Assembly: GCA_016841725.1 (NCBI GenBank)
Contig: JAENYP010000018.1
Span: 1-64,000, forward strand
Length of the DNA stretch: 64,000 bases
Source of the DNA: Thermincola carboxydiphila
GTDB lineage: Bacteria > Bacillota > Thermincolia > Thermincolales > UBA2595
Direction: 5' to 3'
Below the pieces are notes generated by a model that had not been told where the DNA came from, ran no database searches, and saw only the letters and a list, made by a program, of their open reading frames with translations. The position numbers were made by a program, and so were the translations under genes. Of the stretch, positions 1 to 64,000 are shown one piece after another. Within the stretch, counting starts at the first letter, position 1. Each line of letters opens with the position of its first letter.

Positions 1-53
1 CACGGTGGTGTGGGAGGTCGGCTACTCAAATAATGAGTGGCCTCCTACCCGAT
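1..53 (+). other. 3' end of a group II intron (DV remnant and DVI)
   Basis: The window opens with a CACGGTGGTGT stretch that resembles the 3' strand of group II intron domain V. It is followed by a hairpin with arms around 12-27 and 35-50, like domain VI. An unpaired-looking A at position 47 lies seven bases from a GAT end at 53, which is where the branch-point adenosine and terminal AY dinucleotide of such introns sit. The rest of the intron, including any reverse transcriptase, would lie before the window. The next 160 bases hold no recognisable gene. This is inferred from a short stretch only. Confidence 0.45.
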
Positions 54-215
54 TAGGCTTGATCTAAGCAAGCCTCCTCATGGAAACCGTAAGCGTCAGT
101 CAGACAGTGCTGCCGGTTTTTATTGGTTTGCCTTATCGACATTCCAAAGAATCCCGGTGTTTTTCAAAAGTTAAAAATGTTGTATACTGAAACATAAGAA
201 GAGGAGGCGGTTAGA

Positions 216-659
216 TTGCGGTTTACTATGGAAACAGATGAGTTTGCACTTCAACAGGTTGATGCACTGCTTTATGAAGTGTTGTGGGAACCTTACGGAA
301 TGCCCAATGTCCGCCATCAGTTCGACAAGGGAGAGGCTGAAATTATTTTTGCGGCAAAGGACGGGATTACTGTTGCCGGCGCCTTTGTGCTGATAGTATA
401 CAAAGATAAAAGTGCAGAGCTGCGGCATGCTGCTGTGCTCCCGGAGTACCAGGGACAAAAAACCGGCAGAGGGCTGTGGAATGAAGTGCTTGAATATATT
501 AAGGCTGAATCAATAAACTCAATATATGTCTATGCCCGCAATACCGCCATAGGGTTCTGGGAAAAGATAGGGTTCCGGGTGGAAACGGACTGGATTGACC
601 ATGATTTTTTTGCCAACCATGGGATTAGGTTCAAAGTAATGATGTTTGATATAAAGTAA
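216..659 (+). CDS. GNAT-family N-acetyltransferase
   Basis: A 147-residue protein with the GNAT fold: the core is the stretch VLPEYQGQKTGRGLWNEVL at about residues 74-92, matching the acetyl-CoA-binding motif A (R/Q-x-x-G-x-G/A variant), and a later strand with YARNTAIGFWEKIGF, the usual motif B in which the tyrosine/phenylalanine packs near the thioester. The substrate cannot be told from sequence. The start is TTG at 216, preceded by a strong GAGGAGG site at 201-207; the in-frame ATG at 228 has no ribosome site at a better distance. It stands alone, with a small HTH-like gene downstream. It could acetylate a small molecule or a protein amine. Confidence 0.85.
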   Translation: MRFTMETDEFALQQVDALLYEVLWEPYGMPNVRHQFDKGEAEIIFAAKDGITVAGAFVLIVYKDKSAELRHAAVLPEYQGQKTGRGLWNEVLEYIKAESINSIYVYARNTAIGFWEKIGFRVETDWIDHDFFANHGIRFKVMMFDIK

Positions 660-711
660 ATTTCGCATTCCACGATTACATATAATACAGATATGGAGGG
701 GGCAGTTCAGG

Positions 712-924
712 GTGTTTTTCAGTTCATTTAAGAAGAAAACAGTAAAGGAACTCAGAAAAAACCAATGCCTGACAGCCAGGGAACTGGCAGCCAAAGTAAA
801 AGTCGATACTGTGAAAATACTTAAGATTGATAATATGAAACTGAAGGAGGTCCCTGAACCGCTGCAGTCGGCAATTACCCCGGTGCTGCGGGGGGACTAT
901 ACTGATAAGATACCGTGGCTGTAA
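712..924 (+). CDS. Small HTH-like protein, function unknown
   Basis: A 70-residue basic protein that starts at GTG 712 behind a GGAGGGGG ribosome site at about 694-701. Residues 20-40 (LTARELAAKVKVDTVKILKI) look like the recognition half of a helix-turn-helix, as in XRE or translation-factor-like winged domains, but the protein is too short for a full regulator. I do not recognise the family. It ends just before a 67-bp palindromic repeat, which may act as its terminator. Confidence 0.6.
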   Translation: MFFSSFKKKTVKELRKNQCLTARELAAKVKVDTVKILKIDNMKLKEVPEPLQSAITPVLRGDYTDKIPWL

Positions 925-926
925 TA

Positions 927-993
927 GTTGGCTCCGGAAAATGACCGATAATGGAATATGGTGAGCTATTGCACGGTCATTACCAGAGCCAAC
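927..993. repeat. Minimal foldback element, family A (67 bp)
   Basis: An inverted repeat with ends GTTGGCTC and GAGCCAAC. Inside lie AATGACCG on the left and CGGTCATT on the right. The segment GGAATATGGTGAG next to the left arm is shared with the long family A copies at 17313-17620 and 29893-30208, so this looks like an internal-deletion derivative of the same element. It has no coding capacity and sits right after the stop of the gene at 712-924. Confidence 0.7.
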
Positions 994-1031
994 AGTGCAG
1001 GAAAAAGTAAAAATTCCAAAGCGTAAAACTT

Positions 1032-1113
1032 GGAGAAATGCAGGAGAAAAATGCAGGAGAAATGCAGGGTCACTGACGAATTTTTTAGTAAGTACATAAA
1101 AATGCGAATGCAG
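1032..1113. repeat. Short imperfect tandem repeats (AATGCAGGAGA)
   Basis: Three close copies of AATGCAGGAGA or a slight variant occur between 1032 and 1069, with a fourth AATGCAGG near 1106-1113. They lie in the spacer ahead of the M20 peptidase. No hairpin or promoter role is evident. Confidence 0.5.
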
Positions 1114-1154
1114 GAAAAGATAGAGTGGTAAAAATTACATGTTTGGGGGATATT

Positions 1155-2294
1155 ATGGTAAACAGAGACAGGATTTTGGATGAGTTTATCAGGCTGGTTA
1201 AAATAGACTCACCTACCATGTACGAGCGGGAAATAGCCGATTACCTGAAGGGGAAATTGAAAGATAGCGGACTTGAAGTCTATGAGGACAAGGCGGGAGA
1301 TGCCATCGGAACCGAGTGGGGAAACCCAGCCGGAAACCTGATAGCATCCCTTAAGGGTACGGTTCCTGAGGCGCCGGTTATTCTGCTGTGTACACATATG
1401 GACACCGTTGAACCGGGGCGGGGGGTAAATCCCATCATCAGGGACGGCGCAGTTTATTCTGACGGCACCACCATACTTGGCTCTGATGATAAGGCAGGGA
1501 TAGCTGCCATCCTGGAAGCTATTCAGGTATTGAAAGAACAGGGCGTGCCTCACGGGGACATCGAAGTTGTATTTACAGTTGCTGAGGAAGGCGGCCTGAA
1601 AGGTGCAAAAAACCTGGAATTCAAGAGACTGAGGTCTCAATTTGCCTATGTCCTTGATTGTGACGGTGCAGCCGGAACTATAATTACCAGGGCGCCTGCC
1701 CAGTACCGGATTAAGTCCAGTATCATAGGAAAGGCAGCACATGCCGGAATAAGCCCTGAAGACGGTATCAATGCAATCTATATCGCCTCCAAGGCCATAT
1801 CACAGATGCAGCTGGGGAGGATTGATGATGAAACAACTGCAAATATTGGTGTAATCTCAGGCGGGAAGGCCACCAACATCATTCCCGACCTGGTCAACAT
1901 CGAAGGTGAGACCAGGAGCATCGATACGGAAAAGCTGGAAAAACAAACAGACCTAATAGTTGAAATCCTGGAGGCAACAGCAAGGGAATTCGGAGCTCAG
2001 GTAAAAGTGGAAAAAGATTTTCTGTACCCCAGGCTTAAGCTTGAGGAAACAGATATAGCTGTTCTTATCGCCATGGAGGCTGCTGCAGCTATTGGTCAGA
2101 AGCCTGTGCTGGTGAGCACGGGAGGTGGCAGTGATGCCAATATTCTCAATGGGTATGGTATTCCTACAGTTAATCTTGGGATAGGCATGTCTAAAGTGCA
2201 TTCAACTGAGGAGTTTATCACAATTGACAATCTGGTGCTGAATGCACAATACCTTGTGGAGATTATCAAAAATACGGCCGAAAGAAAGGCATAA
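1155..2294 (+). CDS. M20-family metallopeptidase (PepT-like)
   Basis: A 379-residue zinc exopeptidase of the M20 family, closest to tripeptide aminopeptidase PepT and its 'PepT-like' relatives, cytoplasmic and likely trimming small peptides. Visible metal and catalytic motifs are THMDTV (His81, Asp83), GSDDKAG, the catalytic pair in AEEGG, the DCDG stretch, and KVHSTEE near the C-terminus. The length is normal for the family. I chose ATG at 1155, preceded by GGGGGA, because the family starts with a MxNRxRxxxxFxxLVxIDS pattern there; a GTG at 1125 would add ten unlikely residues. The DUF3866 gene follows after about 50 bases and may be cotranscribed. Confidence 0.88.
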   Translation: MVNRDRILDEFIRLVKIDSPTMYEREIADYLKGKLKDSGLEVYEDKAGDAIGTEWGNPAGNLIASLKGTVPEAPVILLCTHMDTVEPGRGVNPIIRDGAVYSDGTTILGSDDKAGIAAILEAIQVLKEQGVPHGDIEVVFTVAEEGGLKGAKNLEFKRLRSQFAYVLDCDGAAGTIITRAPAQYRIKSSIIGKAAHAGISPEDGINAIYIASKAISQMQLGRIDDETTANIGVISGGKATNIIPDLVNIEGETRSIDTEKLEKQTDLIVEILEATAREFGAQVKVEKDFLYPRLKLEETDIAVLIAMEAAAAIGQKPVLVSTGGGSDANILNGYGIPTVNLGIGMSKVHSTEEFITIDNLVLNAQYLVEIIKNTAERKA

Positions 2295-2347
2295 CCGGAG
2301 CACCTATAACCGGAAAAAACAGTAAGGCACTGAAAGCGGGTGAAAAG

Positions 2348-3469
2348 TTGATCAGAATCCGCCAGGGGAAGGTAACCGAGATTGTTGAACGCAAGCGTGG
2401 AGTTACCGAAATAAGAGTTGCAATTCCAATTGAAGGGGAAAACCAAGGTGAAAGCCAAGGTGAAAACCAAGGTGAAACAGCAAAGGCGATTAACTATGAC
2501 TTTATGACAGGACCTGTTCAAATAGGGGACACAGTTTCGCTGAATACAACAGCTATCCACAAAAAGCTGGGCAGCGGCGGCCAACATTTTGTAATGGCTA
2601 ATTTCAGTGTGCAGGCAAGAGATATTGATGAAATAGGACATATTATGAAACTGCGTTACACCCCGATGCAGGTGAAGTGTTTTAGTGTGGAAGAGGAGCT
2701 TAACCCTTCCAGGGCAAAGATTGAAGACTTTAGGTCAATGAAAAAAACGCCTGTAATCGTAGGGACACTGCACAGTATGCTGGCACCGGCTGCAGCCGGA
2801 GTTAAGGCGGCAAGCAGGGGCAGGCTCCGGGTGGCCTATGTGATGACCGACGGGGCAGCCCTGCCGCTGCAGATGAGCAAAACGGTGGCAGAACTGAAGG
2901 ATAAGGGACTTATTGATGCCACTGTGACTGTGGGACATGCCTTTGGCGGCGATTTTGAAGCAGTAAATATTTATACCGGGCTGATTGCGGCCAAGCAGGC
3001 TGCCCGGGCAGATGTAATTATCGTTTCCATGGGTCCCGGGATTGTTGGAACAGGCACCAAATACGGTTTTACGGGTATTGAGCAGGGAGAAATAATTAAT
3101 GCAGTTAACATTTTGGAAGGCAGAGCGATTGCTATTCCCAGGATAAGTTTTGCTGACCCAAGGGAACGGCACACCGGGCTAAGTCATCATTCGATTACAG
3201 TATTGAGTAAAATTGCCATAACCCCTTGTGTTGTCCCCATACCGGCCATGGACCCGATTAAAGAAGACTATGTAAACAAGCAAATATTAAAAGCAGGAAT
3301 TTCTTTTGACCATGAGGTAATTACCGAAGATGGCAATCCGGCGCTGAGATTCCTGATTGAAAAGGATATTGTGGTGACAACTATGGGAAGGACCATGAGC
3401 CAGGATCGGGAATTTTTCCTGGCTGCAGGGGCGGCGGGAGTCCTGGCCACCAGGTATGTGGTTTTTTAG
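2348..3469 (+). CDS. DUF3866 family protein
   Basis: A 373-residue protein that matches the DUF3866 family found in Firmicutes and Actinobacteria, function unknown. Recognisable stretches are the N-terminal IRxGxVxEI strand, KLGSGGQHFVMANF, and the central AYVMTDGAALPLxxSKTV and SMGPGIVGTGTKYGF blocks, followed by SHHSITVL. The only plausible start is TTG 2348; no good ribosome site is visible, so it may be coupled to the upstream peptidase gene. An odd feature is a small Gly-Glu-Asn-Gln repeat near residues 30-43, encoded by three near-identical 12-bp units, that looks like a recent local expansion. Confidence 0.8.
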   Translation: MIRIRQGKVTEIVERKRGVTEIRVAIPIEGENQGESQGENQGETAKAINYDFMTGPVQIGDTVSLNTTAIHKKLGSGGQHFVMANFSVQARDIDEIGHIMKLRYTPMQVKCFSVEEELNPSRAKIEDFRSMKKTPVIVGTLHSMLAPAAAGVKAASRGRLRVAYVMTDGAALPLQMSKTVAELKDKGLIDATVTVGHAFGGDFEAVNIYTGLIAAKQAARADVIIVSMGPGIVGTGTKYGFTGIEQGEIINAVNILEGRAIAIPRISFADPRERHTGLSHHSITVLSKIAITPCVVPIPAMDPIKEDYVNKQILKAGISFDHEVITEDGNPALRFLIEKDIVVTTMGRTMSQDREFFLAAGAAGVLATRYVVF

Positions 3470-3509
3470 GCAGATAGGAAAGTTTAAAATTTTATCCTAT
3501 CTGCATAAA

Positions 3510-3565
3510 AAAGGCTAAGCTTCGCCGAAAGCAAGCTTAAAGGTTCTTAGCGAAGCTAAGCCTTT
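3510..3565. terminator. Bidirectional terminator hairpin
   Basis: The arms AAGGCTAAGCTTCGC (3511-3525) and GCGAAGCTAAGCCTT (3550-3564) form a 15-bp stem with one mismatch. An A-run precedes it and a short T-run follows it, so it can serve both the DUF3866 gene and the convergent small gene whose stop codon lies at 3566. A separate weaker hairpin (CAGATAGGA with TCCTATCTG, 3472-3503) follows the DUF3866 stop. Confidence 0.75.
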
Positions 3566-3697
3566 CTAAGGGGCCAGGTCATCCAGCAGGGCGGTGACCG
3601 TGGTATAGCTGGCTGAGTGTTCCCTCAGGCGCTCCCTGAGTTCGGCGACCGTACCGAATATATATATCCGGTCATGGTAAACGAATTCCGTTAACAT
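3566..3697 (-). CDS. Small protein of 43 residues, function unknown
   Basis: A short minus-strand gene reading MLTEFVYHDRIYIF... and ending ...LLDDLAP. It has a very good AAAGGAGG ribosome site eight or so bases before ATG 3697, and its stop abuts a strong terminator hairpin. The pattern of a beta-like N-terminus followed by a charged helix (ELRERLREH) suggests a folded small protein. I do not recognise the family. It lies between, and is transcribed opposite to, the DUF3866 and endonuclease Q genes. Confidence 0.6.
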   Translation of the reverse strand: MLTEFVYHDRIYIFGTVAELRERLREHSASYTTVTALLDDLAP

Positions 3698-3781
3698 ATA
3701 TTTGTGCCTCCTTTAAGTATAAAGGTATATATAGTTTATGTCTCCCATGGTTAAATTATTAGCGACAAATTTGGAGGAAAT

Positions 3782-4999
3782 ATGGAGAATTATTTTGCGG
3801 ACCTGCACGTCCATATAGGGAGGTCCGGAAACGGCGCTCCCGTTAAAATTACAGCTTCAATGAACCTCACTGTGGCCAACATCCTCAAGGAATGTATGAC
3901 CCGCAAAGGCATAGATATGGTAGGCATAGTGGACACCTCATCACCGGATGTCAGGGAAGACCTGATGAAACTTATTGATTCCGGTGATGTGACCGAAATG
4001 GAAGGCGGAGGACTGCGCTACAGGGACAGGGTAACCCTGATACCGGGCAGTGAAGTGGAGACAACCGAATCTATACAGGTTGATGGTAAAGATAAATACA
4101 GAAGCGCCCACTGTTTGTGTTATTTTCCGGGCTTGGATGAGGTGAAGCGGTTTACGGGAGAACTGGCAAAACCGGGCCGCACCAGAAATATCGGCTTAAG
4201 CTCACAGAAGTGCCATCTGTCCATTGAAGAAGTAGTAGCAATAGTAGAACAAATCGGCGGGGTAGTTGTTCCGGCACATGCTTTTACTCCCCATAAGGGG
4301 ATGTATGGCAGTTGTGTGCAGAGCGCCCTGGAAATTATGTCCCCGAATACCTGGGCCAGGATTCCCGCGGTTGAACTGGGACTGAGTTCTGATTCCAACT
4401 ATGCTGATATGATTTCTGAGTTATCTGGAAAGAGTTTTATCAGCAATTCAGATGCCCATTCTCTGCCTAAAATCGGCCGGGAATACAACATTATCAGGAT
4501 GCAGCAGCCTGACTACAATGAGCTTGTGATGGCACTAAAACGGGAGAATGGCCGCTCTGTCATTGCCAATTACGGTTTTGACCCCAAACTGGGCAAGTAC
4601 CACCGGACTTATTGTGAAAATTGCGGTCTGACGGTTAAGGATGAGCCGCCGGTAATGTGCTGTACCGGTTGTGGCTCAGCAGTTGACGGGCGCAGGGTGG
4701 TCATTGGGGTTCTGGACCGGATTTATGAAATCAGGGATAACACCTGCCCCGTGTCTCCGGAACACAGGCCTCCGTATTATCACCAGATTCCTTTGGAGAA
4801 TCTTCCCGGCATAGGTAAAAAGACCCTGGAGAAGCTGCTGCAGGCAGCTACTGAGATGCAGATACTGCATCAATACAGTGAGGCGGAACTGGAAAACCTT
4901 GCCGGTAATAAGACAGCTGAGATGATAGTCCTGGCCAGACAGGGGAAACTCAGGGTATCGGCAGGCGGCGGGGGATATTACGGAAGAGTTCAGAAATGA
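3782..4999 (+). CDS. Endonuclease Q family PHP-domain nuclease
   Basis: A 405-residue protein with the layout of endonuclease Q, a repair enzyme that nicks 5' of deaminated bases (uracil, hypoxanthine) or abasic sites. An N-terminal PHP metallo-domain starts with DLHVHIG (residues 8-14) and includes SNSDAHS near 222, both metal-ligand motifs. A zinc finger follows with Cys278/Cys281 and Cys293-Cys297. A C-terminal helix-hairpin-helix, LPGIGKKTL, begins near 341. ATG 3782 is preceded by TTGGAGGAAAT. The next gene follows after 16 bases, so the two are probably in one operon. Related TrpH/PHP proteins lack the finger and the hairpin. Confidence 0.85.
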   Translation: MENYFADLHVHIGRSGNGAPVKITASMNLTVANILKECMTRKGIDMVGIVDTSSPDVREDLMKLIDSGDVTEMEGGGLRYRDRVTLIPGSEVETTESIQVDGKDKYRSAHCLCYFPGLDEVKRFTGELAKPGRTRNIGLSSQKCHLSIEEVVAIVEQIGGVVVPAHAFTPHKGMYGSCVQSALEIMSPNTWARIPAVELGLSSDSNYADMISELSGKSFISNSDAHSLPKIGREYNIIRMQQPDYNELVMALKRENGRSVIANYGFDPKLGKYHRTYCENCGLTVKDEPPVMCCTGCGSAVDGRRVVIGVLDRIYEIRDNTCPVSPEHRPPYYHQIPLENLPGIGKKTLEKLLQAATEMQILHQYSEAELENLAGNKTAEMIVLARQGKLRVSAGGGGYYGRVQK

Positions 5000-5015
5000 A
5001 AGTGGTGTTACCAAA

Positions 5016-5699
5016 ATGTCTAACAGTGGAGTTTTTCTGACAGTGAATGCTTCAGGTGCGGTAAAGGCAGCGGAAGCAAAAAATGTGGTTATGGTTGTTG
5101 ATATTATTGACATGTCAACAACCCTGGAGGCTGCTTTGGACGCAGGTGCACTCAGGGTATATGGGGCCAGCCCGGATACTTCAAAGGCTCCGGTAAGGCT
5201 GTCGCCGGAAACCATAGGTGAAATAGCAGGAAGGGCAGCCAGGGAAGCGGGCACAGGTGTCATAATTATAGGTGAGCCCCGGGTGGGGACAGAAGAGGAA
5301 CGGCGTGCCCGGGCCAGCAGGACCATTCAGGGAGTAACTGCTGCGGGAGCGGTAATTGAAGCTGTTTATCCCAATATCGGTGCAGAAACGGCAAAACTGG
5401 GTGATTTCTCCGGAAAGGTTGTTGTCGCGGTCACTGATACCGGGGGAACAGCCTATGACGCTGCCGTTACTGCGGGCGCACCTCTGGTGATTACCGGGAC
5501 CATCGCCAGGACCATAAAAAAACGGGGTTCTGAGCCTGCCAGGGCGGCTGCCAGAAGAGCTGTTGCCGCTGCGGAAGAAGCCGGAACCGGGATTTCTGTT
5601 GTTGCTGCCAGCGCTAATTCTCTGGAAGACATCCTGGCCGCTGAGTATATAATGAGATTAATTATTGAGGAAGGATTTATTGCCCAGGGAAAAAAATAA
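5016..5699 (+). CDS. Conserved protein with weak ComB-like features
   Basis: A 227-residue soluble protein. The stretch VVDIIDMSTTLEAALDAGA near residues 28-46, and a later GEPRVGTEEERRARAS block, recall 2-phosphosulfolactate phosphatase (ComB), in which VVDVLRATST-like and GGER-like motifs build the magnesium site. The match is partial and the expected arginine of the RAT motif is missing, so enzyme activity is uncertain. The residues TDTGGTAYDAA and a very alanine-rich C-terminal half are notable. It is probably cotranscribed with the endonuclease Q gene. Other coenzyme M genes are not in the window, which argues against a sulfolactate role. Confidence 0.55.
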   Translation: MSNSGVFLTVNASGAVKAAEAKNVVMVVDIIDMSTTLEAALDAGALRVYGASPDTSKAPVRLSPETIGEIAGRAAREAGTGVIIIGEPRVGTEEERRARASRTIQGVTAAGAVIEAVYPNIGAETAKLGDFSGKVVVAVTDTGGTAYDAAVTAGAPLVITGTIARTIKKRGSEPARAAARRAVAAAEEAGTGISVVAASANSLEDILAAEYIMRLIIEEGFIAQGKK

Positions 5700-5708
5700 C
5701 ATAGGTAT

Positions 5709-5772
5709 AAAAACGCATCCGGGACCATAAATTTTGTAATAAAGGACAAAGGGGGCTGCCGGATGCGTTTTT
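5709..5772 (+). promoter_or_regulatory. 14-bp perfect hairpin overlapping the spoIIM start
   Basis: The arms AAAAACGCATCCGG (5709-5722) and CCGGATGCGTTTTT (5759-5772) are perfect complements. The spoIIM ATG (5763-5765) is inside the 3' arm and its GGGGG ribosome site is in the loop, while the final T-run resembles an intrinsic terminator. The structure could both end upstream transcription and hide the spoIIM start. Confidence 0.6.
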
Positions 5773-6398
5773 GGGTCAGACAAGTTGCAGTTGAATATCT
5801 AGCAAGAAAATGGTATCTGTTTCTTTTTGTAACCGTTTTCCTTTTGGCCGGAATTGCGTTTGGGGCTGCCGCTGTCGGGGAAATCAGTGCAGACCAGGCT
5901 GACCATCTGTCGGCCTATTTTAACAGCTTTTTAGAGCATGTTAGCGCTTCTCCGGTCAGTGAACAGGTGTTTTTCAGGCAGAATATTTTCAACAGCGTCT
6001 ATATTATAGTTGCCATGTATATCCTGGGCCTTACAGTTATCGGTATTCCACTGGTAATTGTGGCCGTGTTTGCCAAGGGATTTGTCATCGGCTTTACCAT
6101 TGGATTTCTGGTCCGGGCAAAGGCAGTTAAAGGTTTTATGTTTGCCTTGATATCCGTTCTGCCTCACAATCTCCTGATTATACCTGCCGTTATAGTGGGA
6201 GGTGTGGCCGCGCTGTCTTTTTCCGCGCTGTTGATCAGGAGGCGTTTTCAGACCCGGACAACTGCCGGAATCAGAAGTTACCTTGGGGCTTATACCGTTG
6301 TGATGCTGGTACTGTGTGTAGTCACCGGCGCTGCCGGACTGTTGGAAACATATGTCACACCGGTTGTTATAAAGTCTGTTGCCGGCTATATAAGATAA
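5763..6398 (+). CDS. spoIIM: Stage II sporulation protein M
   Basis: A 211-residue membrane protein that matches SpoIIM, the scaffold of the SpoIID-SpoIIM-SpoIIP peptidoglycan-hydrolysing complex that drives engulfment of the forespore. About five hydrophobic segments are visible: one at residues 20-38 and four from about 75 to the C-terminus, with a long extracytoplasmic stretch between the first two (FNSFLEH...VSEQVFFRQNI). The FxxNxxxxxxxxxxGxxxxGIP pattern near residues 70-95 is typical. The start lies within a 14-bp hairpin. adhE follows in the same direction. Confidence 0.9.
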   Translation: MRFWVRQVAVEYLARKWYLFLFVTVFLLAGIAFGAAAVGEISADQADHLSAYFNSFLEHVSASPVSEQVFFRQNIFNSVYIIVAMYILGLTVIGIPLVIVAVFAKGFVIGFTIGFLVRAKAVKGFMFALISVLPHNLLIIPAVIVGGVAALSFSALLIRRRFQTRTTAGIRSYLGAYTVVMLVLCVVTGAAGLLETYVTPVVIKSVAGYIR

Positions 6399-6495
6399 AA
6401 AAAGTATAACGGATGCCTGAATATAAAGGTGTAGAGTAGGAAAACCTTTGGTTAGAGTATGTGTCAACATTTCTGAAACCGGAGGTTTTTTAATT

Positions 6496-9183
6496 ATGAC
6501 CGATAATAGGGCTTTTTCTGAAGGGATTAAAAACCACATTGATTCACTGGTAAAAAAGGCGTCAACTGCTGCCGGGGAGTTTCTCAAGCTTGACCAGGAC
6601 CAGGTGGATGATATTGTTCGAGCCATGACCCTCGAAGGTCTGGACAGGCATATGGAACTGGCGAAGCTGGCTGTAGAGGAAACCGGCCGTGGTGTCTATG
6701 AGGATAAAATAACCAAAAACATGTTTGCCACGGAATCAGTTTATCACAGTATCAAGTATCACCGAACTGTAGGGATTATCCATGAAAATGAGGAGGAGGA
6801 CTATCTGGAAGTAGCCGAACCGGTCGGGGTAATTGCAGGGATTACCCCGGTAACAAATCCAACCTCAACTACAATGTTTAAAATCCTGATTTCAATTAAA
6901 ACGCGCAACCCGATTATATTTGCGTTTCACCCCGGGGCCCAGAAATGCAGCGCTGCTGCTGCTGAGACTATGCTTAAAGCTGCAATTGCCGCCGGGGCTC
7001 CGGAGAATTGCATTTCCTGGATAAAAGAGCCGTCACTGGAGGCAACAACCTATCTCATGGGCCACCCCGGTGTAGCTACGATCCTGGCAACAGGCGGTTC
7101 ATCAATGGTGAAGGCGGCTTACAGTATGGGAAAGCCTGCCTTGGGGGTAGGACCGGGTAATGTCCCCTGTTATATCGAAAAGAGCGCTGATATTAACCGG
7201 GCCGTTACTGACCTGATACTCAGCAAGACCTTTGACAATGGGATGATATGTGCTTCGGAACAGGCAGTGATTATTGACAGGGATATAGCGCAAAACACAG
7301 TGGATCTGATGCAGCAGTATGGGTGCTATTTTTTAAACGGTGATGAAATAAAAGCCTTGGAAAACATGGCGTCTTGTGAAAACAGGTGTTCTCTGAACCC
7401 TGATATAGTTGGCCGACCGGCAGAGCAAATTGCAGAAATGGCGGGTTTTCGGGTTCCGCCTGAAACTAAGATACTGGTGGCCCAATTGGAGGGGATCGGT
7501 CCTGATTACCCCCTTTCAAGAGAAAAGCTCAGTCCTGTTCTGGCCTGCTATTTTGTTGACGGTTATCGTGAGGGAATCAAAAGGGCGGTCGAAATGGTTG
7601 AGTTTGGCGGAATGGGTCATTCGGCCGTTATCCACAGCGCCAATGAGGATGTCATCAGAGACTTTTCCGAACAAATCAGGGTAGGGCGTATTATCGTAAA
7701 TGCCCCTGCCACCCATGGGGCCATCGGGGAAATGTATAACACCAATATGCCATCACTCACCCTGGGCTGTGGCTCAATGGGACACAATTCGACAACCTCA
7801 AATGTCAGCGCCGCCAACCTGATAAATGTTAAAAGGGTAGCCAGGAGACGTGTCAAGATGCAGTGGTTTCGCGTACCTGAGAGGATTTATTTTGAATCAG
7901 GAAGCATCCAGTACCTGGCCAAGATGCCCAATGTGCGGAGGGCTGTCATAGTATGTGACCCGGCAATGGCTGAACTGGGCTATCTGGACAAGGTCATGTA
8001 TCACCTGCAGAAGAGAAATGAACATGTGTATACCGACGTATTTTATGATGTGGAGCCAGACCCTTCTCTGGAAACGGTAAGGAAGGGTTACCGGTTTATG
8101 AAACAGTTTCAGCCTGACACCATTATTGCTCTGGGTGGAGGTTCGGCTATTGATGCCGCAAAGGCAATGTGGCTTTTCTATGAACATCCGGAGGTGGAGT
8201 TTGAGTTCCTTAAATTAAAGTTTCTGGACATCAGGAAGCGAACTTATAAGTACCCTAAAATGGGCAGAATAGCCAGGTTTGTGGCTATCCCCACAACCAG
8301 CGGGACAGGTTCCGAGGTGACTGCCTTTGCCGTAATTACAGATAAGGGAGAGGATATAAAGTACCCTTTGGCAGATTATGAACTGACACCTGATGTGGCT
8401 ATTATCGATGTTGATTTTGTGATGAGTGTGCCGCCACAGGTAACTGCCGATACAGGTATCGATGTCCTGACACATGCAGTTGAAGCCTATGTCTCGGTGA
8501 TGGCATCAGATTACACCGATGCCCTTGCCCTGAAGGCAATTGAACTGGTATTTGGCTATCTGCCAAAAGCATACCGGGACGGTATAGACATGGAGGCCAG
8601 GGAAAAAATGCATAATGCCTCATGCATAGCAGGGATGGCTTTTACCAATGCCTTCCTGGGAATTAACCACAGTATGGCACACAAACTTGGCGGGGAGTTC
8701 AACATTCCCCACGGCCGGGCAAATGCAATACTGCTGCCACATGTAATCAGGTATAATTCCCGGAAGCCGAGTAAGTTTGCATCCTGGCCCAAGTATGAAC
8801 ACTTTATCGCACCTGAAAAATACAGTCAGATAGCCGGTTACCTGGGCCTGCAGGCAGATACGACGGAAAATGGGATAAACAGCCTGGTGGCAGCCGTAAG
8901 GGGTCTGATGGAAGAAATACAAATGCCCATGAGTATAGCGGAATGTGGAGTTAACGAAAAGGAGTTTTTGCAGAAACTGCCTCTTTTGGCAGAAAAGGCT
9001 TTTGAAGACCAGTCGACCATCTCAAATCCAAGGATGCCGCTGATAAAAGAACTTGAGGAAATTTACCGGCAGGCCTATTACGGTCAGGAGGCTATGGTTT
9101 CTGTGGGCAGTGAAAAGACGCCGGTTATGCAAGAATACTCTAACCGGGACGGAGCCCGTCCTGAGAGGAATGTACTGCACTAA
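6496..9183 (+). CDS. adhE: Bifunctional acetaldehyde-CoA/alcohol dehydrogenase
   Basis: An 895-residue fusion. The N-terminal half is a CoA-acylating aldehyde dehydrogenase with catalytic Cys252 in NGMICASEQ and the TGGSSMVKAAYS nucleotide loop. The C-terminal half, from about residue 455, is an iron-dependent alcohol dehydrogenase with GGGSAIDAAK, TTSGTGSEVT and metal ligands in DVLTHAVEAY, NHSMAHKLG and IPHGRANA. It reduces acetyl-CoA through acetaldehyde to ethanol with two NADH, regenerating NAD in fermentation; family members assemble into spirosomes. ATG 6496 has CCGGAGG ten bases ahead; an upstream TTG would add sixteen non-family residues. It appears to be a single-gene unit. Confidence 0.95.
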   Translation: MTDNRAFSEGIKNHIDSLVKKASTAAGEFLKLDQDQVDDIVRAMTLEGLDRHMELAKLAVEETGRGVYEDKITKNMFATESVYHSIKYHRTVGIIHENEEEDYLEVAEPVGVIAGITPVTNPTSTTMFKILISIKTRNPIIFAFHPGAQKCSAAAAETMLKAAIAAGAPENCISWIKEPSLEATTYLMGHPGVATILATGGSSMVKAAYSMGKPALGVGPGNVPCYIEKSADINRAVTDLILSKTFDNGMICASEQAVIIDRDIAQNTVDLMQQYGCYFLNGDEIKALENMASCENRCSLNPDIVGRPAEQIAEMAGFRVPPETKILVAQLEGIGPDYPLSREKLSPVLACYFVDGYREGIKRAVEMVEFGGMGHSAVIHSANEDVIRDFSEQIRVGRIIVNAPATHGAIGEMYNTNMPSLTLGCGSMGHNSTTSNVSAANLINVKRVARRRVKMQWFRVPERIYFESGSIQYLAKMPNVRRAVIVCDPAMAELGYLDKVMYHLQKRNEHVYTDVFYDVEPDPSLETVRKGYRFMKQFQPDTIIALGGGSAIDAAKAMWLFYEHPEVEFEFLKLKFLDIRKRTYKYPKMGRIARFVAIPTTSGTGSEVTAFAVITDKGEDIKYPLADYELTPDVAIIDVDFVMSVPPQVTADTGIDVLTHAVEAYVSVMASDYTDALALKAIELVFGYLPKAYRDGIDMEAREKMHNASCIAGMAFTNAFLGINHSMAHKLGGEFNIPHGRANAILLPHVIRYNSRKPSKFASWPKYEHFIAPEKYSQIAGYLGLQADTTENGINSLVAAVRGLMEEIQMPMSIAECGVNEKEFLQKLPLLAEKAFEDQSTISNPRMPLIKELEEIYRQAYYGQEAMVSVGSEKTPVMQEYSNRDGARPERNVLH

Positions 9184-9278
9184 AGGTGGTATTATGTGTT
9201 CTATTTTGCCGCTTCTTGTCATAAAAATATGATAGTAAGATGCCCTAAAACTAAAAAGGCTAAAATGAGGTGGTACAG

Positions 9279-9551
9279 GTGCTGGTCGTTTTGAGGCCCC
9301 GGACGAAAAGGAAAATTATCGTGGGCTTTCGTGTTCTGGTAACATTGTTTGTCCTGGCGCTGGTGGTTGGTCACTTATACAATATGTACCACGGTAATGA
9401 GTTGATCAGGGAAGGATGGCTCAGGGATGATAAACCCAGTGGAAATCCTATGAGAGTGGAGAACCAGGCCAGGGAAATCAAAGAAAACAGCCCAACAGTC
9501 CTAGACCAGTTTGTTGTTAAAGTTAGAGATTTTTACCACAGGGACCAATGA
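9279..9551 (+). CDS. YqzK-like DUF4227 membrane protein
   Basis: A 90-residue protein with a basic N-terminus (RPRTKRK), one transmembrane segment at about residues 15-33, and a charged tail. This matches the DUF4227/YqzK family, which sits just ahead of xerD in many Firmicutes, as here. Function is unknown. I prefer GTG 9279, five bases after AGGTGG; the GTG at 9270 lies within that ribosome site. A terminator separates it from xerD. Confidence 0.75.
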   Translation: MLVVLRPRTKRKIIVGFRVLVTLFVLALVVGHLYNMYHGNELIREGWLRDDKPSGNPMRVENQAREIKENSPTVLDQFVVKVRDFYHRDQ

Positions 9552-9578
9552 AAAAAGGATTTCAGTGGTTTATTGTGG

Positions 9579-9610
9579 AAATAAGAGTAGTCTGGGCTAC
9601 TCTTATTTTT
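9579..9610 (+). terminator. Intrinsic terminator after the DUF4227 gene
   Basis: AATAAGAGTAG (9580-9590) pairs with CTACTCTTATT (9597-9607), an 11-bp perfect stem with a six-base loop followed by a T-run. Confidence 0.85.
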
Positions 9611-9650
9611 GCAGATAGAATCGGAGATCGTGTAAAGTGAGGTAAAAGGT

Positions 9651-10538
9651 ATGAAAAGCCTGGTTAAAGAATTTATCAATTACCTTGCGGTAGAGCGGGG
9701 TCTGGCAGATAATACACTCGATTCGTATAACCGGGACTTAAAGCAGTTTATGGCATTTCTGGAGAATGAAAAGGTTGATGATGTCCAGAAGGCCACCAGA
9801 AATGTGATTATGTCTTACATGCTGTTCCTGCAGAAAAGGGGACGGGCTACAGCTACTGTATCCAGGCATCTGGCGGCCCTGAAGTCCTTTTATCATTTTT
9901 TGCTCCGGGAGAAGTACATTGAAAAGGACCCGACGGCCAACCTGGAATCACCCAAATTGGAAAAAAAGCTGCCTAGAATACTTACAGTTAATGAAGTTGA
10001 GAACTTGTTGAGCCAGCCCAGAGGGATTGAACCCACCGGTCTGCGCGACAAGGCAATGCTGGAATTGCTGTATGCTACCGGAATACGTGTCAGTGAATTG
10101 ATTTCCCTTGACGTAAATCATATTAACCTGGAAATGGGGTACATAAGGTGTTTCGGCAAGGGTTCCAAGGAACGGATCGTACCTGTGGGCAGCCTGGCCC
10201 GTAAATGTGTCAGCGAATATTTACAAAAAGGGAGAGCAAAACTAATAAAAATCCGGTCAGAAAAAGCCCTGTTTGTCAATCAGCATGGCAGAAGACTTAC
10301 CAGACAAGGCTTTTGGAAGATTATCAAAAAGTATGCCACCAAGGCCGGGATTGCGAAGGATATTACTCCACACACTCTGAGACATTCCTTTGCCACCCAT
10401 CTGCTGGAAAATGGGGCTGACCTGCGTTCTGTTCAGGAGATGCTGGGCCATGCGGATATTACTACAACACAGATTTATACACACCTTACCAAAGGACGTT
10501 TAAGGGAGGTATATGCCAAGAGCCACCCGCGGGCTTGA
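9651..10538 (+). CDS. xerD: Site-specific tyrosine recombinase XerD
   Basis: A 295-residue tyrosine recombinase of standard XerD length. The N-terminal SAM-like core-binding domain ends near residue 90 (LRHL...LKSFYHFL-type helix). The catalytic domain has Arg in [10 protein letters not shown], Lys in [27 protein letters not shown], and the nucleophile Tyr in QIYTHL. With XerC it resolves chromosome dimers at dif. Position after a YqzK-like gene and before the deoB-punA-pdp set is the ordinary Firmicute arrangement, which supports XerD rather than a phage integrase. Confidence 0.92.
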
Positions 10539-10606
10539 TTTTAAAACAGACGGGAGTAATTATTACTAAAGAGGCGCTTAATTTGCCTACAACAGGAGAG
10601 GTTAAG

Positions 10607-11779
10607 ATGAGCAGCATAAGAAATATAACTGTCATTGTAATAGACAGTCTGGGTATCGGTGAACTTCCTGATGCCGATGCATATGGGGACAGAGGGAGCA
10701 ATACCCTCGCAAATATATCTAAGGCCGTTGGGGGCCTGCAGATTCCCAATCTGCAGAAATTGGGTTTGGGTAATATTATTGAAATCTCAGGGGCGCCTCC
10801 GGCAGAAGCGCCCCTGGCTTCCTTTGGCAGGATGGCAGAGGTTTCGGCCGGTAAAGATACCACCACCGGGCACTGGGAAATGTCCGGTTTAGTCCTGCAA
10901 AAGCCGTTTCCGGCGTTCCCCGAAGGGTTTCCTGATTTCATTATCAAAGAATTCGAATCTAAAACGGGACGAAAAACCCTGGGTAATGAGGTTGCCTCAG
11001 GGACTGAGATAATGTCCCGTTTGGGTGAACAACATATGAAAACAGGAAAACCGATAGTCTATACCTCAGCTGACAGTGTGTTTCAGATTGCTGCCCATGA
11101 GAAGATAATCCCACTGGACGAGCTTTATGAAATGTGCCGGATTGCCAGAGCAATTCTGACAGGAGATTATGCCGTGGGCAGGGTTATCGCGCGGCCTTTT
11201 ATTGGCCAACCGGGTCAGTTTAAAAGAACATCCAACAGGCATGATTTTTCCCTGGAACCTGTAGGGACAACCATTTTGGACATGCTTAAGGAAAGCGGCA
11301 GATCTGTACAGGCTGTCGGGAAAATTGAGGATATTTTTGCAGGCAGGGGAATTACTGAAGCCGTACACACAACTGATAATATGGACGGGATCGATAAGAC
11401 TCTTGAATTCTTGAGACAGTCGCGGGAAGGGCTTGTTTTTACCAACCTGGTGGATTTTGATTCGTCTTACGGGCACAGGAACGACCCAGAAGGATATGCC
11501 CGGGCCCTGGAGGAACTGGATGGCCGGCTGCCGGAAATCATGGACCTTATCAGTGAGGAAAAACTTCTGATAATTACCGCCGACCATGGCTGTGACCCGA
11601 CTACAGAGAGTACTGACCACTCAAGGGAATATGTTCCCCTGCTGGTTTACAGCCCTGTTGGGAAAAAAGGGACAAACCTGGGTGTAAGGCAGAGCTTTGC
11701 CGATATAGCCGCAACTATAGCCGAAAATTTCGGCCTAAAGACCAGGCATGGGACAAGCTTTTTGAAGGAAGTGTTATAG
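10607..11779 (+). CDS. deoB: Phosphopentomutase
   Basis: A 390-residue member of the alkaline-phosphatase-like superfamily that interconverts (deoxy)ribose-1-phosphate and 5-phosphate. The metal motifs are [11 protein letters not shown] near the N-terminus and [18 protein letters not shown] near residues 325-342; the phosphorylated threonine lies in [14 protein letters not shown] 10607 is preceded by AGGAGAGG; an in-frame upstream start would overlap xerD and add 24 foreign residues. It leads a three-gene nucleoside salvage operon with punA and pdp, which feed it pentose-1-phosphates. Confidence 0.95.
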
Positions 11780-11812
11780 TTTATAATGCCTTTAGAGGGA
11801 GGAGAAGTTTAT

Positions 11813-12637
11813 ATGAGTTCAGTGAAGCTTCAGAAAACTGTTGATTTTATCAGAAGGAAAGTGTCAATACGGCCTCAGGTGGGGGTTATTCTGGGGAGCG
11901 GGCTTGGTGTCCTGGCTGCTGAGGTTAAAAATCAGCAAAAGCTGCATTATTCAGAGCTGCCTCATTTTCCTGTCTCAACAGTGGAGGGACATGAAGGCCA
12001 GTTTATTTTTGGTGAACTTTCAGGTAAAAATGTGGTGCTGATGCAGGGACGGTTTCATTTTTACGAGGGGTATTCCATGGAACAGGTTGTATTTCCGGTA
12101 AGAGTGATGCAGAAACTGGGGGTCCAGGTCCTGCTGGTTACCAATGCATCTGGAGGAATCAACCGGGATTTCAGCCCGGGTGACCTGATGCTGATTACCG
12201 ACCACCTCAACCTGATGGGGACTAATCCCTTGATAGGGCCAAACTATGACGATATCGGGCCCAGGTTTCCGGATATGTCCGAGGCCTATGACAGGGAATT
12301 AATCGTTATTGCTGAGGAAGTGGCCCGGAAGAACGGACTGGCCTTCCGCAAAGGTGTATACGCGGGTCTGACCGGACCTTCATATGAGACACCTGCCGAG
12401 ATCAGGTATCTCAGAGCCATTGGTGCTGATGCAGTGGGCATGTCCACTGTCCCGGAGGTTATCGTGGCCAATCATGCGGGAATCAGGGTCCTGGGGATAT
12501 CGTGTGTTACCAATATGGCCGCAGGAGTCCTGCATCAACGACTTGACCATGCAGAGGTTATGGAAACAGCCAACAGGGTGCGGGACCAGTTTATCACTCT
12601 GGTTAAAGGGGTCCTGGAAGAGGTGAACCCTCAATGA
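11813..12637 (+). CDS. punA: Purine-nucleoside phosphorylase
   Basis: A 274-residue trimeric-type (PNP/MTAP superfamily) phosphorylase that splits inosine and guanosine with phosphate into base and ribose-1-phosphate. Visible motifs are the phosphate loop GSGLG near residue 25, TVEGHEGQF, the GRFHFYEGYS block, TNASGGIN, and YAGLTGPSYETPAE followed by VGMSTVPE. ATG 11813 is preceded by GGGAGGAGAAG. The gene starts 33 bases after deoB and overlaps pdp by four bases, so the genes are translationally linked. Confidence 0.93.
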   Translation: MSSVKLQKTVDFIRRKVSIRPQVGVILGSGLGVLAAEVKNQQKLHYSELPHFPVSTVEGHEGQFIFGELSGKNVVLMQGRFHFYEGYSMEQVVFPVRVMQKLGVQVLLVTNASGGINRDFSPGDLMLITDHLNLMGTNPLIGPNYDDIGPRFPDMSEAYDRELIVIAEEVARKNGLAFRKGVYAGLTGPSYETPAEIRYLRAIGADAVGMSTVPEVIVANHAGIRVLGISCVTNMAAGVLHQRLDHAEVMETANRVRDQFITLVKGVLEEVNPQ

Positions 12638-13959
12638 GGGTTTATGATATAATTCTCAGAAAAAGGAACGGCATGGAGCTGTCTGCAGGAGAGATAAACC
12701 ATCTGATTTCCGGTTATATGTCAGGAAGTGTTCCTGACTATCAGATAGCAGCCTTTATAATGGCTGTTTTTTTTCAGGGGATGTCGGCAAAAGAGACCTC
12801 TGACCTGACAATGGCCATTGTGGAATCAGGTGACCGGGTGGACCTTTCGGCAATAACAGGCAGGAAAGTAGATAAGCACAGTACGGGAGGTGTGGGTGAC
12901 AAGACTACCCTGGTCCTGGGCCCGCTGGTGGCCGCAGCCGGAGTCCCGGTTGCCAAGATGTCCGGGAGAGGACTCGGTCATACCGGGGGAACTATAGATA
13001 AACTGGAATCTATCCGGGGTTTTAGTACTTCTCTTGAGAGGGAAGTGTTTATCCAAAATGTTAACCGGATTGGGATCAGTATCGGAGGCCAGACTGGGAA
13101 CCTGGCACCGGCCGACAAGAAGCTGTATGCCTTAAGGGATGTAACGGCAACAGTTGACAGTATTCCACTCATTGCCAGCAGTGTGATGAGCAAAAAAATT
13201 GCTGCCGGAGCAGATGCCATAATCCTGGATGTGAAAACAGGGGACGGCGCCTTTATGAAAACCCTGCCCAGCGCTGTGGACCTGGCAAAGGCCATGGTGG
13301 AAATAGGAACACATGTGGGCAGGCAGACAGCAGCCCTGATTACAGATATGGAACAACCACTGGGGCAAACAGTTGGTAATGCACTGGAAGTCCGGGAGGC
13401 TGTTGAGTGCCTCAGGGGAAAAGGGCCAGATGACCTTAGGGAACTCTGTCTGGTTCTGGGAAGCCAGATGGTACATCAGGCAGGGCAGGCAGGCTCTGTA
13501 GATGAGGCCAGAGGCTTACTGGAAGAAATCCTGGATAACGGCCGCGGCCTGGATAAGTTCAGGCAACTGGTGGTAAACCAGGGCGGGGATGCCGCTTTCA
13601 TTGATGACCTGTCAGTACTTCCCCGTGCGGGCGAAAGAGTTGAGTTGGCTGCACCAGAAGACGGTTATATCTCAGGAATAAGGGCAGAACAGATCGGAAT
13701 AGCTGCCATGATGCTGGGTGCCGGCAGGGAGACCAAAGACTCACAGATTGACCTTTCAGTGGGAATTGAGCTAAAGAAAAAACGCGGGGCCAGAGTGGCC
13801 AGGGGTGAAACTCTGGCACTCCTCCATGTAAGTAATGCTGAAAAGGCAAACCTGAGCAAAAACATGGTCTTGAAGGCATTCACTATCAGCAAGGAGCCGC
13901 CGGTGGCAAGAAAACTTGTCTGGGGCCAGGTGACTGCGGAAGGAGTCGAACTGTACTGA
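12634..13959 (+). CDS. pdp: Pyrimidine-nucleoside phosphorylase
   Basis: A 441-residue member of the thymidine/pyrimidine-nucleoside phosphorylase family, which splits uridine and thymidine into base and pentose-1-phosphate. It has the signature KHSTGGVGDKTTLVLGPL near residues 80-98, SGRGLGHTGGT, and a C-terminal alpha/beta hammerhead domain. Its ATG overlaps the punA stop (ATGA). With deoB and punA it completes a pathway from nucleosides to pentose-5-phosphate. The length and motifs fit the Bacillus Pdp type better than enterobacterial DeoA, but the two are hard to separate by eye. Confidence 0.92.
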   Translation: MRVYDIILRKRNGMELSAGEINHLISGYMSGSVPDYQIAAFIMAVFFQGMSAKETSDLTMAIVESGDRVDLSAITGRKVDKHSTGGVGDKTTLVLGPLVAAAGVPVAKMSGRGLGHTGGTIDKLESIRGFSTSLEREVFIQNVNRIGISIGGQTGNLAPADKKLYALRDVTATVDSIPLIASSVMSKKIAAGADAIILDVKTGDGAFMKTLPSAVDLAKAMVEIGTHVGRQTAALITDMEQPLGQTVGNALEVREAVECLRGKGPDDLRELCLVLGSQMVHQAGQAGSVDEARGLLEEILDNGRGLDKFRQLVVNQGGDAAFIDDLSVLPRAGERVELAAPEDGYISGIRAEQIGIAAMMLGAGRETKDSQIDLSVGIELKKKRGARVARGETLALLHVSNAEKANLSKNMVLKAFTISKEPPVARKLVWGQVTAEGVELY

Positions 13960-14112
13960 AACATACAGGTTTGTCCGGTGAAAAACTGTTTTTGCGATTA
14001 CCCCTTTGAGAAAATGCGAATAACCCCCTTAAGAAATTGAAATACTTTAAATGAATCTTAGAAATATTTAAATCAGAAAATTCTGTAGTGAATTTCAAGA
14101 GGGGGCGGAAAA

Positions 14113-15261
14113 ATGAAACTTAAAAAAGGGTTTTGTCTGGTTACCGTTGTTCTGATGCTGATACTTCAGTCTTCTCAGGTTGGCGCTCAGCCGGAATTGG
14201 AGACCACAGCCGAGTCAGCTATACTTGTTGATGCTGCTACCGGAAAAATACTGTTTGCCAAAGAGCCTGACAAAGAATTACCGCCGGCCAGTGTTACCAA
14301 GGTGATGACACTTCTGACGGCATTTGATGCTATTGAAAATGGCAGGGCGAAATTGACGGATACTGTCCAGGCCAGTGAAAATGCATCACAAATGGGTGGT
14401 TCACAGATATATCTGGAGCCAGGTGAAGAGATGTCCCTGAAGACGATGCTGATTGCAATAGCAGTGGGGTCGGCCAATGATTGCTGTGTTGCCGTTGCTG
14501 AACATATCGCCGGTTCCCATGAGGCCTTTGTTAAAATGATGAATCAAAAGGCGGCAGAGCTGGGGTGCAAACATACCAACTTTGTGAATGCTTACGGGTT
14601 GCCTGCAGAAGGACATTATACCTCAGCCGGGGACCTGGCGGTAATGATGCGGGAAGCAATTAAACACCCATTGTTTCTTGAATTGACTTCAATCAAGAGA
14701 TATGACCTCAGGGGCGGCGAATTTATCCTTAACAATACCAATAAACTGCTCTGGTGGTACAGGGGAACACAGGGAGGCAAAACCGGATGGACAAGTGAGG
14801 CCAAGTACTGCCTGGCATCAGTTGCCGAACGGGATAACCTGAGACTGATTGGTGTGGTCATGGCAACACCTGAACCCAGAAGCCATTTCAGGGAATCCAT
14901 GAAAATCTATAACTATGGTTTCGCTCAGTATGAGGCAGTCCCTATTGCCCCCACCGGACAGGTTATGGGTAAAATCAGGGTGGGCAAAGGCACGGTTGAC
15001 TGGCTGAATGTAGCGGCAAAGGGTGAGGTCAGCGCTGTCGTTCCCAAAGGGCAGAAAGAAGCAGTAACCCACAAGGTTTTTGTTGACCCGACAGTTATCG
15101 CCCCTGTCAGCAAGGGACAGGTACTGGGCAAGGTGATTGTTTATGAAGAGGGCAAAGAGGTGCTCAAGGTTGACCTGACGGCCACTAAAGAGATACCCAG
15201 GGGTACGGTGTTCCGGCAGATGTTTAAACTCCTGAAAAATGTTTATTCATACAGCCAGTAA
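14113..15261 (+). CDS. dacF: D-alanyl-D-alanine carboxypeptidase (sporulation type)
   Basis: A 382-residue secreted penicillin-binding protein with a signal peptide ending near ...VGAQPE. The three active-site motifs are SVTK (nucleophile Ser near residue 60), SAN, and KTG in GGKTGWTS; a C-terminal beta domain (PBP5_C) follows. It trims D-Ala from peptidoglycan stem peptides. The gene directly precedes spoIIAA, the classical dacF position, which suggests forespore expression. ATG 14113 has GAGGGGGCGG upstream. The 150-base spacer after pdp has no other gene. Confidence 0.9.
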   Translation: MKLKKGFCLVTVVLMLILQSSQVGAQPELETTAESAILVDAATGKILFAKEPDKELPPASVTKVMTLLTAFDAIENGRAKLTDTVQASENASQMGGSQIYLEPGEEMSLKTMLIAIAVGSANDCCVAVAEHIAGSHEAFVKMMNQKAAELGCKHTNFVNAYGLPAEGHYTSAGDLAVMMREAIKHPLFLELTSIKRYDLRGGEFILNNTNKLLWWYRGTQGGKTGWTSEAKYCLASVAERDNLRLIGVVMATPEPRSHFRESMKIYNYGFAQYEAVPIAPTGQVMGKIRVGKGTVDWLNVAAKGEVSAVVPKGQKEAVTHKVFVDPTVIAPVSKGQVLGKVIVYEEGKEVLKVDLTATKEIPRGTVFRQMFKLLKNVYSYSQ

Positions 15262-15282
15262 ATCAGTAAATGACAGATGTGT

Positions 15283-15314
15283 CCCCCTCAGACGAGGGGG
15301 ATGCTTTATTTTTT
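15283..15314 (+). terminator. Intrinsic terminator after dacF
   Basis: CCCCCTC pairs with GAGGGGG across a four-base loop at 15283-15300, followed by a T-rich run to about 15314. Confidence 0.75.
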
Positions 15315-15373
15315 GCCAAATATTTTTTCACCTAATACTCGACATAACCTTACATTTGTTTTACGACAGATTT

Positions 15374-15402
15374 GAAGGAAAAAGAAGCCAGCCTGTAGAA
15401 TC
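15374..15402 (+). promoter_or_regulatory. Sigma-H-type promoter of the spoIIA operon
   Basis: GAAGGAAAA at 15374-15382 and GTAGAATC at 15395-15402, with about 12 bases between, match the sigma-H pattern RnAGGAwww - N11-12 - RnnGAATww. The position just before spoIIAA fits known control of spoIIA by sigma-H and Spo0A. Confidence 0.75.
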
Positions 15403-15434
15403 CGTTAGCATGTACAGGAGGGTGGGTGCAATAT

Positions 15435-15770
15435 ATGAATATTGAGTCTGTGGCTAACCGGAAAACACTGATTTTAAGGGTGTCCGGAGAACTGGATATG
15501 CTGGTTGCAGATGATTTCAGGAGAAAGACAGATGCATTAATGGTAAACCACTGTTCCAGAAACCTGGTGCTGAACCTGTCGGGAGTCAACTTTATCGACA
15601 GCTCAGGACTGGGGGCAATCCTGGGGAGATACAAAAACATCACCATGGGCGGGGGAAAGGTGGCTTTAGTGGGAGCGCCGCCACAGGTGAAGAGGATCCT
15701 GGAACTGTCAGGTATCCTGCGAATTACAAGCGAATTCGAAACAGAAAATGATGCCCTGGAGGCAATGTAG
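15435..15770 (+). CDS. spoIIAA: Anti-sigma-F factor antagonist
   Basis: A 111-residue STAS-domain protein. The dephosphorylated form binds SpoIIAB and releases sigma-F in the forespore. The FIDSSGLGAILGRY signature carries the phosphorylated serine, one of residues 56-57. ATG 15435 gives the family N-terminus; a GTG at 15426 lies only three bases after AGGAGGG and would add three residues, so the exact start is unsure. It is the first gene of spoIIAA-spoIIAB-sigF behind a sigma-H promoter. Confidence 0.93.
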   Translation: MNIESVANRKTLILRVSGELDMLVADDFRRKTDALMVNHCSRNLVLNLSGVNFIDSSGLGAILGRYKNITMGGGKVALVGAPPQVKRILELSGILRITSEFETENDALEAM

Positions 15771-15781
15771 GGGGTCTTAAA

Positions 15782-16243
15782 ATGAAGATCAAGAATCAAA
15801 TTAAATTATCGTTTATGTCTGTACCGGAGAATGTGCCTCTGGCAAGACTGGCAGCAGCTGCTTTTGCTGCACAGCTGGAATTTACTATTGAAGATCTGGA
15901 GGAAATAAAGGTTGTCGTTTCAGAAGCAGTATCAAACAGTATCATCCATGGATATGATAATGACCCCAATAGAATTGTTACTTTATTATGTACGATTTAT
16001 GATGAAGTGTTGGAATTAATAATTGAGGATGAGGGTAAAGGGATTGCAGATGTATCCAAAGCAATAGAACCTGCTTTTTCGACTGACCCCGAGAGAATGG
16101 GACTTGGTTTCACCTTTATGCAGTCATTTATGGACAACCTGGACGTAGAGTCCGTTGTCAACAAAGGAACCAGGGTAATTATGTCCAAAAAGCCGCCCGG
16201 AAGTGTGGCAGCAGCATCTGAAATAATATCTGAAAAGAATTAA
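15782..16243 (+). CDS. spoIIAB: Anti-sigma-F factor / serine kinase
   Basis: A 153-residue GHKL ATPase. It holds sigma-F inactive and phosphorylates SpoIIAA. The nucleotide site is visible as EAVSNSIIHGY (N box), DEGKGI (G1 box) and MGLGFTFMQSF (G2 box). The gene begins 11 bases after spoIIAA and is followed immediately by sigF, the standard operon. Confidence 0.95.
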   Translation: MKIKNQIKLSFMSVPENVPLARLAAAAFAAQLEFTIEDLEEIKVVVSEAVSNSIIHGYDNDPNRIVTLLCTIYDEVLELIIEDEGKGIADVSKAIEPAFSTDPERMGLGFTFMQSFMDNLDVESVVNKGTRVIMSKKPPGSVAAASEIISEKN

Positions 16244-16257
16244 GCGGGGTGGGAAAT

Positions 16258-17040
16258 TTGAATACCCGGTTATCGGAAATGAATCTTCCCCGGTTCCCGC
16301 TTCTTTCGGACAAAGAGATAAAAAGCCTGTTAAGAAGGGTTAAGGACGGGGATGAAGAAGCCAGGGAGGTTTTAGTTAACTGCAACCTGAAACTGGTTTT
16401 CAGCCTGGTACAGCGTTTTAACAACAGGGGACACGAACTGGAGGACCTGTTTCAGATTGGGACAATAGGCCTGATAAAGGCTATTGATAAGTTTGATTTG
16501 AGTTATAATGTCAAGTTTTCCACATATGCGGTGCCCTTGATTATTGGGGAAATCAGAAGGTTTCTCAGGGATGATAACCCTGTTAAGGTCAGCCGGTCAC
16601 TAAAGGAGACAGTACACAGGGTACATAAGGCACGGGAAGAACTGACTGCAAGTCTGGGCAGGGAGCCCTCCATCCAGGAGGTAACTGAATATACCGGACT
16701 TGCAGGTGAGGATATTGTAACAGCGATGGAAGCGGCTCAAACACCAACTTCCATATTTGAGACGGTATATCAGGATGATGGTGACCCAATCTATGTCATG
16801 GATGCCATAGCGGGAGAAACAGAAGAAAGCAGTGGATGGTTTGACAAGATTGCTCTAAAGGACATCATGCAAAGACTTCCAGATAGAGAAAAATCGGTGC
16901 TTTTACTGCGTTTTTTTGAAGACAAGACCCAGTCCCAGGTGGCCGCAATTATGAATATTTCACAGGTTCAGGTTTCCAGAATAGAGCGGCAGGCCCTGAA
17001 GAATATCAGGATAATGTTAGATGAACATGATAATGGTTGA
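16258..17040 (+). CDS. sigF: RNA polymerase sporulation sigma-F factor
   Basis: A 260-residue sigma-70-family factor that directs early forespore transcription. Region 2 holds GHELEDLFQIGTIGLIKAID; region 3 follows after LRDDNPVKVSRS; region 4 ends with SQVAAIMNISQVQVSRIE, the helix-turn-helix for the -35 element. Translation probably starts at TTG 16258 just after a GGGGTGGGA site; GTG 16249 lies within that site and ATG 16279 is a third option. The gene is third in the spoIIA operon. Confidence 0.93.
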   Translation: MNTRLSEMNLPRFPLLSDKEIKSLLRRVKDGDEEAREVLVNCNLKLVFSLVQRFNNRGHELEDLFQIGTIGLIKAIDKFDLSYNVKFSTYAVPLIIGEIRRFLRDDNPVKVSRSLKETVHRVHKAREELTASLGREPSIQEVTEYTGLAGEDIVTAMEAAQTPTSIFETVYQDDGDPIYVMDAIAGETEESSGWFDKIALKDIMQRLPDREKSVLLLRFFEDKTQSQVAAIMNISQVQVSRIERQALKNIRIMLDEHDNG

Positions 17041-17111
17041 TGCATAGATTTCATCAATTAGGGGAAAATTCTTATAAGGTTACGTAAAAACATTAAGGAG
17101 GATGTTGGCAC

Positions 17112-17306
17112 ATGTACGTAAAAGTAGTCGAAGTAATAGGTGAGTCTGAGAGCAGTTGGAAAAGCGCAGTCCAGAATGCAGTAAAGGATGCCTCCAGAAA
17201 ATTTGACAATATCAGCGGTGTTGAGGTCTACAATCTCACAGCAGATGTTGTTGACGGGGACCTGGTGGATTTCAAGGCTAATGTGAAAATTGCCTATACA
17301 GAATAG
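17112..17306 (+). CDS. Dodecin family protein
   Basis: A 64-residue protein with the dodecin fold pattern: strand MYVKVVEVIGES, helix SSWKSAVQNAVKDASRKF, then two strands ending VKIAYTE. Dodecins form dodecamers that store flavins or related ligands. The tryptophan that stacks on flavin in the archaeal and many bacterial members (in the segment before FEV) is replaced by Gly-Val here, so ligand binding may differ. The ribosome site is AAGGAGG. It sits 70 bases after sigF. A GCATA and GGGGAAAATT pair at 17042-17070 vaguely resembles a sigma-F promoter, with short spacing. Confidence 0.85.
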   Translation: MYVKVVEVIGESESSWKSAVQNAVKDASRKFDNISGVEVYNLTADVVDGDLVDFKANVKIAYTE

Positions 17307-17312
17307 CAGCTA

Positions 17313-17620
17313 AGTTGAAATGACCGTGAACGAATATGGTGAGGCATTGTACTGATTTTCCGCAGCATCGCCTATGTGTCTAACTGAAAATCCCCTGGCA
17401 GCAAGGCAGCGTCCCCGAACTCGATGGCTCATTGGGTTTATAAATTAAGATGGCCGCCTCTCGTTTTGGCAAGCCAAAACTTCCCGGCGGCCTTCGCCAT
17501 CTTCGCACATGCGGGGACTCCCTGCCTTGTTGCCGGGGCTTTACAGCAAGACTCATAACGGCGTCACTGCAAGTAAAATCTCATACAACACCTCACCATA
17601 TTTTACGGTCATCTCCAATT
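17313..17620. repeat. Long foldback element, family A, copy 1 (about 308 bp)
   Basis: The ends are related inverted repeats of about 35 bp: GAAATGACCG followed by AATATGGTGAGG on the left, and CCTCACCATATT followed by CGGTCATC on the right. Almost the whole interior is self-complementary, for example AAGATGGCCGCC pairs with GGCGGC...GCCATCTT around a centre near CGTTTTGGCAAGCC. It has no open reading frame of note. Copy 2 lies at 29893-30208; a minimal copy lies at 927-993 and a lone end at 19411-19447. Layout fits a MITE-like element. Confidence 0.8.
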
Positions 17621-17633
17621 AAAATGCAGCATG

Positions 17634-17795
17634 GATAGGGGTAGATGTGTTCCGAAAGGCGGTGTCTGTCGTCTGTCCGGCCAGCCATGGCAGCTCTTAG
17701 CGCTTAGAGATGGAGGTACCCTTGGGGGAGACCCGCGAAGCGGGAGCTGATGCCGGCGGAGACGTTGCCCGCAGTAGGAATACATCTACCCCTGT
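17634..17795. repeat. Foldback element, family B, copy 1 (about 162 bp)
   Basis: The ends GATAGGGGTAGATGTGTTCC and GGAATACATCTACCCCTGT are inverted repeats. The inner part is GC-rich and shared, inverted, with 61498-61615, notably GGCGGTGTCTGTCGTCTGTCC and GAAGCGGGAGCTGATGCCGG-like segments. It begins 14 bases after the family A copy, so two unrelated elements sit side by side in the sigF-spoVAC spacer. Confidence 0.75.
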
Positions 17796-17831
17796 TTTTA
17801 AAGGCTCAAAAATTTCAAAATCTCTTATGAC

Positions 17832-17860
17832 GCATAAAATTAAAGCGGAATGGCAGATTA
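17832..17860 (+). promoter_or_regulatory. Candidate sigma-G promoter for spoVAC-AD-AE
   Basis: GCATA (17832-17836) and CAGATTA (17854-17860) with a 17-base spacer resemble the sigma-G pattern GHATR - N17-18 - CATnnTA. It lies 50 bases before spoVAC, a gene known to be under sigma-G in Bacillus. Confidence 0.5.
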
Positions 17861-17911
17861 TAAGTGTGCAGTTATCAGCAGAAATTGACAAGTGATGGAG
17901 GAGTGTGAGAG

Positions 17912-18379
17912 ATGGAGCAGGACCGGGCGGTGCCCTCTGCACATGAAACGCAGAAAAAAATATACAGCCAGATGGTGGCCAGGACAAAGCCAAAACCACC
18001 ATTGGCGAGGAACGTGACCGGCGCTTTTTTCTTTGGGGGGGCTATCTGTACCCTGGGACAGGCTTTGTTAAACTTCTACATTTCCATGGGTCTTACCAGG
18101 CCCGATGCCGGGGCTGCCGCATCAGCCACTTTGGTATTTTGGGCAGCATTGTTAACCGGACTTGGTGTGTATGATTCGATAGCCAAATATGCGGGTGCCG
18201 GAACGATTGTGCCAATTACCGGTTTTGCTAATTCGATTGTGGCCCCAGCCCTGGAATTTCGCAGAGAGGGAATGGTTTTTGGAGTGGGCCAGAGGATGTT
18301 CACAATTGCCGGTCCGGTCCTTGCCTATGGCTTTATCAGTGCCTGGATGGTGGGGTTGATAACCTATCTGTTCAAATAG
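17912..18379 (+). CDS. spoVAC: Stage V sporulation protein AC
   Basis: A 155-residue membrane protein matching SpoVAC, the mechanosensitive channel component that moves calcium-dipicolinate into the forespore and out on germination. After a polar N-terminus (about 40 residues) come roughly four membrane helices with the family stretches GGAICTLGQ and AGAGTIVPITGFANS. ATG 17912 has GGAGTGTGAGAG upstream. spoVAD follows in 12 bases. spoVAA and spoVAB are absent, as in many Clostridia. Confidence 0.93.
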   Translation: MEQDRAVPSAHETQKKIYSQMVARTKPKPPLARNVTGAFFFGGAICTLGQALLNFYISMGLTRPDAGAAASATLVFWAALLTGLGVYDSIAKYAGAGTIVPITGFANSIVAPALEFRREGMVFGVGQRMFTIAGPVLAYGFISAWMVGLITYLFK

Positions 18380-18391
18380 GGGGCCCGATAT

Positions 18392-19420
18392 ATGGCGGCA
18401 ACAAAAAAAACCGGAATGCAGACCATAACTTTTCAAAATCCGCCTTTTTTCCGGGGGAATGCGGCGGTTGCCGGTCCCAAGGAGGGTCAGGGACCGCTGG
18501 GGAGGACCTTTGATGTGGTGCTTCCCGATACCTTAAACGGTGAGGAGACCTGGGAAAAAGCTGAACGAAAAATGCTTGAAAATGCCTGTGAGCTAGCCAT
18601 TACCAAAGCAGGTCTGACAGTAGAAGAGATAGACTTTATGATGGCCGGAGACCTGCTTAACCAGCTGATTTCAGCCAACTTTACCGCGCGGGACCTGGGA
18701 ATACCGTTTATCGGTCTGTATGGGGCCTGTTCCACTATGTTTGAAGGAATTGCCCTGGCCTCTATGTTGGTGGAGGGAGGATTTGCCGATTATGTGCTGG
18801 CAGCTGCTTCCAGCCACTATGACACCGCTGAACGCCAATACAGGTATCCGACGGAAATGGGTGTCCAGAGGCCCCTGACTTCACAGTGGACGGTAACCGG
18901 AGCCGGTGCGGCTGTAATCGGATGTGAAGGAAAGGGCCCGGCTATAACTCATGTCACTATAGGTAAAGTCATTGACCTGGGCATCAAAGATCCCAGTGAT
19001 ATGGGAAGCGCCATGGCGCCTGCAGCAGCAGATACTGTTATCCAACACTTTAAGGACACGGGAAGGAGTCCTTCCGATTATGACCTGATTATCACCGGTG
19101 ACCTGGCTGCGGTAGGCAGGGCGCTGACAGAACAGCTGGTCAAACAGGCCGGATATGATATTTCAAAAAATTATACAGACTGCGGCATACTTATCTATGA
19201 CCCGGTACAGGACACCCATGCAGGAGGGAGCGGGTGCGGCTGTTCGGCAGTTGTCCTGAACGGATATCTGATGGGTGAGATAAGGACCGGAAAATACAGA
19301 AGGGTCTTGGGAGTAGGCACAGGAGCATTGTTAAGCCCTATCAGCAGTTTTCAGGGAGAGTCTATTCCCGGGATCGGACATGCAGTAGTTATTGAATCAA
19401 CTGCAAGCTTACGAAAATGA
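18392..19420 (+). CDS. spoVAD: Stage V sporulation protein AD
   Basis: A 342-residue soluble protein with a thiolase-like fold that binds dipicolinic acid and works with SpoVAC and SpoVAE. The YGACSTMFEGIALA block near residue 110 corresponds to the thiolase active-site region, and GSGCGCSAVVLNGY lies near the C-terminus. The stop codon is inside a lone family A repeat end (19411-19447), so the last residues (LRK) derive from that insertion. Confidence 0.93.
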   Translation: MAATKKTGMQTITFQNPPFFRGNAAVAGPKEGQGPLGRTFDVVLPDTLNGEETWEKAERKMLENACELAITKAGLTVEEIDFMMAGDLLNQLISANFTARDLGIPFIGLYGACSTMFEGIALASMLVEGGFADYVLAAASSHYDTAERQYRYPTEMGVQRPLTSQWTVTGAGAAVIGCEGKGPAITHVTIGKVIDLGIKDPSDMGSAMAPAAADTVIQHFKDTGRSPSDYDLIITGDLAAVGRALTEQLVKQAGYDISKNYTDCGILIYDPVQDTHAGGSGCGCSAVVLNGYLMGEIRTGKYRRVLGVGTGALLSPISSFQGESIPGIGHAVVIESTASLRK

Positions 19421-19447
19421 CCGGGAATGGAATATGGTGAGGGGTTG
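19411..19447 (+). repeat. Solo terminal repeat of foldback family A
   Basis: The segment after 19414, AAATGACCGGGAATGG then AATATGGTGAGG, matches the left end of the 29893-30208 element almost base for base. No partner end follows. It supplies the spoVAD stop (TGA 19418-19420) and the GGTGAGGGG that serves as ribosome site of spoVAE. Confidence 0.75.
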
Positions 19448-19451
19448 AAAA

Positions 19452-19811
19452 ATGGATTATCTTAAGGCATTTATTGTGGGCGGGGGAATTTGTGTGCTTG
19501 GCCAGCTGATGATGGACCTGACAAGTTACAGGATTACACCGGCACACATTCTGGTTGGTTTTGTTACCGGCGGAGTTGCCATCAGTGCACTTGGACTGTA
19601 CCAGCCACTGATAGATTTTGCCGGTGCGGGGGCCACAGTACCCCTTCCCGGGTTTGGACACCTCCTGGCCCAGGGTGCCATCAAAGGTGTTCAGGAAAAC
19701 GGACTCCTGGGGGCTTTTGGCGGAGGGGTTGAGGCTTCAGCAGTGGGTATTGCGGCAGCGATAATTTTCGGCTACCTGATTGCGGCAATTTTCAGTCCCC
19801 GCGGAGAGTAG
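19452..19811 (+). CDS. spoVAE: Stage V sporulation protein AE (SpoVAEb type)
   Basis: A 119-residue membrane protein with about four hydrophobic segments and the stretches GGGICVLGQ and GAGATVPLPGFGHLLAQGA, matching SpoVAEb. It forms the dipicolinate channel together with SpoVAC and SpoVAD. Its ribosome site lies in the lone repeat end between spoVAD and spoVAE. A strong hairpin follows. Confidence 0.92.
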   Translation: MDYLKAFIVGGGICVLGQLMMDLTSYRITPAHILVGFVTGGVAISALGLYQPLIDFAGAGATVPLPGFGHLLAQGAIKGVQENGLLGAFGGGVEASAVGIAAAIIFGYLIAAIFSPRGE

Positions 19812-19818
19812 CAGGAGG

Positions 19819-19879
19819 AATTGAGGACCCCCTTGTGTAATAAGTGAGATATCACTTACTCAAAAGGGGGTCCTCAACG
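19819..19879 (+). terminator. Long hairpin after spoVAE
   Basis: TTGAGGACCCCCTTGTG (19821-19837) pairs with CAAAAGGGGGTCCTCAA (19861-19877) with one mismatch; an inner AAGTGA/TCACTT stem is nested. No T-run follows. The GGGGG in the 3' arm is also the best ribosome site for the next gene at 19880, so the hairpin could limit its translation. Confidence 0.6.
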
Positions 19880-20245
19880 GTGCTGGGATATCTGATTATC
19901 ATTAACAATTACCTGCATGATGTGGCCACTGCAATGATCATCTCACTGACTCTGCTGATGACATATATCGCACGTCAGGTAGATGATAACAGTCCACCTG
20001 AGAGAAAGCAGTTTTTTGTCCGGATTTACCGGTATTTTTCGAGGCTGGCTGTTATCTCATTGGTATGGATACTGGCGGGAGGCATTCCACGCGTAATCGC
20101 TTTTAACCGGTATGAACTGCTTCCGGCCGGACAAAAAGGGATAGTGCCGGTTTTAATATTTAAGCATTTCCTTCTTTTTGGCCTGGTGTTTGCAGGGATA
20201 TTACTTTGGCGAAGAATAAAGCGGAAGGCAGCAAAAATGCGTTAA
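19880..20245 (+). CDS. Small integral membrane protein, function unknown
   Basis: A 121-residue protein with three hydrophobic segments: residues about 3-30, 55-75 and 95-115, and a basic C-terminal tail (RRIKRKAAKMR). The loop RQVDDNSPPERKQFF lies between the first two. I do not recognise the family. GTG 19880 is chosen because the upstream in-frame GTG at 19844 is in the loop of a hairpin. It converges with, and overlaps by four bases, the Fe-S protein gene on the other strand. Confidence 0.6.
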   Translation: MLGYLIIINNYLHDVATAMIISLTLLMTYIARQVDDNSPPERKQFFVRIYRYFSRLAVISLVWILAGGIPRVIAFNRYELLPAGQKGIVPVLIFKHFLLFGLVFAGILLWRRIKRKAAKMR

Positions 20246-21249
20246 TACAAATCCAGCATACTGTACAGCATCCGGAAATCTTCGTTGGTTACCGAGGTCT
20301 CCCAATGACCGGCAGCCTTGGCAATCATTATTAAAAGTATATATACTCCCACCATGGCTATATGAAGGCCATATTTTTTTAATACCGGGTTTTGGGGCTT
20401 GGGGATTCCGGGAATGTGGTATCTCAAGGCGCCGGCTGAAGGGCATTTTTCGATACAGGTCAGGCAGCTGCTGCACTCAGGGCTGAGGATGCTTTTTGAA
20501 CTGCTGACAGTGAGCTTCCCGGGACATGCCCGGTCACAGGCGCCACACCCGGTACAGAGGGCTTCATTCCGGGAAATCCGTGCCGGACTCAGCCAGCCCA
20601 GGATACCCATCAGGGCGCCATATGGGCAAAGGTAGCGGCACCAGAAATTCTCAATGATAACTGACATAATAATAAGGAAGGCGAAAACAAGGAAACCCGT
20701 CATCGAAATGTTCAGGAAAAATTCCAGCATTTTGATATCAGACATTTTGTTATATGGTGAGTTTACAAAAGAGACTGCTGCATCAGGTGACATCATTAGA
20801 AATACACTGCCCACAAAAAATGCCAGCAGAACATACTTAACACTTCTCAGGGGGATGTCCAACCAGCGGGGCATCCTTATTTTTTCGCGAAAAAGTTTAA
20901 AACCAACCTGGCTTAACATTTCTTCAAGGAGCCCGAAGGGACAGATCCAGCTGCAAAATGATTTTCTGAACAGGAAGGAAACAACAAATGCTGCCAGCAA
21001 TAAGGTCACTCCGGCGGGGTGGATAGTGTCAAAAAAGCCGGTACCAAGCCAGGAACGCAGTCCGACCAGGGCGCTTAAAGGGATAAAGGCCTCTACTCCC
21101 GGAGGGCGGACAGGGCTCCCGGAAAAGCCGGATGATTCCAGGAACCGGTAAAAACTGAGAAACTGCCAGCCAATATTCAGGGACAACAGGACAAAAAAAG
21201 CCTGGATATATTTTCTTAATCCTATGTTCCGGTATTCTAAAAACTTCAT
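20242..21249 (-). CDS. NapH/YccM-like polyferredoxin membrane protein
   Basis: A 335-residue membrane iron-sulfur protein. About five membrane helices alternate with the motifs CSWICPFG and CRYLCPYG, typical of the NosR/NapH/YccM family, and two [4Fe-4S] ferredoxin sites follow: CTGCGACDRACPG and CSSCLTCIEKCPS near residues 225-275. Such proteins move electrons between quinol or flavin donors and periplasmic or cytoplasmic acceptors. The ribosome site is GGAGGTG before ATG 21249. The upstream 200 bases carry two palindromes. The gene interrupts the spoVA region on the opposite strand. Confidence 0.85.
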   Translation of the reverse strand: MKFLEYRNIGLRKYIQAFFVLLSLNIGWQFLSFYRFLESSGFSGSPVRPPGVEAFIPLSALVGLRSWLGTGFFDTIHPAGVTLLLAAFVVSFLFRKSFCSWICPFGLLEEMLSQVGFKLFREKIRMPRWLDIPLRSVKYVLLAFFVGSVFLMMSPDAAVSFVNSPYNKMSDIKMLEFFLNISMTGFLVFAFLIIMSVIIENFWCRYLCPYGALMGILGWLSPARISRNEALCTGCGACDRACPGKLTVSSSKSILSPECSSCLTCIEKCPSAGALRYHIPGIPKPQNPVLKKYGLHIAMVGVYILLIMIAKAAGHWETSVTNEDFRMLYSMLDLY

Positions 21250-21302
21250 AATGATAAATACACCTCCAAATAAATAGTTATTTTTATCACAATTTAAGTT
21301 CC

Positions 21303-21320
21303 AGTACTAATTTTAGTACT
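21303..21320. promoter_or_regulatory. Perfect 18-bp palindrome, operator candidate
   Basis: AGTACTAATTTTAGTACT has 8-base arms and a 2-base centre. It lies about 55 bases upstream of the minus-strand Fe-S protein gene, where a dimeric regulator could act. The cognate regulator is not known. Confidence 0.5.
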
Positions 21321-21371
21321 AATTATAACATCAGACAACCCGTAAAATATGTTAAAGGGCCTTTAATTATA

Positions 21372-21387
21372 TGTGATATATGTCACT
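21372..21387. promoter_or_regulatory. CRP/FNR-family binding site candidate
   Basis: TGTGATATATGTCACT fits the TGTGA-N6-TCACA pattern with one mismatch. It lies about 123 bases upstream of the Fe-S protein gene start (minus strand) and 76 bases before spoVAEa (plus strand). A CRP/FNR-type redox or CO/NO regulator would make sense for the Fe-S protein. Confidence 0.55.
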
Positions 21388-21414
21388 ATCAAAGAGCCTC
21401 TTTTTGCCTCAGGA

Positions 21415-21443
21415 GCATAATTTTTCGCCGGAGACAGATAATA
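21415..21443 (+). promoter_or_regulatory. Candidate sigma-G promoter for spoVAEa-spoVAF
   Basis: GCATA (21415-21419) and GATAATA (21437-21443) are separated by 17 bases, a good fit to the sigma-G pattern apart from the first -10 base. Confidence 0.5.
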
Positions 21444-21462
21444 TCTGTGGGGTGATATTTTT

Positions 21463-22032
21463 TTGAAAAGGAAAAGAGTGATTGTTGTCACAGACGGAGA
21501 TTTAGTGGCTGGAAGGACAGTTCAGGTGGCGGCCAGAAATATCGGAGCCCGGTTTATTTCACTGACTACCGGAAACCCTACCCCCATCTCAGGCCCGGAG
21601 GTTGTTGAGCTGATAAAGCAAACCCCGAAGGACCCGGTAGTCATAATGGTTGATGACAAGGGACGAAACGGCCCCGGTTGTGGTGAAAGGATATTGAAAT
21701 ACGTGACGGAACACCCTGAAATGAGTGTTATCGGAGTAGTTGCAGTAGCTTCCAATACAACCTTTACAGAAGGGGTTAAAGTAGATGAATCTGTGGCCTG
21801 TGATGGCACTATCATAGACGGGCCGGTGAACAAACTGGGCCATCCGGAGGACAAAGGGAATAGATTCCTTGAGGGTGATACGGTTGATGTAATCAATCAA
21901 TTGGAAATACCTGTAGTCATTGGAACCGGGGATACGGGTAAAATGGATTTTGCCGATGATTATCAAAAGGGTGCTCCCATAACCACCAAGGCATTGTTAG
22001 AGATACTTAACAGGAGTGAGAGGGACAAATGA
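21463..22032 (+). CDS. spoVAEa: Stage V sporulation protein AE (SpoVAEa type)
   Basis: A 189-residue soluble protein matching SpoVAEa: VIVVTDGDLVAGRTVQVAARN at the N-terminus, then SLTTGNPTP, MVDDKGRNGPGCGE, and VACDGTIIDGPVNKLGH. Its role in the spore germination complex is not settled. TTG 21463 is the start, after GGGGTG. It overlaps spoVAF by four bases (ATGA). The pair is separated from spoVAC-AD-AE by two unrelated genes. Confidence 0.88.
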   Translation: MKRKRVIVVTDGDLVAGRTVQVAARNIGARFISLTTGNPTPISGPEVVELIKQTPKDPVVIMVDDKGRNGPGCGERILKYVTEHPEMSVIGVVAVASNTTFTEGVKVDESVACDGTIIDGPVNKLGHPEDKGNRFLEGDTVDVINQLEIPVVIGTGDTGKMDFADDYQKGAPITTKALLEILNRSERDK

Positions 22033-23609
22033 CGGAAACTATGGCCTCTATACATGATGTCAGCACAAAATATGAGGAGAACCTGGATGTTCTCAAAGAA
22101 GAGCTTGGCATAGGCAAGAGCTATGATATTGGTCTGAGAGAGTTCAGGATTGGCGGTAAAAAGGCCGCTATAATATTTGTGGATGGCCTCATAAACGACC
22201 TTCCTATTGCAGAGATTATGCAGAATTTCGCCTGTCTGGAAAGGGATGAGATTGTACCTGATACCCTGCGGAAGCTGGTGTCAAGGTATGTTACCTATGT
22301 AAAGGCATTACCCACCGACAAACTGGAGGACGTGATTTCAAAGGTTCTGGCCGGATTTATCGCCCTTATGGTTGACGGGATGCCGGAAATAATACTGATT
22401 GAGGCCAGGAAATACCCTGCGAGGGGACCCGAGGAACCTGATATTGAAAGGGTTGTCAGGGGGTCCAGGGATGGATTTACCGAAACTATCCTTTTCAATA
22501 CGGCACTGCTCAGGAGAAGACTGCGGGATCCCAGGCTGAGAACAGAGCTGTTGACGGCAGGGGCCCGTTCCAAGACAGATATCTGTGTGGCCTATCTCGA
22601 AGATGTAGCTAATCTCGAATTGGTGGAAACGATAAAAACAAGGATTAAGGACATCAAAATTGACGGCCTGCCCATGGCTGAAAAATCGGTAGAGGAATAC
22701 ATCACAACGGGAAACTGGAATCCACTGCCACAGGTGAGGTATACGGAAAGGCCCGATGTGGCAGCAGTACATCTCCTCGAAGGGCATGTCCTGGTAATTG
22801 TAGATACATCTCCAAGTGTAATTATTGCCCCGGTAACCTATTTTCACCACCTGCAGCATGCGGAGGAATACAGGCAGAATGCCACTGTCGGTGCATACCT
22901 GCGGTGGGTCAGGTTTATTGCGGTATTTAGTTCAATCCTGCTTTTGCCGCTGTGGTATCTGGCTGCCAATAATCCTCAACTGCTGCCGGAATCCCTGAAG
23001 TTTATCGGCCCGTCCAAAGTGGCCAATATACCGTTAATCTGGCAGTTCATGATCGCTGAAGTGGGACTTGATATGCTGAGGATGTCTGCTATCCATACCC
23101 CATCGCCGCTGGCAACAGCGCTGGGTTTAATTGCCGCCTTTATGCTGGGGGATGTGGCCATAACTGTAGGGCTGTTTAACCCGGAGACAATCTTATATAT
23201 GGCTATATCTGCTGTTGGGACATTTGCCACCCCAAGCTATGAACTGGGCCTGGCTAACAGACTGTTCAGGTTTGGCCTGCTGATAATGGTGGCTCTGCTG
23301 GGACTCCCCGGACTGCTGGCAGGTCTGGCCGGGATAATACTCCTGCTGGTGCTCACAAAGCCTTTTGGGATACCATACCTGTGGCCTCTGATCCCTTTTA
23401 ATGCAAAAGCGATGTTTTCAATTTTGTTAAGGTCTCCGATACCGATGCATAATATCAGGCCCAGTATCCTGAAACCCCAGGATTCCAGCCGGCAGCCCAG
23501 TTTCACCCCCGCACGGAAGCCGGTGCAGAAGAACATGTATAAGAACGGGCATAAGAACATGCATAAGAACGGGCATAAGAAACGGAAGCCTGACAGTGGA
23601 CGAGAGTAA
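22029..23609 (+). CDS. spoVAF: Stage V sporulation protein AF (GerA-family)
   Basis: A 526-residue protein of the GerAA/SpoVAF family. A large N-terminal cytoplasmic domain (to about residue 285) carries FVDGLIND and PEIILIEARKYPARGPEEPDIERVVRG-type blocks split over residues 50-145, and is followed by about five membrane helices. It acts with the spore SpoVA channel in germination. The C-terminal 30 residues hold a lysine-, histidine- and asparagine-rich duplication (KNMxKNGHKN), encoded by a 24-bp repeat at 23530-23580 and unlike the rest. It is last in its operon. Confidence 0.9.
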   Translation: MTETMASIHDVSTKYEENLDVLKEELGIGKSYDIGLREFRIGGKKAAIIFVDGLINDLPIAEIMQNFACLERDEIVPDTLRKLVSRYVTYVKALPTDKLEDVISKVLAGFIALMVDGMPEIILIEARKYPARGPEEPDIERVVRGSRDGFTETILFNTALLRRRLRDPRLRTELLTAGARSKTDICVAYLEDVANLELVETIKTRIKDIKIDGLPMAEKSVEEYITTGNWNPLPQVRYTERPDVAAVHLLEGHVLVIVDTSPSVIIAPVTYFHHLQHAEEYRQNATVGAYLRWVRFIAVFSSILLLPLWYLAANNPQLLPESLKFIGPSKVANIPLIWQFMIAEVGLDMLRMSAIHTPSPLATALGLIAAFMLGDVAITVGLFNPETILYMAISAVGTFATPSYELGLANRLFRFGLLIMVALLGLPGLLAGLAGIILLLVLTKPFGIPYLWPLIPFNAKAMFSILLRSPIPMHNIRPSILKPQDSSRQPSFTPARKPVQKNMYKNGHKNMHKNGHKKRKPDSGRE

Positions 23610-23645
23610 GACAGGGACCATTTGAAGGAACGGTGTATAAAGTGA

Positions 23646-23681
23646 GAAACCTCAGTCAATAATAGGAACTGGGGTTTTTTA
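23646..23681 (+). terminator. Intrinsic terminator after spoVAF
   Basis: AAACCTCAGT (23647-23656) pairs with ACTGGGGTTT (23668-23677), with one G-T pair, followed by a T-run. Confidence 0.75.
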
Positions 23682-23730
23682 GTAAATAATGTCATTTAAA
23701 GAAAAATGCAGTAGAGGAGGATATACAAGA

Positions 23731-24717
23731 ATGACAGTCAAAGTCGGAATCCCTAGGGCGCTGTTGTTTTATTATTACTTTCCCATGTGGAACGGTTTTT
23801 TTAAGGCACTGGGAGTTGAAGTTATCTTATCCAGAAATACAACCAAAGGCATTCTTGATAAAGGTGTCAGGCAGTCGGTTGATGATGCCTGCCTGCCGGT
23901 AAAACTCTTTTTCGGGCATGTCCTTGATTTAAAGGACAGGGTTGATTACCTGTTTATACCACGGATGGTTAGTGTGGAACGAAAGGAATACATCTGTCCC
24001 AAGTTTCTGGGCCTGCCGGATATGATCAGGCACAATGTTCCGGACCTGCCGCCCATCATAGACATTACTGTGAATATGTCACGCAGGGAAAAAAACCTTT
24101 ACAAGGCTTTTGCCGAAGCAGGAAAGCTCTTCACAGCCAACCCGTTGGCCGTCCGCAAGGCTTTTCGCGCGGGGCTTGAGGAACAGGAGAGATTTCACCG
24201 GCTCAACCACCTGGGATACCTGCCTCATGAAACAATTGAACAGATGAGCAGAGGGCTGGTTAACCAGAACTATTCCCCGGCACAAACAGGAGATATGACA
24301 ATTGCTCTGGTTGGACACGGGTATAATATTTATGATTCATATATAAGTATGGACCTGATTGAAAAACTCAGGAATATGGGAGTAAGGATTGTTACCCCGG
24401 ATAACCTTACCGGCACAATTATTGAGGAAAAGTCCGATGAACTGCCCAAAAAGATGTTTTGGACCCTCGGTAAACGAATGATAGGTTCAGCATTTCATTA
24501 TATGAGGTCTGACAGGATAGACGGAATCATTCATGTTGCTTCATTTGGTTGTGGGCCGGATTCCTTTACGGGTGAAATAATTGAAAGACATCTGCGCAGG
24601 AGAAGGAACATCCCGTTCTTGAATCTGACAATTGATGAACATACCGGTGAAGCCGGAATAATCACCAGACTTGAGGCTTATGTGGATATGATCAGGTGGA
24701 GGAGGGCTGCACTATGA
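23731..24717 (+). CDS. CoA-dehydratase-activase-related protein (COG3580-like)
   Basis: A 328-residue protein starting MTVKVGIPRALLFYYYFPMW, the typical start of the DUF2229/COG3580 family related to the accessory domains of 2-hydroxyacyl-CoA dehydratase activators. Conserved cysteines occur in DDACLPVK, YICPKFLG and FGCGPDSF, which probably bind a cluster, and HTGEAGIITRLEAYVD near the end is a family signature. ATG 23731 has GAGGAGG upstream. It overlaps the next gene by four bases. The three-gene set is common in Clostridia and is likely to transfer electrons at very low potential with ATP. Confidence 0.85.
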   Translation: MTVKVGIPRALLFYYYFPMWNGFFKALGVEVILSRNTTKGILDKGVRQSVDDACLPVKLFFGHVLDLKDRVDYLFIPRMVSVERKEYICPKFLGLPDMIRHNVPDLPPIIDITVNMSRREKNLYKAFAEAGKLFTANPLAVRKAFRAGLEEQERFHRLNHLGYLPHETIEQMSRGLVNQNYSPAQTGDMTIALVGHGYNIYDSYISMDLIEKLRNMGVRIVTPDNLTGTIIEEKSDELPKKMFWTLGKRMIGSAFHYMRSDRIDGIIHVASFGCGPDSFTGEIIERHLRRRRNIPFLNLTIDEHTGEAGIITRLEAYVDMIRWRRAAL

Positions 24718-25847
24718 AAGTTACATTTCCTCACATGGGCAATATGTATATTTGTTTAAAAGCGCTTTTGACATCCCTGGGGGTTGAAGTGGTCGTGCCG
24801 CCAATGCCCAGCCAAAAGACGCTTACCCTGGGGACCCAGCATTCACCAGAATTTGCCTGCCTGCCCTTGAAAATCAACATGGGCAATTTCATTGAAGCAT
24901 ATGAACAGGGAGCTGATACTATCCTTATGGCAGGCGGGATCGGCCCCTGCAGGTTTGGCTATTATGCTCAGGTAGAGAGAGAGATTCTTGAGGACATGGG
25001 GCTGAAGATGAATATGGTTGTACTGGAACCGCCCCAGAAACACCTTTCGGAACTGCTGATAAACATACGGAAGGTTACAGGCAACCGCTCATGGGTTGAT
25101 ATCGTCAGGGCAATAAGGTTCGCTTGGTATAAGGCCAGGGCAGTTGATGAGGTGGAGGAAATCCTGCACCGGATAAGGCCGCGGGAATTTGAACCGGGAA
25201 GTGCAGACGCGGTTTATAAAAAAGCCCTTAAGTGGATTGATGATGCTCCGGACAGGAAAGAACTCAAAAAAGCAGTAGAGGCTGCCAGGCTGGAACTTGA
25301 CGCGATACCAATCGACAGGGAGCGGGAGGTTGTCAGAATCGGCATAGTCGGAGAAATCTATGTGATGCTGGAGCCTTTTGTTAACCTGGAGGTGGAGAGA
25401 CAGCTTGGCCGGCTTGGGGTAGAAGTGGAGCGCTCCATATACCTGAGTGAATGGATTAATGACCACTTATTCATGGGCCTGCTTAACATTAAGGGCAGCA
25501 AAGAGGCCCGGAAACTCGCGCCTCCCTATGTTAATCACTTTGTTGGCGGACATGGCCAAGAGACTATTGGGAGTACGGTTTTGTTTGCCAATCGTAAATA
25601 TGACGGGGTTATTCAGGTGCAGCCATTTACCTGTATGCCGGAGATTGTAGCTGAGAGCATTATCCCGACAGTGAGCCGGGATCTGGGAATTCCGACATTT
25701 TGCCTTATAGTTGATGAACACTCCGGTGATGCCGGGGTATTGACCAGACTGGAAGCATTTGTTGACCTCCTGGAAAGAAAAAAGGAAAAAAGCGCTGTAC
25801 CCGAGAGTACTGAAAAGAAAGGAGAACAGGTATGTTTGGATATTTAG
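24714..25847 (+). CDS. CoA-dehydratase-activase-related protein (COG3581-like)
   Basis: A 377-residue paralogue of the preceding product. MKVTFPHMGN and CLPLKINMGNF correspond to its first cysteine region, and GGIGPCRFGYYAQ and QPFTCMPE provide further cysteines. The C-terminal HSGDAGVLTRLEAFVDLL repeats the signature of the upstream gene. It starts at ATG 24714 inside the upstream stop and its end overlaps the ASKHA gene by 16 bases, so the three are tightly coupled and probably form one complex. Confidence 0.85.
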   Translation: MKVTFPHMGNMYICLKALLTSLGVEVVVPPMPSQKTLTLGTQHSPEFACLPLKINMGNFIEAYEQGADTILMAGGIGPCRFGYYAQVEREILEDMGLKMNMVVLEPPQKHLSELLINIRKVTGNRSWVDIVRAIRFAWYKARAVDEVEEILHRIRPREFEPGSADAVYKKALKWIDDAPDRKELKKAVEAARLELDAIPIDREREVVRIGIVGEIYVMLEPFVNLEVERQLGRLGVEVERSIYLSEWINDHLFMGLLNIKGSKEARKLAPPYVNHFVGGHGQETIGSTVLFANRKYDGVIQVQPFTCMPEIVAESIIPTVSRDLGIPTFCLIVDEHSGDAGVLTRLEAFVDLLERKKEKSAVPESTEKKGEQVCLDI

Positions 25848-26809
25848 GCATAGATGTGGGTTCTGTAAGTACAAATATTGTACTTATTGATGAGGATGAA
25901 AAGGTATGTGATTCCCTCTATATAAGGACACAGGGACAGCCGATAAAAGCTGTGCAGAAAGGCCTGGAGTATATCAGGGGGAGGATTTCTGACGAAATTG
26001 TAATTGGGGGTGTCGGCACAACCGGAAGCGGCAGGCATCTTGCCAGTATTATCGTGGGAGCCGATTCGGTAAAAAATGAGATTACATCCCATGCTGTTGC
26101 AGCCTCGAACCTGGTTCCGGGGGTCCAGACGGTCCTGGAAATAGGCGGACAGGACTCCAAGATAATTATCCTGAGGAATGGTGTTGTTGCCGATTTCGCC
26201 ATGAATACCGTTTGTGCGGCAGGGACCGGTTCATTTCTGGACCAGCAGGCTGCTAGACTTAATATACCGATAGAGGAGTTCGGGGATATTGCTTTAAAAG
26301 CCGGAAACCCGGTGCGGATAGCAGGAAGGTGTTCGGTTTTTGCCGAATCAGATATGATCCACAAACAGCAGATGGGACATAATCTTCCTGATATCCTGGC
26401 AGGCCTTTGTGATGCCCTGGTGCGGAATTACCTTAATAATATAGGTAAAGGCAAGGAGATACTGGAACCGGTAATTTTCCAGGGTGGTGTGGCAGCAAAT
26501 ATCGGGATTAAGAAGGCATTTGAAAAAACGCTTGGTGTGGAGGTTATTATCCCGGAGCATTATGATGTCATGGGAGCAGTCGGTGCAGCCATTCTGGCCC
26601 GGGATGCCGTCAGAAAAACCGGGACTACGTCTTTTAAGGGATTTGGAGTGGCAGAAGAGATGTTTGAAGCTACCAGCTTTGAATGCAAGGACTGTCCTAA
26701 TCTCTGTGAGGTAATACAAATCAAGGCCGGCGGACAAATAATGGCCCGGTGGAATGACAAGTGTGGCAAGTGGAGCAATGCAATTGGAGAGAAAAAGAAA
26801 ATTAGTTGA
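25832..26809 (+). CDS. Acyl-CoA dehydratase activase ATPase (BcrAD/HgdC type)
   Basis: A 325-residue ASKHA-fold ATPase. The first phosphate loop is GIDVGSVSTN, the second region has GTTGSGR and EIGGQDSKI, and the cluster cysteines lie in NTVCAAGTGSFLDQQ near residue 130 and AGRCSVFAESD near 170. HgdC-type activators use ATP hydrolysis to push an electron from a dimer-bridging [4Fe-4S] cluster into a partner enzyme. A C-terminal CKDCPNLC extension of about 50 residues adds further cysteines. No dehydratase subunit lies nearby, so the acceptor is unknown. The stop overlaps the promoter of the downstream transporter operon. Confidence 0.88.
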   Translation: MFGYLGIDVGSVSTNIVLIDEDEKVCDSLYIRTQGQPIKAVQKGLEYIRGRISDEIVIGGVGTTGSGRHLASIIVGADSVKNEITSHAVAASNLVPGVQTVLEIGGQDSKIIILRNGVVADFAMNTVCAAGTGSFLDQQAARLNIPIEEFGDIALKAGNPVRIAGRCSVFAESDMIHKQQMGHNLPDILAGLCDALVRNYLNNIGKGKEILEPVIFQGGVAANIGIKKAFEKTLGVEVIIPEHYDVMGAVGAAILARDAVRKTGTTSFKGFGVAEEMFEATSFECKDCPNLCEVIQIKAGGQIMARWNDKCGKWSNAIGEKKKIS

Positions 26810-26835
26810 CAGAGACTTTTGTATCATGGTAAACT
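26806..26835 (+). promoter_or_regulatory. Sigma-A promoter of the dctPQM operon
   Basis: TTGACA (26806-26811) and TAAACT (26830-26835) are separated by 18 bases. The -35 element overlaps the stop of the upstream gene. Transcription would begin near 26842, giving a leader of about 165 bases. Confidence 0.55.
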
Positions 26836-26846
26836 TTTAATAAATC

Positions 26847-26979
26847 CGGGAGACAAAAGGCAGGATACCCGGACCAGATGAGATGAGATATAAGACGAGT
26901 CGAGCATAGCTGAGGTGAGTTTGCTGCACTTATGGAGGATTTTACCAGCACTCATTTGAGGTGCTGGTTTTTGTTTGTC
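26847..26979 (+). promoter_or_regulatory. Predicted MtrB-type tryptophan attenuator, dctPQM leader
   Basis: The leader has a 5' stem-loop (CCGGG with CCCGG, about 26847-26872), then nine NAG triplets: CAG 26875, GAG 26880, GAG 26885, AAG 26892, GAG 26897, GAG 26902, TAG 26907, GAG 26912, GAG 26917. Spacers are 2 bases except one of 4. An intrinsic terminator follows (ACCAGCAC with GTGCTGGT, 26944-26968, and a T-run). The triplet end GTGAGT..GCTG (26916-26929) can pair with CAGCACTCAT of the terminator 5' arm. This is the layout of trp RNA-binding attenuation protein sites; occupancy would favour termination. Confidence 0.65.
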
Positions 26980-27006
26980 CATGAAATGATATAAGGAGGT
27001 AGAAAG

Positions 27007-28047
27007 TTGAAAAAGAAAATTGTGTTAAGTGTAATTTTAGTTGCATTCCTGGCTGCCGGGATAATTTTTTCGGGGTGCAGTTCAGGAGAAAAGGGTGCCC
27101 TTGGGGATGACAAGCAAATTACCCTGAGGTATGCATTTTTTGCGCCGGCCACCACCTTTCCGGCAAAACAGATGGAGAAGTGGAAGGAAGAACTTGAAAC
27201 CAGGACCAATGGAAAGGTCAAGGTGGAACTATTCCATGGTGGGACACTGCTGACAGATAAAAATATGTATGACGGTGTCAGGGACGGAGTGGCTGAGATT
27301 GGCCTGTCCTGCACTACATATGAACCGGGAAGGTTTCCGCTGATGGCGGTTGCAGACCTGCCTTCAGGGTTCACCAACTCCAAAGTTGCCAGCCAGGTGG
27401 TTTTTGACCTGGTAAGCGAGTACCCACCCGAAGCCTTCAAGGATTACAAAATTATTACCGCATTTGCCACAGAACCGTCACACCTGATGGTTAAAGAACC
27501 GGTTGCCAAATTGGAAGACCTTAAGGGACGCCAGTTGAGGATATCCGGCGCCCTGACCCCTGTATTGGAGGAACTGGGAGCTTCTCCGGTGGGGATGTCT
27601 ATGTCAGAAGTTCCTGAAGCTCTGCAGACCGGAATCGTTAAAGGTCTTGTCAGTTCCAGGGAAGTCCTTAAGGACCTGAAGCTTGCGGAAAATGCCAGGT
27701 ATACCACTGATTATCCGCTGACAATAACTACCTTTGTTGCAGTTATGAACAAGGATATATGGGAATCCCTGCCCCCTGATGTGCAGCAGGTAATAGACGA
27801 ACTGAGCGGTGAAATGGCAGTGTGGACCGGAGATTATATGGATAATCATGTCAAGGATGCCTTAGAATGGAGCAAGCAGGAATACGGGCTGCAGATGACA
27901 ACTCTGACACCGGAAGAAACGGCAAGATGGGATGCGAAACTAAAGCCTATTCAGGATAACTATGTTGCTGAAATGGAGGGCCAGGGACTTCCGGCAAAGG
28001 CTTATCAAAAGAGGCTCTATGAGCTTATAGAAAAATACAGTAACTAG
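27007..28047 (+). CDS. Tripartite transporter solute-binding protein (DctP family)
   Basis: A 346-residue lipoprotein: basic start, hydrophobic segment and lipobox FSGC near residue 23. The mature part is a DctP/TAXI-type binding protein (YAFFAPATTFPAKQMEKW at the start, a GRQLRISGA strand with the substrate arginine near residue 177, and the ALQTGIVKGLVSSREV motif). It hands its ligand to the DctQM permease by a sodium-coupled mechanism. The ligand is not evident. Similarity of its leader to a tryptophan attenuator suggests an aromatic acid. The start is TTG 27007 after AAGGAGG. Confidence 0.9.
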   Translation: MKKKIVLSVILVAFLAAGIIFSGCSSGEKGALGDDKQITLRYAFFAPATTFPAKQMEKWKEELETRTNGKVKVELFHGGTLLTDKNMYDGVRDGVAEIGLSCTTYEPGRFPLMAVADLPSGFTNSKVASQVVFDLVSEYPPEAFKDYKIITAFATEPSHLMVKEPVAKLEDLKGRQLRISGALTPVLEELGASPVGMSMSEVPEALQTGIVKGLVSSREVLKDLKLAENARYTTDYPLTITTFVAVMNKDIWESLPPDVQQVIDELSGEMAVWTGDYMDNHVKDALEWSKQEYGLQMTTLTPEETARWDAKLKPIQDNYVAEMEGQGLPAKAYQKRLYELIEKYSN

Positions 28048-28067
28048 CAATATGGGGGTGCTCTACT

Positions 28068-28601
28068 TTGGGGGTTTTAGAAGAACAAATTGTACGTGAA
28101 AGAAACAGGGATACAGTATCCCGGCTTGAAAGCCTAAGCAGGTATCTGAACACAGGGCTTGCCGTCATAGCAGGCTGCAGTCTGCTGCTGATGGTGCTGA
28201 CAGTTGTGGCAAACGCCGCAGCCCGGGAAATATCTGCTCCATATGCCGGGACTACCGAAATAGTCGGCTGGCTGGCAGCGGTGACGACAGCCTTTGGCCT
28301 GGGGTACACCCAGCTTAATAAAGGCTATGTTGATATTGAAGCACTGGTGGAAAGATTTCCAATGGGAGTTCAGAATGCTTTAAAAAGTATTATGCTTTTT
28401 GCCAGCACGATTTTCTTCGGACTTGTAAGCTGGAAGGTCTGTGTCTATGGGATTAATGTCGCTGAAAACGGCAACCTTTCCGAAACAATGGGAATTACCT
28501 TCTACCCCCTGATTTTTCTGGTAGCCCTTGGATTTGCAGGACTGACCCTGGCGCTTCTGGTGGACTTTCTTAAACAGGTAACCGGGGGTGTGGAGAAATG
28601 A
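28068..28601 (+). CDS. Tripartite transporter small permease (DctQ family)
   Basis: A 177-residue protein with four membrane helices (about residues 25-50, 65-85, 105-125 and 145-165), the DctQ pattern, including the NAAAREISAPYAGTTEI stretch in the first loop. It forms the membrane complex with DctM. TTG 28068 follows a weak ribosome site. It overlaps dctM by four bases. Confidence 0.9.
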   Translation: MGVLEEQIVRERNRDTVSRLESLSRYLNTGLAVIAGCSLLLMVLTVVANAAAREISAPYAGTTEIVGWLAAVTTAFGLGYTQLNKGYVDIEALVERFPMGVQNALKSIMLFASTIFFGLVSWKVCVYGINVAENGNLSETMGITFYPLIFLVALGFAGLTLALLVDFLKQVTGGVEK

Positions 28602-29887
28602 GCCTTTTGACAATGGCTATGGTCGGGATGCTGCTGCTGCTGGTGTTAATGCTGCTGAGAATGCCGATAAGTTTTGCCATGTTTATTGTGGGGTTCCTCG
28701 GCCTTATGGTTGTGGTTTCACCTACAGCTGCCTTCAATGTACTCAGTGCGGACCTGTGGAACCAGTTTTCCAGCTACTCTATGAGTGTCATCCCCTTGTA
28801 TATATTTATGGGTGAAATAGTGTTCCGGAGCGGTGTTACCGAAAGCCTTTTCAAGGCGGCATACAAATGGGTAGGGCAGTTCAGGGGCGGGATGGCAAGC
28901 ACAGTTATCCTGGCCAGTTCGGGTTTTGCCGCCATCTGCGGTTCAAACTCGGCGACTGCTGCAACCATGGGCACCATGGCCCTGCCGGAACTGAAAAAAT
29001 ACAAATATGATGAGACATTAAGCTCAGGTGTTGTGGCAGCAGGAGGTACCCTTGGGGTAGTGATTCCGCCCAGTACGGTACTGCTGGTTATTGCCCTCCA
29101 GACAGAACAGTCTGTCAGGCAGTTGTTTGTTTCCAGCATTATACCCGGGGTAATTCTGACCATGACCTTTCTGGCCATCGTGTATTTTCTGTGTATGAAA
29201 AACCCCGAATTGGGGCCGGCCGGGCCCAAGACGACTTTCGCAGAGAAACTCAGGTCACTGATAGGGGTTATTCCCACCCTGGCGCTGTTTATTTTTGTTA
29301 TCGGAGGCCTTTTGCGCGGCTGGTTTACCCCGACGGAGTCAGGCGCCTTTGGAGCCTTTGGGGCGCTGGTAATAGCGATTGTGATGCGGAAACTGACCTT
29401 TAACAATCTTAAGGACGCCATTTCGGGAACCCTGAAATCAGCAACAATGGTGATTACACTGATGATAGGGGCTATGGTGTTTGGGAGATTCCTTACCATA
29501 ACCAGGCTGCCGTACGATATTGCGGCCTGGACCGGTTCCCTGGATGTAGCCCCGGTACTTATACTGTCGGCTATCCTGGTGATATTCGTTATTGGCGGCG
29601 CACTGATGGATGCTCTGGGGTTCCTGATTATTTCGATCCCGATTTTTTTCCCTACTATCATCGCACTGGGATATGATCCGGTATGGTTTGCCGTGGTACT
29701 ATGCATGGTAACCACTGCCGGTGCCATCACACCACCGGTTGGGGTATCGGTTTTTGTGGTCAAGGGACTGACACCTGATACACCCATTATGTCAATTTTT
29801 AAGGGTGCGGGCTATTTCCTGGCTGCTTATGCGGTAGTTACCATTTTGCTTATTGCCTTTCCGAAGATTGTCACTTTTATGCTTTGA
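28598..29887 (+). CDS. Tripartite transporter large permease (DctM family)
   Basis: A 429-residue protein with about 11-12 membrane segments. The family stretches GSNSATAATMGTMALPE near residue 110, GGTLGVVIPPS and FTPTESGAFGAFGAL are visible. It is the ion-coupled transport subunit. The gene is last in the dctPQM operon and is followed by a long foldback element rather than a simple terminator. Confidence 0.93.
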   Translation: MSLLTMAMVGMLLLLVLMLLRMPISFAMFIVGFLGLMVVVSPTAAFNVLSADLWNQFSSYSMSVIPLYIFMGEIVFRSGVTESLFKAAYKWVGQFRGGMASTVILASSGFAAICGSNSATAATMGTMALPELKKYKYDETLSSGVVAAGGTLGVVIPPSTVLLVIALQTEQSVRQLFVSSIIPGVILTMTFLAIVYFLCMKNPELGPAGPKTTFAEKLRSLIGVIPTLALFIFVIGGLLRGWFTPTESGAFGAFGALVIAIVMRKLTFNNLKDAISGTLKSATMVITLMIGAMVFGRFLTITRLPYDIAAWTGSLDVAPVLILSAILVIFVIGGALMDALGFLIISIPIFFPTIIALGYDPVWFAVVLCMVTTAGAITPPVGVSVFVVKGLTPDTPIMSIFKGAGYFLAAYAVVTILLIAFPKIVTFML

Positions 29888-29892
29888 ATGTA

Positions 29893-30208
29893 GGCTCACG
29901 GAAATGACCGGGAATGAAATATGGTGAGCTGTTGCACCGATTTTCCGCATTGCCGCCTATGAGTCTAAGCTGCCGCCCACCGGCAACAAGGCAGCGTCCC
30001 CGAACTTGATAGCTCATTGGGGTTATTCTAATAAGATAGCCGCCTCTCGTTTTGGCAAGCCAAAACTTCCCGGCGGCTTTCGCTATCTTCGGACATGCGG
30101 GGACTCCCTGTCTTGTTGCCGGTGATACATAGCAAGACTCAGAACGGCGGCATTGCCAGGAAAATCTTGTACAACACCTCACCATATTCCTCGGTCATTT
30201 CCGGAGCC
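29893..30208. repeat. Long foldback element, family A, copy 2 (316 bp)
   Basis: The ends are GGCTCACGGAAATGACCGGG and, on the complementary strand, GGCTCCGGAAATGACCGAGG. The interior folds on itself as in copy 1: CCGGCAACAAGGCAGCG pairs with the segment ending CTTGTTGCCGG, and AAGATAGCCGCC pairs with GGCGGC..GCTATCTT. Where copy 1 has a G-C pair in the last stem, this copy has A-T, so pairing is kept. No coding sequence. It fills the gap between dctM and the opine-dehydrogenase gene. Confidence 0.85.
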
Positions 30209-30254
30209 AATGAAAAGAAAAAAATAACAAAAAAACTATAAGGAGATTTATGAA

Positions 30255-31343
30255 ATGGATATAGCTGTGATAGGAGGCGGCCATGGAGCTTATGCTGCGG
30301 CTGCCGACCTGGCAGAAAAAGGACACAGTGTCCGGTTATGGAGGCGTAACCGGGAGGAATTCCAGCCTGTTATCAAAAAACAGGCTATTATTTTAAAAGA
30401 TTATAATGGCACCAGGAGTGTTAGGCTGGCACTTGCCGGCAGCGACATTGCTGAGGTTGTCCAAGGCGCCCGGATCCTGGTAATTCCTCTTCCGGCTGTG
30501 GCACAGGAATCATTGGTGCAGGAACTGGCCCCCTGCCTGGAGGATGGGCAGGTAATCCTGCTCTGCCCGGGAACTTTCGGGAGTTTTGTGATGGCCGGGG
30601 GACTCAGAGAAAAGGGTTGTTCTGCCCGGGTTGTTTTTGCGGAAACAGGGACCCTTCCATACCTGGCGAGGAAACACGGGCCGGATACGGTTGCAGTCAC
30701 TACGCGGGCGACCCGCCTGCCAACCGGTGTTTTTCCGGCAGATAAATCTGATTATGCTTTTGAAATAATAAAAGAGGCTTATCCTGCAGCAGAGATGTTG
30801 ACAGATGCCCTTGACGGGGCGCTGATGAATGCGGGACCTATTATCCATCCCCCGCTGATAATGCTGAATGCCGGGCCCATTGAACACTTTGACTTCTGGG
30901 ATATTCACAATGAGGGTACCCAACCGGCTGTGCGCAGGGTCCATGATGCCCTGGATGCGGAGCGGATAGCTGTGAGGGAAGCCCTTGGCTACGGTCCGCC
31001 GCATTTTCCTCTTGCAGACCATTACAACAGTACCGGCGGAGATGAATGGATGTACGGGAATGCGGCTCACGAGAAGCTTGTTGACAGCAGTGACTGGCGG
31101 GAACGCCTGGATCTTTACGGGCACCGGTACATGACTGAGGACATTGCCTGTGGTCTGGCATTTCTGGTATCTGTGGCTGACTGGGCAGGAATTGATGTAC
31201 CTGTGGCCCGGGGGATATTGACTCTGGCGTCAGCGATTTTGGGCAGAGACCTGCGTTCCGGATCCAGAACTCTGGAAGGAATGGGTCTGAGAGGATTAAC
31301 GGATATGGAAATGAAGAAACTGCTGGCAGAGGGTGTATTTTAA
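30255..31343 (+). CDS. NAD/NADP octopine/nopaline dehydrogenase family protein
   Basis: A 362-residue dehydrogenase. The Rossmann dinucleotide motif is IAVIGGGHGAYAAAADLAEKG with the charged turn after it at RRNREEF; the C-terminal opine-dehydrogenase domain shows GPIIHPPLIMLNAGPIE near residue 195 and a conserved His-Asp region (HFPLADHYNST). Such enzymes reduce an imine formed between an amino acid and a 2-oxo acid. The substrate is unknown, but neighbours that handle aryl pyruvates make an aromatic 2-oxo or amino acid possible. AAGGAG precedes ATG 30255. The next gene overlaps the stop by one base. Confidence 0.85.
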   Translation: MDIAVIGGGHGAYAAAADLAEKGHSVRLWRRNREEFQPVIKKQAIILKDYNGTRSVRLALAGSDIAEVVQGARILVIPLPAVAQESLVQELAPCLEDGQVILLCPGTFGSFVMAGGLREKGCSARVVFAETGTLPYLARKHGPDTVAVTTRATRLPTGVFPADKSDYAFEIIKEAYPAAEMLTDALDGALMNAGPIIHPPLIMLNAGPIEHFDFWDIHNEGTQPAVRRVHDALDAERIAVREALGYGPPHFPLADHYNSTGGDEWMYGNAAHEKLVDSSDWRERLDLYGHRYMTEDIACGLAFLVSVADWAGIDVPVARGILTLASAILGRDLRSGSRTLEGMGLRGLTDMEMKKLLAEGVF

Positions 31344-32329
31344 TGATGAGGGATAAACCTGTTATTGCAGTAGTTGGCGCCGGGCGCATGGGCATAGGCA
31401 TCGCCCATGTTTTTGCATACTCCGGTTACAGAGTGAGGCTGCTTGACGCCCGGGACAGGTCTTCACAAGAGACACAACAGGTGTTGGGTTCAGCAGAGAG
31501 ACAGGTGAGGGAGACCCTGGCAATGCTGGCCTCACTTGGGGTGATGGAAGAAAACCAGGTGAACACAATCATGTCCCGGATTGGCTATTTCGGAATGGTA
31601 CAGGCGGAGGAAGCGCTTAAGGATGCCGGTGTGGTATTTGAAGCGGTTCCTGAAGTGATGGAAATAAAACGTAGTATTTTTGGTCTTATCAGCAGCCTTG
31701 CAGAAGAAAAAGCCCTTATTGCATCAACAACATCCACGTTTTTGTCTGATAGCCTGGCCGCTTTTGTAACTTCCCCGGAGAGGTTTATGAATACACACTG
31801 GCTGAACCCGGCCTACCTTATTCCACTTGTGGAAGTAAGTCCTGCAGAGGGTACAGGTTTTGCAGAGGTTGAAGCCATGGTCAGACTCCTTGAAGCAGCA
31901 GGCAAAGTTCCGGTCAAATGTGCGGCTTCCCCCGGTTTTATTGTGCCGCGCATCCAGGCATTGGCTATGAATGAGGCTGCCAGACTGGCAGAGGAGGGAG
32001 TTGCTTCTCCGGAAGACATCGATAAGGCAACAAGGGTTGGTTTCGGTCTGAGGTTTGCTGTCCTGGGACTTCTTGAATTCATTGACTGGGGTGGAGGAGA
32101 TATTCTGTATTATGCGGACAATTACCTCAAAGATGCCCTCAAAACAGACCGGTATGAGCCGCCCGAGATAATTGTGTCAAATATGGAGTCAGGCAGAACC
32201 GGCCTGAGAGCAGGAAAGGGGTTCTATGATTTCACCGGTTTGGATGTGGACTCATACCGGCGCGAAACAATCAAAAAGTTTGCCGACCTGCTGATTCACC
32301 TGGGCCTGTTTACCAGACCACCTCAATGA
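31343..32329 (+). CDS. 3-hydroxyacyl-CoA dehydrogenase family protein
   Basis: A 328-residue NAD-binding protein: VAVVGAGRMGIGIAHVFA-type N-terminus, the acidic LLDAR turn, and the STTSTFLSDSLA and MNTHWLNPAYLIPLVEVSP blocks that hold the catalytic Ser, His and Asn of the 3-hydroxyacyl-CoA dehydrogenase family. It lacks a crotonase domain. Members of this single-domain group include 3-hydroxybutyryl-CoA dehydrogenase and enzymes acting on small hydroxy acids such as carnitine or gulonate, so the substrate is open. It is coupled to the opine-dehydrogenase gene. Confidence 0.85.
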   Translation: MMRDKPVIAVVGAGRMGIGIAHVFAYSGYRVRLLDARDRSSQETQQVLGSAERQVRETLAMLASLGVMEENQVNTIMSRIGYFGMVQAEEALKDAGVVFEAVPEVMEIKRSIFGLISSLAEEKALIASTTSTFLSDSLAAFVTSPERFMNTHWLNPAYLIPLVEVSPAEGTGFAEVEAMVRLLEAAGKVPVKCAASPGFIVPRIQALAMNEAARLAEEGVASPEDIDKATRVGFGLRFAVLGLLEFIDWGGGDILYYADNYLKDALKTDRYEPPEIIVSNMESGRTGLRAGKGFYDFTGLDVDSYRRETIKKFADLLIHLGLFTRPPQ

Positions 32330-32357
32330 TGCCTGATAATTGGGGGGGCAATTTGTG

Positions 32358-32386
32358 CTGACAAATATTTAAAACTGTGTTACAAT
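32358..32386 (+). promoter_or_regulatory. Sigma-A promoter of the iorAB operon
   Basis: CTGACA (32358-32363) and TACAAT (32381-32386) are separated by 17 bases, one mismatch each to the consensus. Transcription would start near 32393, leaving a leader of about 225 bases. Confidence 0.6.
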
Positions 32387-32436
32387 TTAAATGTAAAAAT
32401 GTGACGAAACGGAGTGCGAAAATTACAAATTAAAAT

Positions 32437-32531
32437 TAGAAGAGATGAGTAAGCAGAGTTGAGCTGGAACTGATGAGCTGAGCATAATCAGTTTATTAGG
32501 CCAGGCTTTTTGAAAAAAAAGACCTGGTTTT
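32437..32531 (+). promoter_or_regulatory. Predicted MtrB-type tryptophan attenuator, iorAB leader
   Basis: Eight NAG triplets lie at TAG 32437, GAG 32442, GAG 32447, AAG 32451, GAG 32456, GAG 32461, GAG 32475 and GAG 32480, with spacers of 2, 2, 1, 2, 2, 11 and 2 bases. A terminator follows: CCAGGCTTTTT (32501-32511) with AAAAAGACCTGG and a short T-run. The competing antiterminator is AGCTGG (32462-32467) plus AACTGAT (32468-32474) pairing with ATCAGTT (32487-32493) and CCAGGCT. Its 5' strand overlaps a triplet and its 3' strand overlaps the terminator arm. Confidence 0.6.
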
Positions 32532-32617
32532 AACTATTTAACCCAAGTTTCAGGCGTTACCCATCTAATTTTAGAGATGAATACTTTAATGAATGTTTTT
32601 GCATTGGAGGATAGGGC

Positions 32618-34465
32618 ATGACTAGGAAAATGCTGTTGATGGGAAATGAAGCCATCGCCCGCGGAGCGGTTGAAGCAGGTGTCCAGGTAGCTGCGGCCTA
32701 CCCCGGAACTCCTTCTTCCGAAGTGTTCAGCACCCTGGCAAGGTTTGCCGAGGAGTATGATTATTATGCCGAGTGGTCAGTAAACGAAAAAGTGGCCCTC
32801 GAGGTTGCGGCAGGAGCTGCCTATGCAGGTGCGAGAGCAATTGTGTCAATGAAACAGGTTGGCCTTAATGTTGCTGCTGACCCGCTGATGACACTGGCAT
32901 ATATTGGGGTAAAGGGAGGGCTGGTACTGGTGGTTGCCGATGACCCCGGACCTCACAGCTCTCAGAATGAACAGGATACCAGAGTATTTGCCGGGTTGGC
33001 CAAACTGCCGGTGTTTGACCCGGCATCTCCCCAGGAAGCCAAGGACATGACAATCGCTGCTTTTGAACTCTCAGAGAGACTTAACCTTCCTGTCTTTATA
33101 AGGCCGACAACTCGTACCTGTCATGTGTGTCAGGATGTCGTGATTAATGAAACCGGTCTGCGAAACAGTATTGGGTTTAAAAAAGACCCTTCATGGGTTA
33201 TTTTCCCCAGTCTTGCATACAAAAAACACAAATGGTTGAATGAACAGCAGGAAGCGGCCCGAGAGATTTTTAATGAATCACCTTTTAACAAGCTCGAACT
33301 TAAAACCAGAGCAGGCATCATTGCTTCCGGAGTGGCCTATAATTATGTCAAAGAGGCCTTGGATATGCTTGATATGGAAGTTTCCGTCCTTAAGATTGGG
33401 ACACCGTATCCGCTGCCAGACAAACAGGTGCTGCAGCTCTTGAAAAATACCGACAGGGTCCTTGTTATTGAGGAACTGGAACCTGTTGTCGAGGACCAGG
33501 TTATTGCGATGGCCTGGAAGAATGGTATAGCTGCCGGGATTTCCGGAAAAAACGATACGTTTGTACCGCGCGAGGGAGAACTTAATGTAGATAAGGTCAG
33601 GGATATTTTGGTGCGTTATTTCGGTCTGGCCGGCAGTGAAGCTTCTCAGGCTGCAGATGATGAGTCTCAGGCTGCACCCGGTGTAAACAGGAACTCTGAT
33701 AGTACTCCCGAAAAACCGGTTCTTCCTGAGAGGGCCCCCATTCTTTGTGCCGGATGTCCCCACCGGGCTTCATTCTATATTTTTAAAGAAACAGCCCGTA
33801 AAGATGATGCTGTGTTTACCGGTGATATCGGGTGTTACACCCTTGGGGTAATGCCGCCGCTCAGCGCAATGGATACCTGCCTGTGTATGGGCGCCAGTGT
33901 TACTATTGCATCAGGTATGGCAGCTGTGGAAAAAGACCGGAAGCACATCGCCTTCCTGGGGGATTCAACATTTTTCCATACAGGTCTGGCAGGCCTGATA
34001 AATGCGGTTTATAATAACTCAGACATTACCCTTGTTGTGCTCGATAACAGAACTACGGCTATGACAGGCCACCAACCGCATCCCGGGCTGAACCGGACGG
34101 CAACGGGCATGAATGAGAAGCATATAGATATTGCCGGTGTGGCCAGGGCAGTCGGGGTGGAACTTGTCAGGGAAGTTGATCCCTATGACCTGGAGGCTGC
34201 CAGGGAGGCAGCCATTGCGGCTGTTGCCCATAAAGGGGTTTCGGTTGTAATCATGAAACGGGAATGTATAGCTATTGTAAAAACTGTTAAGAAATGCACA
34301 GTTGACACCGAAAAGTGTATCGGGTGCAAGAAGTGTATGAACGATCTGGGCTGCCCGGCCCTGGTTCCTGATGGGGATAAGGTTGCCATAGGCAATACCT
34401 GTAACGGGTGTAATGTCTGTGGGCAGATATGTCCTGTCGGGGCAATCGGGGAGGTGGTCTTATGA
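32618..34465 (+). CDS. iorA: Indolepyruvate ferredoxin oxidoreductase, alpha subunit
   Basis: A 615-residue thiamine-diphosphate enzyme subunit. With IorB it interconverts aryl pyruvates with aryl-acetyl-CoA, CO2 and reduced ferredoxin. The N-terminal pyrimidine-binding domain has GNEAIARGAVEAGVQVAAAYPGTPSSE split over residues 9-35; the diphosphate domain has GDIGCYTLG and the GDSTF...N pattern near residues 450-470; two [4Fe-4S] sites close the protein (CIGCKKCMNDLGCP and CNGCNVCGQICP). A glutamine- and alanine-rich linker near residue 345 is specific. It leads iorAB-paaK-trpB2. Confidence 0.95.
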   Translation: MTRKMLLMGNEAIARGAVEAGVQVAAAYPGTPSSEVFSTLARFAEEYDYYAEWSVNEKVALEVAAGAAYAGARAIVSMKQVGLNVAADPLMTLAYIGVKGGLVLVVADDPGPHSSQNEQDTRVFAGLAKLPVFDPASPQEAKDMTIAAFELSERLNLPVFIRPTTRTCHVCQDVVINETGLRNSIGFKKDPSWVIFPSLAYKKHKWLNEQQEAAREIFNESPFNKLELKTRAGIIASGVAYNYVKEALDMLDMEVSVLKIGTPYPLPDKQVLQLLKNTDRVLVIEELEPVVEDQVIAMAWKNGIAAGISGKNDTFVPREGELNVDKVRDILVRYFGLAGSEASQAADDESQAAPGVNRNSDSTPEKPVLPERAPILCAGCPHRASFYIFKETARKDDAVFTGDIGCYTLGVMPPLSAMDTCLCMGASVTIASGMAAVEKDRKHIAFLGDSTFFHTGLAGLINAVYNNSDITLVVLDNRTTAMTGHQPHPGLNRTATGMNEKHIDIAGVARAVGVELVREVDPYDLEAAREAAIAAVAHKGVSVVIMKRECIAIVKTVKKCTVDTEKCIGCKKCMNDLGCPALVPDGDKVAIGNTCNGCNVCGQICPVGAIGEVVL

Positions 34466-35049
34466 GAATGGACATAGTTATTGCCGGAGTCGGAGGACAG
34501 GGTACAGTTCTTGCTTCACGGGTTATTGCCCAGGCTGCTCTTGATGCCGGACTTGCGGTACGCACCTCGGAAACAATTGGAATGGCCCAGAGAGAAGGTA
34601 CTGTTACCAGTCATGTGAGAATTGGCGAACCTCTTTATGGAGCTCTTATACCTGACGGGTCAGCAGATGTACTGCTAGGTTTTGAAATGGCGGAAACCGC
34701 CCGCTGGCTGCACAAGCTCAAACCGGGTGGAACAGTTCTGGCAAACAGCGCCAGGATAATACCCGTATCTGTGGCCAGTGGGAGGTCGAAATATGAGGCT
34801 GATACCATAATGGAATACCTTAGGTCAACTACCGATAGCCTGACCATGCTGGATGCCACAGAGTTGGCGATAAAGGCAGGAAATTACCGGGCGACCAATA
34901 CCGTACTTTTGGGGGCGATGTCAACCCTTCCCTGTTTACCGTTTAAATCAAAAGGCCTGTTGTCTGCATTACTGGAGACAATTCCTGCTAAGTTAAGAGA
35001 TATTAACAGCCGGGCATTTGAGCTGGGCAGGCAGGCTGTGGAGGTGTGA
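34462..35049 (+). CDS. iorB: Indolepyruvate ferredoxin oxidoreductase, beta subunit
   Basis: A 195-residue gamma-domain subunit: VIAGVGGQGTVLASRVIAQAA at the start and SETIGMAQREGTVTSHVRIG near residues 38-57 are typical of 2-oxoacid oxidoreductase gamma/beta chains. ATG 34462 overlaps the iorA stop, indicating coupled translation in equal amounts. A start further upstream would lie within the iorA ferredoxin domain. paaK follows in four bases. Confidence 0.93.
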   Translation: MRMDIVIAGVGGQGTVLASRVIAQAALDAGLAVRTSETIGMAQREGTVTSHVRIGEPLYGALIPDGSADVLLGFEMAETARWLHKLKPGGTVLANSARIIPVSVASGRSKYEADTIMEYLRSTTDSLTMLDATELAIKAGNYRATNTVLLGAMSTLPCLPFKSKGLLSALLETIPAKLRDINSRAFELGRQAVEV

Positions 35050-35052
35050 TAG

Positions 35053-36336
35053 GTGGCTGTTGAAGAGAGAGAATGCAATGTGGAGATTGATTTTGAAGAA
35101 CTATTTGAGGAGCAGAGCCGGAAGCTTTCAGCCATGGTTGAGAGTTTGTACCGGAATTCGCCGTTTTACCGGGAAAAGCTCGATAAAGCAGGCATCAAAC
35201 CAGAAGATGTCCGGTGTGTGCAGGACCTGGAAAAGGTTCCGTTTACTACCAAGAGCGAGCTTAGGGAAGGATATCCCTTTGGTCTGATGGCTGTTCCCGA
35301 AGAACAGGTGGTCCGGATACATTCATCTTCAGGTACTACCGGTAAGCCGATAATTGTTCCCTATACCAAGAATGATGTCTCTGTCTGGGCTGAGATGATG
35401 GCCAGGTGTATGGAAATGGCAGGGGTAACCCCCAGGGACCGGGTGCAGGTAACCCCAGGTTATGGTTTATGGACTGCGGGCATTGGCTTTCAGGCCGGTG
35501 TGGAGCAGCTGGGAGCAATGGCAATCCCGACAGGCCCGGGAAACACCGAGAAACAGCTGGAAATGATGGTTGATATAGGGACTACAGTTCTGATAGGAAC
35601 TTCATCATATGGCTTACTCCTTGCTGAAGAAATTCATAAAAGAGGTATCAGGGACAAGGTGAAGCTCAGAATAGGCATATTTGGTTCGGAGCGTTGGAGT
35701 GACAAGATGCGGGCCCGGATTGAAGAGGATCTTGGAATCGACACCTTTGACATTTATGGCCTTACGGAAATATATGGTCCCGGCATTGGAATAGACTGCC
35801 CCAGGCATCAGGGAATCCATTTTTGGAGTGATCACCTGATATTTGAAATTATTGATCCTGAAACAGGTAAACAGCTTCCGCCGGGAACCCAGGGAGAACT
35901 GGTGATTACCACCCTTACGAAGGAAGGCATGCCGCTCTTGCGATACCGGACTCATGATGTATCTACACTGCACAGGGAGAAGTGCCTTTGCGGGAGTCCG
36001 TTCCCGATGATTGACCGGGTACTGGGCCGAACTGATGATATGATTAAGGTTAAGGGTGTAAATATATACCCCGGACAGATTGACCATGTGCTCAGGATGA
36101 CTGCGGGAGCCTGCAGTGAATACCAGATTGTACTTACCAGAGAAAATGCCAAGGACCGGATCCTCATCAAGGTGGAAGCAGAAGATGGCTGCGGGTTGGA
36201 GAAGGTATCCGGGGAATGCAAAAAGAACATCAAGACAAAAATAGGCATAATAGCAGACGTCGAGACTGTGCCCAGGGGAACCCTGCCCAGGAGTGAAAAG
36301 AAAACCAAAAGAGTTTATGATAATCGTGACTGCTGA
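35053..36336 (+). CDS. paaK: Phenylacetate-CoA ligase family enzyme
   Basis: A 427-residue AMP-forming ligase that activates phenylacetate, or a related aryl acetate, to its CoA thioester. The P-loop is HSSSGTTGKP near residue 95; the YGLTE-type motif appears as DIYGLTEIYGPG near 235-246; TKEGMPLLRYRTHD near 295 is the A8-like hinge region; and the C-terminal AMP-binding domain is present. The length is normal. GTG 35053 follows GAGGTGTG. Directly after iorAB, it could feed or drain the aryl-acetyl-CoA pool of IorAB. Confidence 0.9.
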   Translation: MAVEERECNVEIDFEELFEEQSRKLSAMVESLYRNSPFYREKLDKAGIKPEDVRCVQDLEKVPFTTKSELREGYPFGLMAVPEEQVVRIHSSSGTTGKPIIVPYTKNDVSVWAEMMARCMEMAGVTPRDRVQVTPGYGLWTAGIGFQAGVEQLGAMAIPTGPGNTEKQLEMMVDIGTTVLIGTSSYGLLLAEEIHKRGIRDKVKLRIGIFGSERWSDKMRARIEEDLGIDTFDIYGLTEIYGPGIGIDCPRHQGIHFWSDHLIFEIIDPETGKQLPPGTQGELVITTLTKEGMPLLRYRTHDVSTLHREKCLCGSPFPMIDRVLGRTDDMIKVKGVNIYPGQIDHVLRMTAGACSEYQIVLTRENAKDRILIKVEAEDGCGLEKVSGECKKNIKTKIGIIADVETVPRGTLPRSEKKTKRVYDNRDC

Positions 36337-36361
36337 TTAAGCAAATAAAAAAGTTACTTAT

Positions 36362-36388
36362 GAGAGGAGATCTGATGAGATGAGTGAG
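36362..36388 (+). promoter_or_regulatory. GAG-triplet cluster over the trpB2 ribosome site
   Basis: GAG triplets lie at 36362, 36367, 36377, 36382 and 36386. They span the GAGGAG ribosome site and the ATG at 36380. By analogy with translational MtrB targets this could be a third tryptophan-sensitive site, but five triplets is few and ribosome sites are GAG-rich by nature. Confidence 0.35.
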
Positions 36389-37738
36389 ACTAAAATTCTG
36401 CTTACAGAAAAGGAAATGCCGACTTCGTGGTACAATGTGATGGCAGATATGCCAAACCTGCCAAAACCGGCGCTTCATCCGGCAACCCAGAAACCGGTTG
36501 GACCGGAAGACCTTGGGGCCATATTTCCTATGGACCTGATCAAACAGGAGGTATCCACAGACCGCTGGATTGAAATTCCTGAAGAGGTACAGGAGATTTA
36601 TAAGCTGTGGCGGCCTGCCCCGCTTTACCGGGCGTACAGGCTGGAAAAGGCTTTGGATACGCCGGCAAAGATTTATTACAAATATGAAGGGGTCAGCCCT
36701 GCAGGAAGCCATAAGCCAAACACGGCTATACCTCAGGCTTATTACAATAAAGCAGCCGGGATAAAGCGCCTGACCACTGAGACAGGAGCGGGACAATGGG
36801 GCAGCGCCCTGAGTATTGCATGTAAATTTTTTGACATGGAGTGCCTGGTGTATATGGTAAAGGTCAGTTACCACCAGAAGCCATACCGCCGGATTTTCAT
36901 GCAGACATATGGCGCTAATGTAATTGCCAGCCCCAGTGATACCACCGAATCAGGGCGCAAAATCCTGGAGCGTGACCCGGATACGGCGGGCAGCCTTGGA
37001 ATGGCTATCAGTGAAGCAGTGGAAATTGCAGCCCAGAGGGGCGATACAAATTATGCCCTTGGAAGTGTGTTAAACCATGTTATGATTCACCAGTCTGTTA
37101 TTGGCCTGGAAGCAAAGGCTCAGCTGGAGAAGGTGGGCGATTATCCTGACGTAGTAATAGGGTGCTGCGGCGGGGGCAGCAACTTCTCAGGCCTGGCATT
37201 CCCATTTATGCAGGATAAACTCACAAAAGGCACCAAAATAAGGGCTGTTGCAGTCGAACCTGCTGCCTGCCCGACACTGACAAGAGGAAAATTTGCTTAT
37301 GACTTCGGTGATACTGCCGGAATTGTGCCGATACTTAATATGTATACCCTGGGACATGACTTTATGCCGCCCGGAATCCATGCCGGAGGCTTGAGGTATC
37401 ACGGGGAATCTCCGCTGGTCAGCCAGTTGTATCATGATGGCATTATTGAGGCAGTGTCCAGGACACAGCGGTCCTGTTTTGAGGCTTCAATCACCTTTGC
37501 CCAGAGTGAAGGCATCCTGCCTGCTCCGGAATCATCACATGCTATCCGTGTGGCTATAGACGAGGCACTACAGGCAAAGGAAGCAGGGGAAGAGAAGACT
37601 ATCCTGTTCTGCCTCAGCGGCAACGGATATCTTGACCTGCCATCCTATGATGCATACATTAACGGTAAACTGGAAGACTATGAATACCCGGATTCTCTGA
37701 TTGAGGAGTCCCTGAAAAAGCTTCCGGTAAAAGAATAA
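36380..37738 (+). CDS. trpB2: Tryptophan synthase beta chain, TrpB2 type
   Basis: A 452-residue PLP enzyme that condenses indole with serine to tryptophan. The catalytic lysine lies in AGSHKPNTA near residue 114; the phosphate loop is [10 protein letters not shown] near 257-266; [12 protein letters not shown] follows the family. The long N-terminal extension and the overall length mark the TrpB2 branch, which usually works without TrpA and rescues free indole. No trpA or other trp biosynthetic genes are near. It is the last gene of the aryl-pyruvate operon and is followed by a terminator. Confidence 0.93.
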
Positions 37739-37755
37739 AGCATAGGGAAAATGTA

Positions 37756-37792
37756 CAGGGGCAGATGTTCTCCAAACACATCTGCCCTTTCT
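37756..37792 (+). terminator. Intrinsic terminator after trpB2
   Basis: GGGGCAGATGT (37758-37768) pairs with ACATCTGCCC (37777-37786), followed by TTTCTT. Confidence 0.85.
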
Positions 37793-37959
37793 TAATATCA
37801 AAATACAAAACGCTAAAAGAATCAGCATTACAGAGTAAATGCAAAAAATATGATAAAAAATGAAGTTTAACTGGAAAAATAAATGCAAATATCTTATACT
37901 ATTAATATGTTATTTTTATGGTTGCCAGAAAACGCGCATAGTTGAGGAGGAAGTTAAAA

Positions 37960-39033
37960 GTGAGCGGTGAACTAAGTATTACGTTGACATCTAATTTTAA
38001 AGCCAAACCGCAGAGTGACGCCAAACTGGGTTTTGGCACATTATTTACAGATCATATGTTTGTAATGGATTATGAAGACGGTAAGGGATGGCACAGCCCC
38101 AGGATAGAACCATACGGCAAATTCTGTATTGAGCCGGCGAATATGACACTGCATTATGGACAGGCAATATTTGAAGGAATGAAGGCCTATCGGACGGTTG
38201 ACGGTAAGGTGAAGGTTTTCAGACCCAGAGACTACCTGTCCAGGATGAACCGGTCAGCTGAGAGGCTGTGTATTCCCAAGATAGATGTTGAGTTTGTGCG
38301 CGGCGCCCTGATGAAACTTCTCAGCTTAGAAAAGGAATGGGTTCCTGCCAGTGAAGGGACTTCATTGTATATCAGGCCGTTTATTGTTGCCATGGACCCA
38401 TATATTGGTGTGAGGCCGTCAAAGACATACAGGTTCTTTATTATACTGTCACCTGTAGGCGCATATTATCCTGAAGGGTTCAAACCTGTTAAGATATGGG
38501 TGGAAAACAAGTATGTCAGAGCGGTTAAAGGCGGCACTGGTACGGCAAAAACGGCCGGCAACTATGCTGCCAGTATTTTGGCGGCTGAAGAGGCCAAGGC
38601 CCATGGGTATACCCAGGTGCTATGGCTGGATGGTGTTGAGCGCAGGTATATCGAGGAAGTTGGCACCATGAATATCTTTTTCAAGATAGATGACACTGTG
38701 ATTACACCGGCCCTGGAAGGGAGCATTCTGGGCGGAATGACAAGGGATTCCGTACTGCGGTTGACCAGGGAGTGGGGACTAAAGGTTAGTGAACAGCCCC
38801 TTACTATTGAGGAAGTATATGAAGCACATGATAAAGGGACTCTTCAGGAGATTTTTGGAACAGGTACTGCAGCAGTCATTTCACCCGTTTCAGCCCTTAA
38901 CTGGAAGGGGAATATTATTACTGTAAACGGTGGGGACGCAGGGGAAACCTCGCTGAAGCTGTATGATGAAATAACCGGAATACAGTACGGCAGGTGTTCC
39001 GACATTTTTGACTGGATGGAAGAGGTTGAGTAG
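37960..39033 (+). CDS. ilvE: Branched-chain amino acid aminotransferase (class IV)
   Basis: A 357-residue fold-type IV PLP aminotransferase with ILVE signatures: LHYGQAIFEGMKAYR near residue 65, GGTGTAKTAGNYAAS near 195 (region of the catalytic lysine), and EEVGTMNIFF near 230. It moves amino groups between glutamate and branched 2-oxo acids; homologues also accept aromatic 2-oxo acids, which would suit its neighbours. GTG 37960 is the start because the upstream in-frame TTG is in the GAGGAGG ribosome site. It appears separate from the trpB2 operon. Confidence 0.9.
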   Translation: MSGELSITLTSNFKAKPQSDAKLGFGTLFTDHMFVMDYEDGKGWHSPRIEPYGKFCIEPANMTLHYGQAIFEGMKAYRTVDGKVKVFRPRDYLSRMNRSAERLCIPKIDVEFVRGALMKLLSLEKEWVPASEGTSLYIRPFIVAMDPYIGVRPSKTYRFFIILSPVGAYYPEGFKPVKIWVENKYVRAVKGGTGTAKTAGNYAASILAAEEAKAHGYTQVLWLDGVERRYIEEVGTMNIFFKIDDTVITPALEGSILGGMTRDSVLRLTREWGLKVSEQPLTIEEVYEAHDKGTLQEIFGTGTAAVISPVSALNWKGNIITVNGGDAGETSLKLYDEITGIQYGRCSDIFDWMEEVE

Positions 39034-39083
39034 AAGAACACCGGTGAAGAGAAGAAGATGACAGTGCACAGGTAAAAATTAAG

Positions 39084-39126
39084 TAAGGGGTTGGCCGGCT
39101 GCAACGCAAGGACTGGCCAGCCCTTT
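39084..39126 (+). terminator. Intrinsic terminator after ilvE
   Basis: GGGGTTGGCCGG near 39087 pairs with CTGGCCAGCCC near 39112-39122, with G-T pairs, followed by a T-rich run. Confidence 0.65.
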
Positions 39127-39211
39127 ATTGTTTTTGAAGTATTAGAATATGTCGAGTATAAAAATAATGTGAATTTTCGGGGCAGGAACTAGGGCTTATC
39201 AGGAGGCAGAC

Positions 39212-39898
39212 ATGAAAGGGACAATTATCAATGTTGTGGCAATTCTAGTCGGTACGGGTTTGGGTGTAACCTTGAAAAGGGGAATCCCGGAAAGGTTTAA
39301 GAGTACGGTGATACAGGGATTATCCCTGGCGATTATTGTAATCGGGCTGCAAATGGCATTACAGACAGGAAATGTGCTTATTGTTGTTTTAAGTCTGGTG
39401 TTTGGTGCGTTGACAGGGGAACTCCTAAGAATTGAGGATATGTTGACTAAAATGGGTACAAATATTGAAAAAAGGCTGGGCGGAAACGGGGGGAATTTTA
39501 CCAAGGCCTTTGTTACCACCAGCCTGGTATACTGTGTCGGTGCGATGGCAATAGTGGGTTCTATTCAGGATGGCATAAGCGGTGATGCCACGACCCTTTA
39601 TGCCAAGTCACTCCTGGACGGTGTGGCGTCAGTCGTTTTTGCATCAACACTGGGAATTGGGGTTGCCTTCTCAGCGATTCCCGTATTTCTTTATCAGGGG
39701 TCTATAACCATATTGGCCCAATACCTGCAGGTTTTCCTGACAAGTGACGTTATTAAGGAGATTACTGCCACCGGCGGAGTGCTGATTATTGGGATTGGCA
39801 TCAAAATGCTCGAAATAAAGGAAATTAAAGTGGGTAACCTGCTGCCATCTGTGTTTTACGCTTTGATACTTGCTTTAGTGGTTAGGGAAATAGGGTAG
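39212..39898 (+). CDS. DUF554 family membrane protein
   Basis: A 228-residue protein with about seven hydrophobic segments. It matches the DUF554 (YdfK/YqgA) family: GTIINVVAILVGTGLG at the start, a GALTGELLRIE turn near residue 70, and VYCVGAMAIVGSIQDG near 110. Family members are inner-membrane proteins of unknown function. ATG 39212 follows AGGAGG. It is a lone gene followed by a terminator. Confidence 0.88.
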   Translation: MKGTIINVVAILVGTGLGVTLKRGIPERFKSTVIQGLSLAIIVIGLQMALQTGNVLIVVLSLVFGALTGELLRIEDMLTKMGTNIEKRLGGNGGNFTKAFVTTSLVYCVGAMAIVGSIQDGISGDATTLYAKSLLDGVASVVFASTLGIGVAFSAIPVFLYQGSITILAQYLQVFLTSDVIKEITATGGVLIIGIGIKMLEIKEIKVGNLLPSVFYALILALVVREIG

Positions 39899-39935
39899 CA
39901 GGAAACAATATACCCTAATAATATAATTATCTGTT

Positions 39936-39971
39936 AATCTTCGCATGGCAATAGCCTGGCGAAGATTTTTT
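39936..39971 (+). terminator. Intrinsic terminator after the DUF554 gene
   Basis: AATCTTCGC (39937-39945) pairs with GCGAAGATT (39960-39968), followed by eight T residues. Confidence 0.85.
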
Positions 39972-40002
39972 TTGAAAGCTTAAGCTCTGCATTTTAACCC
40001 TT

Positions 40003-40041
40003 CAAAACCGCATTTCATACCCTTAAAACCGCATTTCATAC
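40003..40041. repeat. Two 21-bp direct repeats
   Basis: The unit AAAACCGCATTTCATACC occurs at about 40006 and 40027 with a CCTT or TTCA junction. It lies in the 277-base spacer ahead of the recombinase gene, which otherwise shows no gene. Confidence 0.6.
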
Positions 40042-40175
40042 CAAAAAGTCTAATAATTAGAAAATTGTGGCAAAAAAGTCTGCGGGATTTGCAGGGAACA
40101 TGGAAATCATTGTTGAAAATTATAATATCCTGAAAAACTAGGAAATTTACTATTTCAAAAGGAATGGAGAGGGCA

Positions 40176-41312
40176 ATGGCACGGGTAAAAATTGAAGCAG
40201 GGAAGTATGGCAAGGTGATAATTCGTGTACCGTACAACCTTGAACTAATTTCCAAGATAAAAACCGTGGAAGGTCAGGAATGGAATGCCGAGGGGAAGTT
40301 CTGGACTGTACCGTTTTCGAAAAATATGTTAAATTTGCTGCTGAGACTTTTCAAACATGAAACAGTAGAGCTTTGTCCCAAGCTGCAGGCGATGGCTGAG
40401 GTTTCTGTGAACAGTGAAGGCTGCGTGAAAAAGGCGGATTACGGACAAAGATGTGAAAAAACGCTGGAAGAGCTGGATAATGAAATGAAAATCTGTGGTT
40501 ACAGCCAGAAGACGCGAAAGGCTTATAAATGGCAAATAAAGAAATTCATAAGTTATTGTCTGGATAACAGCCTGAGGAGGGTAGGAGAAGATGAGGTCAG
40601 GAAATACCTTTTGCATATGGTTAATGAGAGGTGTGTTTCAACAGCCTGTCTTGACCAAGCGATAAGCGCCCTCAAATTTCTCTTTGTAAGAATTCTGGGA
40701 CAGCCCGGTATGATATTATCAATACCCCGGCCCAGAAAGGAACACAGGCTGCCACTGGTGTTCAGCCAGCAGGAGATCAGCCGGTTATTCAGAGAAATAA
40801 AAAACATTAAACATAGGGCAATATTGTTCCTGATTTATTCCGCAGGACTCAGAGTAGGGGAAGCAGTAAGGCTCAGGATTGAGGATATGGACACTGACAG
40901 GAAAATGATATATATCAGGAAGGCCAAGGGGAAAAAGGACCGTTACACGATTCTGTCCCAGGTTGCCTTAGAGGCGCTCCGTTTATACCTGGAGCTTTAC
41001 CGGCCCGAGAAATGGCTGTTTCCCGGGGCCCAGCCAGGAAGGCACCTAACGGAGAGAAGTGTCCAAAAGGCATTTGAAGATGCCCGGGCAAAAGCAGGGA
41101 TTATGAAAGAGGTATCTGTGCATTCACTGCGACACTCGTTTGCCACACATTTATCGGAGGGCGAGACCGACCTCAGGTACATACAGGAACTTTTGGGGCA
41201 CAACAGCTCGAAGACGACAGAGATATATACCCATGTCAGCCGCAGGGATCTGGGGAGGATACAGAGCCCGCTGGACCGGATTAATTCTTTTGATGCACCT
41301 GAGGAGGATTAA
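40176..41312 (+). CDS. Tyrosine recombinase with extra N-terminal domain
   Basis: A 378-residue recombinase. The C-terminal catalytic domain has [41 protein letters not shown] and the nucleophile in IYTHV, then IQSPLDRI, an ending shared with integron-integrase-like families. The core-binding domain starts near residue 95 (YSQKTRKAYKWQIKKFI). Residues 1-75 form an extra module with WNAEGKFWTVPFS, similar to the DNA-binding HARP-type fold seen on some integrases. The alpha-helical insertion typical of IntI is absent. ATG 40176 follows GGAGAGGG. It heads a decayed mobile region. Confidence 0.85.
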   Translation: MARVKIEAGKYGKVIIRVPYNLELISKIKTVEGQEWNAEGKFWTVPFSKNMLNLLLRLFKHETVELCPKLQAMAEVSVNSEGCVKKADYGQRCEKTLEELDNEMKICGYSQKTRKAYKWQIKKFISYCLDNSLRRVGEDEVRKYLLHMVNERCVSTACLDQAISALKFLFVRILGQPGMILSIPRPRKEHRLPLVFSQQEISRLFREIKNIKHRAILFLIYSAGLRVGEAVRLRIEDMDTDRKMIYIRKAKGKKDRYTILSQVALEALRLYLELYRPEKWLFPGAQPGRHLTERSVQKAFEDARAKAGIMKEVSVHSLRHSFATHLSEGETDLRYIQELLGHNSSKTTEIYTHVSRRDLGRIQSPLDRINSFDAPEED

Positions 41313-41330
41313 CAGATTTATGTAATAATC

Positions 41331-42550
41331 CTAAATTACTGCCTTTTCAACCTTATAGCCCAATGATTTAAGCTTAGAAATCATTTTCTGTTCTTCGGAC
41401 TTGGAGATACGTGTTTTAGCAGGAGGTTCTCTATAAGCTTCTTGCTTTTGAATAATATGGTATATGGCTGTAAGCATGGTCCGTGAAATGGCGACAATGG
41501 CTTTGTTATGACCCCTGCGGGCCTTGATAGAGTTGAACTTGTTGGTAATCCAGGTTCCGGTTTCTTTTACTGCAGCATTTGCGCACTGCACAGGCATTGA
41601 TTTAAGGTAGGAATTGCCTGGTTTGGAGCGTACACGTCTATTCTTACCAGCGGTGCGGTTGTTTTGTGGTGAGACGCCGCCCCAGGAACACAAGTGCATG
41701 GCAGAGTAGAATTTGGACATGTCAGTGCATATTTCTGCGATGATAGCAATTGCTGCAGTTTTTTTAATACCCGGCACAGAACAAAGAAGGTCAATAATCT
41801 TTTGATAAGGCTTAACTTTTCGTCAATCAAGGCTTCAATTTTGGTAATTTTCTCGCTGAGATTAAAAAAGTTGTCCAGGGCAATTCTTATTTTATTAGCT
41901 TGAGTTTCAGTGAGTTCTCCCCTTAAAGCTTCCATAAGTTCAGGAATTTTGCTGCGTAACTTCTTAAGGACAATTAACTGAAGCAAATCTTCAGTAATTT
42001 CCTCTTTGGCGAGAAGGGCAAATATAATATTCATGCCTGATTTGCCAAAGGTATCGGTAGCAACTGATGAGATCATTATATTGGACACAATGAGAGAATT
42101 TTGCACCCTGTTTTTTTCAGCGGAGCGCATTTTAATAAGTTTAGTCCTGTACCTGGTCAGTTCACGTAACTCCCTAATATCTCTGGGGGGAATGAAGCTG
42201 GGGTCAACAAGTCCAATTCTATGTAATTCGGAAAGCCATTTTGCATCGCGGACATCAGTCTTTTTTCCGGGAAAAGTTTTGGTCCGTCTGGGATTAGCGA
42301 GAGTAATGTCAAAATGATCTTCAAACAGGTTAAAAACAGGAATCCAGTACTTACCAGTACTTTCTAAGGCGATGTCCAAGCAGTTGCTTTGCAGGAGCCA
42401 TTCACGGGCAGACAGTATACCTGCCTGCATAGTTGAAAAAGTCTTGGTCCGGACAGAGTATGTGCCGTTAGCTTTAGTCTCATTCAATGCTATTGTGAAG
42501 GACTTTTTGTGAATATCGATACCGGCACAAATGGGATGAATAACCTTCAA
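41331..42550 (-). pseudogene. IS110-family transposase, frameshifted
   Basis: The N-terminal part has the DEDD nuclease motifs CAGIDIHKKSF, ALESTGKYWIP and KKTDVRDAKWL. The C-terminal part has the serine-containing Transposase_20 domain (CSVPGIKKTAAIAI and later SWGGVSPQNNRTAGK). The two are in different frames: the join lies near 41780-41790, where one base is missing between TTGAC and CTTCTTTG. TTG 42550 is the start, after AAGGAGG. IS110 enzymes recombine under guidance of a bridge RNA encoded next to the gene. The element sits right after the recombinase gene; its left end is not defined. Confidence 0.85.
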
Positions 42551-42570
42551 GGCCTGACCTCCTTTGAAAT

Positions 42571-42720
42571 ATTTTGCAGGCAGCCAAAAAACAACCTGTC
42601 ACACTTGAAAGTGTAGTATACGTCCTCAGAGGGAACAATTATTTATCCATTCAGGTTGTCGTCACATGGTTAGGCTCGGGTTTATCCCAGGATTAGATTC
42701 ACCAATCGGTACCTCGTGCT
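42571..42720 (-). ncRNA. Candidate IS110 bridge RNA region
   Basis: The non-coding block directly upstream of the transposase start folds into stems: CAACCTG (42592-42598) with CAGGTTG (42652-42658), and ACACTT with AAGTGT (42602-42615); read on the transposase strand the first stem ends in a T-run. Segments GAAAGTGTAGTAT, ACAATTATTTAT and GGTTAGGCTCGGGTTTATCC recur at 45768-45920 with different but still complementary stems. Position and structure suit a bridge RNA. The strand is assumed to be that of the transposase. Confidence 0.4.
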
Positions 42721-42852
42721 CTTAATGCTGTCTGTAATATCATGATAATGGAAGAAAGAGACCTGTGAAAGAGGGAATAGTGACCTTGTTTTCATATATT
42801 ATTTATGCCGCGAAGCTTACAGCGGAGCGGCATGGGGATGGTTAGACGAAAT
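42671..42852. repeat. 182-bp duplication, copy 1
   Basis: The segment from TAGGCTCGGGTTTATCC to GACGAAAT recurs at 44289-44470 with about three mismatches. It begins and ends near a GGTTAG(G/A)C motif. It contains no gene and carries a small stem GCCGC..GCGGC. It probably belongs to the IS110 end or to its preferred insertion site. Confidence 0.85.
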
Positions 42853-42910
42853 ACGGCTATCCATATTTGGGGCAAAAAAAATGGCCAAAATCAGTTGGCC
42901 TCTGTAAAGA

Positions 42911-43378
42911 TTATTTTTTAGTTAATCGCCTTTTGGGCTTTAGAAGTGAATGATATGAAGGTTTATCGTTGATTTTCTTTAGCCCGAGATAAGATATTAA
43001 AGCATTTTGTAAGACTTGAGAGAAGTTAACCTTTTTCTCTTCAGCAAGATCATTTAACCATTTTGGTAGTGTAAGAGTCTTTTTAACAGCTTTTTCTGCC
43101 ATTTCATCACGGATAGGTGGCATCCATACTTCTATTAATGCTACAAACTGGTTCTTTTCAAGGTTCAAACTCGAAATAGGCGATGGTTCCGGGATAGGTT
43201 CTCCTTCTTTCTCAAGTCCGTACAAATGGAGCTCCAGTGCATCTTTAGCCATATAAAGCGCATCATCATCTGTATCACCACATGATAAACATCCTGGCAA
43301 ATCAGGGAACTCAACCGAAATACCATCTGCTTCAATTGAGAAAACAGCAGGGAAAATGTATTTATCTTTTTTGTTCAT
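42911..43378 (-). CDS. hicB: HicB-type antitoxin
   Basis: A 155-residue antitoxin of the HicB family. The N-terminal partly degraded RNase H-like fold is seen in FPAVFSIEADGISVEFPDLPGCLS, given here as residues about 8-32, and in ALYMAKDALELHLYGLEKEGEPIPEPS-type sequence following. The C-terminal part (LPKWLNDLAEEKKVNFSQVLQNAL) resembles a DNA-binding ribbon-helix-helix or HTH for autoregulation. ATG 43378 has GGAGG nine bases ahead; that site lies at the end of hicA. It neutralises HicA. Confidence 0.88.
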   Translation of the reverse strand: MNKKDKYIFPAVFSIEADGISVEFPDLPGCLSCGDTDDDALYMAKDALELHLYGLEKEGEPIPEPSPISSLNLEKNQFVALIEVWMPPIRDEMAEKAVKKTLTLPKWLNDLAEEKKVNFSQVLQNALISYLGLKKINDKPSYHSLLKPKRRLTKK

Positions 43379-43383
43379 GAACT

Positions 43384-43587
43384 TCAACCTCCTTCTAGCT
43401 TAAGCCCGGCTTGCTTTAAGATGCTTTTGACAGTTTTAATTGGCAAATCTTTATTAGGATGAGGGACAGTGACTAATCCCTTTTTAGTAGGATGTTTTAA
43501 CTGGATATGGTCACCGCGATACCTTACATCTTTCCAACCATCGTCGTATAAGATTTTAAGAATTTCTCTGGAAGAATATGATTTCAT
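43384..43587 (-). CDS. hicA: HicA-type mRNA interferase toxin
   Basis: A 67-residue toxin with a double-stranded-RNA-binding-like fold: MKSYSSREILKILYDDGW, then RYRGDHIQLKHP with the catalytic His near residue 28, and TVPHPNKDLPIKTVKSILKQ. It cleaves mRNA when free of HicB. The toxin-first order with a six-base gap to hicB is standard. The pair lies between two IS110 remnants, which suggests it came with the mobile region. Confidence 0.9.
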   Translation of the reverse strand: MKSYSSREILKILYDDGWKDVRYRGDHIQLKHPTKKGLVTVPHPNKDLPIKTVKSILKQAGLKLEGG

Positions 43588-43689
43588 AAGATGCTCCTAC
43601 AAATAAATCAATACAAAAACATTATAACACGTACGATGATACGTGTCAATGAACTTGGGCGGATAGCCGTACATCGCCTAAACCAGCTA

Positions 43690-44222
43690 GTAAACGTCAA
43701 GAGCTTTTTAAAAAAATTTTTTGCCCTTTTAAAAAGGCATAGCAAAGCAAGCCTATCGAGAAGGTGGATGATATCTTCCCTGCCAGCTGATAAAATGGCT
43801 TCCGGAGTGGGGAATGCTCCAATTACCCGAAGGGATGAATCACCGCAAACCTTGGAGAAAACATTTAGATAGAGAGGGAATAGCTGCTCCAGAATGCTTT
43901 GGAATCTTAGCTGAATTTCGGTATAAACGTTTGTAAGACCATCGTACAGGCGGCAAAGGTTACGTAATTCCGCAATATCCGGATTGACCGGCCGAAGAGG
44001 TGCCCGATCATCCAGATAATATAATTTGGCAATACGGTTTGAATCCACTTTATCCGTTTTGACTTTGCGAACAGAACGGCGTTTCTGTTCATGGGTTTCC
44101 AGCGGATTAAGAGCAATCACCGAATACCCGGCATCCATCAGGCAGTAGGTAAGAGGTCTGGAATAATTGCCGGTCGATTCAAGAATAATATCGGGTTTTT
44201 TACCGGATACCTGCTCAACCTA
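43690..44222 (-). pseudogene. IS110-family transposase fragment, second copy
   Basis: A middle fragment of a different IS110 enzyme: IILESTGNYSRPL carries the second acidic residue, and VRKVKTDKVDSNRIA the third and fourth. The first DEDD motif (GIDVSK region) and the whole C-terminal serine domain are missing; the reading frame enters through a stop near 44222 and loses similarity near 43690 at an A/T-rich run. The hicA gene follows about 100 bases beyond. Confidence 0.75.
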
Positions 44223-44288
44223 CGGGGTCAAAAAGCCCCAACAACGGCCACGTCCTAAACCCTGGTTTTACTCCAGTGTAAAGGATAA

Positions 44289-44470
44289 TAGGCTCGGGTT
44301 TATCCCAGGATTGGATTCACCAATCGGTACCTCGTGCTCTTAATGCTGTCTGTAATATCATGATAATGGAAGAAAGAGACCTGTGAAAGAGGGAATAGTG
44401 ACCTTGTTTTCATATATTATTTATGCCGCGAAGCTTACAGCGGCGCGGCATGGGGATGGTTAGGCGAAAT
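44289..44470. repeat. 182-bp duplication, copy 2
   Basis: Near-identical to 42671-42852. Here the sequence before it is unrelated to that of copy 1, so the left junction falls exactly before TAGGCTCGGG. The right end GGTTAGGCGAAATGGATCA has an inverted relative near 44909-44930 (TGATCCACATCGCCTAAACC) on the far side of the gene at 44533-44832. Confidence 0.85.
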
Positions 44471-44532
44471 GGATCATACCTTTGTAGAATTCTTTGCAAA
44501 AAAAATTACCCGGAGTACCGGGTTAAAAATGT

Positions 44533-44832
44533 TTAGCAACATGCCTTACTAAGGGATCCTTTGATATCAAAGACAAACCCCTTAGCCCATAAACTATTTA
44601 AGAAATCAATACTAATTGCCATAGAATCATTGTAATATTTCTTATTGATTAGTACCTTAAAGCCGTCAAACTGTATTATAGCGTCGTTATCATTCTGTGA
44701 CTTATCCAAAGTCAGATGAAAACTTGGACCTCTTCAGCCGCCACCTGCCTCAAAAATTCTTATAGTATTGGAGTTGCTTTTCTTGATTAATTTTCTAATT
44801 TCCTGTTCAGCTCGATATGTAATTTTAATCAT
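44533..44832 (-). CDS. HesB/IscA-like selenoprotein candidate (in-frame TGA)
   Basis: A 99-codon gene that reads through one in-frame TGA at 44736-44734 (codon 33): MIKITYRAEQEIRKLI..., IRIFEAGGG-U-RGPSFHL, ..., SLSKACC. The HesB/IscA-like family has GGG-C-xGPxF at this place, so TGA replaces the conserved cysteine, as in the known HesB-like (seleno)protein group. Reading frame and family resemblance continue on both sides. Downstream, TCCAAGT can pair with ACTTTGGA around a nine-base loop containing UG, a plausible bacterial SECIS. ATG 44832 has GGGAGGTG upstream. The alternative is a nonsense mutation in a decaying region. No sel genes are in the window. Confidence 0.7.
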
Positions 44833-44918
44833 TTAGAGTCACCTCCCAATAGAACAATTATACCCCATAGGGGTATTAAAGTAAAGTTGTAGTTCAACTA
44901 TTCAGCAACCGGTGATCC

Positions 44919-45290
44919 ACATCGCCTAAACCAGCTAGTGTTTTTAAAAAAAAATTTTTGCCCTTTTAAAAAGGCATAGCAAAGCAAGCCTACCAATGGT
45001 AGACTTAAGAAAAGCAGTACCGTGTTGATTCTAGGTCAGTGTAGAGAAAACATTTGAGTAATAAGGGAAAAGCAGATCTAAAACGCTTTGGAATCTTAAC
45101 TGGGACTCAATATATAGCGAATTGATTCCTCATAGTGCCGACATAAAACACTTAATGGCGTTTTTGCTGATGAGTCTGGATGGTGTTTAAAACGATGACG
45201 GAAGATCCAGCCTCCTGCAGGATACAGCTAATAGGCTTTGAGTAAGACGGTCAATGAGCAGTGAAATACCTTGCGGGGTGTGAGTCCAGT
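44919..45290 (-). pseudogene. Degraded IS110-family copy, third remnant
   Basis: The stretch shares blocks with the fragment at 43690-44222: CATCGCCTAAACCAGCTAGT, a TTGCCCTTTTAAAAAGGC run, GCATAGCAAAGCAAGCCTA, then a diverged GAGAAAACATTT and GCTTTGGAATCTTA. No open frame survives. The rest of the 620-base gap from 44833 to 45451 shows no other gene. Confidence 0.65.
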
Positions 45291-45451
45291 TTAAAAAAGG
45301 CGCAGCTCAATTAAATACAAAGGGCATGTCCTTTTTAAACCTAGATTGGCTAAACAAATCTGCTACAGTATTGACCTGTACCAGATGTAGTTTAATCCTG
45401 TGGTTTCAAGAAGAACCACAAGAAATAGATTGAAGTAGGGGAGTAAGAGAC

Positions 45452-45631
45452 ATGGATTTTGAGCTAATAAAGCTTATTTGGCAAGCCTTGAATTTAATTA
45501 TTCTAATAGTATTGGGCTTTTTAATAATTATTGCTCCGTTGTGGATATTTAAGAAAGTTAATAGAATAGAGAAACGGTTAGACAACTTAGAAAACAAAAT
45601 AGCTAAGATAAATTCGAACGCAAAATCTTAA
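45452..45631 (+). CDS. Small membrane protein with coiled-coil tail (59 residues)
   Basis: A short gene reading MDFELIKLIWQALNLIIL and on. One membrane segment covers about residues 14-32, followed by KKVNRIEKRLDNLENKIAKI, a heptad-like coiled coil. A GGGGAGTAAGAG ribosome site precedes ATG 45452. Proteins of this shape are often phage or plasmid-borne, or act as small membrane anchors. The family is not recognised. Confidence 0.6.
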   Translation: MDFELIKLIWQALNLIILIVLGFLIIIAPLWIFKKVNRIEKRLDNLENKIAKINSNAKS

Positions 45632-45767
45632 GAGTATGGTGGTCTAGTGCCAACTTCGTATAATAACGGGCTAAATGGCTCCGGCTGCGCCTCCGACCCA
45701 AATTCCCCCGTCCTTGGGCTGTCACGTGTACGACTTTCAACTTGGAAACCTTCTTTTCATCAGTATA

Positions 45768-45920
45768 TAGGCAGCAAAAGGCAGCCGGTAAACTACGAAA
45801 GTGTAGTATCCGTGCTCAAATGCACAATTATTTATTCTTCAAGCTGCCGTCGCAAGGTTAGGCTCGGGTTTATCCCATGAGATTGGAAACGCCAATCGCG
45901 ATAACGCGCTCTAAGCTAAG
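45768..45920. ncRNA. Structured element related to the IS110-flanking RNA
   Basis: It shares GAAAGTGTAGTAT, ACAATTATTTATTC, the GTCGC/GTCAC-AGGTTAGGC junction and GGCTCGGGTTTATCCCA with 42571-42720. The outer stem here is GGCAGC (45780-45785) with GCTGCC (45843-45848) instead of CAACCTG/CAGGTTG, and GATTGG pairs with CCAATC downstream. Sequence changes with pairing kept indicate selection on structure. There is no transposase beside it; it precedes the gene at 45955. The preceding 135 bases (45632-45767) show nothing recognisable. Confidence 0.45.
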
Positions 45921-45954
45921 TTCAAAGGCTATTAAAATGGGGAGGATGTGTATA

Positions 45955-48134
45955 ATGCTTAAAGAAGAAAACAATGGATTGTACATGCCTTTATTACAAA
46001 CTTTCGTATTTGTAGTTATCGTTATTTTGTCGTTAGGTGTAGCTGCAGTTCCTGTATCCGCTGAGTTAGAGTGGAATTCAATTGCTGCTGAGCGAAATGT
46101 CTTCAGAGATATAGCATTAAATAATCAAGGATTATATGTGGTTGTTGGTAATGATGGCCTTATTAAAACATCATATGACCTGAAAAAATGGACTTTCCAG
46201 TATTCCAACACGGAAGAATCTCTTTTTGGCTGTGTCTGGGGCAATAATAAATATGTTGCAGTTGGATTCAATGGCACGATTCTATTTTCCGGGAATGGAG
46301 TCAAATGGGATTATGTTCAGATTGAAGAAGAAATTGATTTGACAGGCATTACATGGGGAGAAGGAAAATTTGTAGCTGTTGGAACTACATATGGATTGAC
46401 CGGTACAAACGATATCAGATATATCCTAACATCTACCGATGGGACAAAATGGACTATAGCAAAAAAGGTATTTGGGTCCTTTGCCTGGGATGCGGTAGAT
46501 TATATAAATGGACAATTCATAGCTTATAACTCTTGGGACGATTTGGCAATTTCCGAAGATGGAGTTAACTGGACGATAAAAAAATTTAATGATGACAAAA
46601 GAATTAACAGCATTATTTGGGATGGGAAAAAATATGTTGCCCTGGGTGACAACTCATCTATATGGACATCGGTAAATGCCCTTGACTGGACCCCTGTACA
46701 GAATAACATTCAGGACGGGTTATATATAGATAATTTAATTCTTTATAATGACAGATATTATGCAGCAGCATGGTTCAACAGTAAGATGTATGTAATTGTC
46801 TCTGAAGACTTGGAGCACTGGAAGATGGCAGGGGAACACGGCTTCGAGAATGTTTCAAAAATGATTAGTACTAAGGGTTGGCTGGTAACTGTTGGAACGT
46901 ATGAAACTGTAAGCATGTCAAAGGATGGTATAAAATGGGATGAGCGTAAATTGTTCTCGACCCAACTCAAAAAAGTCGTATTTAATGGAGAAAAGGTTTT
47001 GGCAATAGGATATGACGGTACAATTATGGGCAATGACGGTTCGGGGTGGGAAATAATTCAGGAAAACGTAATGAAACAGGATTAGCTGATGTGGCGTGGA
47101 CCGGGAAAGAGTTTTTGGCTATGGAATATAACTATAGTTATGCGCCAGAAACATTTGAGACTCTTGATTATAGTCTGTATAGGTCTGTTGATGGGACTCA
47201 ATGGGAATACTGGGGTACTATTACGAAAACTAACTTAGAACATATTTTTTATATGAATAACATTTATTATGTAATCGGGAAACAAGGAATGATGTTGTGG
47301 TCTTCGGATGGAAAAGAGTGGATGGAAATCGAAACAGGTACTACAAATCAACTAAACGGATTAGCGTGGAATGGTGAACAATTTGTTTGTGTAGGGGATA
47401 ATGGATTAATTCTGAGCTCTCCAAATGGAATTGAATGGACAAATAGAAAAACAGGCACAGTAAGTAATTTAAACGATATAGTCTGGAATGGCAAAACATT
47501 TATAACTGTGGGGAATAATAAAACAATTTTGAAATCGAAGGATGGGTTTATTTGGAAAAAATATTTTGATGAGGTTGACAATTACGATTTAATCGATATG
47601 TTATGGGATGGAGAACGATTTATTCTTTTACATCGACAGGGGGAGGTATTGTCAACAAAAGATGGAAATCAACTAATTACTGAATCAACCAGCCCTAACT
47701 ACTACCAGCCATTAAGTATGGCATGGAATGGTGAAGTATATATAATTGTAGGTAGAGGGGGTTCAATTGCAGTTTGTATGCCGACAGATATTATAAAAGT
47801 AAAAATAAATGGCGTTCCAATTCCTTTTGATGTAGCCCCTAGGTTGATTAATGGCAGGACTATGATTCCAGCCAGAACAGTAATGGAAAAACTCGGGGCA
47901 GATATAAAATGGGAGGCAAAAAATCAAACTGTTAAAATAATTAAAGACTCTATTAAGATATCCTTAACTATTGGCGAACCAAATGCAATAGTGAACGGGG
48001 AAAAAGTTCAATTAGACTCACCGGCTATAGTGATTGACGGAAGGACTTTAATCCCGGTCAGGTTTGTAGCTGAATCTTTGGGGGCTTCTGTATCCTGGAA
48101 TTCAGATGCAAGAACAGCGTTGATAAATAATTAG
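45955..48134 (+). pseudogene. Secreted beta-propeller / copper-amine-oxidase-N-domain protein, frameshifted
   Basis: Two adjoining frames belong to one protein of about 725 residues. It has a signal peptide (membrane segment ending VPVSAELEW), repeated blades of the type W(D/N)G..(F/Y)VAVG..G.I..S.DG..W, as in YCF48/BNR-like propellers, and at the C-terminus two units of the copper amine oxidase N-terminal domain (INGRTMIPARTVMEKLGA and IDGRTLIPVRFVAESLGA). The break lies near 47050-47080, where frame 1 stops at 47085 and frame 2 resumes at NETGLADVAWTG. Such proteins are cell-wall displayed. ATG 45955 follows GGGGAGG. A sequencing error would give the same picture. Confidence 0.8.
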
Positions 48135-48334
48135 CTCAAGATAAATGTTTATGGAAGCAATGTATGATAACATAAGCTTGTTTTTTTAAAAAAGAACATT
48201 TTGGGACGAATTATCTGTGGCCACATCGTATGGTCATAGAGTGATATCCCTCCCTGTCAGTTTCAGGATTAATTCCGCAATATCAGTGATTTTCGTCCTG
48301 GATGTACTCAATTTAAACAGCTGTTTACCGGTAT

Positions 48335-48592
48335 TCAGCTTGGTAGGGTAATCATAATACTTAACGCTTCTTCCCAGTCTTGTTCTTTCACTTTCTGGTT
48401 GATTTCCTCGTATTTATGCGCCTGATGAGTTGGATAGTATTGATCCATGATATTTACTAAACAGTCTTTAGATAATTCATTAGATATAAATTCCAGTATT
48501 AATTTTGTTTCTTCAAGCCCGCCTGGCATCATAAGATGTCGGATGATTTAGTTTCTCGTAACCACCGCAATTATAGACCAGAGGTATTTTTA
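48335..48592 (-). pseudogene. Remnant of a PflX-like radical SAM protein
   Basis: Two non-adjacent parts are joined: an N-terminal scrap LKIPLVYNCGGYE (48555-48592) and, in another frame, the C-terminal IIRHLMMPGGLEETKLILEFI to about 48335. Both match COG1313-type radical SAM proteins related to pyruvate formate-lyase activase. The radical SAM core between them is deleted. A further minus-strand open stretch (48234-48342, ending KLTGRDITL) is a 35-residue scrap of unknown origin. The rest of the gap 48135-48872 holds nothing else I can name; a hairpin with CCAAG/CTTGG lies near 48813-48830. Confidence 0.65.
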
Positions 48593-48872
48593 ATTACACT
48601 TAATAATATGTTTTTTCGCTAGATTAGCCCGCTGTTGTAATGAACCAGTTTGATGAAGTTTAATATAGCCGGGTTGAAAATCCATATTAATATTCCGCCT
48701 TTATTATTAAAGTTAATTATTAATTGATTTGAGATGTATTATTCCTTTTTACTGATTTATTATTAACTAAGTAAATCTGAGGCCCCGTCACATCACCTAA
48801 TGCGATAGTACGCCAAGTAAAGCTTGGTACAGCTTACGTGGTGAGATTTAGTGAGCTTAATGGAGGGAAAAA

Positions 48873-49406
48873 ATGATTCGAAAATGTTGTGATTCTGATT
48901 TTGAGATGATTTATTCTATCGTTAATGATGCTGCACAGGCATATAAAGGTGTTATACCTGTCGATCGTTGGAATGATGAATACATGACTAAGAGTGAACT
49001 ACTCGATGAAATTGAAAGTGGTGTAGAGTTTTGGGGCTTTAAAGAGAGTGGGGAACTTATCGGAGTGATGGGTTTACAGCATGTCCAAGATGTTACTTTG
49101 ATTAGACATGCGTATGTTCGAACAATTCAAAGGAATAAAGGTATTGGTGGTAAGTTGCTGGAACATTTAAGGTCATTAATTGATAAGCCAATTCTTATGG
49201 GAACCTGGGCAGATGCTCATTGGGCAATTCGGTTTTATGAAAAAAACGGATTTGTGCTAGTTTCTAAAGAGGAAAAGGAAAGATTACTTCGAAAATATTG
49301 GAACATTCCGGAACGCCAAATAGAAACCTCGGTAGTGTTAAAGGAAAGAAGTAGAGTAAATTACGGAAACCTGCAAAAAGAGGCCTTACTCGAAGTTGAA
49401 AGATAA
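48873..49406 (+). CDS. GNAT-family N-acetyltransferase
   Basis: A 177-residue acetyltransferase. The acetyl-CoA loop is RTIQRNKGIGGKLLEHL near residues 86-102 and AIRFYEKNGFVLVSKEEKERLL follows near 123, both typical of GNAT enzymes. The N-terminal IRKCCDSDFEMIYSIVNDAAQAYKG segment fits small-molecule GNATs; a slightly long C-terminal tail extends past RQIETSVVL. The substrate is unknown. ATG 48873 follows GGAGGG. It lies among broken genes in the accessory island. Confidence 0.85.
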   Translation: MIRKCCDSDFEMIYSIVNDAAQAYKGVIPVDRWNDEYMTKSELLDEIESGVEFWGFKESGELIGVMGLQHVQDVTLIRHAYVRTIQRNKGIGGKLLEHLRSLIDKPILMGTWADAHWAIRFYEKNGFVLVSKEEKERLLRKYWNIPERQIETSVVLKERSRVNYGNLQKEALLEVER

Positions 49407-49424
49407 GAAAGGAAGCGAGAAAAA

Positions 49425-49542
49425 ATGACGGACAAGGAACAGATGAAGCCATTCTTCGACTTCTGATTTCGGCCCGCTGTTCTTTAAGAGACTGAAGGAG
49501 GTTACGAACAACAAAGCATTTTGGGATCCTACCCAAAAGTAG
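49425..49542 (+). pseudogene. Short broken gene, unidentified
   Basis: MTDKEQMKPFFDF runs into a stop, and after a frame change GPLFFKRLKEVTNNKAFW continues to a stop at 49542. The two together look like the remains of a small protein. I cannot identify it. GGAAGCGAG precedes the ATG. Confidence 0.35.
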
Positions 49543-49616
49543 CCATTGATTCATATAGGAGTGAAAGACAGTGGCTATGAAGAAATAAGAAAAGTACAGA
49601 CGAAAGGAGTCAAATA

Positions 49617-50297
49617 ATGCTACTGGTTTTAAATTGTCTTGTCGATGATAAAAACGCAGATGAATTTGATAGGGCCATGTCAATACTGCTTGATAAGACT
49701 AATTGCGTTTACCAAACTTTTAGAGCGTGCCAAACAGACAGTATTGCAGATTTACATCAATTTTCCCATCTTCTAATATCAGGTTCTGAGGCCTCGGCGT
49801 TAGATGATAATTCATGGGATGAATTACTGGTTAATACCATTGGCAGCTTTATTGCAGACAAAAAGCCGGTTTTAGGTATTTGTTACGGTCACCAATTTCT
49901 TGCCAGAATGATTGTTGGAAAAAGGTGCCTTAAAAAAAGAGAACAACCGGAAATAGGCTGGGTCAAGATTCACACCTATACTAATGAGTTGTTTAAAAAC
50001 GTAAATGATAAAGTGAGTTTTGTATTACATTATGATGAAGTAACGTATTTAACTGATGATTTTCAGATAATTGCTTCATCCCAATCTTGTCCTGTCCATT
50101 CATATCAGTATAAAGACCTCCCTGTGTGGGGAATCCAATTTCACCCAGAATATAACTTGGAACAATCAAGGGAAATACTTGTGGCATATTCTAAAATTGA
50201 GCCGAAATTTGGCCAGTGTTTCATTAATGATTTGGATAAGGGACGTGATTTGGGAAATATTACGCAAGTTATTAAAAACTTTTTGGAAGTTCGTTAA
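49617..50297 (+). CDS. Class I glutamine amidotransferase-like protein
   Basis: A 226-residue protein of the GATase1 fold, similar to the GMP synthase glutaminase family. The nucleophile elbow is GICYGHQFLA with Cys near residue 84, and the His-Glu pair is in GIQFHPEYN near 175. No synthetase domain is attached, so it may hydrolyse gamma-glutamyl amides (such as gamma-glutamyl polyamines) or supply ammonia to an unlinked partner. ATG 49617 follows AAAGGAGTC. It lies in the accessory island next to a GNAT gene. Confidence 0.85.
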   Translation: MLLVLNCLVDDKNADEFDRAMSILLDKTNCVYQTFRACQTDSIADLHQFSHLLISGSEASALDDNSWDELLVNTIGSFIADKKPVLGICYGHQFLARMIVGKRCLKKREQPEIGWVKIHTYTNELFKNVNDKVSFVLHYDEVTYLTDDFQIIASSQSCPVHSYQYKDLPVWGIQFHPEYNLEQSREILVAYSKIEPKFGQCFINDLDKGRDLGNITQVIKNFLEVR

Positions 50298-50356
50298 TTA
50301 AAGGATATCGAACAACGTTTTAATCAGTATTTTGCTAAGGGCGAAGGGTAAAGTCG

Positions 50357-50626
50357 GTGAAATCAATATATATCATCTTGATTATTATAAATATTTGTGG
50401 GTTTATTGCAATGGGTTATGATAAGCTGCAGGCAAAAAGAGGGAGTCGGCGTATTCCGGAAATCAATTTTTTCATTACCTCATTGCTGGGCGGAGCTGCC
50501 GGAGTTTTTTTAGCCATGAGGCTATTTCGGCATAAAACAAAGCATTATTCTTTTGTTATCGGAATCCCGGTATTATTGGGGTTAAACCTTTTAAGCATAT
50601 ATTTATTAGTAAATCCTTTTAATTAA
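50357..50626 (+). CDS. DUF1294 family membrane protein
   Basis: An 89-residue protein with three hydrophobic segments. It matches DUF1294: GYDKLQAKRGSRRIPE near residues 21-36, LLGGAAGVFLAM, and RHKTKHYSFVIGIP. Function is unknown. GTG 50357 is the only plausible start. Confidence 0.85.
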   Translation: MKSIYIILIIINICGFIAMGYDKLQAKRGSRRIPEINFFITSLLGGAAGVFLAMRLFRHKTKHYSFVIGIPVLLGLNLLSIYLLVNPFN

Positions 50627-50753
50627 TTCTCACGAGAGATTTTGCCGTCACCACGCCTGCACAAAAACTCCCCCAAAAAAAAGGAAAATGTCGAACAATG
50701 TCGAAATAAAGTATTTGTGAAGCAAGATAACAACATTATGTAAGGTGTGGAAA

Positions 50754-52271
50754 ATGCAGGCAAAAATTAAGAGCATAGCAAAAAAACAACCTCAGTTATT
50801 CAGTGTCCAGGGGATATGGGTTTTATACTCTACTTCAATAATATGCGGAGCTATTCTGATGGCCCTGGAAATTGTGGGCGGCCGGCTGTTGTCGCCGTTT
50901 TTCGGTGGTTCGGTATATGTCTGGGGAAGTATAATTTTCGTTTTTTTGACCGCGCTCAGCGCCGGTTACTATATTGGCGGAATCGCATCTGACAAAAAAC
51001 CGAGACTGTCTGTTTTGGCAGGCTTTATCGCTTTGGCAGGGATACTGATCCTTTTTATTCCTCCTTTGGTGATTCCCTTCGTCAAATTTGCCTTTGCCAT
51101 TGGATTGGGAAATTACGGAACTCTGGTTGTGGCCATGATGTTGTTTTTTTTACCCAGTGTGGGACTGGGAATGGTGTCACCATACATAGTTAAGCTGGGA
51201 ATAAAGGAGTCAAGCCGGTTGGGAAATCTGGTGGGCAGGTTTTATGCTGTTTCTACTGTAGGGAGTATTATCGGTACTCTGGCTACCACCTTTTTTCTGA
51301 TTCCATGGTTTGGCATAAGACATATTATTTTCGCTTTGGGTATCATCCTGGTTATATTGGCTGCAGCTATTTTAATAATTTACAAAAGGCTGCCACAGAG
51401 TGTTCTGGTAATTTGTCTGCTGGTTTTATCCCTTTTTGCAGTGACAGCAGCTGACTCCAAAGTAAGCAGCCAAGGCGGAAAATTGATCTACCAAAAAGAG
51501 ACTGCTTACAATAATATCAGAGTAGAGGATTATTATGACCGTCGTTATCTCCTGTTTAATGATACCGAACAAAGTGTTATCAATAAAAATCAACCTAATG
51601 AACATATTTGGCCATATACAGAGCTGATGGATAATGCCGCCCGATATTACCGGCCTGATGCCTCAGACATGCTGGTTATCGGAATTGGAGGCGGTACGGT
51701 TATCAATAGTATGCTGGCGAAGACACCAAATATCTTTGTTGATGCTGTTGACATTGACCCTGAAGTTATCAGGGTGGCTTATCAATACTTTAACATGCCT
51801 GACAGTCCCAAACTTATGGCAACTGCCGGTGATGGCAGAGTCTTCCTGAGGGATAAAAAGAACCGGTATGATGTAATTATGGTTGATGCATATAACCGCG
51901 CAAGTATTCCCTCACACCTGACCACCCGGGAATTTTTTACTGAAATGGCCAGCGCTCTGAAGCCTGACGGTATTGTAATCTTTAATATTGTCAGCAGTGT
52001 TGAAGGGGATTATAGTACGTTTTTTAAAAGTTTATTACTGACTTCACAAAAGGTTTTTCCCGAAAGCCATCTTTTTCAGGCAGAAACCGACGACCCTTCT
52101 GATTTGGATAATTTAATTCTGATTGCCTCAAAGGGCAGGCTGAATACGCCGGACCGACTTGCAAATCGGCCCGAATACAAGGAAAATATCGACCTAAGTG
52201 AAGCCATAGTGCTGACAGATGATTATGCACCTGTAGACACTCTGGCATTAAAAATCATGTCACTTAACTGA
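50754..52271 (+). CDS. Membrane protein with spermidine-synthase-like domain
   Basis: A 505-residue fusion. The first 220 residues hold about seven membrane helices (for example ALEIVGGRLLSPFFGGSVYVW at the start, then SVGLGMVSPYIVKLG), and the C-terminal part is a spermidine-synthase-like Rossmann domain with IGIGGGTVINSM, DAVDIDPEVI and DVIMVDAY. Proteins of this fusion are common but their reaction is unproven; the aspartates typical of polyamine binding are partly changed. ATG 50754 follows AAGGTG. It precedes the 15-heme cytochrome by 17 bases, so a role in the redox cluster is likely. Confidence 0.85.
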   Translation: MQAKIKSIAKKQPQLFSVQGIWVLYSTSIICGAILMALEIVGGRLLSPFFGGSVYVWGSIIFVFLTALSAGYYIGGIASDKKPRLSVLAGFIALAGILILFIPPLVIPFVKFAFAIGLGNYGTLVVAMMLFFLPSVGLGMVSPYIVKLGIKESSRLGNLVGRFYAVSTVGSIIGTLATTFFLIPWFGIRHIIFALGIILVILAAAILIIYKRLPQSVLVICLLVLSLFAVTAADSKVSSQGGKLIYQKETAYNNIRVEDYYDRRYLLFNDTEQSVINKNQPNEHIWPYTELMDNAARYYRPDASDMLVIGIGGGTVINSMLAKTPNIFVDAVDIDPEVIRVAYQYFNMPDSPKLMATAGDGRVFLRDKKNRYDVIMVDAYNRASIPSHLTTREFFTEMASALKPDGIVIFNIVSSVEGDYSTFFKSLLLTSQKVFPESHLFQAETDDPSDLDNLILIASKGRLNTPDRLANRPEYKENIDLSEAIVLTDDYAPVDTLALKIMSLN

Positions 52272-52287
52272 GGCGTAGGTGTTGAAA

Positions 52288-53658
52288 ATGAATGGCCTTT
52301 GGCTAAAAATAAAAAAATTAATATTGAACTCACGAGCCAAACTACTAATAACACTAGTACTTAGCTTTGCCGTTTTCCCCTTGTTTTCTTATGAGGCCCT
52401 TCAATATATAGAACAACCCGAATTTTGCAGCATGTGTCATACTATGGATCCTTATTACAGTTCGTGGGAAAAGTCCAGCCACAGCCAGGTCGATTGCTAT
52501 AGCTGTCATGGGGAGGCTGAACTGAAGCTGGATACTGAAGATGCTGTAAAAGGTGGTGAGAAATATACTCTTTCCAGAGATATGCTCACAACCAACAAAG
52601 CAGTGAAGATTTTCGGTACAACCGTTGATAAGATGTCAGAGTATTTGAAAGTGTTTTCTGATTATGCAGACAAAAAACACAAGCAGTTAGCTTTTCTTTA
52701 TGAAATGTATAATGACCCTTCAGACCGGTCAGGCAGACAACGTGCCTGGGAAGGGTGTTTAAACTGCCACCAGGGCTTTCTCTTTTCCCGTTCGGGAAAT
52801 GATCATTATGGTCATTTCATGCATGCCGGAAGCGGAGTGATTACCTGCCAACAGTGTCACGGAAATCTGGTTCATGACCAGAAAACGGAAATTACCAGGA
52901 AAGCGTGTCTTAACTGCCATGACAATAAATTACCCAAACCACCGTCACATGTTCCGGATTCATTTAAGTTAAATCACGGGAAGGATTACCTGATAGAAAA
53001 GAACTGCAGTCTGTGTCACGAGAAGGGTGTTCAGGAGCCTATTTGCCAGGATTGTCATAAGATGCAGATGCCGCATCCGGAAAACTACAGAGAAGGTCAT
53101 ATACCGGCAATAGCAGAGATCGGAGTAAGGACATGTTTTAACTGTCATCAGGAGGAAATAGACCAAAATCGGGAAGACACGGCAAAAACGGCCGATTCCA
53201 AACCGATAGAAAAAGCATCATGCAGTGTCTGCCACGGGGTGAAAATGCCGCATACAAATAATGTTTTGAAAGAGCATACGGCGCTGGCAAATAGGTCGGG
53301 ACTGCAGAGCTGCTCTTACTGCCATCAAACATCTCCGAAGCAAAAAGACATGGCTGTAGCCTGTACTAACTGCCACGGGATGGAAATTCCGCATTCACAG
53401 GGTTTCAAATACAGGCACAGGGAGGTGGTTGAGGCAAAAGGCCAGGGGGTATGCAATTATTGCCATTCTCCTCTAAATCCGGTCAATCCGGGGGCTCCAT
53501 GGGCCAGTCCGAAGTTCTGTATGGACTGTCACATGAAAAATAAGCCTCATGAACCGGGCTTTAAATCTGAACACCAGTTGGAGGGTTATGAACGCAATAG
53601 GTGCAATACATGTCACCCTCAAGAACGCCACTGCAATGAATGCCATTTTGGAGAGTGA
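52288..53658 (+). CDS. 15-heme cytochrome c with NapC/NirT-like start
   Basis: A 456-residue cytochrome with an N-terminal membrane anchor (residues about 16-36) and fifteen CxxCH sites, the first being CSMCH near residue 48 and the last CNECH six residues from the end. The start resembles NapC/NirT quinol dehydrogenases; the rest looks like repeated decaheme-type modules. It probably takes electrons from menaquinol and carries them outward. I chose ATG 52288 just after TAGGTG; a GTG at 52279 is possible. It is followed by genes for a TPR and an NHL protein and by two more cytochromes. Confidence 0.9.
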   Translation: MNGLWLKIKKLILNSRAKLLITLVLSFAVFPLFSYEALQYIEQPEFCSMCHTMDPYYSSWEKSSHSQVDCYSCHGEAELKLDTEDAVKGGEKYTLSRDMLTTNKAVKIFGTTVDKMSEYLKVFSDYADKKHKQLAFLYEMYNDPSDRSGRQRAWEGCLNCHQGFLFSRSGNDHYGHFMHAGSGVITCQQCHGNLVHDQKTEITRKACLNCHDNKLPKPPSHVPDSFKLNHGKDYLIEKNCSLCHEKGVQEPICQDCHKMQMPHPENYREGHIPAIAEIGVRTCFNCHQEEIDQNREDTAKTADSKPIEKASCSVCHGVKMPHTNNVLKEHTALANRSGLQSCSYCHQTSPKQKDMAVACTNCHGMEIPHSQGFKYRHREVVEAKGQGVCNYCHSPLNPVNPGAPWASPKFCMDCHMKNKPHEPGFKSEHQLEGYERNRCNTCHPQERHCNECHFGE

Positions 53659-53861
53659 CCGAAAATTATATTAATTAGAAAAACCGCAGCAGAATATGTG
53701 AAAAAAAACGCAGCAGAATATGGGGATTAAATAAAATACTACACATTGTAGAAAAAGTTGGTTTTTTAAGAAGGAATTTGTTTAATGATGTCGAAATAGT
53801 TTTAAGTAAATCCTCGGCAGTGACAATACAGTAACATTAGCCTGATTAGGAGTGATAAGAG

Positions 53862-54500
53862 TTGTCTGATTTATCGTTGAACCAACAGAAAAAAATATCA
53901 ATTCCGATCCTGGTAATAATTTTGATTTTACTAACAGCCAATATAGTGATGGGTATTCTAACAGTTAGAAAATACGTTGCCAAGGAACCAACTATTGACC
54001 CTCAACTGGTACAGCTCGAGAGTTATCTGGAAAAAGTGAATGCCAGCCCCGCTGATATCAATAACAGGTTACAGCTGGCTTATACCCTGCAAATGATGAA
54101 CCAATATGACAAAGCCAAAGAGCAGTACGTGGAGGTTCTCAAAATTGAAGAAGGCAACCTGGCAGCCAACTATAATCTTGGGGTCATGGCCCAAAAGGAA
54201 GAAAAGTATTCTGAGGCAGAAGAGTATTATCAAAAGGTTTTAGATCTAAAGGCGAATCATGTTATTGCCGCTATCGGCCTTGGGGAGACATACCTGGCTC
54301 AGAAAAAATATGATGAGGCCATTACAACTGCTGACAAGGTTTTGGAATTGGAACCCGGCAAAACCGATTTACACCTGCTTAAGGCCCAGGCTTATGAACA
54401 AATGGGAGATGCCGAAAAGGCAGCAGAACAGTACAATGAAGTACTTAAATATATACCTGATTATCCGGAAGCAGTTGAGGGACTGAACAGACTTAAGTAG
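53862..54500 (+). CDS. Membrane-anchored TPR protein
   Basis: A 212-residue protein with an N-terminal membrane anchor (about residues 14-34) followed by three to four tetratricopeptide repeats (NYNLGVMAQKEEKYSEAEEYYQKVL is the clearest, split here over residues 100-124). TPR units bind proteins; in cytochrome clusters such proteins often assist maturation or complex assembly. TTG 53862 has AGGAGTG upstream. The 200-base gap before it holds two copies of CGCAGCAGAATATG and no gene. Confidence 0.85.
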   Translation: MSDLSLNQQKKISIPILVIILILLTANIVMGILTVRKYVAKEPTIDPQLVQLESYLEKVNASPADINNRLQLAYTLQMMNQYDKAKEQYVEVLKIEEGNLAANYNLGVMAQKEEKYSEAEEYYQKVLDLKANHVIAAIGLGETYLAQKKYDEAITTADKVLELEPGKTDLHLLKAQAYEQMGDAEKAAEQYNEVLKYIPDYPEAVEGLNRLK

Positions 54501-54520
54501 GAACTTGAAAGGAGTTTAAG

Positions 54521-55591
54521 ATGAAGGGGAAACACAAGGCTAACATAATTATCGCAGTATTGACAGTGACCCTTGCTCTAATGACATATATTTATATAAG
54601 TATACCCGAATTCGGGGGTGGTGGTATTGTCTCCGCCCAGAAGAAGAAAGTCGGCAAAATAGATTTTCTGTTTGCGGTTTACGGTCCGGGGAGGGGTATA
54701 CTTCCCAGCCTGAACAAACCTATGTCAGTGGCTGCTGATAAGGAAAATAATATTTATTTGACTGACAGCGGGAATAACAGGGTAGTTGTTTTCAACCGTA
54801 AGGGCGAGTTCATGTTTGAATTTGGCTCCCGGGGAGTAGCTCATCCCAGAGCAGGTGAAATAGCTGACTGGAGCCCTGGAAAGTTCAATTATCCTTATGG
54901 AATTGATATTGATGAAGCAACAGGAAACATATTTGTGGCTGACCTCGTTAACAAGAGGATACAGATATTTGACAATCAGGGTAAGTTTATTGACTGGTTC
55001 CCCAAAGAGCCTTATGGCGGCATGGCTGATGACATCTTCCCACTGGCTTTGGATGTCAGAAATGGGAAGGTATATGTTGCCAACCCGTTCAATATAGTAA
55101 TTTTTACTACCGATGGTGAGTTTGTCAAGGACTTTGGCATGCCCGGAGACGGAGATGCCCAGTTTGACCGTCCTAACGGAATTGCCGCTGCAGAGGATGG
55201 GACCATTTATGTCTCTGATTCCAATAACCTGCGGCTCCAGGCTCTGGACCCTGATGGAAAAGTTAAATGGGTGTACGGTAAGGTTGTCAATGCCTTTGAA
55301 AATTTCAACAAAAAACCCCAGGAATTTGAGCTGCCGCGAAATATTGCGGTAGGGCCTGACGGTAACATCTATGTGATTGACAGCTTCGATTTCAATATCA
55401 AGGTGCTCTCACCGAAAGGGAAATTACTGGCCGAAATGGGTCAGCGCGGTGTAGATGACGGGACCTTTAATTTCCCCAACGGAATAACGGTCACCGGTGA
55501 TAAAATCATCTATGTGGCAGATAAGGGCAATGATAGGGTACAGGCTATCAGGCTGACTGATTTTGTAATCGAAGAAGAACAAAAGCAATAA
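54521..55591 (+). CDS. NHL-repeat six-bladed beta-propeller protein
   Basis: A 356-residue exported protein with an N-terminal signal anchor and NHL repeats, for example LNKPMSVAADKENNIYLTDSGNNRV near residue 65, given in pieces, and FNFPNGITVTGDKIIYVADKGNDRVQ near the end. The propeller is a protein-binding or scaffold domain. Similar NHL genes accompany multiheme cytochromes in Geobacter-like and Gram-positive metal reducers. ATG 54521 follows GAAAGGAG. It is 20 bases after the TPR gene and is followed by a 7-heme cytochrome. Confidence 0.88.
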   Translation: MKGKHKANIIIAVLTVTLALMTYIYISIPEFGGGGIVSAQKKKVGKIDFLFAVYGPGRGILPSLNKPMSVAADKENNIYLTDSGNNRVVVFNRKGEFMFEFGSRGVAHPRAGEIADWSPGKFNYPYGIDIDEATGNIFVADLVNKRIQIFDNQGKFIDWFPKEPYGGMADDIFPLALDVRNGKVYVANPFNIVIFTTDGEFVKDFGMPGDGDAQFDRPNGIAAAEDGTIYVSDSNNLRLQALDPDGKVKWVYGKVVNAFENFNKKPQEFELPRNIAVGPDGNIYVIDSFDFNIKVLSPKGKLLAEMGQRGVDDGTFNFPNGITVTGDKIIYVADKGNDRVQAIRLTDFVIEEEQKQ

Positions 55592-55657
55592 AAATTTAAA
55601 ATTTAAAAAATCTTACCTGAAATCAGGTAACATTATCTGAGAAAGGAGGTGAAAAAG

Positions 55658-56857
55658 ATGCGTAAAATTGCTTTAGTTGCTGTAATGGCTGTTTGTATGG
55701 TTCTATTGACAGCAGGAGCCGCCTTAGCAGCACACGGTGACAGTGGTGACCGTACCGGTTATGCTTCTGCCGGTGGTTGTAGTGGTTGCCATGCCGATTC
55801 TGAGAAACATACCTTTGGCCCGCACGGTGGTTACACATCCACCAGTAACAAGTGTCAGTTGTGCCACCAGGTGCACGATGCCGGCAGCGCGCGTTTACTG
55901 CCAGGTCAGACAGTTACTGATGCCTGCCAGCATTGCCATGATATTACCGGAACAGATACAGCTCCATATTATGCCAGTGACCTGCCGAACCCGGCTTATG
56001 GTTCTGATGTTAAGGCAGCCCACAGGGTATTTGGTACTGTAAACGGCTTTGTCTACAATGCTGAGTTCGGCTCAACTACAATCCCCGGAGGTGATGCTAC
56101 CAGCGGTGGCGATGCCACACTGGATACAACCGGTCAGGGTGCCCTTTCCGGCACTGACTTCACCTGCAACAGCTGCCATACACCACACGCGATTGCCGCC
56201 AATACTGTTGGTATTTATCTCGGCGAGTCTGGGGTCAAAACAACCACACATGGGGTTGCAGCTGGACAGATGAAAATCTTCCTGACCAACCGGATCCTCA
56301 AGAAAACTGTTAACGGTGTCGATACCGGCGGTACATATGGCACCGAGTGGTGTGCCGGCTGTCACAAGGGACGTGACAACATGGGTGATGCTTTCAACCA
56401 CCCGGTTGACGAGTCTGGTTTGGGTTATGACATGTTAGGCGCAGCCATGCCTGCCAGTGTGAACTTTATTAACGGTTCAGACGAAACAACGGTTGTCAAC
56501 AAAGCTTATCTTTTCATTGACAGCAATGGTACTCCGGCTGGAGATGCAGATGTCAGTGATGATCCGCGAAGCAACAAGTGGTATGCTATGGAAGGTACAG
56601 ACCCGGTAAATGGTGACGCTGTCCGTCCTGACGGATTTGTTCCCTTCGCTGATTATGACGGCGGCCTCGGGCCTAGCTGCCAGCAGTGCCATGCCAGTCC
56701 GCGTAACGTGGATGGGGCATTCTGGGCAGGTTTCGACACAGCAGGTGACGGTGCTCCATCCAGAGGTACTTTCCCACACTTAAGTACCAACCCGAGTCTG
56801 TTGATTGAAGCCGGTGATGACTTCTGCACCAACTGCCACAACCTGAACTTACCTTAA
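55658..56857 (+). CDS. 7-heme cytochrome c, exported (paralogue 1)
   Basis: A 399-residue exported cytochrome with a cleavable signal peptide (ALAAH) and seven CxxCH sites: CSGCH, CQLCH, CQHCH, CNSCH, CAGCH, CQQCH and CTNCH. Five cluster in the first 230 residues. Between them lie large glycine- and aspartate-rich segments. ATG 55658 has GGAGGTG upstream; an in-frame GTG at 55649 is in that site. It is about half identical by eye to the next gene. A clean terminator follows. An outer-surface, electron-transfer role is likely. Confidence 0.9.
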   Translation: MRKIALVAVMAVCMVLLTAGAALAAHGDSGDRTGYASAGGCSGCHADSEKHTFGPHGGYTSTSNKCQLCHQVHDAGSARLLPGQTVTDACQHCHDITGTDTAPYYASDLPNPAYGSDVKAAHRVFGTVNGFVYNAEFGSTTIPGGDATSGGDATLDTTGQGALSGTDFTCNSCHTPHAIAANTVGIYLGESGVKTTTHGVAAGQMKIFLTNRILKKTVNGVDTGGTYGTEWCAGCHKGRDNMGDAFNHPVDESGLGYDMLGAAMPASVNFINGSDETTVVNKAYLFIDSNGTPAGDADVSDDPRSNKWYAMEGTDPVNGDAVRPDGFVPFADYDGGLGPSCQQCHASPRNVDGAFWAGFDTAGDGAPSRGTFPHLSTNPSLLIEAGDDFCTNCHNLNLP

Positions 56858-56904
56858 GGTTAACAACTTAAGGCTATCATTTTAAGATTACCAATTTAAA
56901 AAAG

Positions 56905-56937
56905 TCAAAACTGCAACCACCAGGTTGCAGTTTTGAT
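56905..56937 (+). terminator. Intrinsic terminator between the two cytochrome paralogues
   Basis: CAAAACTGCAACC (56906-56918) pairs with GGTTGCAGTTTTG (56923-56935), a 13-bp stem followed by ATTT. Confidence 0.85.
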
Positions 56938-57004
56938 TTCCAAAACAAACATGGTATTAATATCCTATTAAATTATACAAGTAATCCGGAAGAGAGTGAA
57001 AAAA

Positions 57005-58216
57005 GTGCGTAAGATTATTTTAGCTGCTGTCCTGGTATTATTTACAGTTATACTGACTTCAGGGGCCGCCTATGCGGCTCATTCCGACCTTGGTGACCGT
57101 ACGGGGTGGGATGACCGCTACGAGGCCGATGGTTGTGACGGCTGCCACGCCGGAACTGCTGCCAATAAATCAGGCCTGCACGGTAGATATACAGCTTCAA
57201 GCAATAACTGCCAGATATGTCACCAGGTCCATGATGCCGGTAATGTACGGCTGCTGCCGGCGCAGACAGTAACTGAGGTCTGCCAGTTCTGCCATGATAT
57301 TACCGGAACCAACCTGGCTCCGTACTTTACCAGCGACCTTCCGGACCCCAGCTATGGAAATGATGTTCAGGCATCGCACAGGGTATTTGGAGCTTTAAAT
57401 GGTTTCAATTATAATACAGATTACGGTTCCACAACAATTCCCGGCGGGGATGCGGCTACCGGAGGGGATGCGCCGCTAAATACCGGCAGCCAGGGCAAAC
57501 TATCCGGCCCGGACTTTACCTGTGGCAGCTGCCATACACCACACGGTATTAATGAGAATACTGTAGATATTTACCTTGGTGAGTCTGCTGTCAAGGAGAC
57601 CGAAAATGGATTAAGCGCCGGACAGAGAAGGATCTTCCTGACTAACCGGCTCCTAAAAAGAGAGGTTAACGGGGTTGACACCGGCGGAACATACAGCGCT
57701 GCATGGTGTGCCGGCTGTCATCAAGGGCGAATCAATGAGATGACTGTGAGTGATGGAGTTTATTCCTATAACCATCCGGTTAATGGGACAGGTCCGGCCT
57801 ATGACCTGCTTGGTATTGGCAGAAATATCGTTTCGGATTGGATTAATGGTTCAGGTGCAGCAAAGGTTATGAATCAAAAATATGTCCTGATTGACGGCAA
57901 TCCTGACCCGGCGGGAAACGCTGACCTCAATTACGACCCAAGAAGCAATAAATGGTATGCTATGGTGGATACGGACCCGATGACTGGTGAAGCGCGTCCT
58001 GATGGCAGTATTCCCTATGATGCCGATAATGGGCCTGTTTGCCAGCAGTGCCATGCCAGCCCGCGTGATGTTGATATGGCGTTCTGGGCAGGATTAGATA
58101 TAAAAGGAGCCGGTTATCCAACCAGAGGTACTTTTCCACACTTGAGTACCAACAGTGCATTGCTCACTGAGCAAAACGGTGATGACTTCTGCACCAACTG
58201 CCACAACCAGGAATAA
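57005..58216 (+). CDS. 7-heme cytochrome c, exported (paralogue 2)
   Basis: A 403-residue copy of the preceding type, with signal peptide ending AYAAH and seven CxxCH sites (CDGCH, CQICH, CQFCH, CGSCH, CAGCH, CQQCH, CTNCH) at matching places. GTG 57005 aligns with the paralogue's ATG; a GTG three codons earlier overlaps a weak ribosome site. The pair arose by tandem duplication; the long intervening segments FGSTTIPGGDA and GVDTGGTY are kept in both. It has its own terminator. Its weaker start suggests lower expression. Confidence 0.9.
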   Translation: MRKIILAAVLVLFTVILTSGAAYAAHSDLGDRTGWDDRYEADGCDGCHAGTAANKSGLHGRYTASSNNCQICHQVHDAGNVRLLPAQTVTEVCQFCHDITGTNLAPYFTSDLPDPSYGNDVQASHRVFGALNGFNYNTDYGSTTIPGGDAATGGDAPLNTGSQGKLSGPDFTCGSCHTPHGINENTVDIYLGESAVKETENGLSAGQRRIFLTNRLLKREVNGVDTGGTYSAAWCAGCHQGRINEMTVSDGVYSYNHPVNGTGPAYDLLGIGRNIVSDWINGSGAAKVMNQKYVLIDGNPDPAGNADLNYDPRSNKWYAMVDTDPMTGEARPDGSIPYDADNGPVCQQCHASPRDVDMAFWAGLDIKGAGYPTRGTFPHLSTNSALLTEQNGDDFCTNCHNQE

Positions 58217-58230
58217 CATCAGGATATAAG

Positions 58231-58261
58231 CATAAACTGCACCCATTTGGCTGCAGTTTAT
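58231..58261 (+). terminator. Intrinsic terminator after cytochrome paralogue 2
   Basis: AAACTGCA pairs with TGCAGTTT (58234-58259) around a ten-base loop, followed by a short T-run. Confidence 0.75.
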
Positions 58262-58366
58262 TTAGGTATCATCACTTATCTGCAACTGGAATTGGAATAA
58301 CCGGCATTCCTGCGCTATGTTGTAACCTCAGGGCTGCGTAAAATGCGTCCCTAAAGGAACAAGCTA

Positions 58367-58834
58367 TTAATTTGAAGGGTGATTTGACGGCACAGATTCC
58401 TTATCAAGGGAAATCATCTTTCCTGTTTCTATGCCATACACCTGCCATTTATCACCTATTTTACGTAAATCAAAAGTTAAAGTCACCTGATATTTTTCTG
58501 TTGTCACTTTTGCCAGAATTACTGATTGGTTGTTGACTTCGTCAACATGAGGGTCAGGCTGAAATGTCCAGGTTTTGATCTTGCCAACGGGCTGCTGCTG
58601 TTGTGAGAGCTTTTCTTTAAATTTCTTGCGGTCTTCCGGCCAGGAACTGTAGACACTATATGTTACAGTTTCTTTAAGTTTGTCATAGTCAAGGTCCCTG
58701 AGCCCTTCGAGGTATGTGTTGACTACCTGTTTTTGAATCGCTGCGTCGGGTTTTTTAGTACCCAAATTACTACAACCCGTGAGTAGTGAAAACAGAATAA
58801 GTACAAGAATCAGAGATGTTATTCGTGGCGCCAT
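58367..58834 (-). CDS. Lipoprotein, function unknown
   Basis: A 155-residue lipoprotein with a lipobox LLTGC near residue 21. The mature part has alternating strands and a helix resembling the NTF2-like/DUF4878 type (AIQKQVVNTYLEGLRDLDYDKL..., then VTLTFDLRKIGDKWQVYGIETG). Such domains fold as cystatin-like or NTF2-like baskets. The specific family is uncertain. GGGAGGC precedes ATG 58834. It is oriented against the cytochrome cluster and converges on it. Confidence 0.7.
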   Translation of the reverse strand: MAPRITSLILVLILFSLLTGCSNLGTKKPDAAIQKQVVNTYLEGLRDLDYDKLKETVTYSVYSSWPEDRKKFKEKLSQQQQPVGKIKTWTFQPDPHVDEVNNQSVILAKVTTEKYQVTLTFDLRKIGDKWQVYGIETGKMISLDKESVPSNHPSN

Positions 58835-58999
58835 ATTTTATTTATGCCTCCCTCATGATGTTATTGAATATATTATATGATTATATCAGATAAAAAACAA
58901 CAACCATTTCATGAGCTAATGAATTTAGAAAAAATGTATATGTAAACATATATTTTAGTAATATTATATTGAAGGTACTTTTAAAAGGAGGTTGTTCAC

Positions 59000-59278
59000 A
59001 TGGGATGGCTTGACCAGCAGGTTGCCAGAAGGCTGGTGATGCTTCTGAATTTACCTAAATCTGTACCTCTGGTATGGAATCTTGTATGGGATAAAAGGGT
59101 CAAATGGACAGCAAAACTGGTTTTCCCGGGAGCAGCCCTGGCATATTTCCTGCTGCCCTATGACATGATTCCTGACTGGATTCCTCTCCTGGGACAACTG
59201 GATGACCTTACAGTGATGTTCTTGTTAATGGAACGTTTTATCTCTATGATCCCCGATTATATAGTAAACCAGTATTAA
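59000..59278 (+). CDS. YkvA/DUF1232 family protein
   Basis: A 92-residue protein with the DUF1232 motif YFLLPYDMIPDWIPLLGQLDD near residues 51-71, given here as its core PYDMIPDWIP. Members are small membrane-associated proteins of unknown function. AAAAGGAGG precedes ATG 59000. Confidence 0.85.
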   Translation: MGWLDQQVARRLVMLLNLPKSVPLVWNLVWDKRVKWTAKLVFPGAALAYFLLPYDMIPDWIPLLGQLDDLTVMFLLMERFISMIPDYIVNQY

Positions 59279-59374
59279 TTAAATTCATAAATATTCCTTT
59301 GTGGAAGGAGTTTGGCAAATCCCGGTGAAATATATGCCAGGAAAGCAGGAAAGCAGTAAAGGAGGGAGTATTAG

Positions 59375-61072
59375 TTGCTGCCAGATGATCTGTTATCAGT
59401 TTCCCGGGGAGTTAAAGAGGCTGACCTGGTCTTAAAGAATGCCCGGGTGATAAATGTGTTCTCCGGGGAAATTGTCAAAACCGGTATCGCTGTTCATAAG
59501 GGATATATTGCAGGGCTGGGAGATTACCGGGGCAAGAGTGAGTACGACCTAGCCGGCAGTTATGTGACTCCCGGTTTCATTGACGGGCATATACATATTG
59601 AGAGTTCCATGCTGCTGCCACACAATTTTGGCAGGGCTGTAATAGTCTGGGGGACCACCACTGTTGTCACTGACCCTCATGAGATAACCAACGTCCTGGG
59701 AACAGACGGTATTAAACTAATGCAGGCCAGTGCCCAGCTTGGTCCGATTGATGTAGAAATGATGATACCTTCCTGTGTTCCGGCAACCAGTATGGAGACA
59801 TCGGGGGCGAGGCTTGAGGCCGGCGATATCCAGGAACTATTTCACCAGGGAGGTTTCCGCGGTCTCGCAGAAATGATGAACTTCCCAGGGGTAATCAGCG
59901 GTGTCCCTGAAGTGATGGATAAGCTGAGGAGCGCTTCAGGCAGCATTATCGACGGACACTCACCGGGTCTCACCGGCAGGGAACTGAACACATATATTGC
60001 TGCGGGAACAGGGTCTGACCACGAATGTATCACGGCGGCTGAAGCCATGGAAAAAATGGGTTTAGGGATGTATATTATGATCAGGGAAGGGTCTACGGCA
60101 AAAAACATGGCGGCACTGCTCCCAGCAGTGAATACATTGAATTATGCTAGATTCATGCTGGTAACTGATGATGCCCATGCTGCAGACCTGCTTCGCGGGC
60201 ATATCAACCTGTTACTGAAAAAGGCTGTCGCCGCGGGACTTGATCCGGTTACAGCGCTAAGGATGGTAACTCTGAACCCGGCAGAATATTTCCGGTTGGA
60301 AAAACAAGGAGCTGTTGCTCCGGGATATAGAGCAGATCTGGTGGTGCTTGACAGTCTCACGGATTTTTACCCTCTCATGGTGTTTAAAGACGGCCTTCTT
60401 GCTGCTGAAAATGGCCAGCCGGCTTCGCCCTGGCCTGGAGTTAATTTTCCGGTGATGACAGCCATGGATGTTAAATTGGAGGATAACCCTTTTAAGATCA
60501 GGGCTGAAGGTGATCAGGTAAGAGTTATCGGCTTGGTCCCGGGACAGCTCTTTACCGGATCATTGACTAAGAGTCCCCTGGTGGTTGACGGCTATGCCGT
60601 ATCAGATACGTTAAATGATATTTTAAAGATTGCTGTCATTGAAAGGCATCAGGGCTCCGGTAATGTGGGGCTGGGTTTTGTTCAGGGTTTGGGACTGCAA
60701 AGGGGGGCGATTGCCTCATCAGTAGCCCATGACAGCCATAATATTATTGTTGTTGGCTGTAATGATGCCGACATGGAAGCGGCTGCCCGTGAAGTTATCA
60801 ACTTCGGCGGCGGTATGGCTGTTGCTTCAGAAGGCAGGGTTACTGCCGGATTACCCCTGCCTGTTGCCGGATTAATGGCAGATGGCGATGCCCGGGAAGT
60901 TTCCCTGAAAATTTCTGAGTTAAAAAAAGCAGCCAGTAATCTGGGATGCAGTTTAGATGAACCTTTTATGGCGATGTCCTTCCTGGCGCTGCCGGTTATC
61001 CCTGAGTTGAAGATAACCGATAAAGGACTTGTTGATGTAAATAAATTTGACTTTGTATCTCTGTTTGTTTGA
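59375..61072 (+). CDS. ade: Adenine deaminase
   Basis: A 565-residue amidohydrolase that converts adenine to hypoxanthine and ammonia. The metal motif GHIHIESSML lies near residue 70, DPHEITNVLG near 107, and DGHSPGLTG, GSDHECIT and VTDDAHAADLL follow. The C-terminal domain (GSGNVGLGFVQGLGLQRGAIASS as parts) is typical. TTG 59375 follows AAGGAGGGAG. It fits with the purine salvage gene punA elsewhere in the window. The stop codon lies in the first of three 21-bp tandem repeats. Confidence 0.93.
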   Translation: MLPDDLLSVSRGVKEADLVLKNARVINVFSGEIVKTGIAVHKGYIAGLGDYRGKSEYDLAGSYVTPGFIDGHIHIESSMLLPHNFGRAVIVWGTTTVVTDPHEITNVLGTDGIKLMQASAQLGPIDVEMMIPSCVPATSMETSGARLEAGDIQELFHQGGFRGLAEMMNFPGVISGVPEVMDKLRSASGSIIDGHSPGLTGRELNTYIAAGTGSDHECITAAEAMEKMGLGMYIMIREGSTAKNMAALLPAVNTLNYARFMLVTDDAHAADLLRGHINLLLKKAVAAGLDPVTALRMVTLNPAEYFRLEKQGAVAPGYRADLVVLDSLTDFYPLMVFKDGLLAAENGQPASPWPGVNFPVMTAMDVKLEDNPFKIRAEGDQVRVIGLVPGQLFTGSLTKSPLVVDGYAVSDTLNDILKIAVIERHQGSGNVGLGFVQGLGLQRGAIASSVAHDSHNIIVVGCNDADMEAAAREVINFGGGMAVASEGRVTAGLPLPVAGLMADGDAREVSLKISELKKAASNLGCSLDEPFMAMSFLALPVIPELKITDKGLVDVNKFDFVSLFV

Positions 61073-61114
61073 TTTGTATATCTGTTTGTTTGATTTGTAT
61101 CTCTGTTAGTTTAG
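61052..61114 (+). repeat. Three 21-bp tandem repeats at the ade 3' end
   Basis: TTTGTATCTCTGTTTGTTTGA at 61052-61072 is repeated at 61073 (one change) and 61094 (two or three changes). Each unit is seven codons long, and the ade stop TGA is the last codon of the first unit. Confidence 0.8.
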
Positions 61115-61203
61115 CCGATTATTGACACCATCCGTTACTTCACGTTTATCTTTTTCCATTAGGGGAATGATAAAGGCAAAAGAGAAATACGGAGGGTTGT
61201 TCT

Positions 61204-61428
61204 ATGGAAATCTTCTTAAGATCCCGGGTTCCCTGGGAAGCAGGTCCCAACCTCAAAGAAATGACTGATGAGATTGGGGTTGATATGGACAGTTTTGTTG
61301 AAGCAATCGGAGCTAACAGGACTGATATGGAAATGGCATCTGAGTTCGGGGTTAGTGAAAAAACGATACAGGCGCTGAAGGAACATTTCTATAGTAAGGG
61401 ACTTGGTACGACTGTAGGCCAGGATTAG
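61204..61428 (+). CDS. Small HTH-like protein, function unknown
   Basis: A 74-residue protein. Residues 32-62 (FVEAIGANRTDMEMASEFGV then SEKTIQALKEHF) look like a helix-turn-helix of the sigma-factor/Hin type. The N-terminal part RVPWEAGPNLKEMTDEIGVD may be another short HTH. I do not recognise the family. ATG 61204 has ACGGAGGG upstream. A terminator hairpin overlaps its stop. Confidence 0.65.
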   Translation: MEIFLRSRVPWEAGPNLKEMTDEIGVDMDSFVEAIGANRTDMEMASEFGVSEKTIQALKEHFYSKGLGTTVGQD

Positions 61429-61456
61429 GGCAGCCTAAGGCTGCCCTAATCTTATT
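61427..61456 (+). terminator. Intrinsic terminator (duplicated sequence)
   Basis: ATTAGGGCAGCC pairs with GGCTGCCCTAAT around a tiny loop, followed by CTTATT. The same sequence, with one base missing, occurs at 61658-61685 on the other side of the family B element. Confidence 0.8.
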
Positions 61457-61497
61457 GACAAACCACATATTTTATGTGAGCATTAAATTGTAATATG

Positions 61498-61615
61498 GAC
61501 AGGGGTAGATGAATTCCTCGGGCGGGCTACATCTCCGCCGGCATCCGCTCCCGCTTTGCGGTCGCGGGCCGGACGGACGACAGACTCCGCCCTCCGGAAC
61601 ACATCTACCCCTGTC
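61498..61615. repeat. Foldback element, family B, copy 2 (118 bp)
   Basis: The ends GACAGGGGTAGATGAATTCC and ACACATCTACCCCTGTC are inverted repeats. Relative to 17634-17795 it is inverted and lacks about 45 central bases: its left part (CTCCGCCGGCATCCGCTCCC) matches the right part of copy 1, and its right part (ACGACAGACTCCGCC) matches the left part of copy 1. No coding sequence. Confidence 0.75.
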
Positions 61616-61657
61616 TTATAACATTTCAAGCTCAAAATTACTGGCTTTGTCAGCAGG

Positions 61658-61685
61658 ATTAGGGCAGCCTAAGCTGCCCTAATCT
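61658..61685. terminator. Second copy of the GGGCAGCC terminator
   Basis: ATTAGGGCAGC pairs with GCTGCCCTAAT. It overlaps the stop of the minus-strand gene ending at 61679 and matches 61427-61456, so the two flank the foldback element as direct repeats. Confidence 0.7.
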
Positions 61686-61852
61686 GTATTCTGGACCCAG
61701 CCCCAGCTTTCCACAGGTTCATCCGTTACTTTATCGTCCTGCTCATCTCCCATTTTTTCTTCCTGAAGTTTTTCACAGTCATCAGAAGCTTCCGAGGGAG
61801 TTTTCAATGTATTGTTATCTCGCCTGTCTTTGTCCTTTCTGTCACCTATCAC
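61679..61852 (-). CDS. Small highly charged protein, function unknown
   Basis: A 57-residue protein rich in Asp, Glu and Lys (IGDRKDKDRRDNN, EKLQEEKMGDEQDDKV), with a PVESWGW C-terminal region. It is probably disordered. The ribosome site AAGGAGG precedes GTG 61852 by 11 bases; a GTG at 61864 is in that site. The family is not recognised. Confidence 0.5.
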   Translation of the reverse strand: MIGDRKDKDRRDNNTLKTPSEASDDCEKLQEEKMGDEQDDKVTDEPVESWGWVQNTD

Positions 61853-61974
61853 TATAAATTTCACCTCCTTTTAAGTAATATTATGTTCCACGAATAATCC
61901 GCTATGCAGATACAGAGGATAATCAGGGGGAACGGTGAATATATAAGATAAATGTCAAATAAAGGTGAAGCGAT

Positions 61975-62358
61975 ATGCTGAAATGGATTTTGATTTTTAT
62001 GCTGATTCCGGCAACTGAAATATTTATCTACATACAACTGGGTAAATATGTGGGGATGCCGGTGGTTGTGCTGCTTATTCTGGCCACCGGGGCTGCCGGT
62101 GTAATCCTTAGCAGGCAGCAGGGATTCTATATCATAAAAAGGGTTCGGGAGAATCTGCAGTCAGGGATTGTTCCGGGGAATCAGCTTCTGGACGGTCTGC
62201 TTGTCCTTGTGGGAGCAATTCTGCTGCTGACCCCCGGACTCCTGACAGACCTGACGGGATTTTTATTGCTGTTGCCGTGGTCACGTGTTTATGTCAGAGA
62301 ATTCATAAAAAAAAGGCTCCGGAGATGGATGGATGAGGGGAAAGTCATTTTTTATTAA
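61975..62358 (+). CDS. fxsA: FxsA family membrane protein
   Basis: A 127-residue protein with three to four hydrophobic segments and the FxsA pattern: LIPATEIFIYIQLGKYVG at the start, ILATGAAGVILSRQQG, then LLDGLLVLVGAILLLTPGLLTDLTGFLLLLP. In E. coli FxsA counters phage exclusion when overproduced; its cellular role is unclear. AAAGGTGAAG precedes ATG 61975. Confidence 0.9.
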   Translation: MLKWILIFMLIPATEIFIYIQLGKYVGMPVVVLLILATGAAGVILSRQQGFYIIKRVRENLQSGIVPGNQLLDGLLVLVGAILLLTPGLLTDLTGFLLLLPWSRVYVREFIKKRLRRWMDEGKVIFY

Positions 62359-62401
62359 ATATAGCGCCGGGACATTTGTTGTGATATAATATTCAAAATA
62401 A

Positions 62402-63889
<1,488 letters not shown>

Positions 63890-63924
63890 GCCATTGCAGA
63901 CATAAATTAGTGCAAAAATAAATA

Positions 63925-63954
63925 TTGGAAATAATATAGAAATAGTGTTATAAT
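63925..63954 (+). promoter_or_regulatory. Sigma-A promoter candidate at the window end
   Basis: TTGGAA (63925-63930) and TATAAT (63949-63954) are separated by 18 bases, ahead of a gene start at 63992. Confidence 0.5.
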
Positions 63955-63991
63955 AGTTCATGCAAGATGCCAAATTGGGGGTGTATTTCAA

Positions 63992-64000
63992 AATGATTGA
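63992..64000 (+). CDS. Start of the next gene (partial)
   Basis: ATG 63992 has GGGGGTG about nine bases upstream and a promoter ahead. Only three codons are in the window, so the product cannot be told. Confidence 0.4.
   Translation, partial: ND

Follow-up and report, generated by a model that had tools for sequence, protein, structure and literature searches.

A putative tryptophan/MtrB attenuator in front of a DctPQM transporter operon of Thermincola carboxydiphila, with a second one before iorA

Introduction

Which signal controls the dctPQM operon of Thermincola carboxydiphila, and what does its transporter carry? The leader in front of dctP resembles the target of MtrB, the trp RNA-binding attenuation protein (TRAP), which usually binds an array of eleven triplets. 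The textbook targets of this regulator are few and come mostly from Bacillus: the trp operon, controlled by attenuation, and trpG, trpP and ycbK, which are controlled by blocked translation. A preliminary description of the locus had proposed that dctPQM is switched off by tryptophan through MtrB, and that the transporter probably imports tryptophan or a precursor. To gain insight into both questions we analyzed a stretch of 64,000 bp (here referred to as the window) together with the remaining genome and related genomes.

Results and discussion

Composition of the dctP leader

The elements of the leader and the genes of the cluster are listed in Table 1. The promoter sequence was kept in the two genomes of the same genus, G005 and G006. 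The stem-loop described earlier ahead of the array did fold and is located at the extreme 5' end of the RNA predicted from this promoter. It was found in our strain and in G005, was rearranged in G006 and was not evident in the leaders of other families.

The putative binding array consists of CAG (26875), GAG (26880), GAG (26885), AAG (26892), GAG (26897), GAG (26902), TAG (26907), GAG (26912) and GAG (26917). The spacers are 2, 2, 4, 2, 2, 2, 2 and 2 bases long, hence seven of the eight are exactly two bases, and direct reading as well as shuffling bore out the array as first described. CAG and AAG are weaker triplets (2/9), the remaining seven are GAG or UAG. For an MtrB attenuator some 9-11 NAG triplets, for the most part GAG/UAG, with spacers of 2-3 bases are expected, and the array agrees with this apart from its one spacer of four bases and its two weak triplets. 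The chain score of the array was 6.8, whereas 300 shuffles gave 4.5 at most, and none of 20,000 shuffles reached 6.8. With both strands scored, no other 300-nt piece of the window scored higher.

The last triplets (GAGGTGAGTTTGCTG) can pair with the 5' arm of the terminator (CCAGCACTCATTT), as had been suggested for this leader. The antiterminator pairing is possible at the energy given in Table 1, but the minimum free energy (MFE) structure of the full-length leader keeps the terminator hairpin whether the triplets are blocked or not. The choice must therefore fall during transcription, that is kinetically, as in the trp leader of Bacillus.

Table 1. Features of the dctP leader, the iorA leader and the gene cluster (positions within the window)
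Feature	Position	Strand	Basis or remark
Promoter, sigma-70-type, TTGACA-18-TAAACT with extended -10 TG	26806..26835	+	predicted start ~26842
5' stem-loop CCGGG/CCCGG	26845..26873	+	fold about -10.5 kcal/mol
Putative MtrB-binding array, nine NAG triplets	26875..26919	+	direct reading, shuffles, arrays in orthologous leaders
Antiterminator 5' strand, last two triplets and GCTG	26912..26926	+	pairs with 26945-26957, -12.1 kcal/mol
Intrinsic terminator, stem 26944-26968, then T-run	26944..26976	+	-13.5 kcal/mol
Shine-Dalgarno AAGGAGG of dctP	26993..26999	+	sequence; outside the attenuator
dctP, TRAP-transporter solute-binding protein, aromatic-acid clade	27007..28047	+	closest solved relatives 4nap/4pgn/4pgp (Dde_0634), 4n6d
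dctQ	28068..28601	+	PF04290
dctM	28598..29887	+	PF06808 / TIGR00786
Octopine-dehydrogenase-family protein	30255..31343	+	PF02317; synteny with dctPQM
3-Hydroxyacyl-CoA-dehydrogenase-family protein (3HCDH)	31343..32329	+	PRK08269
Promoter-like CTGACA-17-TACAAT ahead of the second leader	32358..32386	+	sequence
Second MtrB-type array before iorA: TAG, GAG, GAG, (AAG), GAG, GAG, gap, GAG, GAG	32437..32482	+	0/500 shuffles as good
Second-leader terminator GCCAGGCUUUUU...AAAAAAGACCUGGU, then U	32500..32531	+	-14.7 kcal/mol, hairpin located by inspection
iorA, indolepyruvate ferredoxin oxidoreductase alpha	32618..34465	+	TIGR03336, 829 bits (cut-off 651)
iorB	34429..35049	+	TIGR03334, 204.9 bits, slightly below cut-off 205.8
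paaK-like aryl-CoA ligase (AMP-forming)	35053..36336	+	family match
Weak NAG cluster over trpB2 Shine-Dalgarno and start codon	36362..36384	+	24/500 shuffles as good, not significant alone
trpB2, TrpB-like	36380..37738	+	tryptophan synthase beta chains as nearest solved structures
Class IV aminotransferase (ilvE_II)	37942..39033	+	family match; own upstream region, no NAG array

MtrB and the trp sites of the same genome

The regulator on which the earlier proposal depended is present. One MtrB is encoded in the genome (G000:C19:30633-30830, E 2.4e-40), and mtrB was found in 10 of 10 genomes of the class. The protein aligned without gaps to solved MtrB. The stretch EKLDKGEV...AQFTEHTSA.KIRGKA including KxR was kept, which carries the RNA and tryptophan contacts known from Bacillus MtrB. 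No array was found in the region upstream of mtrB itself.

A candidate for anti-TRAP (rtpA) was rejected (G000:C24:32131-32262, L102). Its match to PF15777 was below threshold and lies inside a frame of 374 codons, and it is probably another zinc-binding protein.

When the 3.88-Mb genome was scanned for runs of five (A/G/T)AG triplets with two-base spacers, three places were found, namely the leaders of dctP and trpE and the start of trpD; weaker arrays such as that of the iorA leader would escape such pattern searches. The trpE leader (G000:C38) carries eleven triplets in two blocks, as opposed to nine in the dctP leader; they end with GATGAGTTTTGCTGGG and are followed by the terminator ACCGGTACTCATTTGAGTACCGGTTTTTT. 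The array of dctP ends with GGTGAGTTTGCTGC, and its terminator core ACTCATTTGAG is that of the trpE leader. An antiterminator element is common to the trpE and dctP leaders as well (TGAGTTTTGCTGG vs. TGAGTTTGCTG). Judged by their sequences, both leaders plainly share one terminator/antiterminator design, so that the trpE leader serves as an internal positive control.

At the trpD start (G000:C38:67030-67057, L009) an array of six triplets covers the Shine-Dalgarno sequence and the start codon. Similar arrays were present in the other eight genomes examined. This array is a second, putatively translational MtrB site within the trp operon. Triplets over the Shine-Dalgarno sequence were likewise found at trpB2 of related genomes; the site at trpD would be translational only.

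Conservation of the leader among DctP orthologues

DctP orthologues, at 57-96% identity, were well separated from paralogues, at 41% or less. An array followed by a terminator was located ahead of dctP in our strain, G005, G006, G001, G003, Ca. Formimonas warabiya, Desulfofundulus thermosubterraneus, Clostridia bacterium 41_269, Clostridiales K_7_2_bin.50 and G263. The attenuator heads a paaK-dctPQM unit in Desulfovirgula and an iorAB-paaK-dctPQM unit in G020. In total, the dctP unit was headed by an attenuator in 12 of the 15 mtrB-bearing genomes with a DctP orthologue, our own included. G287 and both Paenibacillus genomes carried mtrB and the orthologue, yet no clear attenuator, the region upstream of dctP in Paenibacillus having a weak array or none.

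None of the 21 regions upstream of distant DctP paralogues carried an attenuator, 18 of them in genomes with mtrB. The difference between orthologues and paralogues was significant (Fisher p 1.3e-6), a value which overstates independence since the genomes are related; the spread across several orders and classes counts for more. In two genomes with a DctP orthologue and without mtrB, an actinobacterium and Saccharospirillum, the attenuator was found in neither. Orthologous leaders as distant as those of other orders and classes hence retain the triplets, the terminator and the antiterminator, which answers the question of conservation raised with the first description.

Ten leaders located before dctP or paaK were folded, and in each of them the terminator's 5' arm pairs with the end of the array plus a short element behind it. 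This element varies (GCTG, GGTT, TTGGTG, ATTGGG, ACTGGTG) in step with its pairing arm. Among 17 leaders of dctP, paaK and trpE the native antiterminator pairing averaged -13.8 kcal/mol versus -12.6 kcal/mol for swapped arms, thus 1.2 kcal/mol better, and 88 of 20,000 permutations were as low.

By all sequence criteria except the 5' stem-loop, which was seen within the genus and was not evident elsewhere, the dctP leader belongs with the MtrB transcription attenuators. MtrB control of the dctPQM leader is very likely and well supported by the comparison. The proposed switching-off of dctPQM by tryptophan gains support from mtrB, the conserved leaders and the matching trpE leader, from which we infer both MtrB binding and the direction of control.

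The iorA leader and the trpB2 start

A second leader, absent from the preliminary description, precedes iorAB-paaK and adjoins the 3HCDH-family gene on its 3' side. The membership of iorAB-paaK-trpB2 in the regulated cluster was likewise new. The iorA leader contains only five plus two triplets. An array with a terminator was found at the same position in G005, G006, G003 and G001, i.e. in five genomes with our own.

At trpB2 of our strain the triplets form a weak cluster (Table 1). In G002, G007 and G008 a clear array of five triplets overlaps the Shine-Dalgarno sequence and the start codon of trpB2. These genomes are without the dctPQM-iorAB-paaK block, and the activase gene is directly followed by trpB2. 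The parts of the cluster, with arrays at dctP, iorA and trpB2, thus carry MtrB-type sites independently of one another. Upstream of the octopine-dehydrogenase-family gene no array was found.

Genes and surroundings of the cluster

The ligase, the indolepyruvate oxidoreductase and the aminotransferase are encoded together in a cluster putatively under tryptophan control. The closest solved structure to the octopine-dehydrogenase-family protein is N-(1-D-carboxylethyl)-L-norvaline dehydrogenase (1bg6). The operons of Ca. Formimonas and K_7_2 are without iorAB and paaK; instead, octopine-dehydrogenase-like and 3HCDH-like genes accompany dctPQM. The same two genes accompany this DctPQM family elsewhere (L062, L067, L069, L070) and are kept with the transporter even in an actinobacterium without mtrB and where mtrB and iorAB are both missing (L069).

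Two genes resembling 2-hydroxyacyl-CoA dehydratase/activase and an activase gene (23689-26809) are conserved upstream neighbors. They are located directly upstream of the dctP leader, or of trpB2 where the transporter block is missing. The block from dctPQM to paaK seems either to have entered an older gene order, activase-trpB2-ilvE, or to have been lost from it.

A dispersed intergenic repeat of ~270 bases is located at 29940-30225. About 20 near-full-length copies of 84-89% identity were found in the genome, as well as fragments and partial inverted matches. Copies were present between trpG and trpD and at 17355-17616 of the window. Downstream of the cluster an IS110-like transposase gene, judged from its translation, spans 41567-42550.

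Cargo of the transporter

Among solved structures, 4n6d and those of Dde_0634 matched DctP with E 1e-82 or better, the next with 1e-39. The TM-scores to the TarP and Dde_0634 structures were 0.82-0.86. DctP is ~43% identical to Dde_0634, and identities across the TarP/Dde_0634 comparison were 43-46% or less. Dde_0634 was nearest by fold as well, followed by TarP proteins solved with coumarate, cinnamate, ferulate and 4-hydroxyphenylacetate. The ligands of Dde_0634 presumably include D-tryptophan and indolepyruvate. This protein binds indoleacetate (PMC9973260). Gene content and this nearest characterized binding protein favor an indole carboxylate over tryptophan itself as the substrate. The import of tryptophan or a precursor, as originally proposed, is thereby supported and narrowed.

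It is possible, though we consider it unlikely, that MtrB controls the operon while the cargo is tryptophan or another aromatic acid and not an indole acid, such as phenylacetate or 4-hydroxyphenylacetate for phenylalanine and tyrosine, or an aromatic precursor. The ligands of the TarP proteins would fit the latter, the IorAB and PaaK families can be broad, and iorAB and paaK are missing from some orthologous operons. However, the closest characterized relative of DctP binds indoleacetate, and control by a tryptophan sensor together with the linkage to trpB2 points to tryptophan and not to a supply of phenylalanine or tyrosine. Tryptophan as the cargo has a parallel in the importer trpP of B. 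subtilis, which is controlled by MtrB (PMC3971595). Against it, the attenuator heads the units paaK-dctPQM and iorAB-paaK-dctPQM, so that import appears tied to CoA activation, and imported tryptophan would need no ligase.

A catabolic or exporting cluster, leading from tryptophan via indolepyruvate to indoleacetate, with an array of other purpose, is improbable. IorAB and PaaK homologues do act in the fermentation of aromatic amino acids in other organisms, which would suit such a cluster. But the architecture equals that of the trpE leader, so that tryptophan should turn dctPQM off, and a catabolic operon would call for the opposite sign; moreover, transporters of the DctPQM type are importers, and TrpB2 makes tryptophan. 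Finally, it is very improbable that the leader is purine-rich by chance, or that it represents an RNA element, Shine-Dalgarno-like or of another kind, in which MtrB has no role: AG-rich leaders can yield runs of NAG and Rfam had no match in the window at gathering thresholds, but 0 of 20,000 shuffles were as good, the other two such places in the genome are trp sites, and the array is conserved alongside mtrB and missing from the paralogues.

Proposed mechanism

Taking these results together, we hold with considerable confidence that 26842-26979 represents a tryptophan/MtrB attenuator, that a second one is located before iorA, and that the cluster most likely imports and converts an indole carboxylate. 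At low tryptophan, the antiterminator would form between the last triplets and the 5' terminator arm, and dctPQM and the downstream genes would be transcribed. At high tryptophan, MtrB would wrap the array and block the antiterminator, and transcription would end just behind 26968. The second attenuator (32437-32531) would control iorAB-paaK and possibly trpB2 in addition.

MtrB loaded with tryptophan is expected to reduce expression, so that the role of the cluster should be to supply this amino acid. The simplest predicted route starts with the import of indoleacetate and/or indolepyruvate. The PaaK-like ligase may convert indoleacetate into indoleacetyl-CoA, which IorAB, working in the reductive carboxylating direction, would turn into indolepyruvate. 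The aminotransferase could then form tryptophan, and TrpB2 may salvage indole. Substrate, direction of IorAB and each enzymatic step are inferred in this scheme.

Comparison with known systems

The trpEDCFBA leader of B. subtilis is the closest counterpart. It has a 5' stem-loop, an array overlapping the antiterminator and an overlapping terminator, and is bound by the same regulator family. It differs in having eleven triplets and a biosynthetic operon behind it, whereas the dctP leader has nine and precedes a transporter and a putative indole-acid operon. The genes trpP (yhaG) and ycbK of B. subtilis are transport genes of the tryptophan economy under MtrB control (PMC3971595), as proposed here for dctPQM. 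There, however, the control is translational by a blocked ribosome-binding site, while dctPQM would have a transcription attenuator, belongs to an unrelated transporter family and is followed by enzymes.

The aromatic-acid TRAP transporters TarPQM and Dde_0634 share fold and clade with our DctP. To our knowledge, MtrB control has been reported for neither. Likewise, we know of no transporter and no tryptophan-sensing attenuator in the archaeal aryl-acid route of M. maripaludis. This route is a second pathway to aromatic amino acids from aryl acids, in which indolepyruvate oxidoreductase is used for synthesis (PMC4162585), as proposed here for IorAB.

Regulator and mechanism are known; the target operon appears to be new, no report of it having been found in the open-access literature searched. 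By this comparison, the MtrB regulon would come to include a salvage pathway and a transporter from a different superfamily, with conservation in several classes of anaerobic Firmicutes. As the regulator responds to tryptophan, a site for it can label the function of otherwise anonymous DctPQM, PaaK-like ligase and IorAB proteins. It would mark them as tryptophan supply, predict the synthetic direction of IorAB there and predict the class of compound carried by the importer. We give roughly even chances to the wider picture of a tryptophan-gated salvage of auxin and indolepyruvate in anaerobic Firmicutes, comprising two attenuators, a TRAP transporter, a ligase and an indolepyruvate synthase, through which CO2-fixing anaerobes may use reductive carboxylation to regain tryptophan from the indoleacetate that they scavenge.

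Follow-up and report, generated by a model that had tools for sequence, protein, structure and literature searches.

In Thermincola carboxydiphila a leader with the look of a tryptophan attenuator stands ahead of the genes iorA, iorB, paaK and trpB2. In bacteria, annotation commonly casts indolepyruvate:ferredoxin oxidoreductase (IOR) in a catabolic role, and the locus raises the question of what the leader senses and in which direction IorAB works. The first-pass annotation of the window (the whole 64,000-nucleotide stretch of DNA analysed) proposed repression by tryptophan and a biosynthetic IorAB. The first proposal is supported by the presence of mtrB in the genome, by the recurrence of the same anatomy in relatives and by an array distribution that follows TRAP. 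The second is supported by Trp T-boxes on the same operon in TRAP-less relatives, which point to the same sign. Judged from sequence, the leader is in all likelihood a TRAP-dependent transcription attenuator on iorA-iorB-paaK-trpB2, the products of which would then supply tryptophan.

NAG arrays and TRAP in the Thermincola genome

The leader of iorA contains eight NAG triplets (TAG at 32437, GAG at 32442 and 32447, AAG at 32451, and GAG at 32456, 32461, 32475 and 32480). Seven of them have the G/UAG form, and the total of eight is below the usual ~9-11 or eleven; TRAP-site triplets are mostly 2-3 nt apart. The gaps between them are 2, 2, 1, 2, 2, 11 and 2 nt, which agrees with the earlier description of triplets mostly two bases apart (five of seven gaps) before a terminator. 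The terminator hairpin has a predicted energy of -12.0 kcal/mol and its U-tract is short: four U, then broken. Both strands of the window were scanned for NAG chains with a scoring scheme of our own. The two best chains were the array ahead of dctPQM (26875-26919; score 7.3) and that of the iorA leader (5.9), and the third best scored 4.9. Dinucleotide-shuffling the window 30 times, with one strand scanned each time, produced a single chain of at least 5.5 altogether, which upholds the view that two leaders of the same logic are unlikely to be due to chance. No T-box or other Rfam element matched in the window at the gathering score, and the iorA leader has no RF00230 match. The features are collected in Table 1.

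Table 1. Features of the dctPQM and iorA leaders and of the genes behind them (window coordinates)
Feature	Position	Strand	Remarks
Promoter-like site of dctPQM leader	26806..26835	+	
NAG array of dctPQM leader	26875..26919	+	9 triplets, same kind as in iorA leader
Intrinsic terminator of dctPQM leader	26944..26968	+	-13.5 kcal/mol
dctP-dctQ-dctM	27007..29887	+	TRAP-type transporter
Promoter-like site of iorA leader	32358..32386	+	CTGACA-17-TACAAT, TG before -10; consensus match only
NAG array of iorA leader, proposed TRAP binding site	32437..32482	+	Eight triplets; chain scan; kept in G001 and G002, altered form in G005
Predicted antiterminator	32461..32508	+	GAGCUGG 32461-32467 with CCA.GCUU 32501-32508; folding prediction, no covariation support
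Intrinsic terminator hairpin of iorA leader	32501..32527	+	CCAGGCTTTTT/AAAAAGACCTGG, then UUUU 32528-32531
iorA, indolepyruvate:ferredoxin oxidoreductase alpha	32618..34465	+	TIGR03336 829 bits, cut-off 650.9
iorB	34453..35049	+	TIGR03334 205.1 bits, marginally under cut-off 205.8
PaaK-like AMP-forming arylacetate-CoA ligase	35053..36336	+	TIGR02155 437.2 bits, under equivalog cut-off 646.3
trpB2 (TrpB-like)	36380..37738	+	TIGR01415/NF009057 above cut-off
Branched-chain-type aminotransferase ilvE_II	37942..39033	+	Possibly last gene of the operon

The genome possesses one mtrB gene, which encodes TRAP (138 bits). It lies outside the window, and its flanks resemble dnaE and accD by eye. The product aligns nearly full-length with TRAP chains of solved structures, including through HHxEKLDKGEV and AQFTEHTSAxKxRGKA, the conserved segments of RNA and tryptophan contact. 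The RNA contacts of TRAP we take to be Lys37, Lys56 and Arg58 (B. subtilis numbers). In the same genome an 11-triplet array and a terminator are found upstream of trpE. A further array of six triplets covers the ribosome-binding region of trpD, ~400 nt past trpG (C38:67030-67057, minus strand; L047:9031-9058), and possibly allows TRAP to control translation within the trp operon.

It is scarcely credible that the triplets are an accident of a purine-rich leader and that the hairpin simply ends the transcript of the upstream gene (31343-32329). The hairpin does lie just ~170 nt past the end of this gene, but a promoter-like site separates the gene from the array, the shuffle controls argue against an accident, and arrays recur in relatives with widely differing leaders (see below). 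A chance origin of the array itself was rejected on the shuffles, by this recurrence and by a control with iorA paralogues.

Arrays and terminators in related genomes

In total 118 iorA loci were examined, that of the window and those of relatives: 55 belong to the IorA clade of the window and 61 are paralogous (type 2). From the listed relatives 80 places were taken, without those that were weaker, split or truncated by a contig end; from a further search most lower-scoring paralogues were left out, as were five places that belong to a single genus (G300, G322, G277, G157 and G343). L157 and L160 were excluded from the 55-locus clade (paaK-like gene downstream, IorA below 500 bits), and L192, L198 and L206 were kept in it (IorA above 500 bits, no paaK at the expected place).

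An array scoring at least 5.4 lies within 260 nt upstream of iorA in 24 of the 55 clade loci. In 21 of these it exceeds all 500 shuffles of its own upstream 400 nt, and in the other three p is 0.002-0.018. Fifteen loci in which iorA was not the first gene, or in which no array was seen at first, were extended further upstream. This uncovered head arrays at seven trpP-ecf-iorAB-paaK operons, at one dctPQM-iorAB-paaK operon and at a single locus whose iorA is broken. The trpP identity was tested in three of the seven trpP-headed genomes, and PF17099 matched in all three. In G370 (L238/L220) an array and a terminator precede an iorA with a seemingly broken reading frame.

When arrays at the operon head are counted, whether iorA, dctP or trpP comes first, 33 of 41 scorable loci from TRAP-bearing genomes possess one (16 family codes; L197, at a contig end, was not scorable, and among TRAP-bearing genomes G332 could not be scored). 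The eight loci without an array are those of G015, which has a T-box instead, and of G058, G302, G233, G183, G207, G219 and G363. Ahead of iorAB-paaK-type operons of TRAP-less relatives there are none (0/13), a contrast which is close to a two-clade comparison because the TRAP difference needs just 2 changes on the IorA tree (2 independent pairs, too few for significance). Among the 61 paralogous loci, 41 of them in TRAP-bearing genomes, only L113 has an array of at least 5 (p 0.01).

Genome-wide, a pattern of five KAG triplets in register was found in 50 of 59 genomes with TRAP versus 7 of 42 without (Fisher p 7e-12, kinship ignored). The TRAP-less genomes served as the control. A reversed-pattern control was dropped for KAG/NAG arrays, since GAG backwards is GAG and the reversed pattern is not a clean null. 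One genome, G090, has five KAG-array matches and no mtrB listed; as its assembly consists of ~450 contigs, the gene may be absent from the assembly.

Homologous leaders vary widely in sequence and terminator, yet they keep the array-plus-terminator anatomy. By chain scoring, the 35 leaders compared (33 of the iorAB type and the dctPQM and trpE leaders of the Thermincola genome) contain 6-14 triplets each. With a cut-off of -9 kcal/mol, 32 of the 35 have a terminator, the stem of which starts 6-57 nt past the array. Among shuffled segments a terminator of any kind occurred in 9 of 350, and among the upstream regions of type-2 iorA in 5 of 61. This argues against TRAP binding the array yet acting chiefly on translation or RNA stability, with a terminator that is always partly read through. 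The iorA array also ends ~135 nt before the start codon, clear of the ribosome-binding site. Such a mode of action, though consistent with the faint antiterminator pairing across leaders (see below), is unlikely as the main one. Arrays which cover the start regions of trpD in the Thermincola genome and, in G081 and G148, of paaK suggest translational control as well.

The gene order in G081 is mtrB, an array with a terminator, iorA, iorB, an array on the paaK start, paaK, a 16-triplet array, trpE, trpD, trpC, trpF and finally the start of a trpB-like gene (named by eye). TRAP, IOR and tryptophan synthesis are here tied together in one place.

This locus (L106, G081:C118) contains four arrays altogether. 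In G148 a second array (L192:3365-3416) lies directly upstream of paaK and downstream of iorA, with no iorB seen in between. A 21-triplet array in G047 (L269:1437-1564) comes straight after mtrB and before genes which by eye resemble DAHP synthase and pieces of trpE.

The proposed switch in the iorA leader

The TRAP attenuator would work as follows. When tryptophan is plentiful, a Trp-loaded TRAP ring would wrap the NAG triplets while the leader is being transcribed and stop GAGCUGG from pairing with the 5' arm of the terminator. The hairpin would then halt transcription near 32530. When tryptophan is scarce and TRAP is released, GAGCUGG could hold CCAGGCU as an antiterminator, and iorA-iorB-paaK-trpB2 would be transcribed.

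Folding predictions bear on this scheme in part. In transcripts ending before the 3' arm of the terminator, the predicted antiterminator forms, drawing on triplets 6-8 together with the 5' arm and enclosing a hairpin at 32470-32499. An antiterminator which shares a triplet and the terminator arm had been proposed earlier, and this much is retained. As the inner helix the folding program prefers CUGAUGAGCUGA/UCAGUUUAUUAG to the AACUGAU/AUCAGUU of that proposal, and triplets 7 and 8 are concealed within the inner hairpin of 12 bp. For the complete leader, the more stable fold is predicted to be the terminator (-34.3 versus -28.7 for the antiterminator), and read-through would therefore depend on folding kinetics. 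The terminator is also predicted to fold when the triplets are constrained unpaired.

In a set of 34 leaders, the energy of pairing between array and terminator 5' arm is -8.1 kcal/mol, versus -7.4 with mismatched arms. Compared with shuffled arms the median p is 0.23, and p is at most 0.1 in 8 of the 34. Structure prediction recovers the antiterminator in shortened transcripts, while the cross-leader pairing is barely above the shuffled controls, and for this reason the antiterminator is a step that we infer. The leaders of the genus are almost identical over the key stretch and gave no covariation support for it.

In B. subtilis the antiterminator spans +60 to +111 and the terminator +108 to +133, according to PMC4027176, and the antiterminator predicted at iorA likewise overlaps the first few bases of the terminator. 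The two systems also share mtrB, NAG/KAG triplets ~2 nt apart and a terminator just downstream. They differ in that the iorA leader has eight triplets and one 11-nt gap instead of eleven triplets, in the target iorAB-paaK-trpB2, and in anti-TRAP (PF15777), which was not found above cut-off in the Thermincola genome (a match below cut-off lies inside a 374-aa frame). Eight triplets are plausible, since TRAP bound transcripts exposing 7-9 repeats on the templates described in PMC4027176.

The attenuator mechanism is already known, and the target set iorAB-paaK-trpB2 is the new part as far as the literature was searched. Searches of open-access PMC papers turned up none that connects TRAP with IOR, and no control of iorAB-paaK by TRAP or by a Trp T-box. 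The trpP (yhaG) and pabA/trpG genes of B. subtilis are TRAP targets under translational control. Arrays ahead of trpP, at the head of trpP-ecf-iorAB-paaK, and on the trpD start are similar to these, but unlike in B. subtilis the trpP arrays of the relatives are followed by terminators.

Trp T-boxes and the direction of IorAB

RF00230 (T-box) matches were found ahead of the iorAB-paaK operon in G012 (93.3 bits), G160 (92.4), G031 (84.5) and G015 (78.3), and in G366 (99.5) before an operon resembling trpP-ecf-iorAB-paaK. Of these five, three do not reach the gathering score of 93 bits but have E of at most 3e-15. The carriers are four of the 13 TRAP-less loci and one TRAP-bearing locus, that of G015. 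The specifier codon, which was assigned by us from alignments, is UGG (Trp) in each of the five. The remaining nine TRAP-less loci have neither an array nor a T-box by cmscan (L214, L215, L217, L221 and L222) or by a T-box motif search (the other four). Like the iorA leader, these T-boxes stand on the iorAB-paaK operon and would switch it on when tryptophan is short; unlike it, they sense uncharged tRNA-Trp, whereas the iorA leader would sense tryptophan through a protein. Their presence on the homologous operon implies that low tryptophan switches it on.

IOR is assigned from iorA, which is above the TIGR03336 cut-off, and from the adjacent iorB, the score of which is marginal. The ligase does not reach the TIGR02155 equivalog level and is termed only PaaK-like. 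It would activate indoleacetate to indoleacetyl-CoA, which IorAB would carboxylate to indolepyruvate using reduced ferredoxin. The aminotransferase would turn indolepyruvate into tryptophan, and TrpB2 would capture indole. The dctPQM transporter, which stands behind the other NAG-array leader, would probably import the aryl acid. Its homologues are joined to iorAB-paaK in the relatives G011 and G276 (those of G276 were recognised as dct genes by eye, on the basis of their translations).

On the evidence above, plentiful tryptophan very probably keeps the iorAB operon switched off, and this supports a biosynthetic IorAB. It is quite unlikely that the leader is a TRAP attenuator on an IorAB-PaaK that works oxidatively, whether to break down aromatic amino acids or to balance redox state, and that tryptophan represses it for another reason. 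The IOR reaction is reversible, and in PMC13285125 IOR is catabolic in fermenting archaea and in the conversion of phenylalanine to phenylacetate by Bacteroides. However, an operon that would be off with tryptophan and on with uncharged tRNA-Trp, and that is found beside trpP, trpB2 and, in G081, the trp operon has the sign of supply, which is the wrong sign for breakdown. The genome also keeps a second iorAB (C14) without an array ahead of it, and the ligase belongs to the AMP-forming PaaK type, argued in PMC13285125 to favour acyl-CoA synthesis. That paper argues likewise for the direction of Bacteroides IOR, from the AMP-forming ligase alone. It also mentions the proposal that IOR works backwards to make amino acids in the reductive aryl-acid carboxylation of methanogens, which the present route resembles. 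The differences from methanogens are that the putative route here is bacterial, in the phylum of the window, and has a PaaK-like AMP-forming ligase and proposed control by TRAP or a T-box. The operon genes thus probably make tryptophan from indoleacetate, and IorAB would run opposite to the usual breakdown reading.

A tryptophan-repressed leader, together with a Trp T-box elsewhere, would provide a simple test of IOR direction and set a biosynthetic IorAB clade, with paaK downstream, apart from its paralogues. More broadly, it appears reasonably likely that in the TRAP carriers of the phylum the regulon exceeds the trp operon. It would include uptake of an aryl acid or of tryptophan (dctPQM, trpP-ECF), the activation of indoleacetate and its reductive carboxylation (paaK, iorAB) and indole capture (trpB2), with a Trp T-box following the same logic in TRAP-less genomes and with arrays on paaK or trpD starts adding translational control in some. 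The known TRAP regulon would then extend to tryptophan salvage from indoleacetate and indole in anaerobes. If so, two unrelated RNA devices serve interchangeably on a single operon, one an attenuator bound by a protein and the other sensing tRNA, and the relatives offer a natural example of the swap.

Downstream of the operon, two overlapping frames at 41331-42550 (minus strand) resemble by eye pieces of one transposase, and an integrase-like gene, also named by eye, neighbours them at 40164.

Follow-up and report, generated by a model that had tools for sequence, protein, structure and literature searches.

A probable HesB-like selenoprotein gene of Thermincola carboxydiphila with a predicted CsoR/CstR-like operator in its promoter

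Introduction

Is a frame interrupted by a single TGA a selenoprotein gene or a dead one, and, if it is a selenoprotein gene, what would its product do for the cell? The question is raised by a HesB/IscA-type frame on the minus strand of the window, by which we mean the whole stretch of 64,000 nucleotides of Thermincola carboxydiphila DNA analysed here. HesB-like selenoproteins occur in anaerobic bacteria and methanogens (PMC1794560, PMC13188914) and are a known family (NCBIfam TIGR01911/NF038090) without an assigned function (PMC1794560, PMC13188914, PMC11097638). A family member of Methanococcus maripaludis has been labelled with 75Se, and disrupting the gene in a methanogen left nitrogen fixation unimpaired (PMC11097638). 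What is new here is not the family itself but the operator in front of the selenoprotein gene, and we found no report in the open-access papers searched tying HesB selenoproteins to CsoR/CstR.

Results

The presence of a HesB/IscA-type gene with an in-frame UGA at 44533-44832 (-) was confirmed. Translation of the complete frame, which closes with a TAA stop, gives a 99-residue protein (MIKITYRAEQEIRKLIKKSNSNTIRIFEAGGGURGPSFHLTLDKS...KACC*) ending in KACC, and its single in-frame TGA is codon 33 (44734-44736, -), at the position of the first Cys ligand of IscA/ErpA. With Cys put for U, the protein scores 32.7 bits against the Pfam cut-off of 26.3 for PF01521 (Fe-S_biosyn). A first-pass annotation had described a coherent HesB-like sequence on both sides of one TGA at the first cluster-ligand cysteine, and translation and profile match both bear this out. 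It had also held that a standard gene caller would report nothing here; such a program would see an ORF of at most 58 aa, starting with TTG.

The top NCBIfam match of the protein is IscA_HesB_Se, covering residues 1-99, and HesB_rel_seleno is among the best. With Cys in place of Sec, the scores for NF038090 (63 bits) and TIGR01911 (41.1 bits) lie below the curated cut-offs of 85 and 66.35, respectively, and we therefore file the protein as a HesB-like selenoprotein in general rather than as a member of either model. It shares with the family the Sec in place of the first Cys ligand, the UxGP motif, the IscA fold, and a length of about 100 aa, but it is a divergent copy. No close orthologue was found, and a search of the genome collection with the single protein gave nothing; an alignment-based search of the collection returned relatives in Thermincola and others, with a T. 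ferriacetica MAG contig matching at 87%.

The source genome (3.88 Mb in 40 contigs) has all the parts needed to decode UGA as selenocysteine: selA (631 bits), selB (358 bits), selC in the form of a tRNA-Sec with the anticodon TCA, and two selD genes (C37:35023 and C25:82355), both of which contain an in-frame TGA themselves. The absence of Sec machinery, which had been named beforehand as grounds for giving up the selenoprotein reading, is thus not the case. A second HesB-like copy in the same genome, at C40:74490, also contains a TGA. When HesB-like selenoproteins of the phylum were aligned, the UGA fell in one column, the U of a GUxG motif, in 75 distinct members, the window gene included. 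A chance stop is excluded by this column, together with the TGA of the second copy, and the conservation across the family also led us to reject a pseudogene.

Bacterial SECIS elements are expected to have a stem of 4-16 bp and a loop of 3-9 nt with a G in loop positions 1-2, at 16-37 nt past the UGA (PMC13188914); a further threshold puts the free energy at or below -7.5 kcal/mol. The predicted hairpin of the window gene, with the core UGACUU[UGGAU]AAGUCA (44698-44714, -), has this geometry, with a 6-bp stem and the loop UGGAU at 25 nt. A hairpin had indeed been proposed earlier, but as starting a few bases after the TGA; it exists, and its stem begins about 19 nt downstream. In 74 of the 75 members, a hairpin whose loop has a G at position 1 or 2 lies 25-29 nt past the UGA. 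Among 71 distinct sequences, five of the seven hairpin pairs show two-sided, compensatory changes, and 94% of the cells are paired, compared with 85% (maximum 87%) after shuffling and at most 46% with a slid partner. Folding of the lone sequence does not show this: the 47-nt stretch reaches -8.8 kcal/mol, but its minimum free energy (MFE) fold is other than the SECIS hairpin, and z is about 0. SECIS prediction downstream of the TGA, proposed earlier as a check, succeeds on geometry and covariation, and the MFE of the single sequence is uninformative. By this comparative evidence, not by single-sequence MFE, the hairpin, a predicted SECIS, is real. Rfam gave no match above the gathering threshold here.

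The UGA of the window gene is thus very probably read as selenocysteine, and its identity as a HesB-like selenoprotein is supported, because a full Sec machinery, family-wide conservation of the UGA, and a conserved, covarying hairpin come together. A profile of 41 members matches IscA-type structures (1nwb, E 2e-22; 2apn; IscA; SufA), and the AlphaFold2 model (mean pLDDT 86.5, low at the C-terminus) has IscA and SufA as its top structural matches. Residues A8, R25, G32, Sec33, G35, L42, and F86 are invariant in the 41-sequence set, in which Cys98 reaches a conservation of at least 90%. Across a wider set the C-termini vary (CC, SC, CSSCSGSC, or none), with one subgroup having no C-terminal Cys.

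The most informative feature, absent from the first-pass annotation, lies in the promoter. The gene has a sigma-70-type promoter (TTTACT-17-TATAAT), in which a -35-like hexamer (44880-44885, -) stands 17 nt before the -10 hexamer (44857-44862, -), followed by a ribosome binding site GGGAGGTG (44840-44847, -); an intrinsic terminator ACCCGGTACTCCGGGT with a T run (44508-44523, -) ends the unit. Between the -35 and -10 hexamers, the latter overlapping its end, is a predicted palindromic operator, ATACCCCTATGGGGTAT (44860-44876, -), which is CsoR/CstR-like. We counted as an operator site any ATACCC-N4/5-GGGTAT that matched at 11 or more of the 12 positions and lay no more than 150 nt upstream of the gene. 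Such sites precede 42 of 79 Sec members, in 25 cases as perfect matches, whereas the 40 Cys relatives, which come partly from other genomes, have none; shuffled sequences yield a site in 0.06% of regions. The control within the Sec loci is free of that weakness, and there 43 sites fall in 11.9 kb of upstream sequence compared with 4 in the surrounding 240 kb, a 217-fold difference in density. The 42 operator-bearing genes span 17 bacterial family labels, and those with perfect sites span 13.

Perfect sites occur 11 times in the genome of the window, whereas the pattern read backwards does not occur; in nine family genomes combined, the counts are 76 and 6. Genes that recur from genome to genome just downstream of the sites encode HesB-Sec, a Sulf_transp pair, an SBF/ACR3-like transporter, an HmcB/DsrO-like Fe-S subunit, and an HD-domain protein. 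Three kinds of small 4Fe-4S ferredoxin are also among the targets, one of them adjoining thioredoxin reductase, and a YgaP-like membrane protein is a target in a relative. Membership of the selenoprotein in this predicted, operator-defined regulon is well supported. One genome without a HesB-Sec match (G004) carries 19 perfect operator-like sites, many of them without a convincing downstream gene.

The genome encodes two DUF156 proteins. One, upstream of a gene resembling a heavy-metal ATPase, lacks an operator site and shows the copper CsoR pattern Cys-His-Cys. The other (C32:7385) has the DUF156 fold with two Cys and a Tyr at the position of the copper CsoR His; its promoter carries an 11/12 site, and trxA follows immediately. 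In nine further genomes (families f1 and f2) its orthologues have the same residues, a 10-11/12 site at -33 to -64, and trxA as the next gene, so that all ten carry a 10-11/12 site in the promoter of the regulator. In these ten genomes the csoR-family gene and trxA are a conserved, apparently autoregulated pair, and csoR-trxA adjacency is also seen in other families. From its sequence, the C32 regulator, putatively autoregulated, is a protein resembling the persulfide sensor CstR, which has two Cys and lacks the copper-binding His. We assign it to the CstR branch because of what is known of the family, the rule that CsoR operators are palindromes of C/G runs (PMC10318464), and its autoregulated gene. 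The mere presence of DUF156 regulators says little and makes a weak test of the operator, as the family is nearly everywhere (324 of 398 genomes); one operator-bearing genome (G308) gave no DUF156 match.

Discussion

These observations are best read as a regulon of the persulfide type, within which the selenoprotein would handle sulfane sulfur or protect Fe-S traffic. SelB and tRNA-Sec would decode the UGA with the aid of the hairpin about 25 nt downstream, as the conserved parts indicate. A CstR-like repressor of the CsoR family would bind the operator between -35 and -10 and block transcription until reactive (sulfane) sulfur, the proposed inducer, modified its two Cys and relieved the repression. 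Thioredoxin, small ferredoxins, and sulfur-compound transporters would then be induced along with the selenoprotein, whose selenol and C-terminal Cys would most likely take over or reduce sulfane sulfur, with thioredoxin resetting the protein. As a second choice, the protein may keep an Fe-S or sulfur carrier working under conditions in which Cys ligands would be persulfidated. This scheme would build on the selenocysteine codon, the hairpin, the predicted operator, its recurring targets, and the sites before the regulator's own gene, all of which comparative analysis shows. Taken as a whole (an IscA-fold HesB-like selenoprotein, CstR-like repression, induction by sulfane sulfur, and selenol-based sulfur chemistry), it is the best explanation we have, with a probability of roughly 0.55.

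Several observations count against it. The ligand of the regulator is not readable from the sequence, and other thiol or metal signals are possible. The members without a C-terminal Cys argue against one obligatory resolving cysteine, and about 47% of the Sec members have no operator, so the operator link is not universal. The scores of the window gene below both NCBIfam cut-offs also weigh on this side.

Two conserved Cys without a Cu-binding His, a palindromic site overlapping the promoter, and sulfur-related targets including a YgaP-like protein are features of the CstR branch of CsoR/RcnR (DUF156) that the C32 system shares (compare PMC5480029, PMC10318464). In contrast, the predicted regulon is scattered over the genome, includes a selenoprotein, and has a regulator that adjoins trxA, and neither sqr nor a rhodanese gene was seen among the targets listed here.

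The main rival makes the protein an ordinary A-type Fe-S carrier with Sec as a cluster ligand, the operator simply linking Fe-S repair to sulfur stress. The fold and core sequence shared with IscA, SufA, and ErpA, the Sec at the first ligand position, and the prominence of small Fe-S ferredoxins among the targets of the same operator agree with such a carrier. However, IscA and ErpA bind the cluster through three Cys, of which the last two form a C-x-C, whereas the window protein has Sec33 and Cys98-Cys99 and no CxC; in most of the family CC, SC, or another Cys pattern stands where IscA has its C-terminal Cys-Gly-Cys pair. In addition, isc and suf genes were not seen among the operator targets. 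We regard a plain carrier as unlikely, though a serious competitor.

It is less probable still that the regulator senses copper or another metal, as CsoR proper does, and that the selenoprotein serves metal stress. The operators of CsoR proper are of the same palindromic kind, and two more distant genomes (L244 and L248) have His-containing CsoR types with similar upstream sites, so that the branch reading the site may differ between lineages. In the genome of the window, however, it is the His-less regulator that has the site and the His-containing one, beside the heavy-metal ATPase gene, that lacks it, and the operator precedes sulfur and Fe-S genes, with no copper exporters among the targets found.

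If sulfur is indeed the signal, HesB-like selenoproteins may be the effectors of a CstR-like-controlled sulfane-sulfur (or selenide) stress regulon, each acting as a selenol-based, thioredoxin-recycled persulfide reductase or a sulfur/selenium carrier on an IscA fold. We put this forward tentatively, at somewhat less than even odds. The operator hints at a role of the family in how the cell responds to reactive sulfur; if true, this would be the first function for an orphan selenoprotein family listed for two decades without one. A promoter site common to about half of the members examined in the same phylum, to sulfur-handling genes, and to thioredoxin would give it a concrete candidate inducer and candidate partners.

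Carriage of the gene on a mobile segment, proposed in the first-pass annotation, gains no support from the analysis. Compatible with the main reading, it would make the gene the cargo of a small element bounded by a 20-bp inverted repeat. The inverted GGTTTAGGCGA..GGATCA motifs on which the proposal was based are real, with a chance expectation of 0.05: the right copy, GGTTAGGCGAAATGGATCA, lies at 44458-44476 (+) and the left copy, (GG)TTTAGGCGATGTGGATCA, at 44911-44931 (-), and together they form an imperfect 20-bp inverted repeat that encloses exactly the 474-bp transcription unit (44458-44931). The setting among IS110 remnants was half right, as IS110 debris is present nearby but only on the downstream side. 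There is, however, no transposase inside the 474-bp unit, the 263 loci examined contain no second copy of the repeat, and a target duplication is not evident. Relatives in plasmid and phage records are all distant, reaching about 32% identity at best. Mobility is thus not supported beyond the bracketing repeat, and we consider it improbable.

We think it very improbable that the window copy instead arose by duplication of the C40 paralogue and is decaying, its UGA a nonsense mutation in a dead gene. In favour of decay, the copy has diverged to about 40% identity with the paralogue, adjoins IS110 fragments, and has the lack of a close orthologue noted above, but its sole UGA sits at the Sec position of the family, the frame is intact through the C-terminal CC, the stem of the SECIS hairpin is retained, and the gene has its own promoter, operator, ribosome binding site, and terminator.

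The surroundings contain a tyrosine integrase (+) and broken pieces of IS110 transposase (41331-42550 and 43608-44138, -) within 40164-44138, and a HicA/HicB-like toxin-antitoxin pair (42911-43587, -) lies between the IS110 fragments. On the other side of the gene, at 45877-48134, are two neighbouring frames rich in W-x-G-x-x-F/Y-V-x-V-G-like repeats, the second ending in a Cu_amine_oxidN1 domain; a frameshift may have divided a single surface protein into these two.
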